From positions 930,001-994,000 of the forward strand of contig JAUZSN010000002.1 of the NCBI GenBank assembly GCA_030949405.1: DNA of 64,000 nt, in the 5' to 3' direction. The notes under the pieces were generated by a model. The model was not told the origin of the DNA. It saw only the letters and a program-made list of their open reading frames with translations, and ran no database searches. Below are positions 1-64,000 of this stretch, piece after piece; the first letter of the stretch is position 1; each line of letters begins with the position of its first letter. The position numbers and the translations under genes were made by a program. The stretch is from Methylococcales bacterium (GTDB lineage: Bacteria > Pseudomonadota > Gammaproteobacteria > Methylococcales > Methylomonadaceae).

Positions 1-19
1 ACAACATAAGTTAGTTAAG

Positions 20-910
20 GTGGATTTTAGTCAGCAAGCTGAGATTTTTTTAAATATTAATACCTTAGATGAATTATTGGCGTTGGAAAATTCATCGACT
101 TATCTGCCTGAATTGAGTCATGAAGGTATCGAACTTTCAAATTCTGTGGTGGTGACCGATGAAAGAGGGCTGTCACGAGAAATACAATTGGTGGGTGAAC
201 GCGCTTTAACGCTCTATGTTGATAAACAAGAAATTGTAACGTTAATGACGATGGGAACACATCCTGAGTTGTTAACGTTAGGTTATTTAAAGAATCAAGG
301 TTTTTTTGAAAACTTGACTGAGATTAAAGCGGTACAAGTTGATTGGGAAACCGAGGCTGTTGCCGTTGTGACCCATCATGAAAAAAGTGATTTTTCAGAA
401 CAAATGGCACGGCGAACAGTGACAACAGGGTGTGGACAAGGCACTGTTTTTGGGCGATTAATGGATAAATTAAAAAAAATTAATCTTCCCGAGACGCATA
501 TAAAACAGTCGATTCTTTATGCCATGCTCACCTCGTTAAAAGAACACAATGAAGTGTATAAAAAAGCAGGGGCCGTTCATGGCTGTGCGTTGTGTTCAGG
601 CGCGACGATAGATTTTTTTATTGAAGATGTCGGGCGACATAATGCGGTTGATGCGATTGCAGGCTACATGTGGCTTAATAAAATTAAAGGCGATGATAAA
701 ATTTTTTATACCACAGGCCGATTAACCTCTGAGATGGTTATTAAAGTGTCGCAAATGGGGATTCCTATTTTATTATCGCGTTCAGGGGCGACTCAAATGG
801 GTTTAGAAATGGCCAAACAGTCGGGGGTTATTTTAATTTCAAGAGCGAAAGGTCGGCATTTTTTAGTGCTTAATGGGGTTAAGTCGATGATCTTTGACGC
901 ATTGGAATAA
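20..910 (+). CDS. fdhD: FdhD-family sulfur carrier / formate dehydrogenase accessory protein
   Basis: A 296-residue protein with FdhD family landmarks: TTGCGQGTVFG around C138, AGAVHGCALCSG (C189 and C192) and EDVGRHNAVDAIAGY. FdhD passes sulfur from a cysteine desulfurase to the molybdenum cofactor of formate dehydrogenase, the last enzyme of methanol oxidation to CO2. The reading frame opens with GTG at 20, only 19 bases from the window edge, so upstream context is missing. Oddity: the usual CxxC pair is reduced to a single Cys at C138 (CGQG), while a CALC pair occurs 50 residues later. Family assignment is secure; retained sulfurtransferase chemistry is an inference. Confidence 0.88.
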   Translation: MDFSQQAEIFLNINTLDELLALENSSTYLPELSHEGIELSNSVVVTDERGLSREIQLVGERALTLYVDKQEIVTLMTMGTHPELLTLGYLKNQGFFENLTEIKAVQVDWETEAVAVVTHHEKSDFSEQMARRTVTTGCGQGTVFGRLMDKLKKINLPETHIKQSILYAMLTSLKEHNEVYKKAGAVHGCALCSGATIDFFIEDVGRHNAVDAIAGYMWLNKIKGDDKIFYTTGRLTSEMVIKVSQMGIPILLSRSGATQMGLEMAKQSGVILISRAKGRHFLVLNGVKSMIFDALE

Positions 911-1017
911 TAGCCCTCCCACCGTAAAAATTTTGCTTGAAGAATCACGTTAGGTTTGTTATTGTTTTAACGATGACAAAAATATAAAAACCCCCTAAAA
1001 CACGTTGGCATCGTTTA

Positions 1018-1923
1018 TTGGGAACCTTGCTAGAACAATTATTAACGTCTGTGGGCATCACTGTCTTATGTGATGTTAAAATTATGGCGAACCCACCCGA
1101 AGCTGATATTCTGTTGTTGCGACGAAAAACTAAGTACTGGACTGATGAGCAACGATTACGTCTTCCTGATGGAATTCGTGATAGTACGGCAAGTCATATT
1201 TTATTAGAATTTAAATACAGCGAATCGGTTAACGAAAAGGCCATGCAACAAACCTTGGGTTATGATTATTTTTATAAAAAAAGTCATCATTTAAATGATT
1301 CCCAAGTACAAAGTTTTTTAATCAGTGCTCGAACCCCGAAAGCAGATACGTTAGCTCAATTTTCGTATCAACAAAGTCAATATAAAGGAATTTATATCAC
1401 TCAAACACGGGTTTTACGGCAAGTGGTCTTGATTGTTTTAAATGAATTGTCAGGAAAAGAACATAATGCGTGGATAAAATGTTTTGCTAGTAGACGATTA
1501 GAGAAACAAAAAGCCTTTGCATTATTAAATCAAACAGGACTCAATTTAGCCTCGTTACGATTAAAGTTATTTTTATCAAGTTTATGGGGATATTGGTTTA
1601 AAGACCGAGAGGAAAGTAAAATGCGTATCGAATTGACAGAAAAAGATTTAGCCGCCATGAGTGATTTTTGGGGAGATACTTTTTTAACTTCATTAGAAGT
1701 TGAAGATATTTTACCTTATTTCAATGCACAAGAACTTTTAGATAAAATTAACCCAGTGGATAAGTTAGCAGGATTGAATGCAAAAGAGCGTATGGTGGGG
1801 TTAGATGCAAAAGAACGTTTAGAGGGATTAGAAGTTGATGCTATATTATCAGAAGTTGACCATAAAAAAATATTAGCGGGCTTATCAAAAGAAGAAATTA
1901 AAGCCTATTTATCGAATAATTAA
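1018..1923 (+). CDS. PD-(D/E)XK-like hypothetical protein, 5' end interrupted by a stop codon
   Basis: About 300 residues. The N-terminal half has a nuclease-like pattern, PPEADILLL (residues ~26-34) followed by ILLEFKYSES (~61-70), which resembles the D...ExK core of the PD-(D/E)XK superfamily. The C-terminus carries short leucine-rich repeats of the type GLNAKER / GLDAKER / GLEVD. TTG at 1018 opens the long frame, but an ATG at 973 in the same frame is followed after four codons by TAA at 985-987. The codons after that stop (KPPKTRWHRLL) read like the natural N-terminus. So this is either a freshly broken gene or one translated from a weak downstream start. No enzymatic role is known. Confidence 0.5.
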   Translation: MGTLLEQLLTSVGITVLCDVKIMANPPEADILLLRRKTKYWTDEQRLRLPDGIRDSTASHILLEFKYSESVNEKAMQQTLGYDYFYKKSHHLNDSQVQSFLISARTPKADTLAQFSYQQSQYKGIYITQTRVLRQVVLIVLNELSGKEHNAWIKCFASRRLEKQKAFALLNQTGLNLASLRLKLFLSSLWGYWFKDREESKMRIELTEKDLAAMSDFWGDTFLTSLEVEDILPYFNAQELLDKINPVDKLAGLNAKERMVGLDAKERLEGLEVDAILSEVDHKKILAGLSKEEIKAYLSNN

Positions 1924-1988
1924 CGCCTCTAATTCCCGTTTATCATTAAACGCTCTAAACGATTACTTTTTAACGTTATTTATACATT

Positions 1989-3518
1989 ATGTCCAATCAA
2001 GAAAATTACATTCAATTAATGGACACCACGCTACGCGATGGTGAACAAACACAAGGGGTTTCGTACTCACCTGATGAAAAAGTTAATATCGCGAAAGCTT
2101 TATTACAATCGTTACAAGTCGATCGCATTGAAGTGGCTTCTGCACGGGTTTCCAAGGGTGAAAAACAAGCTGTGAGTCGCATTAACACATGGGCGCGTCA
2201 AGAAGGATTTGATGGTCGGGTTGAAGTTTTAGGCTTTGTCGATCATACGCGGAGTGTTGATTGGATTTTGGAAACAGGTGGCAGTGTTATTAATCTTCTG
2301 ACTAAAGGGAGTGAAAAACATTGCCGTGAACAACTGAGAAAAACGTTGGATCAACATTTAAATGATATTCTTAAAACGGTTAGTTATGCCTTGAGTAAAG
2401 GTTTATCGGTGAATGTTTATTTAGAAGACTGGTCAAATGGTTATCGAGATAATCGTGATTATGTTTTTGAATTGATGGATAGTTTACAGCGAACGGGTAT
2501 TAGTCATTTTATGTTACCTGATACGTTAGGGGTGATGTCGCCCGAGGAAGTTTTTAACAGTTTGGATGATATGTGTTCGCGTTATCCTGAACTTGAGTTT
2601 GATTTTCATCCACATAATGACTATGGGCTGGCAACGGCGAATGTGATGGCAGCCGTTCGTGCGGGGGTTAAGTCAATTCACTGTACGATCAATTGTTTAG
2701 GTGAACGAGCAGGAAATGCCTCGTTAGCCGAAGTGAGCGTGGTTTTGCGCGATAAAATGAATAAAAAATTATCCATTGATGAAAGTCATTTAATGCGATT
2801 AAGTGACATGGTGAAAAATTTTTCAGGTAAACGCGTGGCGGCTAATACCCCAATTATTGGAAGTGATGTGTTTACTCAAACCGCAGGGATTCATGCGGAT
2901 GGTGATCAAAAAGGCGGCTTATATAAAAGTAAGTTGGTTCCTGAACGTTTTTCACGAATACACAGTTACGCGTTAGGTAAAATGAGTGGCAAGGCTTCCT
3001 TAAAAAAGAATCTAGAATTACTCGAACTGGAGTTATCGGAAGAAAATCAAAAAAAGGTCTTGGCGCGCATCGTAAAGCTGGGTGATTTAAAACAAACGAT
3101 TACAACCGATGATTTGCCTTTTATTATTGCGGATGTTTTAGAAAGTAAAAAATATAAACATATTAAACTGTTAAATTGCACGATTACCAGTGGGTTTAAT
3201 TTAGAGGCTACCGTGAGTTTACGTGTTGAAGTCAAAGGTGAAATGCACGTGTCATCGGGTTCAGGAAATGGCGGCTTTGATGCATTTATTGACGCGATTA
3301 ATAAAGTCATGAAATTGCATGACTATACCTTACCTGCATTATTAGATTATGAAGTGAGAATTCCTAGGGGCGGCCACACCAATGCGATTACTGAATGTGT
3401 GATTACGTGGGATTGTAAAAATAAATTAAGAAAAACGCGGGGCGTGCATTCTAATCAGGTTTTTGCCGCCGTATTAGCGGCCCTTAGAATTATTAATATT
3501 CAATTACACGAGCGTTAA
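1989..3518 (+). CDS. cimA: (R)-citramalate synthase, Leptospira CimA type
   Basis: A 509-residue protein of the isopropylmalate/citramalate synthase family. It has a catalytic TIM barrel with TLRDGEQTQG near the N-terminus and the metal-binding HPH at residues 207-209. The C-terminal LeuA-type regulatory domain contains DYEVRIPRGG near the end. Several stretches (IEVASARVSKGE, VNVYLEDWSNG, ADGDQKGGLY, DLPFIIADV) resemble the Leptospira citramalate synthase as I remember it, more than LeuA. The reaction would be pyruvate + acetyl-CoA to (R)-citramalate, a threonine-independent route to 2-oxobutyrate and isoleucine; the regulatory domain implies feedback by isoleucine. 2-Isopropylmalate synthase remains the alternative. 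ATG at 1989; a terminator follows. Confidence 0.75.
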   Translation: MSNQENYIQLMDTTLRDGEQTQGVSYSPDEKVNIAKALLQSLQVDRIEVASARVSKGEKQAVSRINTWARQEGFDGRVEVLGFVDHTRSVDWILETGGSVINLLTKGSEKHCREQLRKTLDQHLNDILKTVSYALSKGLSVNVYLEDWSNGYRDNRDYVFELMDSLQRTGISHFMLPDTLGVMSPEEVFNSLDDMCSRYPELEFDFHPHNDYGLATANVMAAVRAGVKSIHCTINCLGERAGNASLAEVSVVLRDKMNKKLSIDESHLMRLSDMVKNFSGKRVAANTPIIGSDVFTQTAGIHADGDQKGGLYKSKLVPERFSRIHSYALGKMSGKASLKKNLELLELELSEENQKKVLARIVKLGDLKQTITTDDLPFIIADVLESKKYKHIKLLNCTITSGFNLEATVSLRVEVKGEMHVSSGSGNGGFDAFIDAINKVMKLHDYTLPALLDYEVRIPRGGHTNAITECVITWDCKNKLRKTRGVHSNQVFAAVLAALRIINIQLHER

Positions 3519-3522
3519 TAAA

Positions 3523-3557
3523 GCTTTCGTAATGATTTTATTGATCATCACGAAAGC
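3523..3557. terminator. Inverted repeat between convergent cimA and tyrS
   Basis: Arms GCTTTCGTAATGAT (3523-3536) and ATCATCACGAAAGC (3544-3557) pair around a 7-base loop, five bases after the cimA stop and 29 before the tyrS stop. There is no strong T-tract on either side, so it is a probable but not classical intrinsic terminator. Confidence 0.6.
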
Positions 3558-3585
3558 CTGTTGATTGATGAGGTAAATTTAAAAA

Positions 3586-4785
3586 TTAGTTTTTAATAAT
3601 TTCAATACGAGCAAATTTTCGTTTACCGACTTGATAAACCTGTTGAGTGTTAACCGCAATGATTAATTTAGGGTCAGTCACTTTTTCACCATCAATTTTG
3701 ACCGCGCCTTGTTTAATCATTCGCATCCCGTCCGAGGTTCCCTTGACCAACCCCGCCTCTTTTAAAATATTGGCAATTGCCAACCCATCAAGATCAGTCT
3801 TTAGAGTGACTTCATCCATTTCATCAGGAATCGCGCCCCGTTGAAAGCGAGCTTCAAAATTTTCCAAGGCTTTTATAGCGGCTTGCTTATCATGAAAACG
3901 CTCAATAATTTCTTGGGCTAATAATACTTTATAGCCCCGAGGATTCGCCCCTTGATTACATTCATCGTGCCATTGCTCAATTTCAGTCATCGGTCTAAAA
4001 CTTAACAACTCAAAATAACGCCACATCAATTCATCTGAAATTGACATGATTTTACCAAATATTTCATCCGCTGGTTCTGAAATACCAATGTAATTATTAA
4101 GTGATTTTGACATTTTCTGAACCCCATCTAAGCCTTCTAAAATAGGCATCGTGATAACGACTTGAGGTTTTTGTCCATAAACGGATTGTAATTGCCGTCC
4201 GACTAAGAGATTAAATTTTTGGTCGGTTCCGCCTAATTCCACATCGGCTTGCATTTCTACCGAATCATACCCTTGTATTAAAGGATATAAAAATTCATGA
4301 ATAGCAATCGGCTGACTGCCTTTAAAACGTTTACTAAAATCATCGCGTTCTAACATTCTAGCCACGGTATGTTTCGCGGCTAATTGAATTAAATCCGCAG
4401 AAGACATCGCACTCATCCATGTTGAATTAAACATCACCTGTGTTTTATCGGGATCTAAAATCTTAAAAACTTGATCTTGATAACTTTTGGCATTGTCTAA
4501 AACCTGCTCACGGGTTAAGGGTTTACGCGTCGCATTTTTTCCCGTTGGATCACCAATCATGCCCGTAAAGTCACCAATTAAAAATAAAACTTGATGGCCT
4601 AAGTCCTGAAACTGCTTTAATTTATTAATTAAAACGGTATGTCCTAGGTGTAAATCAGGAGCAGTAGGGTCAAAACCTGCCTTAATTCGCAATGGACGAT
4701 TAAGTTGTAATTTTTCAATCAATTCTTTTTCAATTAAAACCTCATCCGTCCCTCTCATCAAGGTTTTCAGAACATCATCTGACAT
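3586..4785 (-). CDS. tyrS: Tyrosyl-tRNA synthetase, TyrZ subgroup
   Basis: A class I aminoacyl-tRNA synthetase that charges tRNA-Tyr. From ATG at 4785 (MSDDVLK...) it is 399 residues, with HLGH at residues 46-49, a KMSKS loop ([10 protein letters not shown]) in the second half, and a C-terminal S4-like RNA-binding domain ([13 protein letters not shown]). The KMSKS form and length fit the TyrZ-type branch rather than the classical E. coli TyrS. An in-frame ATG eight codons upstream (4809) is less likely because the family starts near MSDD. It is divergent from the M23 peptidase gene, the tyrS/mepM/anmK order common in gammaproteobacteria. Confidence 0.93.
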
Positions 4786-4905
4786 TATTTTTTCCCATAA
4801 ATTAATCAATAATAGCGTTATTATAAAGTGAGTTAGGGTTAATTGCTGGGAAAATAACTTGTTAATAGTCTATAATTCGATAAGGCTGGACGATTTGTTA
4901 TATTT

Positions 4906-6297
4906 TTGTTTGTGCCTATTTTTTTTAACTACCTAAAAAAACTCGTGAAAAATAGACTGTACCAATCTTTATTTTTAGGAATTACCTCCGCAATCGCAGC
5001 CAGTGCTAGTTACGCCCTGATTACGCCACAAAATGAGACACAGGCTAGTATGGAAAACTTGGCTCCCACGATTGCACTCCCCTCGCTGTATGAAACTACT
5101 GCAAATTTTTTAGGACAAACTGCAGAATTAGAAAAACCAGTACGTCAACGTAGTATTGAACATAAGATTTTACCGGCTCAAACCCTATCATCCATTTTTC
5201 CACTGTATAAGATTAATAGCGCAACGCTGGAAAAAATTACCAAATCCAATGATATTGGCGCGCAATTTGCAAAATTGACCGTCAATAAAATCTTAATGAT
5301 TGAGCTTGATGAAACCTATCAACTTCAACAATTATCGTATAAACAAGATATTGTTAACACGATTATTGCAACGCGTAATGGCGATAGCTTTGATGTTCGT
5401 AAAGAAAGCCGTCCACTAAAACAACATGAAGCCTTAGCAAAAGGAACGATTAAAACCAGTCTTTCCGCCGATGGTGCAAAAGCTGGGTTATCTGTTGGTA
5501 TTATTAATAAGCTTGCAGATAAAATCTTTGCTTGGGATATAGATTTTAATAAAGACCTTCAACCCAATGATAAATTTACCGTTATTTATGAAGAAACCCT
5601 TGTTGAAGGCGAACGCGTAAAAACAGGCGAAGTTTTAGCCGCAGAATTTGTAATTAGTGGAAAGTCCTACTCGGCTATTCGCTACAAAGATAAAGAGGGA
5701 AATGTTGAGTATTATTCCCCTCAAGGCAAAAATGTTGCTCGCCGACTACGTAAAACATTTTTACGTAGCCCGATTGCCTTTGCGCGAATCAGCTCTCACT
5801 TTAACCTTCATCGAAAACACCCCGTCTTAAACCGTATTCGCGCGCATAAAGGCGTTGATTATGCAGCAAGAAGCGGCACACCGATAAAATCGACTGGGGA
5901 TGGTAAAATTATCTTTAGAGGTCGTAAAGGCGGTTATGGTAATGTAGTTATTGTTCAACACAGTAAAAAATATAAATCCCTTTATGCCCACATGTCTAAA
6001 TTTAATGGTAAATACAAATTAGGCAGTACCATTAAACAAGGCACGGTGGTTGGTTACGTTGGAAAAACAGGACTCGCGACAGGCGCGCATTTACATTATG
6101 AATTTTTAGTTAATGGGGTTCATAAAAACCCACTCACCGTAAAATTACCGCGTACACAAATTAAGAGCAATAATGTTTTTATTGCGCGTTTTAAAAAGCA
6201 AGCCCAGCCGTATGTGGATCAGCTTAATAGCGCAATGAGTGATACTGCAAAAATTAACGTTAATAAACTATTTAGTAAAAAAACTAAAAAACTTTAG
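4906..6297 (+). CDS. M23-family murein DD-endopeptidase, MepM-like
   Basis: A 463-residue periplasmic cell-wall hydrolase that would cut peptide cross-links in peptidoglycan. A hydrophobic segment at residues ~19-41 anchors or exports it. An OapA/LysM-like central region precedes the LytM domain, whose zinc ligands are visible as HxxxD (H314, D318) and HxH (H395, H397). The frame opens with TTG at 4906; GTG at 4912 is an equally good start. It lies between divergent tyrS and downstream anmK, which recycles anhydro-muropeptides, so the neighbourhood is about wall turnover. MepM/ShyA-type is the best fit; I would not fix the exact orthologue. Confidence 0.85.
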   Translation: MFVPIFFNYLKKLVKNRLYQSLFLGITSAIAASASYALITPQNETQASMENLAPTIALPSLYETTANFLGQTAELEKPVRQRSIEHKILPAQTLSSIFPLYKINSATLEKITKSNDIGAQFAKLTVNKILMIELDETYQLQQLSYKQDIVNTIIATRNGDSFDVRKESRPLKQHEALAKGTIKTSLSADGAKAGLSVGIINKLADKIFAWDIDFNKDLQPNDKFTVIYEETLVEGERVKTGEVLAAEFVISGKSYSAIRYKDKEGNVEYYSPQGKNVARRLRKTFLRSPIAFARISSHFNLHRKHPVLNRIRAHKGVDYAARSGTPIKSTGDGKIIFRGRKGGYGNVVIVQHSKKYKSLYAHMSKFNGKYKLGSTIKQGTVVGYVGKTGLATGAHLHYEFLVNGVHKNPLTVKLPRTQIKSNNVFIARFKKQAQPYVDQLNSAMSDTAKINVNKLFSKKTKKL

Positions 6298-6307
6298 TAC
6301 TTTTTTG

Positions 6308-7402
6308 ATGGCAGAACTTTATATCGGACTCATGTCTGGAACCAGCGTTGATGGTATTGATGCCGGTTTAGTTGACTTTAGTCAGCAACACCCTACCTTA
6401 ATAGCCTCGGAATGCACGCCTTTTTCGGCGAAACTTAAAGATCAAATTGAAACCTTAAGCACAAATAAATCGTTATTGCTCAAAGATTATGGTGAGCTGG
6501 ATTGTCAGCTCGGGCATTTATTTTCCCAAGCGGCTAATCGGTTGCTTAAGCAATCAGGAGTTTCGCATTCTGATATTAGAGCGATCGGGAGTCATGGGCA
6601 AACCTTACTTCATTATCCTGAGAGTCAACACCCTTTTTCTTTACAGATTGGCGACCCTAATATTATTGCAGAGAAAACGCAGATTACCACCGTGGCGGAT
6701 TTTCGTCGTCGTGATATAGCGGTCAATGGTCAAGGTGCGCCGCTTGCACCTGCTTTTCATCAAGCTATTTTTAAATCCCTACAAAAAAAAACCTGTGTGG
6801 TTAATATTGGTGGAATTGCTAATATTACCCTATTGTCTAATCAAGAGTTGATTGCGTTTGATACGGGAACAGGCAACACTTTAATGGATTATTGGTGTCA
6901 ACAGCACTTGAATAAACCTTATGATAACAAGGGGAATTGGGCAAAAAGTGGCCATGTGATTCCTGCTTTACTGAAAAATTTTAAACGCGCTAATTATTTT
7001 AAACAGTTACCGCCTAAAAGTACGGGAAAAGAATATTTTTCAAGGGATTGGTTAATGCAGCATTTAGATGGCTTTACTTCCTCGCCTGCTGAAGACATTC
7101 AAGCAACATTATGCCAATTGACAGCCGATAGTATTATTGATGCCATTCGACAACATGGTGAACAAATTGAGACGTTATTAATTTGTGGGGGGGGGGTCCA
7201 TAATCATTATTTATTATCTTTATTGGCGGCAGAGGGTTATCAAGTCGAGTCAACCTTAACAGAAGGGGTGCATCCTGATTATGTTGAAGCCACGGCGTTT
7301 GCATGGTTGGCTAAACAAACCATGAATCATTTGGCAGGAAATCTTACTAAAGTGACAGGCGCAAGTTCACCTGTTATTTTGGGTGGAATTTATTTAGCGT
7401 AA
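6308..7402 (+). CDS. anmK: Anhydro-N-acetylmuramic acid kinase
   Basis: A 364-residue AnmK, which opens and phosphorylates 1,6-anhydro-MurNAc to MurNAc-6-phosphate in peptidoglycan recycling. It shows the N-terminal GLMSGTSVDGIDA phosphate-binding motif, GSHGQT, and FDTGTGN. The frame is open from 6239 but the family begins at MAELYIGLMSGTS, so ATG at 6308 is chosen, ten bases after the peptidase stop. The codons for CGGGV contain a run of ten G (7187-7196), a likely slippage site. Confidence 0.92.
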   Translation: MAELYIGLMSGTSVDGIDAGLVDFSQQHPTLIASECTPFSAKLKDQIETLSTNKSLLLKDYGELDCQLGHLFSQAANRLLKQSGVSHSDIRAIGSHGQTLLHYPESQHPFSLQIGDPNIIAEKTQITTVADFRRRDIAVNGQGAPLAPAFHQAIFKSLQKKTCVVNIGGIANITLLSNQELIAFDTGTGNTLMDYWCQQHLNKPYDNKGNWAKSGHVIPALLKNFKRANYFKQLPPKSTGKEYFSRDWLMQHLDGFTSSPAEDIQATLCQLTADSIIDAIRQHGEQIETLLICGGGVHNHYLLSLLAAEGYQVESTLTEGVHPDYVEATAFAWLAKQTMNHLAGNLTKVTGASSPVILGGIYLA

Positions 7403-7410
7403 AGAAAATT

Positions 7411-7484
7411 GACGACCCACTTAAAGATGGGACAAGTTGAGGTTAAGCCTTGCACCATAGTGTCCTGTCTTAAGTTGGTAGCTA
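7411..7484. repeat. Short inverted-repeat element, copy A
   Basis: Left end ACCCACTTAAAGATGGGACA and right end TGTCCTGTCTTAAGTTGGTA are imperfect inverted repeats. The centre contains GGTTAAGCC. The 9-mer GAAAATTGA occurs on both sides (7404-7412 and 7484-7492) and may be a target-site duplication. Related copies lie at 23363, 23655, 28616 and 49651. Confidence 0.65.
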
Positions 7485-7512
7485 GAAAATTGAAAAATAT
7501 AATCACCCAAAT

Positions 7513-7551
7513 GGAGTGAAAAAAAACATGAAAAAACGTGTTTTTCACTCC
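7513..7551. repeat. Hairpin with GGAGTGAAAAA arms
   Basis: GGAGTGAAAAA (7513-7523) pairs with TTTTTCACTCC (7541-7551). A similar GGAGTGAAAAAAA hairpin is at 17876-17900, so this may be a small dispersed repeat. It lies in the 268-base gap between anmK and cobB; no riboswitch was recognised in that gap. Confidence 0.5.
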
Positions 7552-7670
7552 GAATTATGGGTATATTTTCTTAAAGCTTAAGATTAGTCGTCATTTGAAA
7601 TGAATTATTAATGACCATAACCCTCTTACCTTGTGACTTCCCCTTTTCACTCATGTAGTCTTTAAAAACC

Positions 7671-8945
7671 ATGTTAAAAACAGCATTTATTGTTGGGACG
7701 CAATCAGGATGTGGAAAAACCACGGTGATGCTCGCTCTTCTACAGACCTTAAAAAATCAAAATTTAACGATTCAAGCTTTTAAAGCAGGGCCTGATTTTC
7801 TCGATCCTTTCTGGCATCAAGTGATAACCCAATCCCCCTCTTATAATTTAGATACCAAAATGATGGGCGTTGAAGCCTGTCGTCATCAACTCAGCACACA
7901 AACAGAAACGGTTGATGTGGCCTTAATTGAAGGGGCGATGGGTTTGTTTGATGGGGCGACAGGGGTGGGTGAACTGGGGTCAAGCGCGCATCTTGCGGCG
8001 ACTTTAAGCGTTCCCGTGATTCTTGTTGTCGATGCGAAAGGTATGTCAGGGTCAATCGTACCTTTAGTGGCTGGTTTTTGTGATTATGCGGATAAACTCG
8101 GCTTTCAGATTTCAGGCATTATCGCTAATCGGGTGGGCAGTGACCATCATGCCACCTTATTGGATGGGTTATTAAGCGATCATCAGTTATCACCGCTATT
8201 AGGCTGGATGAAAAAAAATGCGCCTGTGTTACCTGAGCGGCATTTAGGATTAACGCCACCTGAAGAAACCAATGTTCCTGATTTTTCAGCAGAGTTTACA
8301 CTTAAAAAAAGAGATTTATTAAAAGCATTAGCCCCTTTTAATTCGCCCACGATCACACCGAATCAATCGCCCGCCTTATTAGCGGGAAAAACCATCGCCA
8401 TTGCCAACGATGCCGCTTGTTGTTTTATTTATCCTGCTAACCTTGATTGGTTAATCGCCCAAGGGGCTAAACTTCATTTTTTCTCGCCAATAAAAGGGGA
8501 TGACCTTCCCCCTGATAGTGATGCACTTTGGTTACCAGGAGGCTATCCTGAATTATATACACAAGCCCTCTCGGAATCCTCTAGTTGGGTATCCATTAAT
8601 CAATTCATTGCGGCGGATAAACCCGTATTAGCGGAATGTGGTGGAGCCATGCTTTTAGGTGAATTTATTATTGATCTTGATGGCAAATCATGGCCGATGG
8701 CGAACAGTTTACCCTATGGTTCCGTGATGAAAGATCGCTTAGTTTCGTTGGGTTATCGACAAGAAAACAGCGGGATTAGGGGGCATGAATTTCATCATTC
8801 CGCACGTATTAATGCAGAAAACTTACCCTCGTGTTTTGAGCTGAATCGAGGGGATAAGGGAATCCGCTATAAAAAGGTACGTGCATCTTATATTCACTGG
8901 TATTTTGCTAGTGCGCCTAACGTTATCGCAGGATGGTTATCATGA
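7671..8945 (+). CDS. cobB: Cobyrinic acid a,c-diamide synthase
   Basis: A 424-residue CobB/CbiA. It amidates the a and c side chains of (hydrogeno)byrinic or cobyrinic acid using glutamine and ATP. The N-terminal ATPase half has the P-loop GTQSGCGKTT at residues 8-17 and the C-terminal class I glutamine amidotransferase half has LAECGGAMLL with the nucleophile Cys. Length is near the family norm (~450). It overlaps the adenosyltransferase gene by four bases, so the two are translationally coupled steps of adenosylcobalamin synthesis. No cobalamin riboswitch was recognised upstream. Confidence 0.9.
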   Translation: MLKTAFIVGTQSGCGKTTVMLALLQTLKNQNLTIQAFKAGPDFLDPFWHQVITQSPSYNLDTKMMGVEACRHQLSTQTETVDVALIEGAMGLFDGATGVGELGSSAHLAATLSVPVILVVDAKGMSGSIVPLVAGFCDYADKLGFQISGIIANRVGSDHHATLLDGLLSDHQLSPLLGWMKKNAPVLPERHLGLTPPEETNVPDFSAEFTLKKRDLLKALAPFNSPTITPNQSPALLAGKTIAIANDAACCFIYPANLDWLIAQGAKLHFFSPIKGDDLPPDSDALWLPGGYPELYTQALSESSSWVSINQFIAADKPVLAECGGAMLLGEFIIDLDGKSWPMANSLPYGSVMKDRLVSLGYRQENSGIRGHEFHHSARINAENLPSCFELNRGDKGIRYKKVRASYIHWYFASAPNVIAGWLS

Positions 8946-9478
8946 AAGCAAGAGAGAATCGGCAAGGGTTGGTTTTAGTTCACACAGGTAAAGGCAAAGG
9001 AAAATCATCCAGTGCATTTGGCATGGTTTTTAGAGCGGCGGGTTGGGGGATGAAAGTTTGTGTGATTCAATTTATCAAAGGACAATGGCAAACAGGCGAA
9101 CAAAAAGCGGCTGAAAAATTTGAAAATATTGAATGGCATACTTTGGGTGACGGCTTTACGTGGGACACTAAAAACCCAGAACAAGACATTAAAACCAGTC
9201 GTGAAATATGGGAATTTGCTCAACAAAAAATTACCTCGGAAGAATTTGATTTCGTGTTACTTGATGAAATTAACTATTGTTGTGGTTATGATTGGATTTC
9301 AGGCGAAGAAATTGCAGAATTTATAAACGATAAAAAACCAGCATGGATGCACTTAGTGTTAACAGGTCGGAATGCCCCTGAAGAACTTATTAATATCGCT
9401 CATACAGTCACGGAAATGCAACCAATTAAACACGCCTTTAGTCAGGGAATAAAAGCCACTCAAGGTATCGAATTTTAA
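8942..9478 (+). CDS. cobO: Cob(I)yrinic acid a,c-diamide adenosyltransferase
   Basis: A 178-residue CobO/BtuR/CobA-type enzyme that transfers the adenosyl group of ATP to cobalt(I). The P-loop HTGKGKGKSSSAFG lies near the N-terminus, followed by FIKGQW and a Walker-B-like FDFVLLDEINYC. ATG at 8942 overlaps the cobB TGA as ATGA and is preceded by AGGATGG, a good ribosome-binding site; an ATG at 8933 is also in frame. It follows the cobB step directly in the pathway. Confidence 0.92.
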   Translation: MKARENRQGLVLVHTGKGKGKSSSAFGMVFRAAGWGMKVCVIQFIKGQWQTGEQKAAEKFENIEWHTLGDGFTWDTKNPEQDIKTSREIWEFAQQKITSEEFDFVLLDEINYCCGYDWISGEEIAEFINDKKPAWMHLVLTGRNAPEELINIAHTVTEMQPIKHAFSQGIKATQGIEF

Positions 9479-9588
9479 AGAGTACGATTCGATTAATGAC
9501 GCTTTGTTGCTTAAAAAATGATCGTTTTTCGACTTTATTTTTTTGTTTTTAACCGCATTATATTTTCTAGTCTAGGGTTTTAATTCTC

Positions 9589-9912
9589 ATGTATATGGCA
9601 ATGACACGTTTTCAGGTTTCATTAGGGCAAGAATTATTATTTGAATCGGCTTGGAAAAAGCGTAAAAGCTATTTGGGTTGTGTGAACGGTTATCGTGGAT
9701 TGTATTTATTGCGCGGTGAAACGGAAGAGGTGCATACCTTATACATTTCACATTTTATTTGGAACAGTAAAGACGATTTTGATCGTTGGACGCAATCGGA
9801 TTCTTTTGTTAAAGCCCATACGCAGTTTGGTGATATTAGTGCTTTATTTGCCAGTCAACCTGTTTTTGAAGGGCTTACTGTGGTTTTACAAGAAAAATCA
9901 GAGGGTAAATGA
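9589..9912 (+). CDS. ABM-domain protein, IsdG-like haem-degrading monooxygenase family
   Basis: A 107-residue single-domain protein of the antibiotic-biosynthesis-monooxygenase fold. The segment WNSKDDFDRWTQSDSFVKAH (W58 to H77) closely follows the IsdG/IsdI active-site helix, including W67 and the haem-ligand position H77. IsdG-type enzymes open haem to release iron. The catalytic Asn of IsdG (NR near the N-terminus) is here Thr (T6-R7), so true haem oxygenase activity is uncertain. Translation may begin at M1, M3 or M5. It is apparently transcribed alone, with a hairpin after its stop. Confidence 0.65.
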   Translation: MYMAMTRFQVSLGQELLFESAWKKRKSYLGCVNGYRGLYLLRGETEEVHTLYISHFIWNSKDDFDRWTQSDSFVKAHTQFGDISALFASQPVFEGLTVVLQEKSEGK

Positions 9913-9941
9913 CAGGGGATACGGGCGGCGCAGCCCCTGTC
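9911..9941. terminator. Hairpin between convergent genes
   Basis: GACAGGGG (9911-9918) pairs with CCCCTGTC (9934-9941), starting on the stop codon of the ABM gene. A T-rich stretch follows on the plus strand, so it may end transcription from the left. It lies just before the 3' end of the minus-strand DUF5765 gene. Confidence 0.55.
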
Positions 9942-9950
9942 GATTCATTT

Positions 9951-10700
9951 TTATTCGCGGGTTACAGCTTTGGGGTAAAAGGGCCATTTCTCAACATGCA
10001 AATGTTTCCTAATGGGGGTTTTAATCACCGAAACACATAAGGCAATTGAGAATAAGCACCATACGGCGGCGTATTCATTCGGGTCATCGGTTAGAAGGTC
10101 TGAAATTAAAGGGCCTATTAAATAATGAAAGCCCACAAATCGCCATGAGCCATAAATTAAAGGCATCACAAACGCGACTAAGATATAAACCAGTGCATGT
10201 AAGCCCCAGTTAAAATTAAATAACCATGCAACAGGTTCCGACATAATTCCATTGAGAGGCATTTGCCACGCGATATGCCAAGCACCTGAAACCGAACAGG
10301 TTTGCGTTCCACAAAACCCTTCAATGCCGATATTACATGAGCCTGCCCAATCAAAAGGAAACATTTTCACCAACATTGCGATTGATCCCATGGCCGCAAT
10401 GGTGTAAACTGTGGTGCTTATTTTCTTTTTAATCGGTTCGGGAACAAAGTACATGGCCACCATATTGACAAAAAAGGGCTGAAAGGCAATATGTAAATAC
10501 CCAAACAGGGTCAGTATTTGATTATTGGGGTTATCACATAAATCAATATAAACATACGTTGCCGCTTGCAATAGTTCCATTAAGGCAAAATAGGTTAATG
10601 GAATCCATAATTCTTTAGACTCTCCTTTGATCGCGACATAAAGAGCTGTTCCCAGCCCCGCAACGGCGAGAACCCCTGATGCTTCTCCACTCCAACACAT
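9951..10700 (-). CDS. DUF5765 family integral membrane protein
   Basis: A 249-residue polytopic membrane protein beginning MCWSGEASGVLAVAGLGTAL, which matches the start typical of DUF5765 proteins. About seven hydrophobic segments are visible, with a Cys-containing loop (SCNIGIEGFCGTQTCSV) between middle segments that could form extracytoplasmic disulfides. The function of the family is unknown. It is monocistronic, with the ~380-base gap upstream and a convergent neighbour downstream. Confidence 0.75.
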   Translation of the reverse strand: MCWSGEASGVLAVAGLGTALYVAIKGESKELWIPLTYFALMELLQAATYVYIDLCDNPNNQILTLFGYLHIAFQPFFVNMVAMYFVPEPIKKKISTTVYTIAAMGSIAMLVKMFPFDWAGSCNIGIEGFCGTQTCSVSGAWHIAWQMPLNGIMSEPVAWLFNFNWGLHALVYILVAFVMPLIYGSWRFVGFHYLIGPLISDLLTDDPNEYAAVWCLFSIALCVSVIKTPIRKHLHVEKWPFYPKAVTRE

Positions 10701-11080
10701 AAATTAATCTTCCTATTTTTATTATTTTTTATCGCCTTAAACATGGTTATGCTTAACGCGGTTATTTTTTAAGCAACGGATCTACATTAGATGACGCTGT
10801 TTAGATGTTCTGCGAGCTTATTGTATAATGACGATTATAATTGCACAATATTCGTCAACATTCCCCCTAATAGGCCCTGTTAATAATGGAGCTAACCTTG
10901 TGACAATGCGAGGTTGTTTCTTAATGATAAAGGGTTTAAATTAGCCCTTTCGATAGCTTTAGCTATTGGCGAGTTACGAAAATAGCTAAAGCTATTTTAC
11001 GCCGTCCTCTTTTTTAAGAATAAAGTGTAAACTATTTTTGAGCTAAGTGAAGGATGCCTCTATTTCTAAGTCATTTAATA
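10701..11080. other. Intergenic region with two hairpins
   Basis: No gene is seen. It holds a hairpin AAAGGGTTTAAATTAGCCCTTT ending about 10951 and a second inverted repeat, ATAGCTTTAGCTAT (10953-10966) against ATAGCTAAAGCTAT (10982-10995). It is downstream of neither neighbouring minus-strand gene's promoter side alone: it holds the lipoprotein 3' flank and the DUF5765 promoter region. Confidence 0.4.
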
Positions 11081-12166
11081 TTAACGAACAGGCAAGGTTA
11101 AAGTTGGTGCTGAATAGCTTGATTGTCCTGCTTGTAAATCAAATAATTGGGTTAATAACATGAAGGTTGATTTAGAGTTTAAATCACTGTCTTCAATATA
11201 AAACCAATGGTTACGATAGTTAACGGCAATAAAGGCATTGTCAGGGTAAAAATAGCTTACTTTTACTTTGAATGCGGAGCCTGCGGGTGTATTTGCCCAA
11301 TTAAAGTTTGAGCCTGATTTTGTTTTAGTTATGGTGACTAGGCCCTCTTCAATATGATCTTCAGGAATATCAATACCTTGTGATAAATAGAATAAAACAC
11401 TGGAAATTGAACGTGTCCGAATGGCCATTTTATCGGTATCGGTATTGATGAAATTATTGGTTAATTCGATATACACTTTCCCATTATCGGTGATGGTAAA
11501 ATTTAATAAGTTGGCAAGTCGGCTTAACATGTTTTTATTTGCGGTGTTTGTTTTAAACATCATCACCAATTTTTTATTATCAAACGCACTCGGTCCTATT
11601 TCGATACGACCTTTGTACTGAAATTCTTTAAATAAATCTAATAAGGCTTTAAATTTTTTGTATTCGGGTTCAATAGCAGGAGCTGGGCCTGATGCTCTTG
11701 GCGCATTTAAAATATTATTAATACGTTCAATACAGATGCCAAAAATACGTTTAATATCCCACCCTGATTGAGACATGACTAAGATTGATTCTAATGAAAT
11801 AGGGGATAAAATTCCTTTTAGAAAGTCTTCACCTTGTAACGGTTGGTATGAAATTGTAGGGGAATCACTGTAAGAAACGCCTAATTGTGGGCTGATTGAG
11901 TTACTTCCGAGTAGGTTCATTGACGCATTCACGCCGATGTTACCTGTAAAATTTAACGATGAAGTGACACTGCTAATGGTTAAGAAGTAGGATTCATCAC
12001 GATACTTTAAACGCACCAAATTAAGGAGCATTTGTTGGTTTAAGGTATTGATGATGGTTTGGTTGTAAGCGGGGTGTGTATTGGATAAGCCGCTTGGACC
12101 AAAGCTGGATTGGCAACCTGATAGTAATACTATTGAGGTTAAAAGTAGGATGAGATGTTTACGCAT
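11081..12166 (-). CDS. Hypothetical lipoprotein
   Basis: A 361-residue predicted lipoprotein: MRKHLILLLTSIVLLSGCQ is a signal peptide with lipobox LSGC, so Cys18 would be acylated. The mature part starts with NTHPAYNQTIINTLNQQMLLNLVRL, a conserved-looking helix, followed by a serine/asparagine-rich beta region. No enzymatic motif or named family was recognised. It stands alone on the minus strand beside the accessory patch at 12.3-14.5 kb. Confidence 0.7.
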   Translation of the reverse strand: MRKHLILLLTSIVLLSGCQSSFGPSGLSNTHPAYNQTIINTLNQQMLLNLVRLKYRDESYFLTISSVTSSLNFTGNIGVNASMNLLGSNSISPQLGVSYSDSPTISYQPLQGEDFLKGILSPISLESILVMSQSGWDIKRIFGICIERINNILNAPRASGPAPAIEPEYKKFKALLDLFKEFQYKGRIEIGPSAFDNKKLVMMFKTNTANKNMLSRLANLLNFTITDNGKVYIELTNNFINTDTDKMAIRTRSISSVLFYLSQGIDIPEDHIEEGLVTITKTKSGSNFNWANTPAGSAFKVKVSYFYPDNAFIAVNYRNHWFYIEDSDLNSKSTFMLLTQLFDLQAGQSSYSAPTLTLPVR

Positions 12167-12567
12167 AAATGTACCTATAATATTGTTTTTTTTAAGTAGT
12201 AAGTTTTTTGTTTATTAAGTTTAAGAGTTACCTCATTTAAATTTATTAAGATTTAGTTGTTATTTATTTGTATGTCTTAATATCCATATTTTTCTATTTT
12301 ATCGGGATAGGAAACAACGTGGAGTGGCGACGCATTTGAAGATTTAATAGCTAGGTAGGTCGGGTTAGCTTATTGAGCGTAGCGAGATAACGTAACCCGA
12401 CCTACATGGCTGTTTTTACTCATATTTAAGTAAAAAGTAGGGTTCTGTGAGTAAAAATAACTACCTACAAGTAAAAATCGCGTTCTATGAGTAAAAAAAT
12501 AATCAAGATAGCTTGTGTTTACTGGCTTATAGAAACATTCCCCTTCTTATCTTTTATAGGGGGTTAA
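12167..12567. other. Intergenic region with REP-like palindrome and a direct repeat
   Basis: No gene is seen. The stretch contains the palindromic element at 12355-12405 and two copies of a ~30-base direct repeat 41 bases apart (12428-12457 and 12469-12498), each with AAGTAAAAA at the left and GTTCTRTGAGTAAAAA at the right. These sit at the edge of the accessory patch. Confidence 0.45.
12355..12405. repeat. REP-like palindrome GTAGGTCGGGTTA...TAACCCGACCTAC
   Basis: Arms GTAGGTCGGGTTA (12355-12367) and TAACCCGACCTAC (12393-12405) are perfectly complementary, with a 25-base centre containing GAGCGTAGCGAG. This type of GTAGGTCGGGTTA palindrome is widespread in proteobacterial intergenic DNA. 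Confidence 0.7.
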
Positions 12568-12653
12568 ATAAACATCTTCTGAAGGAGTCCTTTTTTATAG
12601 TCTTTTGTACCGTTTAGTACTTTCACAGCCTCTGGAGTTTGGGTACGAGAAAT
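12568..12653 (-). pseudogene. Remnant of an hsdS 3' end
   Basis: Read on the minus strand, 12568-12617 encodes NGTKDYKKGLLQKMFI followed by a stop, nearly the same as the C-terminus of the intact hsdS (NGTKDYKKGLLQQMFV). At DNA level 12571-12617 matches 13224-13270 at about 40 of 47 positions. It is in the same frame as, and immediately after, the stop codon of the RepL-like gene. It has no start of its own, so it is a leftover of a second hsdS copy or of recombination. Confidence 0.65.
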
Positions 12654-12977
12654 TTATTTCTTGTCACGCAAGGCGCAAAATTTAGCATTCGCTTTTATAT
12701 GATCTTCAGCCGAACCATTCCAGACTTTTAACGGGTTAATCATATAAATATTGTTACTTTGACTTTTCCCGTTTTTAACAATTAATAGGTTTTCTTCAAA
12801 ATAGTTAAGTGTTCGCCCTAAATGCTGTCTAGTCATACCTAACTGTTTACATAATTGGGACTGAATCAAGGTAATTTTATTCCACCCCGTCATATTTCTA
12901 ACCAGATAATCCCAAAGTTTCATTTTTGCATTAGGTCGGGTAAATCCCAAGAGTGGGTTTTCAATTTCATTATTCAC
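12654..12977 (-). CDS. Small winged-helix protein resembling RepL-type replication proteins
   Basis: A 107-residue protein. KITLIQSQLCKQLGMTRQHLGRTLNYFEENLLIVKNG looks like a winged helix-turn-helix, and the following NNIYMINPLKVWNGS resembles the YMINPxxxWKG signature of RepL and related plasmid replication or maintenance proteins. It would bind DNA, probably at the GTTACA repeats just upstream. It lies between an intact hsdS and an hsdS 3' remnant, so it was probably brought in by recombination. A transcriptional regulator rather than a replication initiator is possible. Confidence 0.55.
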   Translation of the reverse strand: MNNEIENPLLGFTRPNAKMKLWDYLVRNMTGWNKITLIQSQLCKQLGMTRQHLGRTLNYFEENLLIVKNGKSQSNNIYMINPLKVWNGSAEDHIKANAKFCALRDKK

Positions 12978-13065
12978 AATATGAAAGCTCCTAAAAATAT
13001 ATTTGTTGTCATTTGCAATTTTAGTTACTCCAGCGAAAAAGTAATAAATTGCATTATAACCTTTA

Positions 13066-13167
13066 AAGTTACATATGTGTAACTTACTATGATGTTACAT
13101 GCTTATAACACTATAGGATGTTCATACATGTAACTTCTTAGAGTGTTACATGACTATTAAGTAACAA
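13066..13167. promoter_or_regulatory. Cluster of GTTACA/TGTAAC repeats (operator or iterons)
   Basis: A perfect dyad AAGTTACA-TATG-TGTAACTT (13066-13085) is followed by GTTACAT (13094-13100), ATGTAACTT (13128-13136), GTTACATG (13145-13152) and GTAACA (13161-13166). The array lies upstream of the RepL-like gene and just beyond the hsdS 3' end, where an autoregulated operator or replication iterons would be expected. Confidence 0.6.
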
Positions 13168-13216
13168 GCTGATTTTACTTGTATTTTCATACACCCCTTA
13201 GTATTACTATTTAAAG

Positions 13217-14482
13217 TTACACAAACATCTGTTGCAGTAATCCTTTTTTATAATCCTTTGTACCGTTTAGCTGTTCTTCAACTTGGTTTATTTTGTTATC
13301 TATTTCACTTAGAAAATTGGCGATTTTGGTTTGTTCTTCAAGGGATGGGAGTAAAAACTTAAATTTTTCAAATAAATTTTTTTTACTTATTCTTACTCTA
13401 CCTGAACCACTTGATAAACTTAAGAGTTTATTTTGACTTATTTCTACATTAATCAATGCCATAAAAAAATAGTTATTGAAATAAGAGTTTTCCCTTACCC
13501 AACAAACATCTACACTTGTAATAAAATCTCCATTGCATGGGAAAATACAACTATTTATATTTTTATCAACCATTCTATTTATAAGTAAATCACCTTTTTT
13601 TATTTGAGTTCCTTTTAATTCTTTAAACTTATCTTTAGATATAGTTTTTAAATTTTTATAAATATATTTTCCAACTCCTATACTTCCAAGCTGGACAATT
13701 TTATACATTCCCTTCTTGGAAATATCTTTTGATAAAATCCAGTCTCCATCACCATGAATTAAATTTTTGAAGTCCCCCAACTTCTTAACTTCCCAATCAG
13801 GGTAAGCATTGCCATTATCATCTTTAAATCTCAATTTTTGAGAAAAAAGCTGCTGCATAACCCCTTTTTTATAACATTCTAAAAGCTGTTTTTTCTTAGT
13901 TAGTAGCTCTATTTTTCGGTCAATTTGGGTTAAAAAATTCGCTATTTTTTGTTGTTCTCTCAGCAAAGGTGAGGCAATCAGCAATGATAAAACATCTGTT
14001 TTAGTGATATTTTTCATAGAAGCACTTGTTCCTGTTGCCCTTGAAGATAACAACGTTCTAAATTTTTTTGATGACATCAATTTTCCAAGCCAAAAAACTG
14101 AATAATCTGGGTTAATTTTTGCAGACCAAAGCCTATCAGGCAAAAATATATTAGGCATATCCTGATAAACAATAGCATTAGCACCAACTAATGCGGGAGT
14201 ATTCATTCGACTAATAATTATAGTATTTCCTTGTACTGGTTCTTTAAGTCGCTGAATTTCTATATTTTCTATAACAGCTTTATTTTCTTCAGTTTTAAAG
14301 ACATCAAAAGAAACACTACTTGTTTTCAATATACCTTTCTCATTTGACTTTGCTTTTCTATCAATAGAATTAACACTAACACCAGCATCAAGACTTTCAA
14401 TGAAACTACTTAACTTCCTAACCGCCCACTCCCCCGAAAACTCAGGAAACCGCAACACGGGTACTTCTCTATTCACCATCAT
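13217..14482 (-). CDS. hsdS: Orphan type I restriction-modification specificity subunit
   Basis: About 421 residues with the usual HsdS layout: a target-recognition domain (~1-170), a helical conserved region (REQQKIANFLTQIDRKIELL...KKGVMQQLF), a second recognition domain, and a matching C-terminal helical repeat (EEQTKIANFLSEIDNKINQ...KKGLLQQMF). HsdS sets the DNA sequence recognised by a type I methylase/restriction complex. No hsdM or hsdR is present in this window. ATG at 14482 comes one base after the apeB stop, so it may be transcribed from the apeB operon; ATG at 14494 would overlap apeB. A damaged duplicate of its 3' end is 650 bases downstream. Confidence 0.88.
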   Translation of the reverse strand: MMVNREVPVLRFPEFSGEWAVRKLSSFIESLDAGVSVNSIDRKAKSNEKGILKTSSVSFDVFKTEENKAVIENIEIQRLKEPVQGNTIIISRMNTPALVGANAIVYQDMPNIFLPDRLWSAKINPDYSVFWLGKLMSSKKFRTLLSSRATGTSASMKNITKTDVLSLLIASPLLREQQKIANFLTQIDRKIELLTKKKQLLECYKKGVMQQLFSQKLRFKDDNGNAYPDWEVKKLGDFKNLIHGDGDWILSKDISKKGMYKIVQLGSIGVGKYIYKNLKTISKDKFKELKGTQIKKGDLLINRMVDKNINSCIFPCNGDFITSVDVCWVRENSYFNNYFFMALINVEISQNKLLSLSSGSGRVRISKKNLFEKFKFLLPSLEEQTKIANFLSEIDNKINQVEEQLNGTKDYKKGLLQQMFV

Positions 14483-14483
14483 C

Positions 14484-15785
14484 TTAAGACACAAAAAAAT
14501 TCTGCAACACCTTAATCATAAAAAGATGATCCTCAACCCCCGCACTCTCACGAATACTGTGCATCGCCCACATCGGATTCCCCACATCCACCGATCGAAC
14601 CCCCAAATTAGCCGAACTCATCGGCCCCAGCGTACTCCCACAAGGAATATCCGAACGATGACTATAAAATTGATACGGCACACCCGCTTGCTGACAATGA
14701 TTAATAAAAATCGCCTCAGAAATACTCTCACTGGTATAACGATGATTCGCATTCACCTTAATTACCGGCCCTTGATTCACCATCACCTTATGATTAGGCT
14801 CATAAGCCGCAGAAAAATTAGGCTGATACGCATGAGCCATATCCACACTCATCATAAAACTCTGAGCTAACGCCCGTTGATAATCCTCCGTATCCTGCCC
14901 CAAACTAAAGGCAATACGCGCTAATGAATCACTCAAAAAACGCCCATCAGCGCCCTTATAACTTTCACTGCCAATTTCCTCATGATCGAAAAAAGCACAC
15001 ACTAAAGTAGCTTCAGGTTGATCGACTTCGTTATCTAATAACGCCGTGATTCCCGCATGACACGAGGTCAAATTATCTAACTGACTATTCGCATAAAACT
15101 CACTCTCCGCTCCCCAAAACGCGCCCTTTTGCGTATCATAAACACTCAACTCCCATGATAAAATTTGCTTCGCCTCTAAACCACTCGCCTGCTCTAATAA
15201 ATGATAAAAACGTTGTTCAGGTAACTGCTCATTCGCAGACGCTAACAATAACGGCAACTCGTTTTGCTTATGAAACGTTAACCCCTCCTCATTCACCTTT
15301 CTATTCATGTGAATAGCCAAATTGGGTAAGCGCAATAAGGGCTGTTTAAAATCAATGAGCCGCGTTGTAATCACCCCGTTATTATCTTTATAACTTAATC
15401 GCCCTGCTAAACTTAAATCACGATCACTAAAGGTAGCAAGAATCGGCCCGCCATAAACCTCAACACCCAAACGTAACAGCCCCGATTCATAATGCGCCGC
15501 TTTCGGCTTGACTCGAAGACTTGGGGAATCGGTATGCGCACCAATAATCTTATAACCCGTTGTCGATAACGGCTGATGACCAATGATAAACGCGATAATG
15601 GACGAATCATCACGCAGAATATAATAACGTCCATTTTTTTCTAATTGCCACGGCTCGGTTTCTTTCAATTCTTTAAAATTTTCGGCTAATAATCGTTTCT
15701 TAACCGAATGACCTGCGTGCCAAGGACTTGGACTTTCATCAATAAAAGTTAATAAATCAGAAACGTGTTGATGAGCCGTTTTCAT
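14484..15785 (-). CDS. apeB: M18 family aminopeptidase
   Basis: A 433-residue metallo-aminopeptidase of family M18. Visible landmarks are [13 protein letters not shown] (first zinc ligand), [18 protein letters not shown] (catalytic/metal Glu pair), and [11 protein letters not shown] with the HSIRESAG segment near the end. It would remove N-terminal, often acidic or neutral, residues from peptides in the cytoplasm. Its start overlaps the msrB stop by four bases (ATGA), so it is coupled to msrB. Full length and intact. Confidence 0.9.
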
Positions 15786-16159
15786 AAGGCTTTAAACCGT
15801 AAGGCGGTAGAATTAATACAATAACGTAACCCCGTCGGTTGCGGACCATCCTCAAAAACATGACCTAAATGAGCCTCACAATGCTGACAAACCACTTCAA
15901 CACGACGCATTCCATGACGACTATCCACGATTTCATTAACATGGGCTTTAGCAATCACATCCCAAAAACTCGGCCAACCACTGCCTGAATCATATTTAGT
16001 ACTGGAATCAAACAAAGCTTGCTCACAACAAACACAGGCATAAACTCCCGTTTGTTTATTATTCAGATAGTCGCCTGAAAAAGCAGGCTCAGTCCCTTGA
16101 TTCCAACAGATATTAAATTGCTCAGGGGTTAATTTTTTTTGCCAATCATCTAACGTCAT
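15782..16159 (-). CDS. msrB: Peptide-methionine (R)-S-oxide reductase
   Basis: A 125-residue MsrB that reduces methionine-R-sulfoxide in proteins. It has two zinc-binding pairs, CVCC and CQHC, the GSGWPSFW motif, and the catalytic Cys in [11 protein letters not shown]. The frame is open further upstream, but ATG at 16159 is chosen because AAGGA lies just before it and the family starts at this point; it comes two bases after the hyi stop. It is the third gene of the glxR-hyi-msrB-apeB unit. Confidence 0.93.
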
Positions 16160-16161
16160 TA

Positions 16162-16950
16162 TTATTTTTCCTTGTATTTTGCAGGGGGATACCACCCTAA
16201 ACTTTCTTGTGTGGTTCCAATGGGATTATATTCAGCCCCTAACCAATGTTGATAAGTAGACTGCTCAATCGCGTCAAAAAGTTCTTTGAAATTAATTTCA
16301 CCCGTATCGGGTTGTCCTCGTTTCGGTGAATCGGCAAATTGAATATGACCCATATAAGGGGCGTAGGCACGAATCATTTCCGCACAGGTTTCCCCCATAC
16401 GGTGCATGTGATAAATATCATACTGCATCAACAAATCAGGATGGTTGATGGCAAGCTGTATCGCTCGCATTTGTGGGCTATTGTCAACGATAAAGTGAGG
16501 CATATCATAGCCATTAATCGCTTCAAAAACAGTATTCACCCCTAACGGTGAAAGTATGGATAACGTGTATTCAAGATTCTCTTTAAAGGTTTCTAAATAA
16601 AGTGATTTTTTCGTGTCATCAAAACAACGCCCCGCAAGCACATTAATCATCTCAGGTTTCAAAATTTTAGCATAGTGAGCCGCTTGTTTCACCGCCTGTT
16701 TAAAGTCATCTTTTTTTTCAGGAACAGCGGCTAATCCTTCACCGCCGAGCATTAAATCACCCGCATCGACATTAAATAAAACCAGTTTTAAATGATGCTG
16801 TTCGAGCTGCTGTTGAATCGCTTCCGCCGATAATTCATAAGGAAATTGAATCTCGACCGCCTCGAAACCACAGGTTTTAGCGGCTTCAAAGCGATCCATA
16901 AAACTCAGTTCGGTAAATAATAAACTTAAATTAGCACTAAATTTCAGCAT
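16162..16950 (-). CDS. hyi: Hydroxypyruvate isomerase family protein
   Basis: A 262-residue TIM-barrel protein of the Hyi/xylose-isomerase-like family. Hyi interconverts hydroxypyruvate and tartronate semialdehyde. Seen: N-terminal [49 protein letters not shown], and [18 protein letters not shown], typical of the family. It overlaps glxR by 14 bases, which encodes the reductase for the same intermediate, so the pair likely turns hydroxypyruvate into D-glycerate. Confidence 0.88.
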
Positions 16951-17833
16951 TGTTTTCGGTAAATAATTTAATCAGTGTTGAGGGGTCCTGCTCTAAAAAT
17001 CCCTGTGAGCCATGTAGCTGCATCAGTTGTGCGGCCAGAGCTGACATTGGAATCGAATTTCCTTGCTGAGAGGAAATATCTACGGCCATTGTTAAGTCTT
17101 TTAATAAGGTTTTGACCCGCCATTTTACAGGTTCAAATTTTTCAGCAACCATTTCAGGAGCCACTCTTTGCAAGGGGATAGAATCCGCAAAGCCCCCCGC
17201 TAAAGCGAGAGGTATTTTTGCGGCATCAACGCCTGCTTTTTTCGCCAAGGCAATCATTTCAGCAATCACCAAGACATTGCAACTGACAATCATTTGATTG
17301 CAAATTTTAGTGATTTGTCCCGTTCCCAGTTCACCCATGTGGGTTAATTGTTGATATAACGGTTTTAACACCGCACGGGCAATCGCAATATCCTCTTCAC
17401 GTCCCCCCGCCATAATCGCTAATGTGCCTTGTTCTGCACCGATGGTTCCCCCCGAAACAGGCGCATCGACCCAAGAAATAGCACATTTTTTCTGTAATTT
17501 TAAGGCTAATTCACGCGTGGTTTCAGGATGAATACTGGATAAATCAATAATTAATTTATGGGAAGCCGTGCTGTTTAAAATACCGTGTTCGATAACCTCA
17601 CGCACAGCTTGATTATCGGCAAGACATAAAATAATTACCTCCGAAGCCTGAACTAAGTCAGTAATGGAGTCACAAGCAACCGCGCCTTGATCGGTTACTG
17701 CGGTAAGCTTTTCAACGCTACGATTCCAAACATTAACTTGAAACCCCGCTTGTAATAACCGTAAGGTTAAGGGTTTCCCCATTAAACCAATACCGATAAA
17801 TCCAAGGCGTTTTTGTTCATTGAGTTGGGTCAT
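16937..17833 (-). CDS. glxR: 2-hydroxy-3-oxopropionate (tartronate semialdehyde) reductase
   Basis: A 298-residue member of the beta-hydroxyacid dehydrogenase family. The dinucleotide-binding site is GFIGIGLMGKPLTLRLLQAG at the N-terminus, followed by the substrate-binding DAPVSGGTIGAEQGTLAIMAGG and a catalytic-lysine helix GQITKICNQMIV. It reduces tartronate semialdehyde to glycerate with NAD(P)H. The overlap with hyi supports this over 3-hydroxyisobutyrate dehydrogenase. It is the first gene of the minus-strand unit. Confidence 0.85.
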   Translation of the reverse strand: MTQLNEQKRLGFIGIGLMGKPLTLRLLQAGFQVNVWNRSVEKLTAVTDQGAVACDSITDLVQASEVIILCLADNQAVREVIEHGILNSTASHKLIIDLSSIHPETTRELALKLQKKCAISWVDAPVSGGTIGAEQGTLAIMAGGREEDIAIARAVLKPLYQQLTHMGELGTGQITKICNQMIVSCNVLVIAEMIALAKKAGVDAAKIPLALAGGFADSIPLQRVAPEMVAEKFEPVKWRVKTLLKDLTMAVDISSQQGNSIPMSALAAQLMQLHGSQGFLEQDPSTLIKLFTENNAEI

Positions 17834-17875
17834 AATAAGTAATCTAAGGAATAAAGTTTAAATAACAGGGGATCT

Positions 17876-17957
17876 GGAGTGAAAAAAACCGTTTTTTCAC
17901 ATTTTTATATAAAAGCGGAGTCCAACATAAGCCGAGACAACGTGAGGTTAAGCCTTA
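17876..17957. repeat. Hairpin and degenerate piece of the short inverted-repeat element
   Basis: GGAGTGAAAAAAAC starts a hairpin with arms GTGAAAAAA (17879-17887) and TTTTTTCAC (17892-17900), like the one at 7513. Then GAGACAACGTGAGGTTAAGCC (17934 onward) matches the inner part of element copy A (GACAAGTTGAGGTTAAGCC). The region lies between the CAP gene and glxR, and the hairpin could also serve as the CAP gene terminator. Confidence 0.4.
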
Positions 17958-18004
17958 AATGGGGAGTCGTTATTTGGCTATTGACACTTTTTGAGTAACA
18001 TCAA

Positions 18005-18547
18005 TTAATAAGGTTTTTCACCGATAAAATTACCTGCGGGCGAATAATTACAGACCCAAACTTGAGAGGAATCATCACAAATGGCCTTAGCGCAGCCGAC
18101 TTCGGTGGTTTTTTTCCAAACAACTTGGGTGTAATGTCCGCAAGCGTCTCCTGACGGAGCATTACATTCATTGGTTTCAAGGGTATACCATTGCTGTTCA
18201 CTGCCCCAGATATCGATCACATTCAATGGACTTATGGTTTGTACCGTATTATTCCAAATCCATTCCCCATTTGCATCTTTACTGTTCGCGGTTTTTTTAG
18301 AGCTTGCCCAAAATATATTTTCGCCCGTTGATTTTGAATCGCTGTGTTTCATGGCACAGCCTTTATTTTTTAATTCATTGGCCCACGCTTGTGCTTGCGT
18401 TTGTAAATGAGCTGACCATGCTAGAGCAGGGGTTCCCACCTTTTTCCGCCATGTGTTATGAGCATCAAGCATATCCTGTGTGACAAGGTCATTGGCGGTC
18501 GCTGTCATTGAGATTAAGAGGGCAGGAATTAAAAATAGTTTGTTCAT
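18005..18547 (-). CDS. CAP (SCP/PR-1) domain secreted protein
   Basis: A 180-residue protein with a signal peptide (MNKLFLIPALLISMTATA) and a single CAP domain. Typical motifs are present: HNTWRKKVGTPALAWS, HSDSKSTGENIFWA, and GHYTQVVWKKTTEVGCAKA, which carry the conserved His and Glu residues of the CAP pocket, followed by VCNYSPAGNF. Bacterial CAP proteins are exported and of unclear function; some bind lipids or act on cell walls. The six or more Cys suggest disulfides after export. It stands alone on the minus strand. Confidence 0.85.
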   Translation of the reverse strand: MNKLFLIPALLISMTATANDLVTQDMLDAHNTWRKKVGTPALAWSAHLQTQAQAWANELKNKGCAMKHSDSKSTGENIFWASSKKTANSKDANGEWIWNNTVQTISPLNVIDIWGSEQQWYTLETNECNAPSGDACGHYTQVVWKKTTEVGCAKAICDDSSQVWVCNYSPAGNFIGEKPY

Positions 18548-18644
18548 AGGGGTATAAATTTGGTTAAAAAATTAGAGGTTTAAATTAAAATAGTCTAACG
18601 AAATACACAGTTTTCAGCAATAATCATTATTTGATACGAAAAAT

Positions 18645-19364
18645 TTAATCGGCCTGCATAACGCTTTTAACGGTTAAGACTTGGTTTACTTGACGGTTTT
18701 CTTCTGCGTTAATATGAATGTGCTGTTGAATCTTACCTAGTCGCCAATACCAAAAAATCAATTGATAATCGCCTGGATTGAGTAATTCAAATTGATAAGA
18801 TTGACCACTTGAGAGTGGTTTACTCTGCATATTTTTTTTTGGAAAAAGATGAACTTTCAGTTTGTCATTGTCAGACGATAATAAGTCTAAATTTCCTTCA
18901 AGTTTTACCGTGAACCCCGCCTTTTCACCTGCCTTAAGCGCGGGGAAACTTTGAAAACCTTCTTTTCCCAAGGTTGCTGTAATAAAAAAATGTTGCGTAT
19001 TGGGGGTCTTATTATGAATATGTAAGGTATCATCAGGGGATAAGGCCAATGAATAAGGCGATATACCTTGTGGATTAACCGATAAATGATGCGACTGGGG
19101 GCTGTGGTCAGGGGTGACTAAGCCCACATATAAGGCTTTAAGGCTTGGGTAATTAACCATGTTGTTTTTATAATTTATCTCATTATAAGTACTGTCACCG
19201 TAGGCAGATGCAGTGTCATTCGTTGCATTTTGAATTTTATTTTTAAACGCAGGGTGAGCATCCGCCGATAGAACCCCATAAACAGCTCCTTTTCCTGCAA
19301 TAATTTTAGGTTGCTGAACACAGGCACTTAATAAAAATAGGGGTAATAAATATAAATAGTTCAT
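18645..19364 (-). CDS. Lipoprotein with cupredoxin-like layout
   Basis: A 239-residue lipoprotein (MNYLYLLPLFLLSACVQ, acylated Cys15). The mature part is beta-rich, with LSPDDTLHIHNKTPNTQHFFI resembling the beta-strands around a cupredoxin metal site, and a C-terminal NPGDYQLIFWYWRLGKIQQHIHI that matches the beta-sandwich tail of the next protein. A clear Cys-His-Met copper site is not visible, so copper binding is doubtful. Its ATG overlaps the upstream cupredoxin gene stop by four bases, so they form one operon. No name is assigned. Confidence 0.65.
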   Translation of the reverse strand: MNYLYLLPLFLLSACVQQPKIIAGKGAVYGVLSADAHPAFKNKIQNATNDTASAYGDSTYNEINYKNNMVNYPSLKALYVGLVTPDHSPQSHHLSVNPQGISPYSLALSPDDTLHIHNKTPNTQHFFITATLGKEGFQSFPALKAGEKAGFTVKLEGNLDLLSSDNDKLKVHLFPKKNMQSKPLSSGQSYQFELLNPGDYQLIFWYWRLGKIQQHIHINAEENRQVNQVLTVKSVMQAD

Positions 19365-19966
19365 CGTTTTATCACCTTCAGATTGACGGTGTTCGGCTGA
19401 TTGTTAACAACGGTTATCTGCATGGTTTTAACTTGATAGCGACGGTGAAAAACAATCACCTTCAATGTCCATTGACCTTCAGGAATATTATCTATTTTAA
19501 AATGACCGGGTTGGGTTAAAAGTTGATAATGGCGACTGGGTAAAATAACAATTTTTCCCTCCATTTCTTTATGAACGGAGCAGTAATAATTGAGAACCCC
19601 CGTTTTTTTAAAAACGTGTGACAGCGTTGAACCTTTAACCCCAAGTCCTAAGTCAAAACGGTTTAACGGACTGAGTGAAAAAATATTATGGTCAATTTCT
19701 TTGGCTTCATTGTTTAACCATTCGATGGTATCACCCGATCTAACAATCAGTAAAGGCTCGCTAAAGCGTGTGTTTTTTTGTGAAACGTGATGGACTATTG
19801 GGGTTTTATTTTTTTGAATACTGGATTCGTGGGTGAGGTAAATAATTAATTTTTTAACCCGCGCGGGGGCTTCAATATTTCCAGATAACGAGTTTGCTGA
19901 TAAAGGGGTAAGCAATAGGAAATAAACTAAACTAATTAATAATCCTGTTGATGTCTTTTTTTTCAT
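19361..19966 (-). CDS. Cupredoxin (plastocyanin-like) exported protein
   Basis: About 201 residues from ATG at 19966 (MKKKTSTGLL...), with a signal peptide. The cupredoxin part has the type I copper ligands: a His in EIDHNIFS, and Cys, His and Met in YYCSVHKEMEG. A C-terminal beta domain (FKIDNIPEGQWTLKV) is like the tail of proteins loosely annotated as methylamine-utilisation cupredoxins. It would bind copper and carry electrons or store copper in the periplasm. Only 30 bases separate it from the divergent cyclase gene; an upstream in-frame ATG at 20017 would overlap that gene. Confidence 0.75.
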   Translation of the reverse strand: MKKKTSTGLLISLVYFLLLTPLSANSLSGNIEAPARVKKLIIYLTHESSIQKNKTPIVHHVSQKNTRFSEPLLIVRSGDTIEWLNNEAKEIDHNIFSLSPLNRFDLGLGVKGSTLSHVFKKTGVLNYYCSVHKEMEGKIVILPSRHYQLLTQPGHFKIDNIPEGQWTLKVIVFHRRYQVKTMQITVVNNQPNTVNLKVIKR

Positions 19967-19996
19967 CTTCTTGTCAGTGCTAAGTTCGATAAATGA

Positions 19997-21892
19997 ATGC
20001 GTATGACGCTTAATCAAAAAATATTTATAACCTTCTTTATTTCAGTCACCACTTTATTATGCACTACTTTGTATCTAATTGATACACAAGCTGAAAAACT
20101 AGAAATTGATCGAATTATTGCGGATCTCAATAAAACTCAAGCAAAATTTCAGCATGATTTAGAAACACGGCAACAACATATTCAAACCTTAAGTCACATT
20201 ATTACCTCAGATCAAAAATTTCGCTCTTTCTTATCGCAGATTAAAGATAATTTTTACCCCTTCACCGCTGAAATTGGTCGGGATACCCGCGCTGATTTTG
20301 TTTTTATGATTGATGATGCTCCCTCAATTAGGGCGGTTTATTCCAAGCATGATTCCATAACTTTAGCTTTAAAACCGCATTTCGCTGAGTTTGAAATCGA
20401 AGCCTATTTAGAGTCGGGTTTAAAAAAGTCCAAAATGATTCATCTGGAAACGGAGGTCTATAGTAGTCACTTTATTCCACTAAAAGAAAATCGTATGGAT
20501 GATTATGCGGTTGGGTTAATTATTGTGATTAATCAAGTGAATAATGCGTGGATGACCACCTTTTTAACCACAAACGCTTTCTTTCAAGCGGTTTTTTTTA
20601 GTGATAAGCAGGTGGTTGCTAGTAATACGACGGCTGAATTAGCGACGACTATTTTAGCGAATCGGCAAACGATTTTAGACTCAGGACAATTTTTATTTGA
20701 TCAGCAACGGTTCATTGGTAAACAAGTTTTATTTAACGCAGGTGATTCTGATGCAGGCTATATTTTAAGTGCTAATTTGGATCAGACGTTGGCCGCATTT
20801 AAACAATTGCAGCAACAAATTTTAATCACAGGGGGAGGGATATTATTACTGGGTTCACTTTTATTTTTATGGGTTTCTCGACGAATTACCCAGCCGTTAC
20901 GCTTAATAACCAGAGGAACGTTAGCGATTGAAAAAGGCGATTACCAACACCGTATTGATTATAAAAGTGAGGATGAAGTTGGGCAATTAGCCACCGCCTT
21001 TAATATTATGTCTGAAGGATTAGAAGAAAAAGAACGGATTCGGCGTACGTTTAATCAATATGTTGATCCGACGATTGTGTCAGAACTATTGAATAACCCC
21101 GATGATCATAAATTAGGTGGGGTGCGTAAACAGCAAAGTGTTTTATTTTCAGATATTGCAGGTTTTACAGGTTTTAGTGAAAAATTACCCGCTGAAATTT
21201 TGGTGAAGGTGTTAAATAATTATTTAACCGCGATGACGCAAGAAATTAGTTTACAGCAGGGCATTTTGGATAAGTTTATTGGGGATGCGATTATGGCCTT
21301 TTGGAGTCCTCAATTGTGTGATTATCAACATGCCCAGAGAGCCTGTCAAACGGCTTTAAATATGCAGAAAAGTTTGATTCATTTGCGGCCATTATGGGAA
21401 GAACACTATGGGCCTCACATAACGATTCGTATTGGGATTGCGACAGGTGAAATGATTGTCGGTAATATTGGTTCTGAACAAGCTCGAAGCTATACTTGTA
21501 TCGGGGATAAGGTGAATTACAGTTCACGTCTTGAAAGTTTAAATAAGCATTATCGCACTCAAATTATGATAGATCAGGAAACGGTTGAAAATATTGAGGG
21601 ATTTGTGATTAGGGAGTTAGATACGGTTAGAGTTAAGGGCCGTAAAGAGGGTGAAAATATTTATGAGTTAGTGGGGGTTGATGGGGAAGTCGATTTATTA
21701 AGGCGTGAAACCCTGAGCGCGTATCATCAAGGACTTACGTATTATCGCCAAGCAAAGTTTAGGGCGGCTGCAACTATTTTTACCGCGTTGAATGAGGATG
21801 CCCCCAGTCAAATAATGCTTAAACGTTGTCTATATTTACAACAGTATCCCCCCGAAAACTGGGAGGGGATTCATTCGATGCTCGATAAATAG
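19997..21892 (+). CDS. Membrane sensor class III adenylate/guanylate cyclase
   Basis: A 631-residue receptor-type cyclase. Order: transmembrane segment (~8-27), a periplasmic sensor region of about 240 residues, a second transmembrane segment (~272-292), a HAMP linker (RRITQPLRLITRGTLAIEKGDY), then the catalytic domain with FSDIAGFTGFSE (metal Asp386) and KFIGDAIMAFW (Asp430), GIATGEMIVGNIGS and GDKVNYSSRLESL. The C-terminus has a short helical extension. It should make cAMP in response to a periplasmic signal. It is divergent from the cupredoxin/lipoprotein pair with only ~30 bases between, suggesting shared control or function. Confidence 0.88.
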   Translation: MRMTLNQKIFITFFISVTTLLCTTLYLIDTQAEKLEIDRIIADLNKTQAKFQHDLETRQQHIQTLSHIITSDQKFRSFLSQIKDNFYPFTAEIGRDTRADFVFMIDDAPSIRAVYSKHDSITLALKPHFAEFEIEAYLESGLKKSKMIHLETEVYSSHFIPLKENRMDDYAVGLIIVINQVNNAWMTTFLTTNAFFQAVFFSDKQVVASNTTAELATTILANRQTILDSGQFLFDQQRFIGKQVLFNAGDSDAGYILSANLDQTLAAFKQLQQQILITGGGILLLGSLLFLWVSRRITQPLRLITRGTLAIEKGDYQHRIDYKSEDEVGQLATAFNIMSEGLEEKERIRRTFNQYVDPTIVSELLNNPDDHKLGGVRKQQSVLFSDIAGFTGFSEKLPAEILVKVLNNYLTAMTQEISLQQGILDKFIGDAIMAFWSPQLCDYQHAQRACQTALNMQKSLIHLRPLWEEHYGPHITIRIGIATGEMIVGNIGSEQARSYTCIGDKVNYSSRLESLNKHYRTQIMIDQETVENIEGFVIRELDTVRVKGRKEGENIYELVGVDGEVDLLRRETLSAYHQGLTYYRQAKFRAAATIFTALNEDAPSQIMLKRCLYLQQYPPENWEGIHSMLDK

Positions 21893-21895
21893 TCG

Positions 21896-21922
21896 GGTGG
21901 ATAAGCGATAGTGTCATCCACC
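21896..21922 (+). terminator. Hairpin after the cyclase gene
   Basis: GGTGGAT (21896-21902) pairs with ATCCACC (21916-21922), starting three bases after the cyclase stop. It is followed by AAAAATATTG rather than a T-tract, so the terminator call is tentative. The rest of the gap up to the IS end at 22039 is AT-rich with no gene. Confidence 0.45.
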
Positions 21923-22038
21923 AAAAATATTGTTATGACTTCTGTTTATGGGGGTGTATTCATATTGGCATTGACTCTGATTCTCGTTATTTATTATTGT
22001 TAGATTGATGCGTTTTTCTTAAAACAGGGAATAAATAT

Positions 22039-23156
22039 TAGACTTGTTCTTCTAAATAAAATATATTAAAATCAATTGCTTATATATACTTGATAACATT
22101 CACAATCAGTTGATACAGCCTAATAAATAAACTTTAAATTAAATTATTAAAAATAATAAATAAGCTTTATAATAAATTTCTATAAAAAATAAAAATCAAA
22201 GTATAACATGAAAATAAAAGAAATTTTACCAAGAATTTATGATGATAGACAGTTAAGAGCTTTAACAGGATTAAAAACAGAACATTTTATTTTACTATTA
22301 TCTCTATTTGAAAAGACCCTTATTGAAGATCAAAAAGAAAAACATGAAAATAAAGAAAGAAAATACGGTAGTGGTTTAGATAGCACATTAAAAACACCCG
22401 CAGACAAATTATTATTTATATTAAATTATATGAAGTGTTATTCTACTTTCGATCACTTAGGGTTTTCTTTTAATATGAATAAATCATGCGCTCATACTCA
22501 TGTATACAAATTATTTCCAATTTTAATAAAGACGTTAGATATATTTAATGTTTTACCTGCAACAAGTTTTTCAACCCCTGAAGAAATGCAGCAGGCTTTT
22601 GGCGGAGTTCAAACATTGATAATAGATGCTACAGAGCGTGCTGTACAACGCCCTAGTGACTATGAAGAACAAAATGAATTTTACAGTGGTAAAAAAACAG
22701 CATACAATTAAAAATACCACTATAGCTTCTTTAGGTCATTTAATTTTATATATTGGGGTTAGTTTTCCGGTAAAAATCATGATTATGGAATGTTTAAAAA
22801 GAATTTAATCCAGAATTAAATTGGTTTAGTAATTTTAATATATTTATTGATTTAGGTTATTTGGGGTTTAATAATGAATATAAAACTAATTCGGTAAATA
22901 TTCCTCATAAAAAACCAAATAAATCTAAGCATAATCCAAACCCAACATTAACTGAAAAACAAAAAAAAGAAAACAAAGAGATGAGTCGTGAAAGAGTCAT
23001 TGTTGAGCATGTAATCGGTGGAATGAAAAGATATAGATGTCTAGTTGACAAGTTTAGAAATAAAAAAGAAGGTGTAAAAGATTTATTTTCTTTTTTAGCG
23101 GCTATCCTATGGAATTTTAACATGATATATTAACTTCTTCTTAAAGAACAAGTCTA
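22039..23156 (+). mobile_element. Decayed IS5-family insertion sequence
   Basis: About 1.12 kb bounded by inverted repeats: TAGACTTGTTCTT at 22039-22051 and its complement AAGAACAAGTCTA at 23144-23156. Inside is a transposase with an N-terminal HTH and DDE domain of the IS5 type, broken by frameshifts. Flanking bases are very AT-rich, so the target duplication (possibly ATT or TA) is not certain. The right end coincides with the stop codon of a membrane-protein fragment. Confidence 0.75.
22208..23133 (+). pseudogene. Frameshifted IS5-like transposase
   Basis: The reading frame from 22208 (MKIKEILPRIYDDRQLRALTG...) holds the HTH and the first catalytic Asp region (TLIIDATERAVQRP), then shifts near the A-run at 22690 (FYSGKK). 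It continues in other frames as QHTIKNTTIASLG, GKNHDYGMFKK and finally the segment from 22801 to 23133, which contains RVIVEHVIGGMKRYR, the catalytic Glu region. At least two and probably three frameshifts are needed to join the pieces, so the transposase is inactive. Confidence 0.8.
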
Positions 23157-23396
23157 TTGTTTTTCTATATATATCCCAATCCAAATTACAGGAATCATGA
23201 TGGCTAAATCTATAGCAAATGCGCCTTCTAAAAGAATTGTTTCCGCCGCTGTCGCAAATAAAAAAACGCCCACCAAATAAAATCGCGCGCCTAGTTCTAT
23301 ACTGCTTAAAAGCATGGTATGCGCTAAGATAAGATAATATGAATAATTAATGCGCCTGATTTGGGCTACCAGTTTAAGACGGGACACTTTTAACAT
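23154..23396 (-). pseudogene. Fragment of an unidentified membrane protein
   Basis: An 80-residue open frame whose last ~65 residues are strongly hydrophobic (three probable membrane spans, e.g. LAIMIPVIWIGIYIE). The first ~15 residues are encoded by the short inverted-repeat element at 23363-23467, and the stop codon lies in the terminal repeat of the IS. The middle therefore looks like a piece of a real membrane protein cut at both ends by mobile DNA. I do not recognise the parent gene. Confidence 0.4.
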
Positions 23397-23467
23397 CGTA
23401 GTTCAATGAAAGATAATGTCTCCGCAGTAGTTGTATTTACAGCTGTCCCGCCTTAAGTTGGTAGCCT
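23363..23467. repeat. Short inverted-repeat element, copy B
   Basis: Left end GGGCTACCAGTTTAAGACGG and right end CCGCCTTAAGTTGGTAGCC form imperfect terminal inverted repeats of about 25 bp around a 55-base centre. It belongs to the same family as copies at 7411, 23655, 28616 and 49651. Confidence 0.7.
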
Positions 23468-23938
23468 GATGAGATGAAGTCATAACAAGTAATCCTATTT
23501 TTGATTATTTCGCATTTAGAAGAGAGTTTAGATTGATGTTTATAACCCGTGACTTTAATCATAGGTTCACTCATTGTACGATATTAAAATGAGAATAGTT
23601 TTTAAATTGAGACCTTATTTTATCATTTTGAGTTTGTTCATCGCATCAACTTATCAGCTACCAATTTAAGGCGGACAGTTGAATTCAGATCTTCGAGATT
23701 TTAGCTATCAACTTAAGATTAGGACAAATTAAGGTTAAGCCTCGCTTCATAGTGTTCCGTCTTAAATTGATCGTTAACGTATCGCAGTAGAAATAACTGA
23801 AATCAGCGTAAATTTAAATTTTCTTATCCCCCGTTATTCCGCCAGTTATTCGCATACCATCCTACGTTTTATGCGGTTTTTGGTATGCTATGCCGACCCT
23901 ACGAGACTTTATACGCCACCAAAAAGATAAATTGATTT
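23468..23938. other. Intergenic region with element copies
   Basis: No gene is seen between the membrane-protein fragment and the acyltransferase. Apart from copy C at 23655-23773, the DNA has no recognisable coding or structured element. The last ~170 bases should hold the acyltransferase promoter, but I could not pick a convincing one. Confidence 0.4.
23655..23773. repeat. Short inverted-repeat element, nested or composite copy C
   Basis: A left end CAGCTACCAATTTAAGGCGG (23655-23674) is followed by a complete ~70 bp copy (23702-23773) running from AGCTATCAACTTAAGATTAG to TGTTCCGTCTTAAATTGATC. The inner part GACAAATTAAGGTTAAGCC is close to copy A. Confidence 0.65.
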
Positions 23939-25141
23939 ATGTCATCCTCATTAAAAAAACTTTTTAAACCAGAAAAACGCCCCTTATTCCCCTTTATTGA
24001 TGGCTTACGCGCTCTGTCTATTTTATGGATTATTTCAATGCATACGCTATGGATGTTTGGTTATCATCTGGATAAACAGACTTATATAAAGCTCAGTTCT
24101 CGCATAGAATTATCCCCTTTTTTTCAAGGACATCTTGCGGTAGATACTTTTTTTGTGATCAGCGGATTTCTAATAGGTTATTATTTATTCAGTGAATACC
24201 AACAACATCAAACCATTAATCTAAAACAATTTTATTTTCGTCGCGCTTTGCGTTTATTACCCGCATATTTTGTGGTCATGCTGATTGTTGCTGTGGCCTA
24301 CCCGCATAATTTAAACACAATTTGGGCAAATATAGTCTACGTCAATAATTTCTTACCCCTACAACAGCAATTCATGGGATGGACTTGGTCCTTAGCCATA
24401 GAAGAGCAATTTTATACGATTTTTCCTTGTTTAATACTTTTAATGGGCAAAACTAAACGCATGTTGTCGATTTTGGTAATGCTTTTTTTAATCTCATTTG
24501 TGATTCGTTTCGTATTGTCTTACTCACATCAAATTCAATTACCTATAGTAACGCATGGTGTGGTTGATAAAGAGAAGATGTATTCTTATTTTAATTTAAT
24601 CTACGATAAAAGTTACACCCGTTATGGGGGATTAATGGTGGGAGTGATTGCGGCGTATTTAAGTGTTTATACCAAGGCGGTTGAGTTTTTAAAGCATCAT
24701 CATACTTTGCGCCGCAGTTTATGGAGTCTCAGTTTATTATTATTGCTGATTTATATTTTTATACCCGTATCAAAACTTAATGCGAATGTTATACAAACCG
24801 CTTATTTAATTGCAGGGGTTAGAAATATTTTTTCATTAGCCATAGGGTTTTTGGTTTTATATAGCTTAAGTATGGGGCGGGAGAGTTTGATCGTCCGATT
24901 TTTAAGCAGTGCTTTTTGGTACCCTATCGCACAGCTTTCTTATTCGGCTTATTTATTACATTTGATGGTTATTGGACTGTATGCAGACTTTTTATATGCC
25001 ACAATGAGCTTAGATTTATGGCCACTTTTAAGCTTAATCGCTTTAATGATTATCTTAACATTAATCATTTCATTGCTGCTTTATCTCTGGGTAGAAAAGC
25101 CTGCGCTTGAGCTTAGGAATAATCAGTTTTCGCGTAAATAA
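23939..25141 (+). CDS. Acyltransferase 3 family membrane protein (OafA/YrhL type)
   Basis: A 400-residue polytopic membrane O-acyltransferase. It opens with PLFPFIDGLRALSILWIISMH, the family motif with the catalytic His nearby, and continues with HLAVDTFFVISGFLIGYYLF and RRALRLLPAYFVVM, then about ten membrane spans. Such proteins acetylate or acylate sugars of lipopolysaccharide, exopolysaccharide or peptidoglycan at the inner membrane. No sugar-synthesis gene is adjacent, so the substrate is unknown. It follows a mobile-element-rich stretch and precedes the tandem array. Confidence 0.88.
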   Translation: MSSSLKKLFKPEKRPLFPFIDGLRALSILWIISMHTLWMFGYHLDKQTYIKLSSRIELSPFFQGHLAVDTFFVISGFLIGYYLFSEYQQHQTINLKQFYFRRALRLLPAYFVVMLIVAVAYPHNLNTIWANIVYVNNFLPLQQQFMGWTWSLAIEEQFYTIFPCLILLMGKTKRMLSILVMLFLISFVIRFVLSYSHQIQLPIVTHGVVDKEKMYSYFNLIYDKSYTRYGGLMVGVIAAYLSVYTKAVEFLKHHHTLRRSLWSLSLLLLLIYIFIPVSKLNANVIQTAYLIAGVRNIFSLAIGFLVLYSLSMGRESLIVRFLSSAFWYPIAQLSYSAYLLHLMVIGLYADFLYATMSLDLWPLLSLIALMIILTLIISLLLYLWVEKPALELRNNQFSRK

Positions 25142-25184
25142 AACGCAGGGGCTAATGGTATGTTTTAAGAGAGTATTTACATGA

Positions 25185-25364
25185 CTAATCATTTATAATT
25201 CCTCCAAATTTTTTCATAAACTCTATCTCTTTACGCTCCATTTCAGCCGCTCTGAGTTTAATAAATTCTTCTGGCTGATCTGCTTCTAATGCTTTAAATG
25301 CTTCTTGGGTAATTAAATGGCTCTCAAGCACCCGTTCACGAATGTTTTCAGGAATAGATAACAG
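25185..25364 (-). pseudogene. 3' coding remnant next to the tandem array
   Basis: The minus-strand frame ending at 25185 encodes about 56 ordinary-looking residues (IPENIRERVLESH...FIKLRAAEMERKEIEFMKKFGG...), typical of a charged helical C-terminus. Upstream of it the frame runs straight into the tandem array, where it encodes only FGLWSLV-type repeats. The N-terminal part of the parent protein is therefore missing or replaced. I cannot identify the parent. Translation of the full 25185-25820 frame is formally possible from ATG at 25820. Confidence 0.4.
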
Positions 25365-25797
25365 GACCAAAGGGGTCGGGACCAAAGGGGTCGAGGACCA
25401 AAGCAGACCAAAGCAGACCAAAGCAGACCAAAGAGACCAAAGCAGACCAAAGAGACCAAAGCAGACCAAAGAGACCAAAGAGACCAAAGAGACCAAGAGA
25501 CCAAGAGACCAAGAGACCAAGAGACCAAGAGACCAAGAGACCAAGAGACCAAGAGACCAAGAGACCAAGAGACCAAGAGACCAAGAGACCAAAGACCAAA
25601 GACCAAAGACCAAAGACCAAAGACCAAAGACCAAAGACCAAAGACCAAAGACCAAAGACCAAAGACCAAAGACCAAAGACCAAAGACCAAAGACCAAAGA
25701 CCAAAGACCAAAGACCAAAGACCAAAGACCAAAGACCAAAGACCAAAGACCAAAGACCAAAGACCAAAGACCAAAGACCAAAGACCAAAGGGGTCGG
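25365..25797. repeat. Tandem array with stepwise shrinking repeat unit (15, 10, 9, 8, 7 bp)
   Basis: From left to right: two 15-bp units GACCAAAGGGGTCGG/A (25365-25394); three 10-bp units GACCAAAGCA (25396-25425); a mixture of 9-bp GACCAAAGA and 10-bp units (25426-25490); twelve 8-bp units GACCAAGA (25491-25586); and twenty-nine perfect 7-bp units GACCAAA (25587-25789). It closes with GACCAAAGGGGTCGG (25783-25797), the same 15-mer as at the left end. The heptamer lacks stop codons in all six frames, which explains the long overlapping open frames here. Confidence 0.95.
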
Positions 25798-26134
25798 AGT
25801 AACTTGGGTTTTCTAACCACATAGTCACTTTAATCAAATACCAAACCGATAAAAACCGTTGAGGTTTTCAAAACATCAAAGATCTGCAGCTACTTGTCAC
25901 TCAATACTTTGCTGCTTTAACTGTGCAGAAAAAGGATTCTTCCTACTTTTCATGTCTGCTCAATCATACTCTGCTTTCATAACTCAGCAATAATTTACTT
26001 TCTTTTTTAGTATTTATAGATACAAGGTTGGGTAGAGCGTTAGCGAAAAAAATTTAGCTCCAATCCAGCCTACAAACCTTAGTCCAGCTTGCGTGTTTAT
26101 GGATAAACCAAACAGAATTTGGGAATGAAATTTT
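25798..26134. other. Intergenic region
   Basis: No gene is seen. Around 26023-26072 a broken palindrome GGTTGGGTAGAGCGTTAGCG...CCAATCCAGCC recalls the GGTTGGGT-type REP sequences common in proteobacteria. Nothing else is recognisable. Confidence 0.4.
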
Positions 26135-26878
26135 TTAAATACCCTGCAATTGTGAATGATATTCAACGGGGATACTGGTTAAAGCTGTTTCGCCGAATTT
26201 TTTTAATAAATTTTTGAAATGAATGATATTTTCTATTTTATCAATGGGTTTCGATTTTTGATTCCAAGGGTGAGCTTCAGGTTCTGACGGTTTGCTGTAA
26301 CTTATCGGTTTTGTGGCTTTATTTTTTTTATTTAAAGTATGAAGGTATTGGTTTTTCAGATCGCCTGTGGTGTAAAAGCGAATGAAGTTATTTATTTGTT
26401 CAATTCTGGGTGACCAAAAAGGTTCTTTTTTTGCCCAGTTGTAAGCGGCTTTCATTTCGGCAGTCAAGTTATCCACAGGGATCATTATTTGTTTAACTTC
26501 CTCCGTAGAGAGAGAAGAGGTTTTAATTGACTGATTCTGTATGCGGGTTTCGCACAAGGGGAGTGCAGATTTCTTACGGTGGTGCTGAAAAAATGGCTTT
26601 ATTTTGTCACCCTTTTCCCCTTCATTAGATAGGATTAAAGTATAGATATTTGATGAACCAATGCGCTCAGTAATGGTGATTAATTCTTGGGCTAAGAGTT
26701 CACGTAAATGCTCTTGAATCGTTCTACGTCCCATGCCTGTGTCTCTTATCAAGCATGAAATGGATGGGTAACATTGATAATTCTTATCCGCTCGATAGGC
26801 TAGGATAAAAAGAAGGTGTTTTTGAATGGGTTTATTAGGGCTTTGGTTGAATGCCCATGTGATAGCTTTAAAGCTCAT
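26135..26878 (-). CDS. Helix-turn-helix protein of phage/plasmid type
   Basis: A 247-residue protein from ATG at 26878 (MSFKAITWAFNQSP...). The N-terminal ~90 residues form a winged HTH (KHLLFILAYRAD, CYPSISCLIRDTGMGRRTIQEHLRELLAQELI) like the HTH_36 domain of phage and plasmid replication or regulator proteins. The remainder is charged and of low complexity with a short helix near the end. It probably binds DNA; an initiator role is only suggested by its type and by the Ash-like ORF next to it on the same strand. An ATG ten codons upstream is less likely. Confidence 0.7.
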   Translation of the reverse strand: MSFKAITWAFNQSPNKPIQKHLLFILAYRADKNYQCYPSISCLIRDTGMGRRTIQEHLRELLAQELITITERIGSSNIYTLILSNEGEKGDKIKPFFQHHRKKSALPLCETRIQNQSIKTSSLSTEEVKQIMIPVDNLTAEMKAAYNWAKKEPFWSPRIEQINNFIRFYTTGDLKNQYLHTLNKKNKATKPISYSKPSEPEAHPWNQKSKPIDKIENIIHFKNLLKKFGETALTSIPVEYHSQLQGI

Positions 26879-26980
26879 GGTGTTTACCTTTTTTAAATTG
26901 TAATCCACCAGCCGTAAGTTCTAAATACGGGTGGTAGGTTGAATTGGATTAGAACTACCGAAAAAAAGGAATCAGCGACC

Positions 26981-27193
26981 CTAAGGTCTCCAAGACAACC
27001 CACCATAAGGGTAGATTTTAGGCATAAAAAAAGCGCGTAACCGAACGGTGCGCTTACAATGCATCTTTTTTAACTGTAGTTCTAAAACAGTAACTTCAAA
27101 GTTATTTGAAGCTGAACTAATAAGATTACCTTTTTTGGTGGGGCTTGTCAATTTTTTTGTTTCCCTTGCAACCCCATTATAGGTCGAACACAT
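26981..27193 (-). CDS. Small ORF resembling Ash-family phage proteins
   Basis: A 70-residue frame whose end, MHCKRTVRLRAFFMPKIYPYGGLSWRP, resembles the conserved core seen in Ash-family proteins of P4-like phages and islands (a basic segment, then AFFMP and an aromatic/glycine stretch). It lies directly upstream of the HTH gene on the same strand, as in phage-derived islands. It may be truncated at the C-terminus. The assignment rests on memory of the family pattern only. Confidence 0.4.
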   Translation of the reverse strand: MCSTYNGVARETKKLTSPTKKGNLISSASNNFEVTVLELQLKKMHCKRTVRLRAFFMPKIYPYGGLSWRP

Positions 27194-27310
27194 ACGTTAT
27201 TTTAGGTTTAATATCAATAGGATAAATTAATAATGTAGGGTTCTGTATAACGGGGTTAAAAGTATAATAAATAAATTTTAAGATTGCTGTGATTTTGTTT
27301 TGTTCGATGG

Positions 27311-27341
27311 CGAGTTATTCCTTCGGATGAAGAATAGCTCG
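27311..27341. repeat. Hairpin CGAGTTATTC...AGAATAGCTCG
   Basis: CGAGTTATTC (27311-27320) pairs with AGAATAGCTCG (27331-27341) with one or two mismatches, twenty bases beyond the yceI stop. It could end yceI transcription (minus strand) but lacks a strong T-tract. Confidence 0.4.
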
Positions 27342-27360
27342 TAGGGTAACTTAGATCTTT

Positions 27361-27936
27361 TTATTGCGTAAAAGTTAAGCTAAACGTAACAGGGGCGGCG
27401 GTACTAATCGACGGTAACTTTGCAATCGCTTGTAATTTCTCAAGGCCTTTACCTAAACCAAATTGACTGGCATTAATCACCACAGGCTTCTCTAACATCA
27501 GCATTAATTTATTATTAGATAACTTAATAAACTTTACAGGGGTCTTAATTTTTTGTGCAATTCCATGTAATGACGCATCAAAAGTGAGTGTCTCAAGATA
27601 AGTATCGCCTTCTTTCAGATTCATTATTTTTTGAAAATCAAGTGTGCTTGTTAGCGTTGCATTCGCATATTGACTGACTTCAAAAAGCAGTTCCATCATG
27701 CGTTGATTACGAATAGGAATATTAGTTTCAACACTACTTAAATCAACGGACAGTTTTAAACCGCCCTTTTCATCAAGCGTTCCACTCATTGTTTTAAAGT
27801 GATGAACTTCACTAACGGCTGATTTTTTGGTTGAAATAAAACTCAAGGTTGACTCATCATTAACCAGTGACCAATCGGCCATCGCATAAGAGGAGGTGCA
27901 TAGAGTGATCACTAGAATTGAAAGAAATTTACGCAT
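27361..27936 (-). CDS. YceI family periplasmic protein
   Basis: A 191-residue exported protein from ATG at 27936 (MRKFLSILVITLCTSSYAMA signal peptide). The mature part begins DWSLVNDESTLSFISTKKSAVSEVHHFKTMSG, the classic start of the YceI lipocalin-like barrel, which binds isoprenoid-type or amphiphilic ligands. The in-frame extension to 28044 has no signal-peptide logic and is rejected. It is divergent from the cytochrome P460 gene with ~125 bases between, so the two may share a regulatory region. Confidence 0.88.
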   Translation of the reverse strand: MRKFLSILVITLCTSSYAMADWSLVNDESTLSFISTKKSAVSEVHHFKTMSGTLDEKGGLKLSVDLSSVETNIPIRNQRMMELLFEVSQYANATLTSTLDFQKIMNLKEGDTYLETLTFDASLHGIAQKIKTPVKFIKLSNNKLMLMLEKPVVINASQFGLGKGLEKLQAIAKLPSISTAAPVTFSLTFTQ

Positions 27937-28061
27937 ATTTGTTTTCCTTGGGTGTAATTGATAATATGAAAGCGATAAGACCCCTTTTCTGATTAAGGGT
28001 TCAAGTAAAATTAAGATGAAACATGGATTTAAAATAACAACCATAGCCTTAAGGATTTACA

Positions 28062-28541
28062 ATGAAAAAAACACACAGCCTAGCCCTTATTTTAGCCGCG
28101 AGCTTTGTTGCTCCTGCTGCCTTTGCAGAAAAAAAAGTAGATAATGAGTATTTAGATTGGCGATTAATATCGGTTTCACATCGTACGGATAAAAAAACAT
28201 TACGCGCTATTTTAGGGAATGATGTTGCGATTAAAGCCGCCCGTGCCAATAAAGTAACCCCTTGGCCTGATGGAACGATGATTGCTAAAGTTGTTTGGAA
28301 AGAACGAGCGCATCCTAATTGGGCGGCGGCTATTGTTCCTGCGGAATTTGCAGCGGCAGAAGCGATGATTAAAGACAGTAAAAAATATGCAAAAACAGGG
28401 GGCTGGGGTTTTGGGCATTGGGTTAAAGGTAAGCTTGAAATGCACTCGGCAGAAACAACAAAAACATGTTTTAGCTGTCATTCTCCGATGAAAGCGAATG
28501 ATTATGTCTATACCTTGTTACCTGCGATGACTGTAAAATAA
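28062..28541 (+). CDS. Cytochrome P460 family protein
   Basis: A 159-residue periplasmic monohaem c-type cytochrome with a signal peptide (MKKTHSLALILAASFVAPAAFA) and a C-terminal CFSCH haem site (C136-H140). The beta-rich fold implied by WRLISVSHRTDKKTLRAILGN and the PWPDGTMIAKVVWKE segment matches cytochrome P460. In methane and ammonia oxidisers P460 oxidises hydroxylamine to nitrous oxide or related products, or detoxifies NO; the close relative cytochrome c'-beta binds NO. Which one this is depends on a Lys-haem cross-link that cannot be judged here. It is divergent from yceI. Confidence 0.85.
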   Translation: MKKTHSLALILAASFVAPAAFAEKKVDNEYLDWRLISVSHRTDKKTLRAILGNDVAIKAARANKVTPWPDGTMIAKVVWKERAHPNWAAAIVPAEFAAAEAMIKDSKKYAKTGGWGFGHWVKGKLEMHSAETTKTCFSCHSPMKANDYVYTLLPAMTVK

Positions 28542-28615
28542 AGTTAGACGTAAGCGATGTTTCGCAGAGGAGTGAAAAATAGTTATGGCCTATTCGTTGG
28601 CTATTTATAATTTTT

Positions 28616-28919
28616 GGCGACCAACTTAAGACAGGATACTAGGAGCTTGTTGGTCTTATAAGTTATTGAATAATAAATTAATTATATTTTAAAAAATTCT
28701 AATTAATGTTTGAAAGAAGAACAATTACCAACCCTAACTTTCAAAGTAAAATGATTTGTTTGTAAGTTATTTTTTCTACATAAACCTAAGTCTGACAAAC
28801 TCCTAGGGAGCGAGGCTTAACCGTTCGTCCTGAGCCTAGTCGAAGGGCGGACGGTTAAGCTGTTCATACTCAGCACGAACGGTTTAACCTCAACTTGCCC
28901 CGTCTTAAGTCGGTCACCT
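28616..28919. repeat. Long copy D of the inverted-repeat element with nested REP-like palindrome
   Basis: Left end GCGACCAACTTAAGACAGGA (28618 onward) and right end CCCCGTCTTAAGTCGGTCACC (to 28919) are the family ends, about 300 bp apart. Inside is CCGTTCGTCC...GGGCGGACGG (28821-28854), of the common CGTTCGTGCTGAGCC...TCGAAG palindrome type, then a second partial copy ending CACGAACGG. This fills the 489-base gap between P460 and the TonB receptor gene. Confidence 0.65.
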
Positions 28920-28991
28920 AATTTTTGCGTAACATCATCAGTTAACTAATTACGCGCTCACTCACAAATAATTTTAAAAATACAGGATAGT

Positions 28992-29017
28992 GTGAGTTTT
29001 GCAACGGTAAAACTCAC
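28992..29017 (-). terminator. Intrinsic terminator of the TonB receptor gene
   Basis: GTGAGTTTT (28992-29000) pairs with AAAACTCAC (29009-29017). Read on the minus strand it sits about 15 bases after the receptor stop and is followed by a T-rich stretch. Confidence 0.6.
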
Positions 29018-29030
29018 GCCTTATTATGGT

Positions 29031-31367
29031 TTATATAGAAAGTCGAATACCTATCCAGCCCGCTCTCGGTGCGCCTGGTGCGACAAAGCGACCATCATTG
29101 TATGATTCACCTAATACCTCTGTTGCATCCCCATAAACTCCAAACGATTTATAGTCACGATCAAAAATATTATCAATACGTCCAAAAAATGCAATATTTT
29201 CAGTGACTTTTAATTCTGTTTTAGCACTAAAAGTCCAGTAACCGCCTAAAGGATTCGTTATATTGGCTTCATCGCCGCGAAGAAATTGATCGCCACTGTA
29301 TTGAGCATCTATTCCAATTGTCCAACGTTTCCATAAATCCACGCCTAATGACGCTTTATAAATATGTTCAGGTAAACCAGGAATCCGATCCCCTCGTTCA
29401 ACATTAACCCCATTGTCACCTTCTAAATCTAACGGGTTTTGAATCGTAAAGCCATCTTGAAAACGGGCATTTAAATAAGTGTAGTTGGTGGAGAAATGCC
29501 AATCATCAATGGAACTAAAGAGTTGAGGAATATGCCCGCTTACTCCCGCTTCAACGCCATAACGTAAGGTTTTACCAATATTACTGAAAAAACCTTCACT
29601 AACACTGGTTCCGCCACGGTTAAAAATAATATCATCATGATTGGTGGTATGAAAAAAGCCGACATTCCATTTCAAATCCCCTTGACTCATTAGGTTATCT
29701 AAATTTCCTCTAAATCCGCCTTCCCATGTTTTGGCAACCACTTGATTTAAAGGCGGATCAGCGAGAAACGCATTGGGTAATTTACAGGGATCATTTTCAT
29801 CGGCACAGCTTAATTCCATAGGCGTTGGAATTCGAGACGATTCGCTGTAATTTCCATACATGCCTAGATTGTCCATGATTTGATAGGTAAAGCCTGCGGA
29901 CGGGTTAAAACGATTAAAACGATGCTTACCACTGAGCTTATCTTCCCCATTATAGTATTGATTTTGCATGATGATGGTGCTGTAATTATAACGCCCTGCT
30001 AAAGTAATCGTTAAATCATCAGTGACAGAAAAACTTTCACTAAGATAAATGCCATAGGTTTTTGTTAAAGTATTCAATCTTACATGAGCTTCTTCAACAA
30101 ATGCACCACTCGCCGTTGCGCCGCGCTTGTCGGTTAATAAACCCAGTTCGGTATCGGATTCAAAATGAACATTGGCATTATCATAGGAAATTCCAACGAT
30201 AAGATTATTTTCATGGCCGAATAAATTCTCACTAAATAGCGTTTGTAAGGTTCCGCCTGTGCTTCTCATGTGGGTTTGACTGGTATTATTAGTGGCTCCC
30301 AATACATTTTCAGGATCTTGATTACCATAAACATCGGTAGTTAAAATTTCATTATTACTGAGGTTAGCCACGGTTTCGTTTTCTTCATCACAAAGTAAGC
30401 TGTCATTAAAAAAACAAGGCTCAAAATCACTGTCATCGCCATTAAGAGATTTGATTCGATTTTGACGAAAATAAACATTACCGCTTAATTCGACACTATC
30501 GGTTAAATCAAATGCGCCTGACAGTTCCGAGAAAAATAGTCGTGTAACGGTTTGATCGGGATGGGTAAAAATGGCTTTACGTTGTTGGTCATGAAGTTGA
30601 GTCGGAACGGCACCATTTCCTCGCATATTATTATCATTTGCCGCAAGGGTTAAATCCAGTTCACCGCGATCGCCACGCCAGCTTAAGGTTCCCATGACTT
30701 GATTGGCTTCGGTTGGTGAAAAATCACGCCAGCCATTTTCTTCAAAATGATGTAAATCAATAAAGTAACCCCATGTTCCATCATTCCAGCCGCTGGTTAA
30801 TTCTTCGGAATGGCGTTCCCATGAACCGCCTGAGACTTCTAATTGATGCCCTGGTGCTGAAAATCCTGTTTTGGTTTGTAATGAAACAGCCCCGCCGAGC
30901 GTATTTAAACCAAATAAAGGATTCGACCCAGGAATTAGGCTCATGGAATCAATCGCCCCTTGAGGAATTAAATCCCAGTTAACCGTATCGCCAAACGGTT
31001 CATTAAATCGAACCCCATTCAGATAAACGGATAAACCTTGGGGGAGTCCTAATAGTGGTGAGGCCACAAAGCCGCGATAATAAATATCAGGTTGCAAGGG
31101 GTTATTTTGCGCCTCGTTAATATGTACGCTGCCTAAGTAACGATTCATATAATCAGCAAGGGAAATGCTTTGTGCCGCTTGCAATTCGTCTGAGGAGACC
31201 GTTTGCACATTGGCGGGTATTTTTTTTAAAGGAAGTCCATTCGTTGATAGCGGTGTGACCCCAATTACGTCAAAGTCCTTTAGTTCAACAGGTGCATTTT
31301 CGGCATTCACCGTATTGAATGAGAGAATGAACAGTAAGGGAGACCAACCCAGTCGAATTTTTTTCAT
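29031..31367 (-). CDS. TonB-dependent outer-membrane receptor
   Basis: A 778-residue receptor from ATG at 31367 (MKKIRLGWSPLLFILSFNTVNA signal peptide). The plug domain is visible (VQTVSSDELQAAQSISLADYMNRYLG, NPLQPDIYYRGF, LNGVRFNEPFGDTVNWDLIP, LNTLGGAVSLQTK), followed by a 22-strand-type barrel that ends with an aromatic/hydrophobic C-terminus (GWIGIRLSI). It imports a metal chelate or other scarce ligand using ExbBD-TonB energy; ligand unknown. No transport partner genes are adjacent, and it has its own terminator, so it is monocistronic. Confidence 0.9.
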   Translation of the reverse strand: MKKIRLGWSPLLFILSFNTVNAENAPVELKDFDVIGVTPLSTNGLPLKKIPANVQTVSSDELQAAQSISLADYMNRYLGSVHINEAQNNPLQPDIYYRGFVASPLLGLPQGLSVYLNGVRFNEPFGDTVNWDLIPQGAIDSMSLIPGSNPLFGLNTLGGAVSLQTKTGFSAPGHQLEVSGGSWERHSEELTSGWNDGTWGYFIDLHHFEENGWRDFSPTEANQVMGTLSWRGDRGELDLTLAANDNNMRGNGAVPTQLHDQQRKAIFTHPDQTVTRLFFSELSGAFDLTDSVELSGNVYFRQNRIKSLNGDDSDFEPCFFNDSLLCDEENETVANLSNNEILTTDVYGNQDPENVLGATNNTSQTHMRSTGGTLQTLFSENLFGHENNLIVGISYDNANVHFESDTELGLLTDKRGATASGAFVEEAHVRLNTLTKTYGIYLSESFSVTDDLTITLAGRYNYSTIIMQNQYYNGEDKLSGKHRFNRFNPSAGFTYQIMDNLGMYGNYSESSRIPTPMELSCADENDPCKLPNAFLADPPLNQVVAKTWEGGFRGNLDNLMSQGDLKWNVGFFHTTNHDDIIFNRGGTSVSEGFFSNIGKTLRYGVEAGVSGHIPQLFSSIDDWHFSTNYTYLNARFQDGFTIQNPLDLEGDNGVNVERGDRIPGLPEHIYKASLGVDLWKRWTIGIDAQYSGDQFLRGDEANITNPLGGYWTFSAKTELKVTENIAFFGRIDNIFDRDYKSFGVYGDATEVLGESYNDGRFVAPGAPRAGWIGIRLSI

Positions 31368-31524
31368 TGAAAATCTCATATTCTTTGTTTCTAATAAGCA
31401 CAGTAAGATAGCATTTTTTATAAGACGATTGGTGACCTTGAGAAAAAAAGGAATTTTTCCTGAGTCATGACGTTGAATATGAGTCGAACGCCTTTAACGG
31501 TAAAGATAAGCTCATGTGATTATT

Positions 31525-31559
31525 AAATAAAAAGTAGAGATGCAAATAAGTTGCATCTC
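31525..31559 (-). terminator. Intrinsic terminator of the mtaB operon
   Basis: GAGATGCAA (31537-31545) pairs with TTGCATCTC (31551-31559), and on the minus strand the hairpin is followed by TACTTTTTATTT. It lies 14 bases beyond the mtaB stop. Confidence 0.75.
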
Positions 31560-31572
31560 AGGTTTTTATTTC

Positions 31573-32850
31573 TTAAGCGTGTATGTAATTCGGCGCGATT
31601 GTTTTTAAGGTGACCGATGAAAGGGTGTTTTCAAGTGGATTATCGAGGGAATGCTCACAGGCTACGCGTAAATAATTGGGCGTATAACCCACATTTAATA
31701 AATTGCCCGTTAGTGAGTCAGTTTGAGGGGTTTCCCAAAGAACAGAAACTTGTTTATTTAATTGAGTTTCAATAAATTGCTGTTTCATAACCGCTGCTAA
31801 TTGATGTAATTGCTTGCTGCGTTGTTTTTTAATTTCTTTACGAATAGGGTTCGCAAGCGTGGCCGCTTTTGTGCCTTCACGATGGGAGTAGCTAAAAATA
31901 TGAATGCCGCCAAAGCCAATTTTTTTAATAAAATCAAAACTCTGTTGCCATTCCTCCTCACTTTCATCAGGAAAGCCGACAATAATATCGGTTGTGATAT
32001 TGAAATCAGCATTTTTTTGACGAGCTTTTGTCACAATGTCTGCAAATTCCTGTGTTTTACAGCGTCTAGCCATCCGTTTAAGAACACGGTCACAGCCACT
32101 TTGTAACGGTAAATGTAAATGCGGCATGAGTCTTGGGTTTTGAAACAGGTTAAAAAAATCGTCAGGTAAATCCCACGGTTCTAATGAGCCTAGCCGTAAG
32201 CGAAGAATCGTTGTTTCTTGCAAAATAGATTCAATGAGTGTGGATAAATCTAATTGAATTTCGGTACCGTAACCGCCTAAATGAACCCCTGTTAAAATAA
32301 CCTCATTAATGCCTTGTTGATGAAGTTGATTAATTTCATCAATAATCGCGGTGAGGGGCCGACTCACTTCTTCCCCGCGAGCGATGGTGACAATGCAGAA
32401 TGTACAGCGATAACGACAGCCATCTTGCACTTTTACAAAAGCACGTTGCCGACCGCGTGTAAATAAGGAATGCGCCCCCGCTTCTGTTGACATCGCAGGC
32501 ATGGTATCAAAATTTAATTCTGAGAGTGTTTTTTCAACCAGTTGAGATTTATCGGCGTTACTAATCACTAAATCAACGCCTAATAGTTGAGCGACCTCGG
32601 TTTCATTTAAAGTCGCATAACAGCCACTGACCACTAATTTTGCGGTTGGGTTTTGGTGATGTAATCGGCGAATAAGTTGGCGTGATTTACGAGCGGCCTC
32701 TTGAGTGACCGCGCATGAATTGAGAATAATGACATTGGCGTGATGTAATTCGGGGCTGATTTGATGACCTGCTTTTTGGAACGATTGCGCCCATATTTCA
32801 AGCTCAGCTTCGTTAAGACGGCAACCTAAAGCTCTAAGATGTATCAACAT
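31573..32850 (-). CDS. mtaB: tRNA t6A37 methylthiotransferase
   Basis: A 425-residue radical-SAM methylthiotransferase that converts t6A37 to ms2t6A37 in ANN-reading tRNAs. Order: N-terminal UPF0004 domain (LRALGCRLNEAELE, ILNSCAVTQEA, VVSGCYA supply three cluster Cys), radical-SAM CxxxCxxC as CRYRCTFC, then a C-terminal TRAM-like region. The LGCRLNEAE start fits MtaB rather than MiaB or RimO. It is the last gene of a minus-strand cluster that also holds tsaB and yciO, which belong to the same t6A modification theme. Confidence 0.88.
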   Translation of the reverse strand: MLIHLRALGCRLNEAELEIWAQSFQKAGHQISPELHHANVIILNSCAVTQEAARKSRQLIRRLHHQNPTAKLVVSGCYATLNETEVAQLLGVDLVISNADKSQLVEKTLSELNFDTMPAMSTEAGAHSLFTRGRQRAFVKVQDGCRYRCTFCIVTIARGEEVSRPLTAIIDEINQLHQQGINEVILTGVHLGGYGTEIQLDLSTLIESILQETTILRLRLGSLEPWDLPDDFFNLFQNPRLMPHLHLPLQSGCDRVLKRMARRCKTQEFADIVTKARQKNADFNITTDIIVGFPDESEEEWQQSFDFIKKIGFGGIHIFSYSHREGTKAATLANPIRKEIKKQRSKQLHQLAAVMKQQFIETQLNKQVSVLWETPQTDSLTGNLLNVGYTPNYLRVACEHSLDNPLENTLSSVTLKTIAPNYIHA

Positions 32851-32894
32851 TAGTAACTATAAACTCTACAAAATAGAGCATTATCCCATAAATA

Positions 32895-34037
32895 TTAATG
32901 GGTTTCAGCTAACATTTCTAAGGCGAGGGTGGCCATATTTTCAGATCCCCCACCATTTCCTAGCTTTTCTTTTATCTGGGTTAATTCAGTGCGAATGGAT
33001 TGAGTATAGGAATGATCGGTTAAAATTTTATTAATTTCAGCGGCTATGTTTTCGCAGGTTGCTTGATGTTGGATTAATTCTCGGACAATTTTTTTATCGG
33101 CAATAATATTTGGTAAACCGATCATTTTAATATTAACCAGTAATCGCCCTAAAAAATAAGTGAGTGGTGATAGTTTGTAAACAATCACCATTGGAATCGT
33201 CAGTAAGGCAATTTCAAGAGTAGCTGTTCCTGATGTGGTGATAATGGCATCACAGCATTGAATAACATCATAGGGTTGATTTTTGATAACCTGAATGTCG
33301 GTATTTTCAACATAGGGCGCTAATAACGCATCGCTGATGGAATCTGCTTGAGGTAAAATAAATTGCACGGTCGGGTGGTTATGGCGTATTTTTTTTGCAG
33401 CGGCCACCATGACGGGTAGGATGCGCTTAATTTCATCGGTACGGCTACCCGGTAGAATGCCAACAATAGGCGCATTTGGGTTTAATTTAAATAATTTCAG
33501 GTCATCAGCTTGAGTGCGTAGGGGCTGGACTTTATCAACAGATGGATGACCGACATAACGTACAGGAACGTTTTCTGCCTCATAATAAGCGGTTTCAAAA
33601 GGGAAGATAACCGCCATCATGTCAATGGCTTTTCCATAGGTGATAACGCGCTTGGGTCGCCATGCCCAAACTTGGGGACTTACATAGAATAGGACTTTAA
33701 ATCCATGATGTTTGGCAAATTGAGCTAATTTTAAATTGAATTCTTTATAATCGACACAAACAATTAAATCAGGTTGTTGATTAAGGATGAGTTGTTGTAT
33801 TTTTTTTAAGGCGCGGCGTATTTCAGTATACTGTTTTAAGACTTCAACAACGCCAATAACCCCTATATTTGTCGAGTCATAATGCGTCTGAATACCGACT
33901 TGACGCATTTTCACCCCTCCCATGCCAATGCCTTTTAGTGTGGAGTCCCGTTTTTTTAGGGCGAGAAACATATTCGCGGCATGTTGATCGCCAGAGGATT
34001 CGCCCGCACTGAATAAAATAGTTCGGGGTGAACTCAT
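32895..34037 (-). CDS. lpxB: Lipid-A-disaccharide synthase
   Basis: A 380-residue GT19 glycosyltransferase. It joins UDP-2,3-diacylglucosamine to lipid X in lipid A synthesis at the inner membrane. Seen: FSAGESSGDQHAANMF at the N-terminus, GIGMGGVKMRQVG, YVSPQVWAWRP, GHPSVD, and ILPGSRTDEIKRILP, all LpxB hallmarks. Its start overlaps the M50 protease stop by four bases. It is separated from the usual lpxD-fabZ-lpxA cluster, which is not in this window. Confidence 0.93.
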   Translation of the reverse strand: MSSPRTILFSAGESSGDQHAANMFLALKKRDSTLKGIGMGGVKMRQVGIQTHYDSTNIGVIGVVEVLKQYTEIRRALKKIQQLILNQQPDLIVCVDYKEFNLKLAQFAKHHGFKVLFYVSPQVWAWRPKRVITYGKAIDMMAVIFPFETAYYEAENVPVRYVGHPSVDKVQPLRTQADDLKLFKLNPNAPIVGILPGSRTDEIKRILPVMVAAAKKIRHNHPTVQFILPQADSISDALLAPYVENTDIQVIKNQPYDVIQCCDAIITTSGTATLEIALLTIPMVIVYKLSPLTYFLGRLLVNIKMIGLPNIIADKKIVRELIQHQATCENIAAEINKILTDHSYTQSIRTELTQIKEKLGNGGGSENMATLALEMLAETH

Positions 34038-34693
34038 ATTCCCCCCAAGCTAAAAAAAACTTTCTGAAGAACAAATAAAGGGTAGCCTAAGATAATATTG
34101 AGTCCACCTGTAAACAATAAGACCAATAAAATGATAAACCCAAAGCGTTCTAAATAATTATAATAAAAGGCGAGTTTTTCAGGCAAAATTCCCGCAACAA
34201 TACGTCCACCATCAAGGGGCGGTAAGGGAATGAGGTTAATCAAGGCAAGCACTAAATTAATGCTAACCCCTGCAACCCCTGTATAAATTAAGGGCAGTGC
34301 AATGACTTCGCTATGAACAGAAACGATCGTTCCTAAACGCATAATTAAAGCCCATGCCGTCGCCATCAATAAATTAGAAACGGGACCCGCTAAGGCCACT
34401 AGTGCCATCATCTTCCGTGGACTTTTAAAATTTTGAGGAACGACAGGGACAGGTTTTGCCCAGCCAAAAATATAACCTGTGAAGGACATCAGTAATAAGG
34501 CAGGTAGAATAATAGTTCCGACTAAATCCACATGTTTTATCGGATTCAAGGTTAAGCGACCTAAATCAGAGGCGGTATTGTCGCCCAGTTTTTTAGCGAC
34601 CCACCCATGGGCGACTTCATGAACCGTAATAGCAAATATAACGGGTAATATCCAAACAACAATGCGTTGGATTAGGGTTAATTCATCCATCAT
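34034..34693 (-). CDS. Site-2 protease family (M50) membrane protein
   Basis: A 219-residue polytopic membrane metalloprotease-like protein. The zinc motif HExxH is HEVAHGW near residue 24-30, and the second metal Asp lies in LPPLDGGRIVAG near the C-terminus, so the catalytic set is intact. This short group lacks PDZ domains, unlike RseP. It would cleave membrane substrates; which ones is unknown. It is coupled to lpxB by ATGA overlap and follows yciO by 12 bases. Confidence 0.85.
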   Translation of the reverse strand: MMDELTLIQRIVVWILPVIFAITVHEVAHGWVAKKLGDNTASDLGRLTLNPIKHVDLVGTIILPALLLMSFTGYIFGWAKPVPVVPQNFKSPRKMMALVALAGPVSNLLMATAWALIMRLGTIVSVHSEVIALPLIYTGVAGVSINLVLALINLIPLPPLDGGRIVAGILPEKLAFYYNYLERFGFIILLVLLFTGGLNIILGYPLFVLQKVFFSLGGI

Positions 34694-34705
34694 AATTAAG
34701 CGTCC

Positions 34706-35326
34706 TTAAGTTAGCATGGGGGCAAGCCCTTTGCCTTGTCGGGTAATTTCTGTTTGACCGTTGACTAAATTAATCACAGTCGTGGGTTCATCCCCAATAA
34801 TTCCACCATCAATAACGAGGGCGAGTTCATGTTCTAAACGCGCTCTAATGTCATAAGGATCGGATAAAGGGCGTTCGTCATCAGGTAGAATTAAGGTTGA
34901 TGAAAGTAACGGTTCCCCTAATTCGGTCAATAAAGCATGAACAATGGCATTATCAGGAATCCGAATGCCAATGGTTTTTTTCTTAGGATGTTGTAAACGT
35001 TTGGGGACTTCGCGGGTGGCATCTAAAATAAAGGTGAAGGCTCCCGGAGTTAAGTTTTTAATCAGTCGGTAGGCATCATTGGCCATTTTACTAAAGGTGG
35101 AGACTTGGGTTAAATCTTTGCAAACTAAGGTGAAGTCATGCTTAGCATCTAATTGACGAAGACGACGAATAGTATCAGCGGCCTGTTTATCCCCTATATG
35201 ACAGCCAATAGCATAAGAAGAATCCGTTGGGTAAACGATAACCCCGCCTTTACGAATAATTTCAACCGCTTGATGAATTAAACGGGCTTGAGGTGATTCG
35301 GGGTGAATTTCAAAATATTGAGCCAT
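34706..35326 (-). CDS. yciO: YciO-type Sua5/YrdC protein (L-threonylcarbamoyladenylate synthase family)
   Basis: A 206-residue protein, the same length as E. coli YciO as I recall it, and similar along its whole length (MAQYFEIHPESPQARLI, GGVIVYPTDSSYAIGC, RRLRQL, TPGAFTFILDATREVP, KTIGIRIPDN, PTTVINL). The Sua5/YrdC fold makes threonylcarbamoyl-AMP for t6A37; YciO itself is reported as a related family with weaker or distinct activity. Its place between tsaB and mtaB suggests a role in the same modification here. TsaC proper may be elsewhere. Confidence 0.85.
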   Translation of the reverse strand: MAQYFEIHPESPQARLIHQAVEIIRKGGVIVYPTDSSYAIGCHIGDKQAADTIRRLRQLDAKHDFTLVCKDLTQVSTFSKMANDAYRLIKNLTPGAFTFILDATREVPKRLQHPKKKTIGIRIPDNAIVHALLTELGEPLLSSTLILPDDERPLSDPYDIRARLEHELALVIDGGIIGDEPTTVINLVNGQTEITRQGKGLAPMLT

Positions 35327-35372
35327 AGTAGACGGGAGATAAAATTAAATAATAACATCATTATATAACTGA

Positions 35373-36056
35373 TTATCGTTCGGATTCTTTTTTTGCGACT
35401 TTATCACGTAAATAGGTGGGTTGTGCTAATTCAACAGACACGCCTTGGTTATTTTTTAAACCTAAAGCACCGAGTTGGGCAATTGCACTGGCTCGAGGTA
35501 AATTATCGGTTTCATAGCGTTGAAGCAATTCACCTAGCGCATGATTGAGTTCGGTATGATAAAGAGAAAATCCCGTGCCTATTCCGACCCCTGACTCGAT
35601 TGGAAATTTAATGTCCGTTGCGGGAGTTACTGCCTCTTTATTGATTAATTGGGCATAACCCTCATGATCTTTTTGATAAACCCCCCAAAAAATTTCGCTC
35701 ATTCGAGCATCCATTGCTGTAAAAGCGAGGGTTTCAGGATTTTGATTAAAAAATGTTTGAGCGATGGCGGCTAGGGTTGAAACGGGAACAACGGGTAAAT
35801 CAGCCCCTAGCGCAATTCCATGCGTAATGCCTGTGGCAATTCTCACGCCTGTAAAAGAGCCTGGGCCACAACTAAAGGCGATGCCATCTAATTGGTGGGG
35901 CGTTAATTGGGCTTCTGCCATCAGTTTATCTATCATCGGCAAAATGCGTTTGGTATGTTCGCGTGGGGCAAGTTCAAACGATTCATGAATTTCATTATCA
36001 AGATAAAGCGCGGCTGAACAGGCTTCGGTCGAGGTTTCTATGGCGAGTAGTTTCAT
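35373..36056 (-). CDS. tsaB: tRNA t6A37 biosynthesis protein TsaB
   Basis: A 227-residue ASKHA-fold protein that partners TsaD/TsaE in threonylcarbamoyl transfer to A37. Typical segments are MKLLAIETSTEACSAALYL at the start, ILPMIDKLMAEA, FSCGPGSFTGVRIATG, and FTAMDARMSEIFWGVY. ATG at 36056 is chosen; the in-frame extension to 36119 is not family-like. It heads the minus-strand cluster tsaB-yciO-M50-lpxB-mtaB. Confidence 0.9.
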   Translation of the reverse strand: MKLLAIETSTEACSAALYLDNEIHESFELAPREHTKRILPMIDKLMAEAQLTPHQLDGIAFSCGPGSFTGVRIATGITHGIALGADLPVVPVSTLAAIAQTFFNQNPETLAFTAMDARMSEIFWGVYQKDHEGYAQLINKEAVTPATDIKFPIESGVGIGTGFSLYHTELNHALGELLQRYETDNLPRASAIAQLGALGLKNNQGVSVELAQPTYLRDKVAKKESER

Positions 36057-36442
36057 TTTTTCACTGCTATTTGGGTTAATTGCGCATATTGAACGAAACA
36101 TTTTTGTGATTACAAACAAGATCGCTCTTTATTAGTCTCGCGTTGCTTGTTCAGAAATTGATAAGGGTGTTTTTTGATAGTTACGAGGCGGCTTATTACT
36201 TGCTCTGTAAAAAATAAACCTTTCAGGTTTGAGTGTCCTAGAGAGGTTTGAAGGGTCTTATTGCGAATTATAATAGTCTTTTTTTTATTTAAAGTAAAGG
36301 CGGGTTAGGATTTTGAAATAGAAAAATTAAGAAGAGGGTAACGATAAGAAAAGACAGCCATAAATATAGATAAAATACCGCTCTCTAACAACCAGAAATT
36401 ATTATTTTTAAATTATAAGGAAAGCTCACTTAAATTTATTTT
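36057..36442. other. Intergenic region upstream of tsaB
   Basis: About 385 bases without a gene. It holds the tsaB promoter side and the 3' flank of the YqaA gene. Apart from a small hairpin AAACC-TTTCA-GGTTT (36216-36230) I see no repeat or motif. Confidence 0.35.
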
Positions 36443-37021
36443 TTAGGGATAATATTTATAAATACAAACACCTATAACGACTAAAGAAACCGTTACCCAG
36501 CCAATGATGTCCATATATTGACGCAGCTTTGATTCCAGTTTTTCACCGCCAGCCGCGAGTAACATCGCCACTAAAAAAAATCGAGCGCCCCGACCGACAA
36601 TAGAGGCGGCAATAAAGGGCAAAAAAAACATGTGTAAGGCCCCCGCTGCAATCGTAAAAACTTTATAGGGGATGGGTGAAAATCCTGCAATAAAAACGGC
36701 CCAAAATCCCCAGTTTTCAAACCATTCTTTCGCTTGTAAATATTTTCCCCAATAATGCGTTTCTTGTAACCAAGGTGCAAAGGAATCAAATAAAAAATAA
36801 CCGATGCCATAGCCCAGCATTCCGCCTAAAACGGAGGCAATCGTCGTCCAGAGTGCAAACGAAAATGCTTTATTAGGCTGTGCTAAGGCCATAGGGGCCA
36901 GCATCACATCAGGAGGAATGGGAAAAAAAGACGATTCAGCAAAGCTTAAGGCAAATAAGTATTTAGTTGCATGACGATGTTTAGCCCAGGTTAGAGCTTT
37001 ATCATAAAGTTTTTGAAACAT
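36443..37021 (-). CDS. YqaA / VTT-domain (DedA-like) membrane protein
   Basis: A 192-residue integral membrane protein from ATG at 37021 (MFQKLYDKALTWAKHRHAT). The core SFAESSFFPIPPDVMLAPMAL and GFSPIPYKVFTIAAGAL is the SNARE-associated/VTT pattern of the DedA superfamily, YqaA branch. Family members are lipid scramblases or flippases important for envelope homeostasis. The upstream extension to 37075 runs through the cytochrome terminator and is rejected. It follows the cytochrome c gene on the same strand but a terminator separates them. Confidence 0.83.
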   Translation of the reverse strand: MFQKLYDKALTWAKHRHATKYLFALSFAESSFFPIPPDVMLAPMALAQPNKAFSFALWTTIASVLGGMLGYGIGYFLFDSFAPWLQETHYWGKYLQAKEWFENWGFWAVFIAGFSPIPYKVFTIAAGALHMFFLPFIAASIVGRGARFFLVAMLLAAGGEKLESKLRQYMDIIGWVTVSLVVIGVCIYKYYP

Positions 37022-37043
37022 GGTAAAAAGCCCAGTCTTAAAT

Positions 37044-37087
37044 AAAAAAAGCCGTGTAGGATGGGGGTTTCCCACTCAACACAGCCT
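37044..37087 (-). terminator. Intrinsic terminator of the cytochrome c gene
   Basis: Minus strand AAGGCTGTGT...ACACGGC (37051-37087) forms a stem with an inner TGGG/CCCA pairing, followed by a run of seven T (A-run 37044-37050 on the plus strand). This is the clearest minus-strand terminator in the window. Confidence 0.85.
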
Positions 37088-37115
37088 TATAAAAACGTAT
37101 TTGTGTTTATAACGA

Positions 37116-37460
37116 TTATTTGCTTAAAAATTTATAAACCGCATCAATCGCTTCATCTTCGCTTAAACCTGCTTTAATGACAGGTTTTATTCCCATGATA
37201 TTTTTCAATGCAGCAGGCATTCCGTTTTTGCCTTCTCTAAGAATTTTTGCAAATTTAGCTTTATCTAAATTACCCCCTTTAATGAGAGCCGCTAACTGAG
37301 GGTTTGATGCAATATCATGACACGTACCACAACCCCGACCGAACGCACGATCATAGATTTTTTTACCTATTTTTTCTAAATCAGCATCAGATGCTGCGAA
37401 TGAAGGTGAGCTTAAACCGATTAAAGTAATCATCGCTGCGGTAATTAATATTTTTTTCAT
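37116..37460 (-). CDS. Small monohaem c-type cytochrome
   Basis: A 114-residue exported cytochrome c with a signal peptide (MKKILITAAMITLIGLSSPSFA) and one haem site, CGTCH (C44-H48). A likely distal Met is in KNGMPAAL or NIMGIKP, as in class I cytochromes. It would carry electrons in the periplasm, for example between a dehydrogenase and a terminal oxidase. It is monocistronic with a strong terminator. The partner cannot be told from context. Confidence 0.85.
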   Translation of the reverse strand: MKKILITAAMITLIGLSSPSFAASDADLEKIGKKIYDRAFGRGCGTCHDIASNPQLAALIKGGNLDKAKFAKILREGKNGMPAALKNIMGIKPVIKAGLSEDEAIDAVYKFLSK

Positions 37461-37655
37461 TTTATTCTCTCTTTTATAGTGTTAAATGGGGGATAGCCCC
37501 GTTCTAGCATAAACCGATCAATAATAGATAATTTAGCAAATAAATTCAACAGCTTTCATAATTAATTTGTTGTTGTCGCTTAAATTTAATTGATTTTACT
37601 GTGTAATACAGGGCTATTTTTACTAAATAAAGCTGAACCCTTACTGAATTTTAGT

Positions 37656-39035
37656 CTATTTAAACCACGCAAGTTTTTGTTGCAAACTGACCACGGTTCC
37701 GATAATAATCAAGGTCGGCGGTTTTATTTCTTTATTTTTAATCATTTCGGGTAAGCTTTCTAGCGTTCCTGTAATAACGTGTTGATGCGGGGTTGTCCCT
37801 TGTTGAACTAACGCAATGGGGTGATCTTTGGAAGCACCGTGTTTAATTAATTGGTCACAAATTTGTGCTAATCCCATTAATCCCATATAAATAACAACCG
37901 TTTGATTGGGGGCCGCCAGTTGTTGCCAATTTAGGTTAATTGATCCGTCTTTAAGGTGACCTGTGACAAAGGTACAGGATTGAGCATGATCTCGATGGGT
38001 CAGTGGGATTCCCGCATAGGTTGCACAGCCAGAGGCGGCTGTAATCCCTGGAACCACTTGAAAGCTAATATCTTGTGCCATGAGCGTTTCAATTTCTTCC
38101 CCCCCCCGACCAAAGATAAACGGATCCCCTCCTTTTAAACGCACAACTCGCTTCCCTTGTTTTGCTAATTTTGCGAGGAGTTCGTTAATGGACGCTTGCG
38201 GTAAACTATGATTATCACGCTGTTTGCCGACATAAATTTGTTGGGAATCACGACGAACGAGTTCTAAAATTTCAGGAGAAACTAAGCGGTCGTAAACAAC
38301 CACATCCGCCTGCTGCATTAAACGTAAGGCTCTAAACGTTAATAAATCGGGATCACCTGGGCCTGCGCCGACAAGGTAAACCTCTCCTTTTTCTTTTGCG
38401 TTATCACAATTTTTTAACTGTTGTTGAAACAACGTTTCGGCTTGTTTTGTATTACCTGTAAACACTAATTCAGCGACTGCCCCTTGTAATATTTTTTCCC
38501 AAAAAATTCGTCGTTGAGGCGCGTGGGTAATGTGTTGTTTAACCGTTTCTCTAAATTTTTCAGCTAATTGAGCCAGTTGTCCAAATTGAGTGGGAATAAC
38601 GGTTTCTATTTTTGCCCTTAATAAGCGGGCTAAAACAGGGGAGGCCCCTCCAGTAGAAACCGCTGCAATTACGGGTGAGCGATCAATAATAGCGGGAAAA
38701 ATAAAACTACATAATTTAGGGTTATCAACGACATTAACGAGGATATTTTTTTGAGTACAAATTTTTTCGATGGTTTGATTTAATGATTTATTATTGGTTG
38801 CGGAAATCACCAGACGATAGGTCTCTATATCCGTTGCAGCAAATGTTTTTTTTAACAAGGTGAGGTTTTGTTTTTTTTCCATTGCCATTACGGTATCGCA
38901 GAATTGTTCAGCAATGACGGTAATCTTAGCCTCGGCTTTTACGAGTAATTTTATTTTACGCGCTGCAATTTCACCTCCGCCAATAACAAGGCAAGGTTGT
39001 TGCTTTAAGCTTAAAAAAATAGGGAAATAGTCCAT
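37656..39035 (-). CDS. cysG: Siroheme synthase (fused trifunctional)
   Basis: A 459-residue CysG. The N-terminal half is the precorrin-2 dehydrogenase/ferrochelatase domain (PCLVIGGGEIAARKI, STGGASPVLARLLR); the C-terminal half is the uroporphyrinogen-III methyltransferase (VYLVGAGPGDPDLLTFRAL, RLKGGDPFIFGRGGEE, PGITAASGCATYAGIPLTHR). It makes siroheme for sulfite or nitrite reductases and can feed cobalamin synthesis. ATG at 39035 gives the usual MDYFPIFL start. A run of nine G (minus strand) encodes RGGEE. It is divergent from a TusA-like gene. Confidence 0.93.
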   Translation of the reverse strand: MDYFPIFLSLKQQPCLVIGGGEIAARKIKLLVKAEAKITVIAEQFCDTVMAMEKKQNLTLLKKTFAATDIETYRLVISATNNKSLNQTIEKICTQKNILVNVVDNPKLCSFIFPAIIDRSPVIAAVSTGGASPVLARLLRAKIETVIPTQFGQLAQLAEKFRETVKQHITHAPQRRIFWEKILQGAVAELVFTGNTKQAETLFQQQLKNCDNAKEKGEVYLVGAGPGDPDLLTFRALRLMQQADVVVYDRLVSPEILELVRRDSQQIYVGKQRDNHSLPQASINELLAKLAKQGKRVVRLKGGDPFIFGRGGEEIETLMAQDISFQVVPGITAASGCATYAGIPLTHRDHAQSCTFVTGHLKDGSINLNWQQLAAPNQTVVIYMGLMGLAQICDQLIKHGASKDHPIALVQQGTTPHQHVITGTLESLPEMIKNKEIKPPTLIIIGTVVSLQQKLAWFK

Positions 39036-39104
39036 TGTTGTTATCATTTTTAATTTTTACTGAGAATGCTATTATAAGCCTTGTTTTAAGCGTTGAGAAA
39101 AAAT

Positions 39105-39338
39105 ATGATTGAATTTAATTTAGAAGTGGATGCGATCGGATTACATTGCCCGCTGCCTTTATTACGCCTGAAAAAAGCATTGCTTGAGATTGAACAAGGA
39201 GAGGTGATTAAAATGACAGCAACCGATCCTGCGGCTCATTTGGATATTGGGGTTTATAGCGAGCAATCGGGTCATCACTTACTTGAATTTTTAAAAAAAG
39301 AGGACGGCCGGCAAGTTTTTTATATTAAAAAAAAATAA
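39105..39338 (+). CDS. TusA-family sulfur carrier protein
   Basis: A 77-residue protein with the TusA/SirA signature GLHCPLPLLRLKKAL, where the Cys of the CPxP motif accepts persulfide sulfur. It can pass sulfur for tRNA thiolation, molybdenum cofactor or sulfur oxidation. ATG at 39105 is favoured over TTG at 39093. It is divergent from cysG and upstream of pqqC; which pathway it serves is unclear. TusA itself versus a paralogue cannot be decided. Confidence 0.85.
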   Translation: MIEFNLEVDAIGLHCPLPLLRLKKALLEIEQGEVIKMTATDPAAHLDIGVYSEQSGHHLLEFLKKEDGRQVFYIKKK

Positions 39339-39397
39339 GAGACTTGCCCTGTTAAAAAATTTATCTTTAAACGCACAAATTACGAAAGGTTTATACC

Positions 39398-40123
39398 ATG
39401 AGTGAACAACCCGCTTGGACACGCGAAGAATTTGAAGCCGAATTACGCAGTATGGAAAAATATTATCATATCCACCATCCTTATCATACGTTGATGAATG
39501 AGGGTAAACTCACTAAAAAGCAATTACAAGGGTGGGTGGCGAATCGTTTTTATTATCAAGTTATGATTCCGATTAAAGATGCTAATATTTTAGCCAATTG
39601 CCCTGACCGTAAAACGCGGTCTCTTTGGACTCAACGAATTTTAGATCATGATGGCCATCCTGATGATGAAGGTGGTATTGAAGCGTGGATACAATTAGGA
39701 ATTGCCGTCGGTTTAACCCGTGAAGAAGTCACGTCTTTAGAGCATGTTTTACCTGCGGTACGTTTTGCGGTGGATGCCTATGTTAATTTTGCTCGACGGG
39801 CAGAATGGCATGAGGCGGCCAGTTCGTCGTTAACCGAAATGTTTGCCCCTAAAATTCATCAACAACGTTTAAGTTATTGGCCAGAAATGTATCCGTGGGT
39901 TAATGATGAAGGCTATATTTATTTTAAAAAACGGTTATCAGAAGCCCGTCGAGATGTTGAGCATGGGTTAGAAATTACGCTAGATTGGTATCAAACGCGT
40001 AAACAACAACAGCGAATGGTTGAAATTTTACAGTTTAAATTAGATGTCTTATGGTCAATGGCCGATGCGATGTATATGGCGTACATTAACAATAAGCCGC
40101 CTTATTTTAACGTTGAAAACTAA
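39398..40123 (+). CDS. pqqC: Pyrroloquinoline-quinone synthase
   Basis: A 241-residue PqqC, the cofactor-free oxidase that closes the ring in the last step of PQQ synthesis. Seen: [49 protein letters not shown] and [10 protein letters not shown], with the His/Arg/Tyr active-site residues in place. PQQ is the cofactor of methanol dehydrogenase. A good AAGG precedes the ATG. None of pqqA, pqqB, pqqD or pqqE is in the window, so pqqC is split from the rest; a DUF6447 gene follows on the same strand. Confidence 0.93.
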
Positions 40124-40197
40124 ATCCCTATTGAAAAATCAAAGGTATGCTCCAATATTAGAAGTTCATATTTTAATTATAACTGTAAGGATTCACC

Positions 40198-40395
40198 ATG
40201 GCAGAGGCCCCCGCAAAAGTAAATATTGATGGTAAAGACTATCTTTTTAGTGATTTAAGTGATGATGCGAAAGCACAAATTCAAAGCTTACAATTTGTTG
40301 AAACTGAAATTGCACGATTAAATGCAAAATTAGCGATTACCAATACGGCTAAATTAGCGTATCAAAACGCGTTAAAAGACTTACTTCCTGAGTAA
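40198..40395 (+). CDS. DUF6447 family small protein
   Basis: A 65-residue protein: VNIDGKDYLFSDLSDDAKAQIQSLQFVETEIARLNAKLAITNTAKLAYQNALKDLLPE. The beta start and the long helix with EIARLNAKLAI match DUF6447. Function is unknown. The start has a good ribosome-binding site (TAAGGATTCACC) and it follows pqqC by 74 bases. A hairpin ends the unit. Confidence 0.75.
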   Translation: MAEAPAKVNIDGKDYLFSDLSDDAKAQIQSLQFVETEIARLNAKLAITNTAKLAYQNALKDLLPE

Positions 40396-40405
40396 TGCTA
40401 ATAAT

Positions 40406-40462
40406 CACATAAGGCGGGTAAATACCCCCTTATGTGGCCTAATTCGGGGGCGAGTTCTCGCC
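40406..40462 (+). terminator. Double hairpin after DUF6447
   Basis: CACATAAGG (40406-40414) pairs with CCTTATGTG (40428-40436), and a second hairpin GGGCGAG/CTCGCCC (40447-40462) follows. Only a short T-rich stretch comes after, so termination is likely but not certain. Confidence 0.55.
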
Positions 40463-40499
40463 CTTAATCCCTTCTGATCCTTTAACCTGATAATTTTTT

Positions 40500-41900
40500 A
40501 TGTTCGATGTTATTTATTTGCATATAGGACTTGATAAAACAGGTTCTAAAGCGATTCAATTTGCTTGCTGTGAAAATGCGGCCCATTTAAGTTCAGCTCG
40601 TATTTTTTATCCTGTTACGCCTGATACGGTTTGGCACGCTGAATTTGCTTCTTTTTTTCATCAGGATCCAAAAACTTATGCCTATAATCAAGCCATTGGT
40701 CGCAGTCAGAAGGCATTGGCGGTTATTCAATCCGAAGATAGAAATTATATTCGTAATTTAGAACAAAAAATTCAACAAACAAATGCTAAAACGATGGTGT
40801 TATCCTATGAAGGTTTTGCCTTTTTAGAGGGTGAAACTCTTGAAAAAATGCGCGATTACTTACAGGGTATTAGCAAGCAAGTTAAAATTATTCTTTATTG
40901 TCGTGAACCCGTGTCTTATGCGATCAGTGCGGTGAGTCAGCGAGCAATTAGTATGAGTGCGTTGTGGGGAAATGCGCCGATTCAGCTTTACAAGCCTATT
41001 TGTGAAAAATTTGTTTCTATTTTTGGAAAAGAAAACATGATTGTTCGTGATTTTTCCAAAAATAAATTAGTCGCTGGCGATGTTCGACAGGATTTTTTTG
41101 AACAAATTAAGTTTAATGATCCAAAGGCTTTAAATTTATCGACCGCTGGTGAAAATAGATCGCTCTGTTATGAAGCGATTAGCATTGCGCAAGCGTTACG
41201 CACACGTTGTCAACAAGAGCAGATTCCTGAAGCGGAATTTAGTTGGCGATATGCCTCTATTTTACAAAAAATTAAAGGGGTACCGTATACCCTAAATTCT
41301 GAACAATTAAGGGATGTTTATTCTAATGCAAATGAGCATAGTGATTATTTACGGGAAAATTTTTCAATTGCGTTTATAGCCGCTGAAAAAAATCAAGCTA
41401 CCGAGATAAGCCCTACATTTTCATCCGATTTTATGGATTCGATCGCTGAGGTTATTTGTAACCCGCGTGAATTTACCCCCCCGCTTGTACCCGAAGTTAA
41501 AACGGATGATGAATTAACCTGTCCTCCGTTTATCGGAAGGCTTGAAGGCGTGGCGATTCCTGACACCCTGATTGCGGGGAAGGAAACGTTATTAACCATT
41601 GAATTATTCAATGACAGTGATTTTAATTGGCTATCACAAGGACTTAACCCCAGTTATTTATCCTATCATTGGCAACAAAAATCAGGCGAGATGCTTATTT
41701 TTGAAGGGTTACGAAGCTCTTTTTCTACCTTAGGTCTACCTCATGGGCAATCATTAACCGCGACTATGCAGGTATCCGCCCCTTTGGAGGTAGGGTCTTA
41801 TTATTTAATTTTAACCTTGGTTAAAGAAAATATTTGTTGGTTTGAAGAAAATGGATTTGAACCCTTTAAAACAATGATAACCGTTAGCTCGAATCACTAA
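40500..41900 (+). CDS. Sulfotransferase-like protein with C-terminal beta domain
   Basis: A 466-residue protein. The N-terminal ~300 residues look like a PAPS-dependent sulfotransferase: HIGLDKTGSKAIQ is the 5'-phosphosulfate loop and VKIILYCREPVSYAISAV resembles the 3'-phosphate-binding region. The C-terminal ~130 residues form a beta domain (LSYHWQQKSGEMLIFEGLRSSF...VGSYYLILTLVKENICWF) like the glycan-recognition tail of some O-antigen exporters and glycosyltransferases. It may sulfate a surface polysaccharide. It is monocistronic, between a hairpin and the 12-haem cytochrome gene. Confidence 0.65.
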   Translation: MFDVIYLHIGLDKTGSKAIQFACCENAAHLSSARIFYPVTPDTVWHAEFASFFHQDPKTYAYNQAIGRSQKALAVIQSEDRNYIRNLEQKIQQTNAKTMVLSYEGFAFLEGETLEKMRDYLQGISKQVKIILYCREPVSYAISAVSQRAISMSALWGNAPIQLYKPICEKFVSIFGKENMIVRDFSKNKLVAGDVRQDFFEQIKFNDPKALNLSTAGENRSLCYEAISIAQALRTRCQQEQIPEAEFSWRYASILQKIKGVPYTLNSEQLRDVYSNANEHSDYLRENFSIAFIAAEKNQATEISPTFSSDFMDSIAEVICNPREFTPPLVPEVKTDDELTCPPFIGRLEGVAIPDTLIAGKETLLTIELFNDSDFNWLSQGLNPSYLSYHWQQKSGEMLIFEGLRSSFSTLGLPHGQSLTATMQVSAPLEVGSYYLILTLVKENICWFEENGFEPFKTMITVSSNH

Positions 41901-42053
41901 ACTATTTCATCTTACCTTAAACGTAAGTGATGAAAAATGTCTGAAAATAGTCTGTAAAATAAAAACGGGTTGGGTGAGTTGAGGTCTTAAATTCTTATAC
42001 CTTAATTATTTTATTATTTTTATCGGCATAAGGACTGCGTTAACATAGTCACC

Positions 42054-44411
42054 ATGAAAAAACTTCTTCTTTATTTAATCGTAGGGTTCATTTTGGTTTG
42101 CTTTAACCCCGTCTTAGCAGCCAATGATCTCCCCCTAAAAACACCGCCTAAAAATCAACAAGGGTGTCTTTCTTGTCATCAAGGCATTGAAGCCTTTACC
42201 GATGGTTTAATGATGACCACGATTAAAGGGATGGCAAAACCTTATGGAGACCCTGGAGGTTGTGTTATTTGTCATGGCGGAACACCTCAAGCCACCACTA
42301 AAAAACAAGCTCATCAAGGTTCACCTGCACGCTTGAAAGAATCCGCTGGCCCTCAACTATTTTATCCTGATCCAGGAAGTATATGGATTAATGAGTTTAC
42401 CTGTGGGCAGTGTCATCAAGGGGTTGCTAATCGCCTTAAAAAATCGTTAATGAACACCGAAGCAGGGAAATTACAGGGAAATTTTTGGAGTTGGGGGATT
42501 CAAAATGACATGAAAGTCGTATGGGGTAATTACAACCTTAAGGATGAAGATGGCTCTATTCCTGAAATTGGAACGGATGCTTATAAAGCGTATATGGTAG
42601 ACATGATCGCCGCCCATCCTGACCAATTTCCCAATGAACTTAAACAAGTCCCTGATGTGGATGTTAATGCTATTTCAAAACATCCGAATCGGGCGGGTAT
42701 TACCTATTCCAGACAAGAATGTCAGCGTTGTCATGTCGGCTCAAATGGACGTAAACGGCGGGGTGATTATCGCGGAGCAGGTTGCAGTGCGTGTCATGTT
42801 CCCTACAGTAATGAAGGCTTATATGAAGGTAATGATCCAACGATTAATAAAAAGGAAGCAGGACATCTTTTAGTTCATAAACTTCAGGCGACGCGAAAAT
42901 CTAAAGTTAAGGTCGGAAAGGTTAATTATTCAGGGATTCCTTCCGAAACCTGTAATACTTGTCATAACCGAGGTAAGCGGATTGGTGTGAGTTATCAAGG
43001 CTTAATGGAGTTTCCTTATGGTGGTCCTTATAATGATAAAGGTGAAAAACAACCGCCCTTGCATACTAAAAAATATTTATTCATCAAAGATGATTTACAT
43101 CATCAAATGGTCAGTCGTGAAGGAAATCCTCAAGGGGGATTATTATGTCAGGATTGTCATACTTCAATTGATATACACGGCGATGGTAACATTGCAGGAA
43201 CCACACTCGCGCAAGTTGAAATTGAGTGCTCCGATTGTCATGGCACCCCTGATAAATTCCCATGGGAATTACCGTTGGGTTATGGTGAGGAGTTTGATAA
43301 AAAACTAACCACTAAAGCACGGGGTTTGGCTCAAAAACTTCCTGATTATATGAAATGGGGAACGGTTTATGAACCTGAACAGGGATATTTATTAACCGCT
43401 CGTGGAAACCCATTCGGAAATGTCGTTAAAAAAGGTAAAGAGGTTATTATTCACTCCGCATCGGGGTTAGATTTTAAAATACCGATATTGAAACAAATCA
43501 GTAAGGATAAGAGCTGGAAGTCCGTAGACGGTCATGTTGCGATGGCACAAGTAAAAGGGCATTTAGAGAATATGGAATGTTATGCGTGTCATGCCGATTG
43601 GGTTCCTCAATGTTACGGCTGCCATATTACCGTTGATTATTCAAAAGGAAAAACCAGTGTTGATTGGATTAAAACCGCTAATTCATTGGGTGACGACGGT
43701 TTAGTTCAAGACCCCAATCTCAAAAAGAATCACAGTGAAGGGAAAGTTTCTGAAACAAGATCTTATTTACGCTGGGAAACGCCTATTTTAGGCATTAATG
43801 GGGAAGGGCGCGTGACCCCGATGATGCCAGGTTGTCAGGTGATTACCACGGTAATTGATAAAGACGGTAAAACCGTTGTTAAAAACAAAATATGGAATAC
43901 ACCGGAAGGGCCTGGGTTAGATATGGCCGCTGTTCAACCGCATACGACTGGACGAAAAGCCCGAAGCTGTGAAAGTTGTCATAATAATCCAAAAACGTTG
44001 GGTTATGGGATTGAGGGCGGACGTTTTACAAGTATGAGTCAGCCGCGTTACATTGAGTTAGAAACCGCAACAGGCCAAATAATTCCTGCGAATGCTCAAG
44101 TACAAATGCCCGCGATTCCTGATTTACAATGGGATTTATCACAAATTATTACTCGCGAAGGTAAACAGCTCGTTACCGTGGGTTCGCATTGGCCATTAAC
44201 GGGGCCTTTATCCCAAGCACAGCGCGACAAAATGGAACGGACTCAAGTCTGTATGGCTTGTCATAAAGAAATGAGTAATGCCGAGTTATGGCAAAAAGTG
44301 AGCTCAGAAAAAGTGCTGAATGACACAATGCACTCAGAAATGCTGAATAAACTATTGCGTCGAGCGGCTGAAAAAAATAAGCCTAAATCGTTGGTTCCTT
44401 CCCGTCAATAA
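42054..44411 (+). CDS. Dodecahaem c-type cytochrome
   Basis: A 785-residue exported cytochrome with a signal peptide (ending VLA-AND) and twelve CxxCH motifs: CLSCH (C38), CVICH, CGQCH, CQRCH, CSACH, CNTCH, CQDCH, CSDCH, CYACH, CYGCH, CESCH and CMACH (C733). Spacing varies from 10 to over 100 residues. No transmembrane anchor beyond the signal is seen. Similar large multihaem proteins act as oxidoreductases for nitrogen or sulfur compounds or as electron conduits. No porin or other partner gene is adjacent. It stands alone with a hairpin possible downstream. Substrate unknown. Confidence 0.9.
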   Translation: MKKLLLYLIVGFILVCFNPVLAANDLPLKTPPKNQQGCLSCHQGIEAFTDGLMMTTIKGMAKPYGDPGGCVICHGGTPQATTKKQAHQGSPARLKESAGPQLFYPDPGSIWINEFTCGQCHQGVANRLKKSLMNTEAGKLQGNFWSWGIQNDMKVVWGNYNLKDEDGSIPEIGTDAYKAYMVDMIAAHPDQFPNELKQVPDVDVNAISKHPNRAGITYSRQECQRCHVGSNGRKRRGDYRGAGCSACHVPYSNEGLYEGNDPTINKKEAGHLLVHKLQATRKSKVKVGKVNYSGIPSETCNTCHNRGKRIGVSYQGLMEFPYGGPYNDKGEKQPPLHTKKYLFIKDDLHHQMVSREGNPQGGLLCQDCHTSIDIHGDGNIAGTTLAQVEIECSDCHGTPDKFPWELPLGYGEEFDKKLTTKARGLAQKLPDYMKWGTVYEPEQGYLLTARGNPFGNVVKKGKEVIIHSASGLDFKIPILKQISKDKSWKSVDGHVAMAQVKGHLENMECYACHADWVPQCYGCHITVDYSKGKTSVDWIKTANSLGDDGLVQDPNLKKNHSEGKVSETRSYLRWETPILGINGEGRVTPMMPGCQVITTVIDKDGKTVVKNKIWNTPEGPGLDMAAVQPHTTGRKARSCESCHNNPKTLGYGIEGGRFTSMSQPRYIELETATGQIIPANAQVQMPAIPDLQWDLSQIITREGKQLVTVGSHWPLTGPLSQAQRDKMERTQVCMACHKEMSNAELWQKVSSEKVLNDTMHSEMLNKLLRRAAEKNKPKSLVPSRQ

Positions 44412-44420
44412 TGAGTTGGA

Positions 44421-44484
44421 AGCGCGGGATCTAAAGAGTCTTAATGGCTAGAAGAACCGCGCTTGAATTCTTCGTTGTTTTTTT
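44421..44484 (+). terminator. Possible terminator after the dodecahaem gene
   Basis: AGCGCGG (44421-44427) can pair with CCGCGCT (44457-44463), with a T-run at 44478-44484. The loop is long (about 29 bases), so this is weak. Confidence 0.35.
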
Positions 44485-44598
44485 AACGTTTAAATTTAAC
44501 GACAATAGTCAACGAATGTTATTGAAAACGCGTATAATTATCCCCCTTTTTAACGATTGTACGCTTACAATCGCTTGATTCTCTATTTGGAATAAAAC

Positions 44599-46179
44599 AT
44601 GCTCACAACTGCAAATATCACGATCCAATTTGGCGTAAAACCTTTGTTTGAAAACGTTTCAGTTAAATTTGGTAATGGTAATCGCTATGGCTTGATTGGC
44701 GCGAATGGGTGCGGAAAATCAACCTTTATCAAAATATTAGGCGGTGATTTAGAGGCCACCTCGGGAAATGTTGCCAAAGACCCTAATCAACGGATAGGTA
44801 AATTAAACCAAAATCAATTTGCTTATGAAGACTGTCGTGTTATTGATACGGTCATCATGGGTTATGAAGAATTATGGGCGATACAATCGGAGCGGGACGC
44901 TATTTATGCCAATCCTGAAATGACCGAAGAAGAAGGAATGCGAGCGGGTGAGTTAGAGTCGGAATACGCGGAAATGGATGGCTATACGGCGGAGGCGCGA
45001 GCCAGTGAGTTATTAGCGGGATTGGGTATTCTTGAAGCGCAACATTACGGTTTAATGAGTCAAGTGGCCCCCGGTTGGAAATTACGGGTGTTATTAGCGC
45101 AGGTTTTATTTTCAAATCCCGATATCATGTTACTGGATGAGCCGACCAATAACCTTGATATTCATGCCATTCAATGGTTAGAGGGGATTTTAAACGAGCG
45201 TAATTGTACGATGGTGATTGTCTCGCATGATCGGCATTTTTTAAACAGTGTTTGTACGCACATGGCCGATTTAGATTACGGGGAAATTCGCCTTTACCCA
45301 GGGTCGTATGATGATTATATGACCGCCTCAACGATGGTTATTGAGCAATTACAGTCTGAAAATGCTAAAAAACAAGTTCAAATAGCGGATTTAAAAGCCT
45401 TTGTCAGTCGGTTTTCAGCCAATGCTTCAAAATCGAAACAAGCGACCTCCCGTGCTAAAAAACTCGCTAAAATTGATTTGGCTGAAATAAAGCCTTCGAG
45501 TCGTCAAAACCCGTTTATTCGTTTTGAACAATCTAAAAAACTGCATCGATTAGCCTTAGAAGTCGAGGGGCTGACTAAAGGTTATGAATCTGATTTACTT
45601 AAAAACGTTAATTTAACCATTGAAGTTGGCGAACGCGTTGCGGTTATTGGGCAAAATGGTGTGGGTAAGACGACCTTATTAAAATGTCTCGCAGGGGATC
45701 TTGAATCGGATTCAGGACAGATTAAATGGTCTGAAAACTCAGAACTAGGCTACTGTGCGCAAGATCATGGGGCTGATTTTGCCACTGATATGTCCTTATT
45801 TGACTGGATGGAGCAATGGCGATCAAAAAGTGATGACGATCAGGCGATTCGAGGAACATTAGGGCGATTATTATTTTCTCAAGATGATATTCATAAAAAG
45901 GTGAGCGTTTTATCAGGGGGTGAAAAAGGTCGGATGATTTTTGGTAAGTTAATGCTACAGCGTACCAATATGATGCTATTAGACGAGCCTACAAATCATT
46001 TAGACATGGAGTCGATTGAGTCATTAAACTTAGCCCTTGAAAATTACCCTGGAACCTTAATTTTTGTCAGCCATGACCGCGAATTTGTTTCCTCACTGGC
46101 GACACGTATTATTGAGATTACCCCCACAGAAATTATTGATTTTAAGGGCCGTTATGATGACTACTTACTTTCACAGTAA
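44599..46179 (+). CDS. ybiT: ABC-F ribosome-associated ATPase
   Basis: A 526-residue soluble protein with two ABC ATPase domains: Walker [10 protein letters not shown] and GQNGVGKTT, Walker B regions [13 protein letters not shown] and [13 protein letters not shown], and a linker typical of ABC-F ([18 protein letters not shown]). ABC-F proteins bind the ribosomal E-site and rescue or tune translation. It is nearly collinear with E. coli YbiT as I recall it. It lacks membrane spans and is monocistronic, with a short terminator after it. Confidence 0.92.
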
Positions 46180-46216
46180 CCCGAAATAAAGCGTAAAATT
46201 AATAACTTAGCAGACT

Positions 46217-46240
46217 AAAATCGTCTTTTTGGCGATTTTT
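46217..46240 (+). terminator. Intrinsic terminator of ybiT
   Basis: AAAATCG (46217-46223) pairs with CGATTTTT (46233-46240) around a T-rich loop, ending in a T-run. Confidence 0.6.
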
Positions 46241-46332
46241 AACATAAGCACCGCATTGCTCGAAAACCGTTAAATTTTTAAACCATGTTACAATGTCAAC
46301 CATTTTATTGTTTAACAAACAGGTTTTATTGC

Positions 46333-47367
46333 GTGAAAAATATAATCATAACGGGAATTACAGGGCAAGATGGCGCTTATTTGGCGGAGTTACTCTTAAA
46401 TAAGGGGCATACAGTTTATGGAACTTACAGACGGACCAGTTCGGTTAATTTTTGGCGTATTGAAGAATTAGGCGTTAAAAATCACCCTAATTTACATTTA
46501 GTCGAATATGATTTAACGGACTTAAGTTCAAGCATTCGTTTACTTGAAAATACGGAAGCCAGCGAAGTTTATAACTTAGCAGCCCAAAGTTTTGTCGGGG
46601 TTTCCTTCGATCAACCATTAGCAACTGCAGAAATCACAGGCTTAGGGCCTGTGCATTTATTAGAAGCGATTCGGATTGTTAATCCACAGTGTCGTTTTTA
46701 TCAAGCCTCAACCTCTGAGATGTTTGGTAATGTTCAAGAAATTCCACAAAAAGAATCGACTCCTTTTTATCCGCGTAGTCCTTACGGGGTGGCCAAATTA
46801 TATGCTCATTGGATGACGATTAATTACCGTGAGTCTTACGATATTTTTGCCACCAGCGGTATTTTGTTTAACCATGAATCGCCATTGCGGGGACAAGAAT
46901 TTGTTACCCGTAAAATCACCGATACGATGGCTAAAATTAAATTAGGTCAACACGACTTATTAGAATTGGGCAATATGAATGCGAAACGTGACTGGGGCTT
47001 TGCCAAAGATTACGTTGAAGGCATGTATTTAATGCTTCAAGCCGATGAGCCTGATACTTATGTGTTAGCGACTAACCGAACTGAAACTGTCCGTGATTTT
47101 GTTACGATGTCCTGTCAAGCGGTCGATATTAATATTGAATGGCAAGGTGAGAATGAGCAAGAAATTGGCGTGAATACCGCCACGGGTAAAACCTTAGTCC
47201 AAGTGAATCCAAAATTTTACCGTCCTGCGGAAGTTGAGTTATTAATTGGTAATCCAGCCAAAGCTAAAGAGAAACTAGGGTGGGAACCGACAACCACGTT
47301 AGAGCAGCTTTGTAAAATGATGGTTGAGGCGGATTTACGTCGTAACAAACAAGGTTTTTCTTTCTAA
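46333..47367 (+). CDS. gmd: GDP-mannose 4,6-dehydratase
   Basis: A 345-residue short-chain dehydrogenase (SDR) that converts GDP-D-mannose to GDP-4-keto-6-deoxy-D-mannose. NADP site [38 protein letters not shown] and the catalytic YxxxK in [12 protein letters not shown] are present. GTG at 46333 is the start: it puts the nucleotide-binding motif at the N-terminus, whereas the upstream in-frame ATG adds an atypical extension. It begins a three-gene operon with the reductase and a glycosyltransferase. Confidence 0.92.
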
Positions 47368-47383
47368 AATTAAGGGATAAAGT

Positions 47384-48271
47384 GTGAAAACAGTTTTAAT
47401 TACGGGAAGCCGTGGGTTTACAGGGGTGTATGTCGCGAATCATTTTGAAAATGCGGGTTATAAGGTCATTCGTAGTGTCACAACCCAACCTCACGCAAAT
47501 GAGGTACAATGTGATTTAACCGATAAAACAGCCGTTAATGATTTAATGGTACAAACAAAACCAACAGGAATTATCCATTTAGCCGCGATGTCATTTGTCG
47601 CGCATGGGGATGAAAGTGCGTTTTATCAAATTAATACTGTTGGCACAACTAATCTATTACAAGCGGTTGATACCGCTGGATTAAATCCTGAAAAAATCAT
47701 TATTGCCAGCAGTGCGAATGTTTATGGCAATCCAACGGTTGATGTTGTTTCGGAAACCATGCCCTTAAACCCGATTAGTCATTACGCGGCAAGTAAATTG
47801 GCGATGGAGGCAATGGTAAAAACATGGTACGAACGTTTTCCTATTGCCGTCGTCAGACCCTTTAATTACACGGGAGTCGGGCAGGATAAAAAATTTCTGG
47901 TTCCTAAGATTGTTAGTCATTATGCTCAAAATAAAAAAACCATTGAACTGGGAAATTTAGACGTTGCGCGTGATTTTTCTGATGTGCGTGATATAGCCAC
48001 CGCCTATTTCAATTTGTTTGAATCCTCCGTGCAATCGGATGTGGTTAATTTTTGTTCGGGCAATACGGTGACATTAGCCGATATGATTCAGTGGATGAAT
48101 ACCCTTGCAGGTTATGAAATTGAGGTAACGGTTAATCCTGATTTTGTACGTAAAAATGAAATTAAAATACTCTGTGGGGATAATCGAAAAATGCAGGACT
48201 TATTAAGAGTAGTTCCTTCCATTCCTTTTGTTGAAACCTTACGCGGGATGTATTTAGCAGGGAACGATTAA
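47384..48271 (+). CDS. rmd: GDP-4-keto-6-deoxy-D-mannose reductase (GDP-D-rhamnose forming)
   Basis: A 295-residue SDR (start GTG at 47384) with TGSRGFTGVYVANHF, the catalytic YxxxK in HYAASKLAME, and VVRPFNYTGVGQ. Following Gmd it most likely reduces the 4-keto sugar to GDP-D-rhamnose (Rmd); GDP-fucose synthase is the alternative, but the sequence lacks the typical WcaG pattern. It ends one base into the next gene's start (TAATG), so it is coupled to the glycosyltransferase. Confidence 0.8.
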   Translation: MKTVLITGSRGFTGVYVANHFENAGYKVIRSVTTQPHANEVQCDLTDKTAVNDLMVQTKPTGIIHLAAMSFVAHGDESAFYQINTVGTTNLLQAVDTAGLNPEKIIIASSANVYGNPTVDVVSETMPLNPISHYAASKLAMEAMVKTWYERFPIAVVRPFNYTGVGQDKKFLVPKIVSHYAQNKKTIELGNLDVARDFSDVRDIATAYFNLFESSVQSDVVNFCSGNTVTLADMIQWMNTLAGYEIEVTVNPDFVRKNEIKILCGDNRKMQDLLRVVPSIPFVETLRGMYLAGND

Positions 48272-49503
48272 TGCACATTATTCTCAATGTTGAAAGTTTA
48301 TTAAAGCCCAGTGGCGGGATTGGACGTTATACCCAATACTTATTAGAAGGTTTGTTAAAAAGTGATGACGTTGATAAGGTTTCATGTTTTGGCGGACTTC
48401 GGTGGATTGATAGCTCTGAATTTGTTAAAACAAAATCTGTTGCTAATGAGCAAACAGCTGAAACTAGGGATGCTACTGAAATTGACTCATTACCTCAAGC
48501 ACCCCGCAGTCCATTAAGACAGTTTTTAGCGTCGATTCCTTTTTTAAAAACCGCCGTTTTACGCTCGTTGCCATTCGTTTATCAATTGTATGCCCGTTAT
48601 AACGCGGCTATGTTTCATCGAAAGGCTAAAACGATCAAAGGCGCGATCTATCATGAGCCTAACTATATTTTAAAACCCTTTGATGGGCCGAGTGTGACTA
48701 CGGTTCATGATTTATCGTTTATTCATTGCCCAGAATATCACCCTAAAGAACGTGTACAGCATTTAAAGAAACATTTAAAAATGACTTTAGAAAAAGCGGC
48801 GCATGTTGTGACGGATTCTGAATTTGTACGCAAAGAATTGATTGCTCAGATGGGCGTGGAACCTGACCGTGTTTCAACGATTTTATTAGGGGTGGATGAA
48901 AGTTATCACCCTCGCTCTAAGGCTGAATTAGCCCCTATTTTATCAAAACATAAATTAATCGCAGGACAGTATTTATTATCGGTTTCAACCATTGAGCCTC
49001 GTAAAAACATCCTGTCGATATTAGTCGCGTATATGCAATTAGATCCCGCTTTGCGAAAAGACTATCCATTAGTTTTAGTGGGGGGGGACGGTTGGCGTAA
49101 TCAAGAAATTAAAAACAAGATTACAGAACTAGTGAAACAAGGAGACGTAATTCACTTAGGGTATACCTCGAATGAAGATTTACCTTATTTATTTGCAGGA
49201 GCGAGAGCGTTTGTTTTCGTGCCTTTTTATGAAGGTTTTGGATTGCCACCTTTGGAAGCAATGGCAAGTGGTATCCCTGTTTTAACAACCCATGTTTCAT
49301 CTATTCCTGAAGTTGTTGGCGAGACAGGACTTTTAGTTGCCCCTAATGATGTAGAGGCTATTCAGCAAGGGATGGTTAAGTTATTAACGGATGATAAATG
49401 GCGGGCCTTAACCATTAAAGCAGGTTTGGAGCGGGCTAAACAATTCACTTGGACGCGGTGTGTTGAGCAAACGATTGCGATTTATAAAAAAATAGCAGAG
49501 TAA
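48271..49503 (+). CDS. Family 4 glycosyltransferase
   Basis: A 410-residue GT-B glycosyltransferase. The N-terminal glycine-rich loop is LKPSGGIGRYTQYLLEGL; the C-terminal nucleotide-sugar site is PFYEGFGLPPLEAMASGIPVL with the ExxxxxxxE pattern. Because it is translationally coupled to gmd and rmd, it probably uses GDP-D-rhamnose or GDP-mannose to build an O-antigen or exopolysaccharide. A stretch of eight G encodes VGGDG around 49080. Confidence 0.85.
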   Translation: MHIILNVESLLKPSGGIGRYTQYLLEGLLKSDDVDKVSCFGGLRWIDSSEFVKTKSVANEQTAETRDATEIDSLPQAPRSPLRQFLASIPFLKTAVLRSLPFVYQLYARYNAAMFHRKAKTIKGAIYHEPNYILKPFDGPSVTTVHDLSFIHCPEYHPKERVQHLKKHLKMTLEKAAHVVTDSEFVRKELIAQMGVEPDRVSTILLGVDESYHPRSKAELAPILSKHKLIAGQYLLSVSTIEPRKNILSILVAYMQLDPALRKDYPLVLVGGDGWRNQEIKNKITELVKQGDVIHLGYTSNEDLPYLFAGARAFVFVPFYEGFGLPPLEAMASGIPVLTTHVSSIPEVVGETGLLVAPNDVEAIQQGMVKLLTDDKWRALTIKAGLERAKQFTWTRCVEQTIAIYKKIAE

Positions 49504-49966
49504 ACAAATGAAAGGTTAAGTCTAAAATGATATTATCGCATGGACAAAACAGCACGCTTTATTGTTGCAGACAGGTTAATTATAAAAATTAGATATAGAA
49601 AATATTGTCGAGGAAATAGAAGACGTGGGTAGAAGCGAACAACGTGAATTAGGGCTACCAATTTAAGACGGGACACTACGGTTAAGCCGTTCATACTTTG
49701 ACACGCCTCAACGTGTCCCGTTTTAAATTGGTAGCCCTTATTACTCATCTTGAACCCCCCTCAAAAATTATTAAATCAAAGGGTATGTCCAGCACGGATT
49801 GAAGATAAAAAGTAGACGTATCTCCCCGCTTAACCATTGGGAATAAGGTGATTTTTAGCTTAATCTTGAATTGATCGCTTGAACCCCCCCCATAAAAATA
49901 TAGATAGCTTTAGTTGTAGTATGTAATAATGACGAAATACGTTCTAACACTAAAAGGCATAACACA
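49504..49966. other. Intergenic region upstream of recA with element copy E
   Basis: 463 bases without a gene. It contains the intact element at 49651-49738. The last ~130 bases before recA should hold the recA promoter, but I found no clear CTGT-N8-ACAG LexA site. Confidence 0.4.
49651..49738. repeat. Short inverted-repeat element, intact copy E (88 bp)
   Basis: The two ends are nearly perfect 26-bp inverted repeats (25 of 26 match): CTACCAATTTAAGACGGGAC inside the left end against GTCCCGTTTTAAATTGGTAG inside the right end. The centre has GGTTAAGCC. Flanking TTA on both sides may be a target duplication. This is the best copy of the family. Confidence 0.8.
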
Positions 49967-50995
49967 ATGGATGATGCTAAAAAGAAAGCATTAGGTAATG
50001 CTCTAATGCAGATAGAGAAACAATTTGGTAAAGGCTCTGTCATGCGGATGGGTGATACTAGCGCGTTACGCGATATAGAAGTCGTTTCTACAGGCTCTTT
50101 ATCCTTAGATATTGCTCTAGGGTGTGGAGGGCTGCCTAAAGGACGGGTCGTTGAAATTTATGGGCCTGAGTCCTCTGGAAAAACAACGATGACGTTAGAG
50201 GTGATCGCTCAAGTTCAAAAACAAGGAGGAACGGCGGCTTTTATTGATGCTGAACATGCCCTTGATTTAGGCTATGCTGAAAAAATTGGAGTCGATATTG
50301 ATAACCTATTAGTTTCACAACCTGATTTTGGCGAGCAAGCATTAGAAATCACTGAAACCTTAGTTCGCTCCTCGGCACTTGATATTATCGTCATTGACTC
50401 AGTTGCCGCCCTGACACCTAAAGCAGAAATTGATGGCGACATGGGTGATAGCCACATGGGATTACAAGCGCGATTAATGTCCCAAGCCTTACGAAAATTA
50501 ACGGCGATTATTAAACGTACCAATACCTTGGTTATTTTTGTCAATCAATTACGCAGTAAAATAGGGGTGATGTTTGGTAGCCCTGAAACAACCACAGGCG
50601 GTAATGCTTTAAAATTTTATTCCTCTGTTCGTTTGGATATTCGTCGTGTGGGGGCGATTAAAAAAGAGGATGAAATCATTGGTAATGATACGCGTATAAA
50701 AGTCGTTAAAAATAAAGTCGCCCCTCCTTTCAAAGAAGCTCGGTTTGATATTTTATACGGTGAAGGCGTTTCTTTTATCGGTGAATTAATTGATTTAGGC
50801 GTTAGTTATGGATTCCTACAAAAATCAGGCGCATGGTATCGCTATGGGGATGAAAAAATTGGTCAAGGAAAAGAAAATGTACGCTTATATTTTATTGAAC
50901 ATCCTGAAAAAGCAGCGCAACTTGAAGGTCAAATTCGGACGGAAGTCTTTGTAAGTCATTTACCCATCAATAATGAACCGCCAGAAACCGCCTAA
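49967..50995 (+). CDS. recA: RecA recombinase
   Basis: A 342-residue Rec[31 protein letters not shown] start, Walker [23 protein letters not shown], and the DNA-binding loop region [12 protein letters not shown]. It promotes homologous pairing and LexA cleavage. recX follows after a few bases. Confidence 0.97.
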
Positions 50996-50998
50996 TTA

Positions 50999-51436
50999 AT
51001 GTCCCAAAAAGAAATTCGAGCTATTTGTTTACAATTCTTATCCAGACGAGAGTATAGCCAATTAGAATTAATCACTCGATTAAGCGTCAAAGGTTTTTCT
51101 GAAGCGGATAGTCAAGCGGTTATTAATGGTTTAGCAGATCAAGGCTTACAAAGTGAGACCCGTTTTGCAGAAAACTATGCGCGTTCACGGTTTAACCGAG
51201 GGTTTGGTCGCTCAAAGGTTAGCTATGAACTCAAACAACGAGGGATTGAAGGATTTAATTTACAGGCGGTTATTGATGATAATTTTGGGGATGAAATCGC
51301 GTTAATAAATCAAGTGTATGCTAAAAAATATTCAACTGATTTACCTGTAAATTATAAAGAGCGTTTAAAACGTCAACGATTTTTACAACAACGAGGGTTT
51401 AGTTTTGAGCTGATTCAATCACTTTTTTCTCGTTAA
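50999..51436 (+). CDS. recX: RecA-modulating protein RecX
   Basis: A 145-residue all-helical RecX, which binds RecA filaments and limits their activity. The three-helix repeats are visible (RAICLQFLSRREYSQLELITRL, GLADQGLQSETRFAENYARSRFNRGFGRSKVSYEL). ATG at 50999 is three bases after the recA stop, so it is cotranscribed. Confidence 0.92.
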   Translation: MSQKEIRAICLQFLSRREYSQLELITRLSVKGFSEADSQAVINGLADQGLQSETRFAENYARSRFNRGFGRSKVSYELKQRGIEGFNLQAVIDDNFGDEIALINQVYAKKYSTDLPVNYKERLKRQRFLQQRGFSFELIQSLFSR

Positions 51437-51440
51437 CCGA

Positions 51441-52385
51441 CTATACCCCCACTATTGATTTCGCCATCCACAAACAGACCCCAAAATAAAATAATCGAGG
51501 AATCCATTCTGATAGCGCATCATCTTCCAACTTAATCAGGTCGGCTTCACTTCGGGTAAAGTTAAGCAGTGATTCGGCTAAATTCCCACTAAATTCACTT
51601 GCTGAAATAATCTGTATCGCGGTCGGTGGGATGATTTTAATCTGAGCTAAAATAACGGCAACGTCCTCCCCTGAGTGACATTCCTGAATGGCCTCGTTAA
51701 AACGATTTTTTAAGACGTGATTTTTAATGGTCGCTACGGCTAAAGGCAATGCGTCACTGAAAGGAATGCCCGCATCCATCATCATAGCCAAAATAGATAA
51801 AAATCGATTAATTTGTCGTTTAACGATCCATTTTGATACGATGGGTAAACGTATTTGTAAGTGTTGAAATAATGGCCTAAACCAAGTGGGCAATTTTAAA
51901 GCGATGAAGAAGAGCAATACTATTTGTAAAAATTGACCGATAGACTGTATTAAATAACTAAAAGAGGTTATTTGATTTGCTATGAGTAAGGGAATAGGTT
52001 GAATTAACAACGCGAGTAGTAGGACCAAAGTAGGTAAATAAAGTCGTGATTTAATTTTTTTTAAACGGTTTAGTTTCTCACTGTAATGATCGGCTAATTG
52101 TTGATAAACTGCGGTTAAGCGTCCACTTACTTCCGCACTTTCAATTAAGGCTTGATGGGTTTCGTTAAAAATACCTGCATTGACTCCCGCAGTGGCAACC
52201 GCTAGTCCTGAGTTCAATTGTCGCTGCATTCTTAATAACCGTTTGTTTAAATTTTTATCGGTGGTTTTCAGTAACGCTAAACTTTGGGTCGCTGGAATGC
52301 CTGCGGTCTCCATTTGATAAAGATGTAAGAATAGATGGGCGAATGATTCCGTGGACATCGTTTTATTTTTAGATGGATTTGGCAT
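51441..52385 (-). CDS. Type II secretion/type IV pilus F-like inner-membrane protein
   Basis: A 314-residue GspF/PilC-type protein with two repeated cytoplasmic helical domains (LYQMETAGIPATQSLALL and FLSILAMMMDAGIPFSDALPLAV) separated by two to three membrane spans, plus a final C-terminal span. GspF proteins connect the secretion or pilus ATPase to the platform. It is shorter than full GspF (~400), and no other gsp or pil gene is nearby, so it is an orphan. Start ATG at 52385 or 52358. Confidence 0.78.
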   Translation of the reverse strand: MPNPSKNKTMSTESFAHLFLHLYQMETAGIPATQSLALLKTTDKNLNKRLLRMQRQLNSGLAVATAGVNAGIFNETHQALIESAEVSGRLTAVYQQLADHYSEKLNRLKKIKSRLYLPTLVLLLALLIQPIPLLIANQITSFSYLIQSIGQFLQIVLLFFIALKLPTWFRPLFQHLQIRLPIVSKWIVKRQINRFLSILAMMMDAGIPFSDALPLAVATIKNHVLKNRFNEAIQECHSGEDVAVILAQIKIIPPTAIQIISASEFSGNLAESLLNFTRSEADLIKLEDDALSEWIPRLFYFGVCLWMAKSIVGV

Positions 52386-52549
52386 ACACTAACCTTATAA
52401 GTTAAAAAATAAACTGTCACGAAATGCTTTTAAAGTAAGCTAAATTCGAGCACTTTTGCTGCGAACGGCTTCTATCTGACTTATATCTGGACAAAACCCT
52501 ATAAATTAGGCAGAATTGTCATCCTATATTACATCGACTCACACTTGTC

Positions 52550-52993
52550 ATGGCAACAATTTCTGTTTTAAATGGGCCTAATTTAAATTTATTAGGTACC
52601 CGAGAGCCGACCCATTACGGCAATATAACGCTTAAAACAATACACGATTCGCTTGAAATCCTCGCATCATCTCAAGGTCATGTGTTGGCGTTTCATCAGC
52701 ATAATGCAGAACATCTGCTGGTTGAATGCATTCATCAAGCTTTTTATGATAATGTGGATTTTATCATTATCAATCCCGCCGCTTTTACGCATACCAGTGT
52801 CGCGATTCGGGATGCTTTACTCGCCACTAAAATTCCCTTTATTGAGGTTCATTTGTCTAATGTACATGCGCGTGAACCTTTTAGAGCCCACTCCTACTTT
52901 TCAGATATAGCCCGTGGTGTGATTTGTGGATTAGGGGCAAAAGGCTATGAACTCGCTTTACAAGCAGCCGATCAGATATTAACCGAGAAATAA
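52550..52993 (+). CDS. aroQ: Type II 3-dehydroquinate dehydratase
   Basis: A 147-residue dodecamer-type enzyme converting 3-dehydroquinate to 3-dehydroshikimate in the shikimate pathway. It has [14 protein letters not shown] with the active-site loop Arg, [17 protein letters not shown] and [17 protein letters not shown]. It heads the aroQ-accB-accC operon, the common gammaproteobacterial order. Confidence 0.95.
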
Positions 52994-52995
52994 TT

Positions 52996-53436
52996 ATGAC
53001 TATGGATATTAGAAAAATAAAAAAATTAATCGAACTTATTGAGGGTTCCGATATTTCAGAAATTGAAATTAATGAGGGTGAAGAATCGGTACGCATTAGT
53101 CGTTATTCAGCGAATGCACCGGTGGTAGCGGCACCTGTTGCAGTCGCCCCGATTGCAAACCCTGCTATGGCCCCTCATGAGACCCCTGAAGAAAGCCATC
53201 AAGGCCATGTCCTTAAATCGCCGATGGTCGGAACTTTTTATAAAGCCTCTTCACCAGGTTCTGCCTCTTTTGTTGAAATTGGACAAACGGTGAGTGAGGG
53301 TGAAACCTTGTGTATTATTGAAGCGATGAAAATTTTAAATCAAATTGAAGCCGATAAATCAGGGGTTATTAAAAAAATACTGGTTGATAATGCACAACCT
53401 GTCGAATATGACCAACCATTATTTGTAATTGAATAG
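52996..53436 (+). CDS. accB: Biotin carboxyl carrier protein of acetyl-CoA carboxylase
   Basis: A 146-residue BCCP. The N-terminal helical region is [21 protein letters not shown], then a Pro/Ala-rich linker, then the biotinyl domain with the biotinylated Lys in [19 protein letters not shown] at 52996 or 53002 (MDIRKIK) is the start. It comes 2 bases after aroQ and 10 before accC. Confidence 0.95.
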
Positions 53437-53446
53437 GGCCGAATGA

Positions 53447-54793
53447 ATGTTTGATAAAATTGTAATCGCCAACCGTGGTGAAATTGCTTTACGAATTTTA
53501 CGTGCTTGCCGAGAATTAGGGATTAAAACCGTTGCGGTTCATTCGGATGCGGATCGTGATTTAAAACATGTACGGTTAGCCGATGAGTCCGTTTGTATTG
53601 GCCCTGCCGCGTCTGCTGATAGTTATTTAAATATTCCCGCTATTATTAGTGCCGCCGAAGTCACAGATGCCGAAGCGATTCATCCTGGGTATGGCTTTTT
53701 ATCGGAAAATGCAGATTTCTCCGAAAAAGTAGCGCAAAGTGGCTTTACGTTTATTGGGCCTAAAGCGGAAACTATTCGTATTATGGGCGATAAAATTTCG
53801 GCTAAAAAAGCGATGAAAGAAGCGGGGATTCCCTGTGTTCCAGGTAATGGAAATCCGTTAGGCAATGATGCCAAAGAAAATATAAGAATGGCCTCTGATA
53901 TTGGCTACCCCATTATTATTAAAGCGGCAGGTGGGGGGGGGGGGGGACGTGGAATGCGTACCGTTCATACGGAAGCGGCCTTATTAAATTCAATCAGCTT
54001 AACGAAAGCAGAAGCGGGAACGGCCTTTGGTAACAGTACCGTTTATATGGAAAAGTTTTTAGAGGATCCACGCCATATTGAATTTCAAATACTTGCCGAT
54101 AGTCAGGGGAATGTTATTCATTTAGGGGAACGAGATTGCTCTATGCAACGCCGTCATCAAAAAGTGATTGAAGAAGCTCCAGCCCCAGGTATTAGTGCTG
54201 AAGTGCGTGAGCGTATGGGGAAACTCTGTACGGATGCCTGCAAAGATATAGGCTATTTAGGGGCAGGAACTTTTGAATTTTTATATGAAAACGACGAATT
54301 CTTTTTTATTGAAATGAATACGCGTGTTCAAGTAGAACATCCTGTGACTGAAATGATTACGGGCTTTGATATTGTTAAAGAACAGCTTCGTATTGCGGCT
54401 GGATTACCTTTATCGAAAACGCAAGATGAAATTACCTTTACCGGTCATGCGATTGAGTGTCGTTTAAATGCGGAAGATCCTGATAACTTTATGCCTTCAC
54501 CAGGGGTAATCGATCAATTTCACATGCCAGGAGGGCCTGGAATTCGCTGTGAAACGCATATTTATAATGGCTATAAAGTTCCGCCTTATTATGATTCGAT
54601 GATTGGTAAATTAATTGCCCATGGGGAAGACCGACAGAGTGCGATTGCGCGAATGAAAACGGCCTTAATGGAAATGATTATTGAGGGAATTAAAACCAAT
54701 ATTCCATTGCAAAGTCGATTGATGGCTGATAATGGTTTTGCACTCGGTGGGCAAAATATTCATTATTTAGAAAAAAAATTAGGGATTGGTTAA
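53447..54793 (+). CDS. accC: Biotin carboxylase subunit of acetyl-CoA carboxylase
   Basis: A 448-residue ATP-grasp biotin carboxylase, complete in all known motifs ([63 protein letters not shown]). The glycine-rich ATP loop is [12 protein letters not shown], six glycines where E. coli AccC as I recall has five. Its codons form a run of fourteen G (53933-53946), an exceptionally slippage-prone spot in an essential gene. It follows accB in the fatty-acid synthesis operon. Confidence 0.95.
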
Positions 54794-54851
54794 CTTTGAT
54801 AGGCGAGCTGACTAGGGTTGGCTTTCTACCTGCTTTCAACGAGATGATAAT

Positions 54852-55730
54852 ATGACTTGGCATCAACTTTCTGTGACAACAGATGAAAATAGCGCACCGC
54901 TCATTGCTGATTTTTTTAGTGAATTGGGTGCTGTGTCGGTTACCTATATGGATGCTAAAGACCAGCCTGTTTATGAACCTGACATTGGTGAAACTAAAAT
55001 ATGGCTACAAACGGTTGTGATTGGCTTATATGAATTAGACGCTAATCCTGATGTCATTAAAAAAGCTTTATTTGTTCAGTTTGAAGAATGTCCCTTAGAA
55101 AATTGGCAGTCACTTCGATTAGAAGATCAAGTTTGGGAACGAACTTGGATGGAACATTATAAACCAATGAAGTTTGCGGATAAACTTTGGGTGTGTCCCA
55201 CAGGGCAAGAAAACGTTGAAAAAAATACCGTTTGTATGGTTTTAGATCCTGGATTGGCTTTTGGAACAGGAACCCATGCAACCACCGCCTTGTGTTTGGA
55301 ATGGCTTGCAAGTCATGACCTAAGCAATAAAATAATTATTGATTATGGCTGTGGCTCAGGCATTCTAGCCATTGCAGCGGTTTTGTTAGGGGCAAAACAT
55401 GCGTATGCCGTTGATATTGATCCTCAAGCTTTGACGGCCACACAAGCCAATGCCATTAAAAATAAAGTTGAGGATAAAATTAGTTCGTTTTTAGTCAACG
55501 ACTTTAATCCTGTTAACGCGGATATAGTTTTAGCCAATATTTTAGCAAAACCCCTAATTGAATTACACGATACCCTCAGTGATTTAGTGAAAAATAACGG
55601 ACAACTTGTCTTATCGGGCATTTTAAACGAGCAGGCTGTCGAGGTTAGTAAGGCTTATGCGACTCAATTTAACGTTAATCCTGTAACCAGTCAAGAAGAC
55701 TGGTGTCGTTTAGATGCGAATAAAATTTAA
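54852..55730 (+). CDS. prmA: Ribosomal protein L11 methyltransferase
   Basis: A 292-residue SAM-dependent methyltransferase that trimethylates L11. The SAM site is IIDYGCGSGILAIAAVLLGA, followed by VLANILAKPLIEL, the NxxA-type motif of PrmA, and LDPGLAFGTGTHATT upstream. The accC-prmA-DUF3426 order is common in gammaproteobacteria. The DUF3426 gene starts four bases after its stop. Confidence 0.93.
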   Translation: MTWHQLSVTTDENSAPLIADFFSELGAVSVTYMDAKDQPVYEPDIGETKIWLQTVVIGLYELDANPDVIKKALFVQFEECPLENWQSLRLEDQVWERTWMEHYKPMKFADKLWVCPTGQENVEKNTVCMVLDPGLAFGTGTHATTALCLEWLASHDLSNKIIIDYGCGSGILAIAAVLLGAKHAYAVDIDPQALTATQANAIKNKVEDKISSFLVNDFNPVNADIVLANILAKPLIELHDTLSDLVKNNGQLVLSGILNEQAVEVSKAYATQFNVNPVTSQEDWCRLDANKI

Positions 55731-55734
55731 GTAA

Positions 55735-56361
55735 ATGCTCACCCAATGTCAGCAATGTAAGAAAACCTATAGCACGGAAATTAAAATTTTATGTTATAGC
55801 AATCAAAAACATTTATGCCCTCATTGTGAGGAGATGTTAGGGAAGCTCAAGCATTTAGGTAAAAATTTTGTTCTTTTAAGTGATTCAAAGCCATCATTTC
55901 GACAATCATCAACTTTGGGCTGGCGGCTAGGGGTTATTTTTTGTTTGTGTTTACTCGTAGGGCAGCTTTATTTTTTTGAACAACAACGAATTCTTCAACA
56001 TCCTTATACGCGAGTTTGGTTAGAAAAATTTTGCAAGGCTTTAACGTGCGAACTTCCCTCTTATAAAAACAGTGATGATTTTGAAGTGATGTATCATGAC
56101 CTTCAACAAACACAACATCATTATATATTTCAAGCTGTCTTTAGTAATCAAGGGCAATTTAAACAACATTATCCTCCTATTAAGCTGACGTTATTATCTT
56201 TTTCGGATGATATATTTGCTCAACGACTCTTTAAATCCGCTGATTATTTGGAAAATTCCGAAAAAAAATCGTGGGTTTTACCTTCACAAACAGTTGAAAT
56301 TAGTTTAAAAATTGTCATACCGAAACAAAAAGTCGGCGGGTATAGATTTGAATTAATTTAA
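55735..56361 (+). CDS. DUF3426 zinc-ribbon membrane protein
   Basis: A 208-residue protein with an N-terminal zinc ribbon (CQQCKKTY...CPHCEE), one transmembrane span (~66-82), and a beta-rich DUF3426 domain (ending IPKQKVGGYRFEL). Function unknown; it usually sits next to prmA, as here. It is probably in the same operon. Confidence 0.82.
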   Translation: MLTQCQQCKKTYSTEIKILCYSNQKHLCPHCEEMLGKLKHLGKNFVLLSDSKPSFRQSSTLGWRLGVIFCLCLLVGQLYFFEQQRILQHPYTRVWLEKFCKALTCELPSYKNSDDFEVMYHDLQQTQHHYIFQAVFSNQGQFKQHYPPIKLTLLSFSDDIFAQRLFKSADYLENSEKKSWVLPSQTVEISLKIVIPKQKVGGYRFELI

Positions 56362-56406
56362 TATTTTCTGTGTTAAAATCGGTCTTTCATTTTTTTGTTT
56401 TTTCTT

Positions 56407-56601
56407 ATGACACTGAGCTCTTTGTTATCTATTCATTCAACAACAGACTCTGAAAAAAAAGTCTGCGCACTTTGTCATCAGCCTGTCGCTATTAATGGCT
56501 TTGTGCTATTGAAAAAATCCAAACTAAAACATTTTTGCTGTGAAGGCTGTTTAAGTATTTATCAGCTTTTTAACAAAAATATTTCTCGTCCTAATTCATA
56601 A
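56407..56601 (+). CDS. Stand-alone heavy-metal-binding domain (CcoI/FixI N-terminal type)
   Basis: A 64-residue protein. CALCHQPV...FCCEGCLSIYQLFN matches the Cys-rich N-terminal extension of copper-transporting P-type ATPases such as CcoI (FixI). There is no P-type ATPase next to it, so the metal-binding module is separate. It could chaperone copper. ATG at 56407 is chosen over the alternative start at 56395. The neighbour downstream is an unknown membrane-anchored protein. Confidence 0.7.
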   Translation: MTLSSLLSIHSTTDSEKKVCALCHQPVAINGFVLLKKSKLKHFCCEGCLSIYQLFNKNISRPNS

Positions 56602-56620
56602 CTATAATAAAGAGGTCTTC

Positions 56621-57154
56621 ATGAAAGCCTGCGATTCTTGCTCTGAACGTGTTGAAATTGGTAAAAATCATCGAAATCAAAATATTTTTATCCGTGCTAT
56701 TGCTACCCCGTTAGTTTATTTACCTTTGTTGATGGTACCGTTTGTTATTTTAAGTGCCTATACCTGCTATTTTCATTTGCGATTAAGTGGCGGTAAAAAT
56801 ATAAAAAAATGGTCTGATTTTATTCCTGACAGAACAACGCATCGTTATAATTTAAAAACGCAGGTTACGATGGATGCAAGCTTTAAATTAAGCGCGGCGC
56901 AATCAAAATTATATTGGATTTTCAACTGTACATGGTACTGCCCTGTGAGTGTGGCTTTATTTGAATGGCATACGTATTTAGTCAAAGTGATTGAAAATTG
57001 GTGGTGTCCATTCACTCATGAACGTAAAGACAGTCATTATCAAGATGCGGCGATTGATAAATCGTTTTGGCATATTTATCCAGAAGAAGCTGAAAAATTG
57101 GATAAAGAGGATTTAAATAATCCGATTTGGAATGATGAAAACGATAAATCTTAG
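56621..57154 (+). CDS. Unknown Cys/Trp-rich membrane-anchored protein
   Basis: A 177-residue protein I do not recognise. N-terminal CDSC motif, one membrane span (PLVYLPLLMVPFVILSAYTCYF, ~32-53), and a later segment SKLYWIFNCTWYCPVSVALFEWHTYLVKVIENWWCPF that is rich in Cys and Trp and could be a second membrane or metal site. The C-terminus is acidic (EEAEKLDKEDLNNPIWNDENDKS). It follows the metal-binding domain gene by 19 bases, so they likely act together. Confidence 0.6.
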   Translation: MKACDSCSERVEIGKNHRNQNIFIRAIATPLVYLPLLMVPFVILSAYTCYFHLRLSGGKNIKKWSDFIPDRTTHRYNLKTQVTMDASFKLSAAQSKLYWIFNCTWYCPVSVALFEWHTYLVKVIENWWCPFTHERKDSHYQDAAIDKSFWHIYPEEAEKLDKEDLNNPIWNDENDKS

Positions 57155-57347
57155 TCAGACTTGTTGTCGATTGACTAAAAATAATCCTCAATTAAAGCGT
57201 TATCGTTTTAGTTAGTGGACTCATTTGAAAAAATTAACGTTTTTTATTCCTAACTTAACGTGTTATGAATTTATTTCTAAGCTCGTTATTAAACGTTTAC
57301 ATTTTAACCCTAAAAAACCATTTATAATGGCCTTTAAGTAAAAAATT

Positions 57348-57776
57348 ATGATAAATAAAAAACAGCTCGTTATGATACTGACAAGTTTTATGGTGGGTGC
57401 CATGTTAACTGCCTGTTCAGATGATGAGGCAAAATCTGTCAGAGAAGTTGATAGTGTCTTTAATCATCCGCATGAAAAAGTAACGGATATAGAAAAGCAT
57501 AAGTTTGAGCATGAATTCAGTCAAGACTGTGTTGTGCGTGAGCTTAAAAATTCAACCAATAGAGTTGCAGATAAAAAACGCTTTTCAAAAGCCTGTATGT
57601 GTATTGCAAAATTTATGATGAAGGACTTAACGGCTGTTGAGGCTGAAAAGTTTTTAAAAGAAGATAAAGATACTCAGTCATTGCGGATTCGTTTTGATAA
57701 TGCTGCGTATAACTGTTTGCAAGAAGATGCAAAAACGCCAGGGCCTAAGTTATTTGGAAAACCTAAAGCCTCTTAA
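57348..57776 (+). CDS. Small hypothetical lipoprotein
   Basis: A 142-residue lipoprotein (MINKKQLVMILTSFMVGAMLTAC, acylated Cys). The mature part has a conserved-looking region with three Cys, DCVVRELKNSTNRV...KACMCIAKFMMKDLTAVEAEKFL. The function is unknown. It lies 193 bases after the previous gene. Confidence 0.65.
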   Translation: MINKKQLVMILTSFMVGAMLTACSDDEAKSVREVDSVFNHPHEKVTDIEKHKFEHEFSQDCVVRELKNSTNRVADKKRFSKACMCIAKFMMKDLTAVEAEKFLKEDKDTQSLRIRFDNAAYNCLQEDAKTPGPKLFGKPKAS

Positions 57777-57853
57777 GAGGTGTGATCAAACACAATAATT
57801 AAGCTCTAGGTTAGTTGTATGGAGGGTCGTTGATTTACAAGGCGGCGCTCCAT

Positions 57854-58372
57854 TTATTTTGATTGATAAGAGATAAAACCATCACGATTAGGCATTTTTA
57901 CGTTCGGAAGTGTTTCCGCATTCATGATTTCTTTTTCGCTAATAATTCCATTCAAATACAATAAATAAGCCGTTACCGCATAAAGCTGGCTGTTGGTTAA
58001 ACTTCCTGGGTTATTCAATGGCATTGAGCGGCGGGTAAAATCAAAAATAGTTGTGGCATACGGCCAATACGTTCCAATGGTTTTATCAGGAGGATTATCC
58101 GTTAATCCATGTTTCGCCCCCGCTAATTCATCCGCACTATCGCCCGTTCCATCCACCCCATGACAACTTAAACACGTCTGTTGATACACTTTTTTACCAT
58201 AAACGGCGGTTCCTTTGCCAGTCGGTAAGCCCTCCCCATCAGGAAAAATATCTAAGTTCCATTGCTCAACTAATTTTTGAGAAACTGGTTTTCCGAGCTG
58301 AGGGGAGTCTTCGGCTTGTGCGACAGGAATCAACACTAAGGCTAAACAAACTAGGCTATTACGCATAAACAT
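57854..58372 (-). CDS. SoxD-like c-type cytochrome subunit of sulfite dehydrogenase
   Basis: A 172-residue exported monohaem cytochrome c with CLSCH (C67-H71) and a distal Met in RRSMPLNNPG. Typical of this group: WNLDIFPDGEGLPTGKGTA before the haem and a SLTNSQLYAVTAYLLYLN helix after it. It takes electrons from the molybdenum subunit to the respiratory chain. Its start overlaps the end of the soxC-like gene (ATG at 58372 or 58366), so the two are coupled. Confidence 0.82.
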   Translation of the reverse strand: MFMRNSLVCLALVLIPVAQAEDSPQLGKPVSQKLVEQWNLDIFPDGEGLPTGKGTAVYGKKVYQQTCLSCHGVDGTGDSADELAGAKHGLTDNPPDKTIGTYWPYATTIFDFTRRSMPLNNPGSLTNSQLYAVTAYLLYLNGIISEKEIMNAETLPNVKMPNRDGFISYQSK

Positions 58373-59624
58373 GAGAAATCGCTCCGTTCGAGTTTATTTT
58401 CCAGCTTACGATTGCATTGTAATGAAAGTATCCGTGTGTCCCTCGTTGTTTCACCAGCTCTTCACGCTCGGGTTGTACATACCCTGTTTCGTCAATCGCC
58501 CGACTTTTTAGAATAGCTTCGCCCCCTGTCCATTGCCAAGGAATTCTAAAACGGGTAAAACATTGGCTTAAAATAGGCGTTTGTAATTCCGCTTGCGCCC
58601 ATGTTTTTCCGCCATCCGCTGACACCTCAACTTTTTTTATTTTACCGCGACCACTCCACGCAAGCCCATTAATTTGGTAAAGCCCTTTCTTATCAAGCTG
58701 ATAGCCAAAAGAAGGTCGAGTAATTAATGATTTTGCTTCCATGACAAAGGTAAATTGTCGGGCTTTCCCCGAAGGCATTAACTCGGTATATTTAGAGGTT
58801 TCATTTCGTGCCATGACAGGCCGATTAGTCAGATGTAAACGTCGTAACCATTTAACATTAACGACCCCCTCCCAACCAGGAACAATTAAACGAAGCGGAT
58901 AGCCATTTTCAGGCCGAATACGCTCGCCATTTTGGTATAAAGCAATCAAGCAATCATCTAGGGCTTTATCTAAAGGGAGGCTGACATTCATCAGGGATGC
59001 ATCAGCCCCTTCGGCAATTAACCATTTTGCGCGGCCTTTTAATTTAGCTTCATCCAGTAATAAACGTAAAGGAACGCCCGTCCATTCGCTACAAGAAGCC
59101 ATTCCGTGAAAATAACCTAATTTCGTTTGAATGGGTTCAGAACGCCACCCCGCATTACTATTTCCACCGCATTCAATAAAACATAACCGTGAGGTCATGG
59201 GGTAACGCAATAAATCATCAACGCTAAAGGTTAATGATTGATTGACCAGTCCATGAATTAATAATTGGTGGTGTTTTGGGTTAATATCAGGTACGCCATT
59301 ATGATGGCGTTCAAAATGCAAGCCACTCGGGGTAATCGTTCCTTCTAAATCGTGTAACGGAGTCCATGAAACACCATTACCCGCGACCTTTTGATTCCCC
59401 ATTGTCCAGCGGATGGTTTCCCGCTCATAAGGGGATGGCGCACCATAGTTAGAAAAGGGGCTTCCTACTTTTTTTGAACTTTTAGGTCGATCATAGTCTG
59501 TTTTGGCTAAAACATCGGCACTTAAAATAGCGGCTGAAAAGGTTAACCCTTTCTTTAAAAATAATCGCCGATCCAATAAACCTCCGCCCGCTACTGCCTC
59601 TAAAGTATGTTCTTTATTCATCAT
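58359..59624 (-). CDS. soxC: SoxC-like molybdenum sulfite dehydrogenase subunit
   Basis: A 421-residue sulfite-oxidase-family enzyme. N-terminus has DRRLFLKKGLTFSAAIL, a Tat-type signal. The molybdopterin Cys is in CFIECGGNSNAGW, and TPSGLHFERHHNGVPDI is the SoxC-type start of the Mo domain; a dimerisation domain follows. With its cytochrome partner it would oxidise sulfite or a protein-bound sulfone group in the periplasm. The other sox genes (A, B, X, Y, Z) are absent from the window, so it may act as a free sulfite dehydrogenase. Divergent from a VPLPA-CTERM gene. Confidence 0.85.
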   Translation of the reverse strand: MMNKEHTLEAVAGGGLLDRRLFLKKGLTFSAAILSADVLAKTDYDRPKSSKKVGSPFSNYGAPSPYERETIRWTMGNQKVAGNGVSWTPLHDLEGTITPSGLHFERHHNGVPDINPKHHQLLIHGLVNQSLTFSVDDLLRYPMTSRLCFIECGGNSNAGWRSEPIQTKLGYFHGMASCSEWTGVPLRLLLDEAKLKGRAKWLIAEGADASLMNVSLPLDKALDDCLIALYQNGERIRPENGYPLRLIVPGWEGVVNVKWLRRLHLTNRPVMARNETSKYTELMPSGKARQFTFVMEAKSLITRPSFGYQLDKKGLYQINGLAWSGRGKIKKVEVSADGGKTWAQAELQTPILSQCFTRFRIPWQWTGGEAILKSRAIDETGYVQPEREELVKQRGTHGYFHYNAIVSWKINSNGAISHVYA

Positions 59625-59665
59625 TTTCCTTAACTGTGTTCAAGATCTAATAAATAGATATAGGT

Positions 59666-59714
59666 TGACATATTTGACTTTAACATGATAGACATAAATC
59701 ATGTCAATATGTTA
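59666..59714. promoter_or_regulatory. Dyad between soxC and the VPLPA-CTERM gene
   Basis: An outer imperfect dyad TGACATATTTGAC (59666-59678) against GTCAATATGTTA (59703-59714) surrounds an inner dyad ACATGAT (59683-59689) against ATCATGT (59698-59704). Its position between divergent genes makes it a candidate operator for both. Confidence 0.4.
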
Positions 59715-59813
59715 TATTAGTACCCGTTAATAGTACAAATTTATAGAGATTAGAGTCGGTATTTTTAATTTTTATACGTTTTAATTTAAAAAGAAAATAC
59801 GAAGGAGATTATC

Positions 59814-60437
59814 ATGAAAGCTTATAGTTATGTAACTGCTATTGCTGCCACAATGGCATTACTCATATCCATACCCGCCAGTGCCGCGACTATATCTTAT
59901 GATGGTTGGTCAAAATCAGGTTCTGATACTGTTATTCCAGAATTTACTGTCAGCGATGACTATAGTGGTAAATTTAAGGTCAGTATCAATATAGATAAAG
60001 CGAACTCACCTAATGATATGGCTAAAATATCTGGGGTTTATTTTGATCTAGGTAACAGTGTTACTTCTGGGGCTGACATTAGCGGACAATCAGCCGCGTA
60101 TACTAATTTTGCAACGAATAATAGTAAGATCGGCGGGGTGACTAACTTAAACCTTGGCAATTTTGATACCATTCTGGGTTACAAAGGACAAACAGATGCG
60201 ACTCTTTCCTTTTTCGTGAGCGATCAGGGAGGGGCATTGTCTCTTAATGACTGGGGACGCGTTGGTGTTCGTTTTCAAAGTGTAGGGGCGAATGGCGAAG
60301 GAAGTGATAAAGAGGTCAGTGCCAATAAAACTTATGTGACTAACCAATATGTCACTCCAATTCCTGCAGCCGCTTGGTTGTTTGGTTCTGGTTTAATGGG
60401 ACTTATCGGGGTAACAAAACGTCGTAAAAAAGCGTAA
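59814..60437 (+). CDS. VPLPA-CTERM sorting domain protein
   Basis: A 207-residue exported protein with a signal peptide (ending PASA) and a C-terminal sorting signal: PIPAAAWLFGSGLMGLIGV followed by KRRKKA, the VPLPA-CTERM form. The middle is Gly/Ser/Asn-rich beta (TISYDGWSKSGSD...). Such proteins are processed by an exosortase and are tied to exopolysaccharide. An excellent AAGGAGA ribosome-binding site precedes the ATG; a strong terminator follows. Confidence 0.9.
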   Translation: MKAYSYVTAIAATMALLISIPASAATISYDGWSKSGSDTVIPEFTVSDDYSGKFKVSINIDKANSPNDMAKISGVYFDLGNSVTSGADISGQSAAYTNFATNNSKIGGVTNLNLGNFDTILGYKGQTDATLSFFVSDQGGALSLNDWGRVGVRFQSVGANGEGSDKEVSANKTYVTNQYVTPIPAAAWLFGSGLMGLIGVTKRRKKA

Positions 60438-60456
60438 TAAAAACTCATTTCGATGA

Positions 60457-60488
60457 AAAAAACAGCTCCCTAGGGAGCTGTTTTTTTA
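60457..60488. terminator. Strong bidirectional terminator
   Basis: Perfect palindrome AACAGCTCCC TAGGGAGCTGTT flanked by A-run and T-run (60457-60488), between convergent VPLPA-CTERM and apbC genes. Confidence 0.92.
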
Positions 60489-60495
60489 TGTGTCG

Positions 60496-61590
60496 TTAAG
60501 TATTTTCTACCACAATAGTTGGAAAACGACCGCTAAAATCTTTTGCTTGTAAGGCTAATTTTGCCGCCATTGTACGGGCAATTTTCTGGTAAATTTGCGT
60601 CGCACGTCCTTCTGGGTCTGAGACAACCGTCGGTCTACCACTATCTGCAAATTGTCGAATAGTAATATCTAAGGGTAAAGAGCCTAAAAACTCAGTCTTA
60701 TTTTTCTTCGCCATCATCAAACCACCGCCTTCGCCAAAAATGGCTTCTTCATGCCCACATTCACTGCAAATATGCATACTCATATTTTCAATAATTCCCA
60801 AAACAGGCACATTGACTTTTTCAAACATTCCTAAGCCTCGTTGTGCATCAATTAATGCAATATCTTGAGGTGTCGTTACAATGACCGCCGCACTGACAGG
60901 AATTTGCTGAGATAAGGTCAGTTGAATATCACCTGTTCCAGGGGGTAGATCAACAATTAAATAATCAATATCCGTCCACTTTGTATCGTTTAATAATTGT
61001 TGCAGTGCGTTGGTCACCATTGGGCCACGCCAAATCATAGGCTGATCTTGGTCAATTAAATAACCAATCGAATTAGTTTGAATACCATAACCCACTTTGG
61101 GCTGCATCGTTTTACCATCCTCACTTTCAGGATAGCCTGATAACCCCAGCATCATTGGAATACTCGGGCCATAAATATCGGCGTCTAAAATACCAACGCT
61201 GGCCCCTTCTGTGGCTAACGCTAACGCTAAATTAACCGACGTGGTTGATTTTCCAACCCCGCCTTTACCCGATGCAACCGCAATAATATTCTTTATATTC
61301 GGTAACGGTTTTAATGATTTCTGTACAGAATGGGCGATAACATGGCTATCAACCTCAATTTCAATATTTTTCACCGAAGGCAAGCCCTCTAAATGTTTTT
61401 TAAGGGTTGTTTTTAATTCATCAAAATAACTTTTAGCGGGATAGCCTAAGCTCAGTTTGATATGAACCGTTTCGTCCTTAATTTCGATCAACTTAACGGC
61501 ATTTGCACTCATTAAATCAATTTCAGTATGCGGATCGATAAAGGATTTTAATAAGTTTTCTATATCAGCTTTATTAAAGGTAGACATCAT
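60496..61590 (-). CDS. apbC: Mrp/ApbC iron-sulfur cluster carrier ATPase
   Basis: A 364-residue P-loop NTPase. N-terminal MIP18-like domain (~1-85), then VASGKGGVGKSTTSVNLALAL (deviant Walker A), DADIYGPSIPMMLG, and a CxxC in HICSECGHE that holds the transferred 4Fe-4S cluster. ApbC delivers clusters to apoproteins. ATG at 61590 or 61587. It is convergent with the VPLPA gene and monocistronic. Confidence 0.92.
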   Translation of the reverse strand: MMSTFNKADIENLLKSFIDPHTEIDLMSANAVKLIEIKDETVHIKLSLGYPAKSYFDELKTTLKKHLEGLPSVKNIEIEVDSHVIAHSVQKSLKPLPNIKNIIAVASGKGGVGKSTTSVNLALALATEGASVGILDADIYGPSIPMMLGLSGYPESEDGKTMQPKVGYGIQTNSIGYLIDQDQPMIWRGPMVTNALQQLLNDTKWTDIDYLIVDLPPGTGDIQLTLSQQIPVSAAVIVTTPQDIALIDAQRGLGMFEKVNVPVLGIIENMSMHICSECGHEEAIFGEGGGLMMAKKNKTEFLGSLPLDITIRQFADSGRPTVVSDPEGRATQIYQKIARTMAAKLALQAKDFSGRFPTIVVENT

Positions 61591-61813
61591 TGCTCCAGAG
61601 AGGATGGTAAGGAATATAATAACCTAGTATTTTACTAGGGATATGGGTGCGTTTGCTAATTTTTCAACGACAGAGGCTTGAAGCCTAAGCTATTTAAATT
61701 TAAACCTAATTTAAGGTGTTCTAAGCAAGACTCAAACTGAAAACTAAAAAGCATCGTTATCGTTTCTGATAAAATAGCCTATTTGTAGACTTATATTTTA
61801 AATTTTTATACTT

Positions 61814-62179
61814 ATGACCACAAGACCAAGTAAAGACTTAGAAGCCTTTGATAACCCTCAATCAGGGCGTGATTATACGATTCGTATCGATATTCCAGAA
61901 TTTACCTGCTTATGCCCTAAAACGGGACAGCCTGATTTTGCAACCATCACCATTGAATATATTCCAAATACGTTATGTATTGAACTTAAAGCCTTAAAAT
62001 TATATATGTGGGCGTTTCGAGATAAAGGGGCGTTTCATGAGGCGGTTACAAACGAAATTTTAGATGATTTAGTGGAGGCCATTGATCCCCGATTTATGCA
62101 AGTTCGCGCTGAGTTTAATGTTCGTGGCGGACTTTATACCACCGTGATTGTCGAGCATGGCGTTGATAGTCGAAAGTAG
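61814..62179 (+). CDS. queF: NADPH-dependent 7-cyano-7-deazaguanine reductase
   Basis: A 121-residue type I QueF that reduces preQ0 to preQ1 in queuosine synthesis. The catalytic Cys is C34 in [13 protein letters not shown] with Asp41, and the QueF motif is present as [20 protein letters not shown]. The rest of the queuosine pathway is not in the window. It ends just before a terminator shared with lptG. Confidence 0.93.
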
Positions 62180-62191
62180 ACGTTAAGGCAT

Positions 62192-62234
62192 AGAATAAAG
62201 GGAGGATTGAATTCAATCATCCCTTTATTTTTAT
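62192..62234. terminator. Bidirectional terminator between queF and lptG
   Basis: AATAAAGGGAGGATTGA pairs with its complement AATCATCCCTTTATT (62194-62230), flanked by T-rich sequence on the plus side; the lptG stop codon (62231-62233) lies at its edge. Confidence 0.8.
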
Positions 62235-63298
62235 TTTACCCGACTGATTGCATAGGAGGCACTCAGAAAAACCACGGTTCCAGGAAGTAAGGCCACCATA
62301 ATAGGATTTAAATCATAAACCAAGCCCATGTGATTGATAATTTTATCTAAAATATTAAAGCTCATTCCAATAATAATGCCCGCCATTAACCGCCCGCCCA
62401 TACTTGATCCTCGTTTTATCCCGATGACGAACGGTGTTGCGACCATTAACATCACAAACGTGACCAGTGGGTTAATGATTCGTCCCCAAAAAGCCGCTTC
62501 AAATATTTTTGATTTTTGATTATTTTCTTTCAAAAAATCAATATATTGCGCTAAATCAAATAACGATAAATTATTAGGTTTAACCACAATAATTTTTAAT
62601 AAATCCGGCGCAATGGATGTTTTCCACATTTTATCCTCTTCATGCGTTGGAATAATCTCATCACCTATGATTTGAGTCCGTTTAATTTGACTTAACTGCC
62701 ATTGTTCATTGTCCTTAAAAACACCTGTCTCGGCATGAATAACCTGTTCTAATTTTTTCTGGGTATTTAATTGATAAATAGTAATGTCACTTAATTCAGA
62801 GTGGGCTTTAACCTCACGAATATTAACAAATTGATTGCCCTCTCTTAACCAGATACCATAACGGGTATGCATAATGACTTTATTGTGTTGCGAGGTGGCT
62901 TTTAATAACCGCGCTGAACGCTCTGTTTTAGGGGCGACGAACTCCCCTATACACACCGCCATAATAACCAAGATAAGTCCTGCTAACATAACCGCACGGA
63001 TAATTCCCATTACGGATAAGCCCGCCGAACGCATCGCAATAATTTCACTATGGTTAGCCATTGTTCCCAAAACAAAGAGACTTCCTAGTAAGGCACCTGA
63101 GGGAACCAGTTCGTAAAAAACTCGGGGTGAGGTTAGGGCTAAATATAAAAATATTTCTTTTAAGCCATAGTCGCCTGTTCCCATATCCTTCAGTTCATCA
63201 CTAAAGGTAAATAAATTAAACAGTGTTAATAATAATATGAGGGCTAAAAATGACCCTTTTAAAACTTCTTTAGCAATATGCCACGTTAAAATAGTCAT
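62231..63298 (-). CDS. lptG: LPS export permease LptG
   Basis: A 355-residue permease with the YjgP/YjgQ layout: three membrane spans at the N-terminus, a periplasmic jellyroll domain, three spans at the C-terminus. It works with LptF and LptB to extract LPS from the inner membrane. It overlaps lptF by four bases. Confidence 0.93.
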   Translation of the reverse strand: MTILTWHIAKEVLKGSFLALILLLTLFNLFTFSDELKDMGTGDYGLKEIFLYLALTSPRVFYELVPSGALLGSLFVLGTMANHSEIIAMRSAGLSVMGIIRAVMLAGLILVIMAVCIGEFVAPKTERSARLLKATSQHNKVIMHTRYGIWLREGNQFVNIREVKAHSELSDITIYQLNTQKKLEQVIHAETGVFKDNEQWQLSQIKRTQIIGDEIIPTHEEDKMWKTSIAPDLLKIIVVKPNNLSLFDLAQYIDFLKENNQKSKIFEAAFWGRIINPLVTFVMLMVATPFVIGIKRGSSMGGRLMAGIIIGMSFNILDKIINHMGLVYDLNPIMVALLPGTVVFLSASYAISRVK

Positions 63299-64000
63299 AA
63301 TTTACCGCCTGACATTAGCTTTTGTATCATCCATTTTAAGCCATAAAGTCGGACTAATAAAATACCTGTAAAAAAGAGCATTAACGTATAAACCCAAAAC
63401 TGTCCTATCCAAAAGGGAATGGTTTCCGTTTTTAGCCAGCTGTAATTAACGCGACTAATATTGCCGTAAACAAAGTAGATTAAAAAAGCAAATAACAAGC
63501 TTCCATAAACCCCCCCGCGTGGCGATAATTTGGCGAGGGGGACTGCGAGTAAACTTAAGAAGATAACCCCTAACGGAATAGAAAAACGTTTGTGTAATTC
63601 AATTTTATCTTCAATTTTTTCAGATATTTCTAGTTTTTCTGAACTCACCGCATCTCGATGATAAAATACGGTGGATGATTTTTTGTCTATTCTTACCGCA
63701 TATTCATCGAACTGTTCTAAAATAAAATCGGCTTTCCCAGGTGTTCCTTGACTACGTTCACCTTGTGTTAAAATAATATATTTTCCCCCTGGTAAATTAC
63801 TTAAATAACCGTGTTTGGCATTAATGGTTCCAGATTTTCCATGTTGACGGTTTTGGATAAAAATATTGTGCATTTGCTGGTTGTCGTCAATCTCTTCGGT
63901 ATAAAAAACTAAATCACCGTGGCTGTATTCACTAAATCGCCCCGCTGAAATTCCTCTAACATCAGCGGTTTCCATATCTTTATTGGTGAGTATCAACATT
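63295..64000 (-). CDS. lptF: LPS export permease LptF (partial, cut by window edge)
   Basis: At least 234 residues of the C-terminal part: the periplasmic jellyroll (VRGISAGRFSEYSHGDLVFYTEEI...) and three C-terminal spans (PLGVIFLSLLAVPLAKLSPRGG, WVYTLMLFFTGILLVRLYG). The N-terminal ~120 residues lie beyond the right end; the ATG at 63999 is internal. It is the first gene of the lptFG pair. Confidence 0.9.
   Translation of the reverse strand, partial: MLILTNKDMETADVRGISAGRFSEYSHGDLVFYTEEIDDNQQMHNIFIQNRQHGKSGTINAKHGYLSNLPGGKYIILTQGERSQGTPGKADFILEQFDEYAVRIDKKSSTVFYHRDAVSSEKLEISEKIEDKIELHKRFSIPLGVIFLSLLAVPLAKLSPRGGVYGSLLFAFLIYFVYGNISRVNYSWLKTETIPFWIGQFWVYTLMLFFTGILLVRLYGLKWMIQKLMSGGKL

Follow-up and report, generated by a model that had tools for sequence, protein, structure and literature searches.

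A single-gene twelve-haem cytochrome family related to Geobacter ExtM in a Methylococcales bacterium

The window, a stretch of 64,000 nucleotides from the genome of a Methylococcales bacterium, carries a gene for a c-type cytochrome with twelve haems. Judged by profile matches and alignment, the 12-haem family is an uncharacterised one, related to but separate from ExtM. The latter, likewise with 12 haems, is encoded in the extHIJKLMNOPQS cluster of Geobacter (excerpts of PMC5877670). Without oxygen, the acceptors open to a bacterium depend on its multihaem cytochromes. The explanation that we favor, tentatively and at somewhat less than an even chance, is that of an ExtM-related soluble periplasmic oxidoreductase, which would act at low oxygen and hold one substrate-binding haem. 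The family, encoded by a single, strongly conserved gene and shared by methanotrophs of seeps, sulfur oxidisers akin to Beggiatoa, and Chloroflexota, makes a tractable target. Knowing its function would shed light on Geobacter ExtM and its cable-bacteria homologue as well and, for methane cycling, would add a means by which aerobic methanotrophs deal with hypoxia.

The gene and its product

The features of the gene, all on the + strand and with the haem motifs numbered in sequential order, are located in the window as follows.

42054..44411, + strand: CDS of the 12-haem c-type cytochrome (785 aa, ATG start, TAA stop)
42054..42122, + strand: N-terminal Sec-type signal peptide, approximate (translation read by inspection)
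42165..42179, + strand: haem motif 1, CLSCH, residue 38
42261..42275, + strand: haem motif 2, CVICH, residue 70
42402..42416, + strand: haem motif 3, CGQCH, residue 117
42720..42734, + strand: haem motif 4, CQRCH, residue 223
42783..42797, + strand: haem motif 5, CSACH, residue 244
42951..42965, + strand: haem motif 6, CNTCH, residue 300
43146..43160, + strand: haem motif 7, CQDCH, residue 365
43227..43241, + strand: haem motif 8, CSDCH, residue 392
43578..43592, + strand: haem motif 9, CYACH, residue 509
43611..43625, + strand: haem motif 10, CYGCH, residue 520 (missing from the 10-haem relative L012)
43968..43982, + strand: haem motif 11, CESCH, residue 639
44250..44264, + strand: haem motif 12, CMACH, residue 733 (missing from L012)
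43533..43997, + strand: residues 494-648, haems 9-11 and a beta-rich segment common to the ExtN/ExtO models (profile matches; predicted beta strands)
43833..43835, + strand: Cys594, a non-haem Cys (27/28 family rows; Ser in LVIVD-fused relatives)

The twelve CxxCH motifs in 785 residues, as given in the preliminary description, are borne out: residue shuffles contain a mean of 0.031 (maximum 1). The mature product has a computed mass of ~84 kDa without haem and a pI of 8.6. Its N terminus, by inspection, reads as a Sec-type signal, MKKLLLYLIVGFILVCFNPVLA-AN, with no lipobox at the cleavage site; the earlier assignment to the periplasm is accepted on this reading, and the product would be soluble there. 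The gene is real and kept by strong purifying selection, because dN is low compared with dS toward the same-genus homologue L015 (0.095 and 1.32; dN/dS ~0.07) and a full-length alignment is obtained with 22 homologues.

The genes around the CDS are a TENA/PQQC-family gene, an ORF without Pfam match, and an ABC-F-like gene. Both flanking genes lie on the + strand, spaced 153 and 187 bp from the 12-haem gene, and are functionally unrelated to it. No functional partner is found among the window neighbors, in agreement with the preliminary description, which had also called the gene monocistronic. That term is fair as a probable reading, all three genes being on one strand; promoter and terminator scans around the gene do not rise above shuffled sequence. 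Immediately 5' of the cytochrome gene lies an ORF of 466 aa (40500-41900, + strand) that matches nothing in Pfam at E 1e-4. A small monohaem c-type cytochrome (114 aa; 37116-37460, - strand) is located close to sirohaem synthase and TusA genes.

Relationship to ExtM and other known systems

Pfam matches of the protein comprise general cytochrome domains only. The best NCBIfam match is ExtM (NF040943) with an E of 1e-73 and 248.6 bits, compared with a curated equivalog cut-off of 800 (226.7 bits when the whole genome is searched), and aligns residues 202-760 with profile positions 128-598 of 599. The same model is matched by all 22 aligned family members (best E 2e-76). ExtM (Geobacter GSU2935, 68.3 kDa) has 12 haems, as does the window protein; however, the latter is 785 aa long against a 599-position profile and is encoded by a single gene without an ext operon. 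The ext partners (porin, ExtKL, ExtN, Rieske/cytochrome b, and ExtS) are absent around the window gene, and no ext-type neighbor is common to the 29 relative loci, whose neighbors were clustered and partly annotated. A further difference lies in the FNR boxes and Crp/FNR neighbors of some family members. Because the score reaches 249 of 800 bits and the ext operon is missing, the protein is, on sequence grounds, a member of an ExtM-like superfamily and not ExtM itself, although the greater part of the protein is homologous to ExtM. A characterised enzyme family orthologous to it was looked for, and none was found.

A shorter match, to ExtN (NF040967, E 1e-15) and also to ExtO, covers residues 494-648 with haems 9-11; only ~150 residues of the window protein align with ExtN, which has 10 haems. 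In cable bacteria, the ExtM and ExtN homologues likewise stand apart from extKL, and the ExtN homologue is classed with potentially catalytic pentacoordinate-haem cytochromes (PMC11976967).

The kinship to ExtM opens the reading that the protein reduces selenite, tellurite, or a related oxyanion in the manner of the Geobacter ext system, chiefly for detoxification. It draws on the match of all 22 members to the ExtM model, on the decrease of selenite and tellurite reduction in Geobacter upon deletion of the porin gene extI (excerpts of PMC5877670), and on the reduction of selenite by methanotrophs (excerpts of PMC5554269 and PMC6821961). This reading is nonetheless improbable. The ext evidence in the excerpts all concerns the porin ExtI and not ExtM, the window gene has no ext operon, and Methylococcus capsulatus reduces selenite, yet full-length family members are nearly absent from Methylococcales.

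Comparison with octahaem reductases and MtrA/OmcA types, as proposed earlier, does not place the protein. The OmcA/MtrC decahaem family (TIGR03507) scores 13.6 bits against a cut-off of 209, and the MtrA/DmsE decahaem family (TIGR03508) gives no match at E 1. The octahaem tetrathionate reductase and hydroxylamine oxidoreductase models (TIGR04315 and other octahaem models) are absent among the Pfam and NCBIfam matches, with no PDB relative. Against PDB sequences, neither the protein nor the family profile draws more than chance matches, and no solved homologue turns up.

More distant kin occur in other Methylococcales (L003, L004, L005, L006, and L007), where a related cytochrome shows at most 10 CxxCH in the part seen and, in four of the five, a C-terminal LVIVD-type propeller, Pfam-confirmed in L006 and L007. 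The family profile matches these fusions with an E of 7e-35 over 540 columns, and they share His 275, 337, 349, 375, and 630 with the window protein; they differ from it in the extra propeller, in a Ser at the Cys594 site, and in an identity of 23-25%. The MCA0421-type surface cytochromes of M. capsulatus are also multihaem c-type proteins of Methylococcales, but show no detectable kinship to the window family; the counterpart of MCA0421 in the window's genome is likely a 936-aa protein of a separate cluster.

Distribution and regulation among relatives

Approximately 27 relatives, 42-86% identical, are scattered over Gamma- and Alphaproteobacteria, Chloroflexota, and Bacteroidota, many of the holder genomes being MAGs. 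Named holders include Thiotrichaceae, Albibeggiatoa, Chromatiales, Competibacteraceae, Filomicrobium, Rhodospirillaceae, Ardenticatenia, Anaerolineae, Bacteroidales, and Sulfurovum; Beggiatoa-like sulfur oxidisers are among the holders. A full-length copy exists in two of 251 Methylococcales genomes, both of the window's genus (the relative is recorded as Methylococcaceae bacterium), and an additional Methylococcales fragment in L034. Holders number 6 of 398 in a phylum-wide sample, 3 of 385 in the class of G317, and 1 of 350 in the phylum of the L026 genome, the one holder being that genome itself.

In the tree, the methanotroph pair adjoins Thiotrichaceae, its nearest relatives beyond Methylococcales (~68-71% identity), with moderate support (83/84), three Chloroflexota members form their own clade, and the Bacteroidales are likewise separate. 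A Chloroflexota member is still 59% identical to the window protein. The patchy holders and the tree grouping suggest that a single gene has spread horizontally; no homologue was matched in plasmids, phages, or viral contigs, and no mobile element was identified. The cytochrome of L019 (JAPYSB010000024.1), labeled Dehalococcoidia, clusters with Rhodospirillaceae (100/98), and this contig may be misbinned.

FNR boxes (TTGAT-N4-ATCAA; 9/10 or 10/10 positions matched) are located 123-178 bases before the start in L017, L019, L020, L022, and L024, that is, in 5 of 24 upstream regions compared with 3.4% of control windows (p ~0.001, binomial estimate). Among the 29 relative loci compared for conserved neighbors, no partner is universal; a Crp/FNR-type regulator gene lies within 500 bp upstream in five. 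A Rap1a-like small secreted protein is encoded immediately 3' in five of the 29 (in a sixth, L067, 2 kb upstream), a TPR-repeat protein, possibly an accessory protein of the cytochrome, immediately 3' in four of Chloroflexota and Proteobacteria (L010, L011, L028, and L035), and a CcmF-like gene nearby in three. None of these four gene types stands beside the window gene, and an FNR box upstream of it was looked for and is absent. Upstream motifs and gene context thus support low-oxygen regulation in some family members, the window gene not among them. The role under oxygen limitation first suggested is therefore plausible through the relatives, with neither sign present at the window gene itself.

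The position next to Thiotrichaceae is what points toward a donor-side enzyme, which would oxidise reduced sulfur or Fe(II) and pass the electrons to oxidases. Such a role is very unlikely, as the FNR boxes of some relatives indicate low-oxygen use, and the hosts are mixed and patchily distributed in all groups sampled.

Haem ligands, proposed function, and other cytochromes of the genome

Over 22 sequences, 137 columns are invariant, of which 107 lie outside the C/C/H of the motifs (749 such columns). Eleven non-motif His are conserved (87, 275, 337, 349, 350, 375, 467, 503, 630, 712, and 760), H350 being the least so with three exceptions. Twelve bis-His haems need twelve such residues; hence, this count, a sequence-only test for an open haem site, suggests that at least one of the 12 haems probably lacks a conserved His partner. 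It does not entail a free haem, because a conserved Met (53, 133, 497, or 507) or a nonconserved residue could serve as ligand. Cys594 is kept in 27 of 28 family rows; the sole exception, L012, has ten haems (10 and 12 are lost) and also lacks H337, H350, and H760. The window protein has ~64 residues per haem, compared with ~33 in MtrA-type wires (PMC5566968).

Two AlphaFold models reach mean pLDDTs of 58.6 and 67.7 and pTMs of 0.62 and 0.69. The better one predicts a beta-rich segment at ~444-626; pLDDT falls below 50 across much of the haems 5-7 region and 337-389, so the haem packing is unreadable from the model. The models give no credible Foldseek match and none at Z 2 in VIA-align.

The oxidoreductase is favored because conservation far exceeds the haem motifs at a low dN/dS, because eleven His stand against 12 haems and Cys594 is lost only together with haems 10 and 12, and because the protein has many residues per haem. 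Its low-oxygen part is favored by the FNR boxes and Crp/FNR genes of relatives, and its catalytic part by the match of residues 494-648 to ExtN, whose cable-bacteria homologue is potentially catalytic (PMC11976967). In the proposed mechanism, the periplasmic cytochrome pool would supply electrons to the haem chain, which would hand them over to the acceptor at one haem without a distal His ligand, probably near the beta-rich segment, haems 9-11, and Cys594. The acceptor would be a small soluble compound, for example of sulfur, selenium, or nitrogen. We infer a catalytic haem, this direction of electron flow, and low-oxygen use in the window's host.

Elsewhere in the genome, at least seven multihaem cytochromes are encoded together (G000:C2:167982-181589; L044:4982-18589, - strand; the search for multihaem genes covered part of the genome). 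The cluster comprises a 20-haem NHL fusion (1095 aa), 3-, 6-8-, 6-, 8-, and 7-haem proteins, the 936-aa cytochrome, a NapH-like Fe-S membrane protein, and a 456-aa protein, possibly a beta-barrel, that matches no family. With such a cluster at hand, the 12-haem protein could be a periplasmic relay for extracellular electron transfer toward the outer-membrane or surface cytochromes encoded there, the more so as the 936-aa protein is found in each of the two genomes of the genus that carry the 12-haem gene, a porin belongs to the ExtM cluster (excerpts of PMC5877670), and extracellular electron transfer, with anodic current partly via MCA0421, is shown in M. capsulatus (excerpts of PMC6281684) and, through a porin-cytochrome complex, proposed for Methylobacter (excerpts of PMC13322032). 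The relay is the main rival, somewhat less likely than the oxidoreductase. Homologues of the 936-aa protein are found in 45 of 251 Methylococcales genomes (paired ~0.5-0.8 kb apart in genus g30, which may be Methylococcus), compared with two for the 12-haem protein, and one genome of the window's genus, G196, has the 936-aa protein but not the 12-haem one. The 12-haem gene and the cluster are not genetically linked, and the genome has no MtrB/PioB porin above cut-off. A simple wire would be expected to have fewer residues per haem and weaker conservation, and there are family members in Chloroflexota too. Chloroflexota are generally held to be monoderm; since they form a clade of the family, the family would need no outer-membrane conduit.

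The oxidoreductase reading can be widened, as a rather unlikely extension, to a class of single-gene 12-haem periplasmic reductases, thinly and widely spread and moving horizontally, whose active site would be one haem, either five-coordinate or associated with Cys594, and which would serve low-oxygen respiration with an unrecognised acceptor. If true, the class would provide a respiratory route at low oxygen for methanotrophs, sulfur oxidisers, and Chloroflexota.

The premise that methanotrophs are not known for many such proteins was wrong and is outdated: 23 proteins of M. capsulatus Bath contain at least two haem motifs each (excerpts of PMC517821), to which the MCA0421-dependent current and the cluster described above are added. 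The 12-haem family itself is not described in the excerpts of PMC517821, PMC6281684, and PMC13322032. NapC/NirT is rejected as a universal donor, since the window's genome lacks it, as do 11 of the 23 holders that were searched. The sole ExtKL-like protein found in the genome, far from the 12-haem gene, is a 639-aa pentahaem protein (G000:C2:2589817-2591733; L046:7817-9733) with a weak match of 47.5 bits against a cut-off of 250. A pmoA/amoA-family gene is present, which fits a methanotroph. Three ORFs that share the N-terminal sequence MKIKEILPRIYDDRQLRALTG... (L045:5148-5651, L045:11523-12000, and L047:10390-10908) look like insertion sequence copies.
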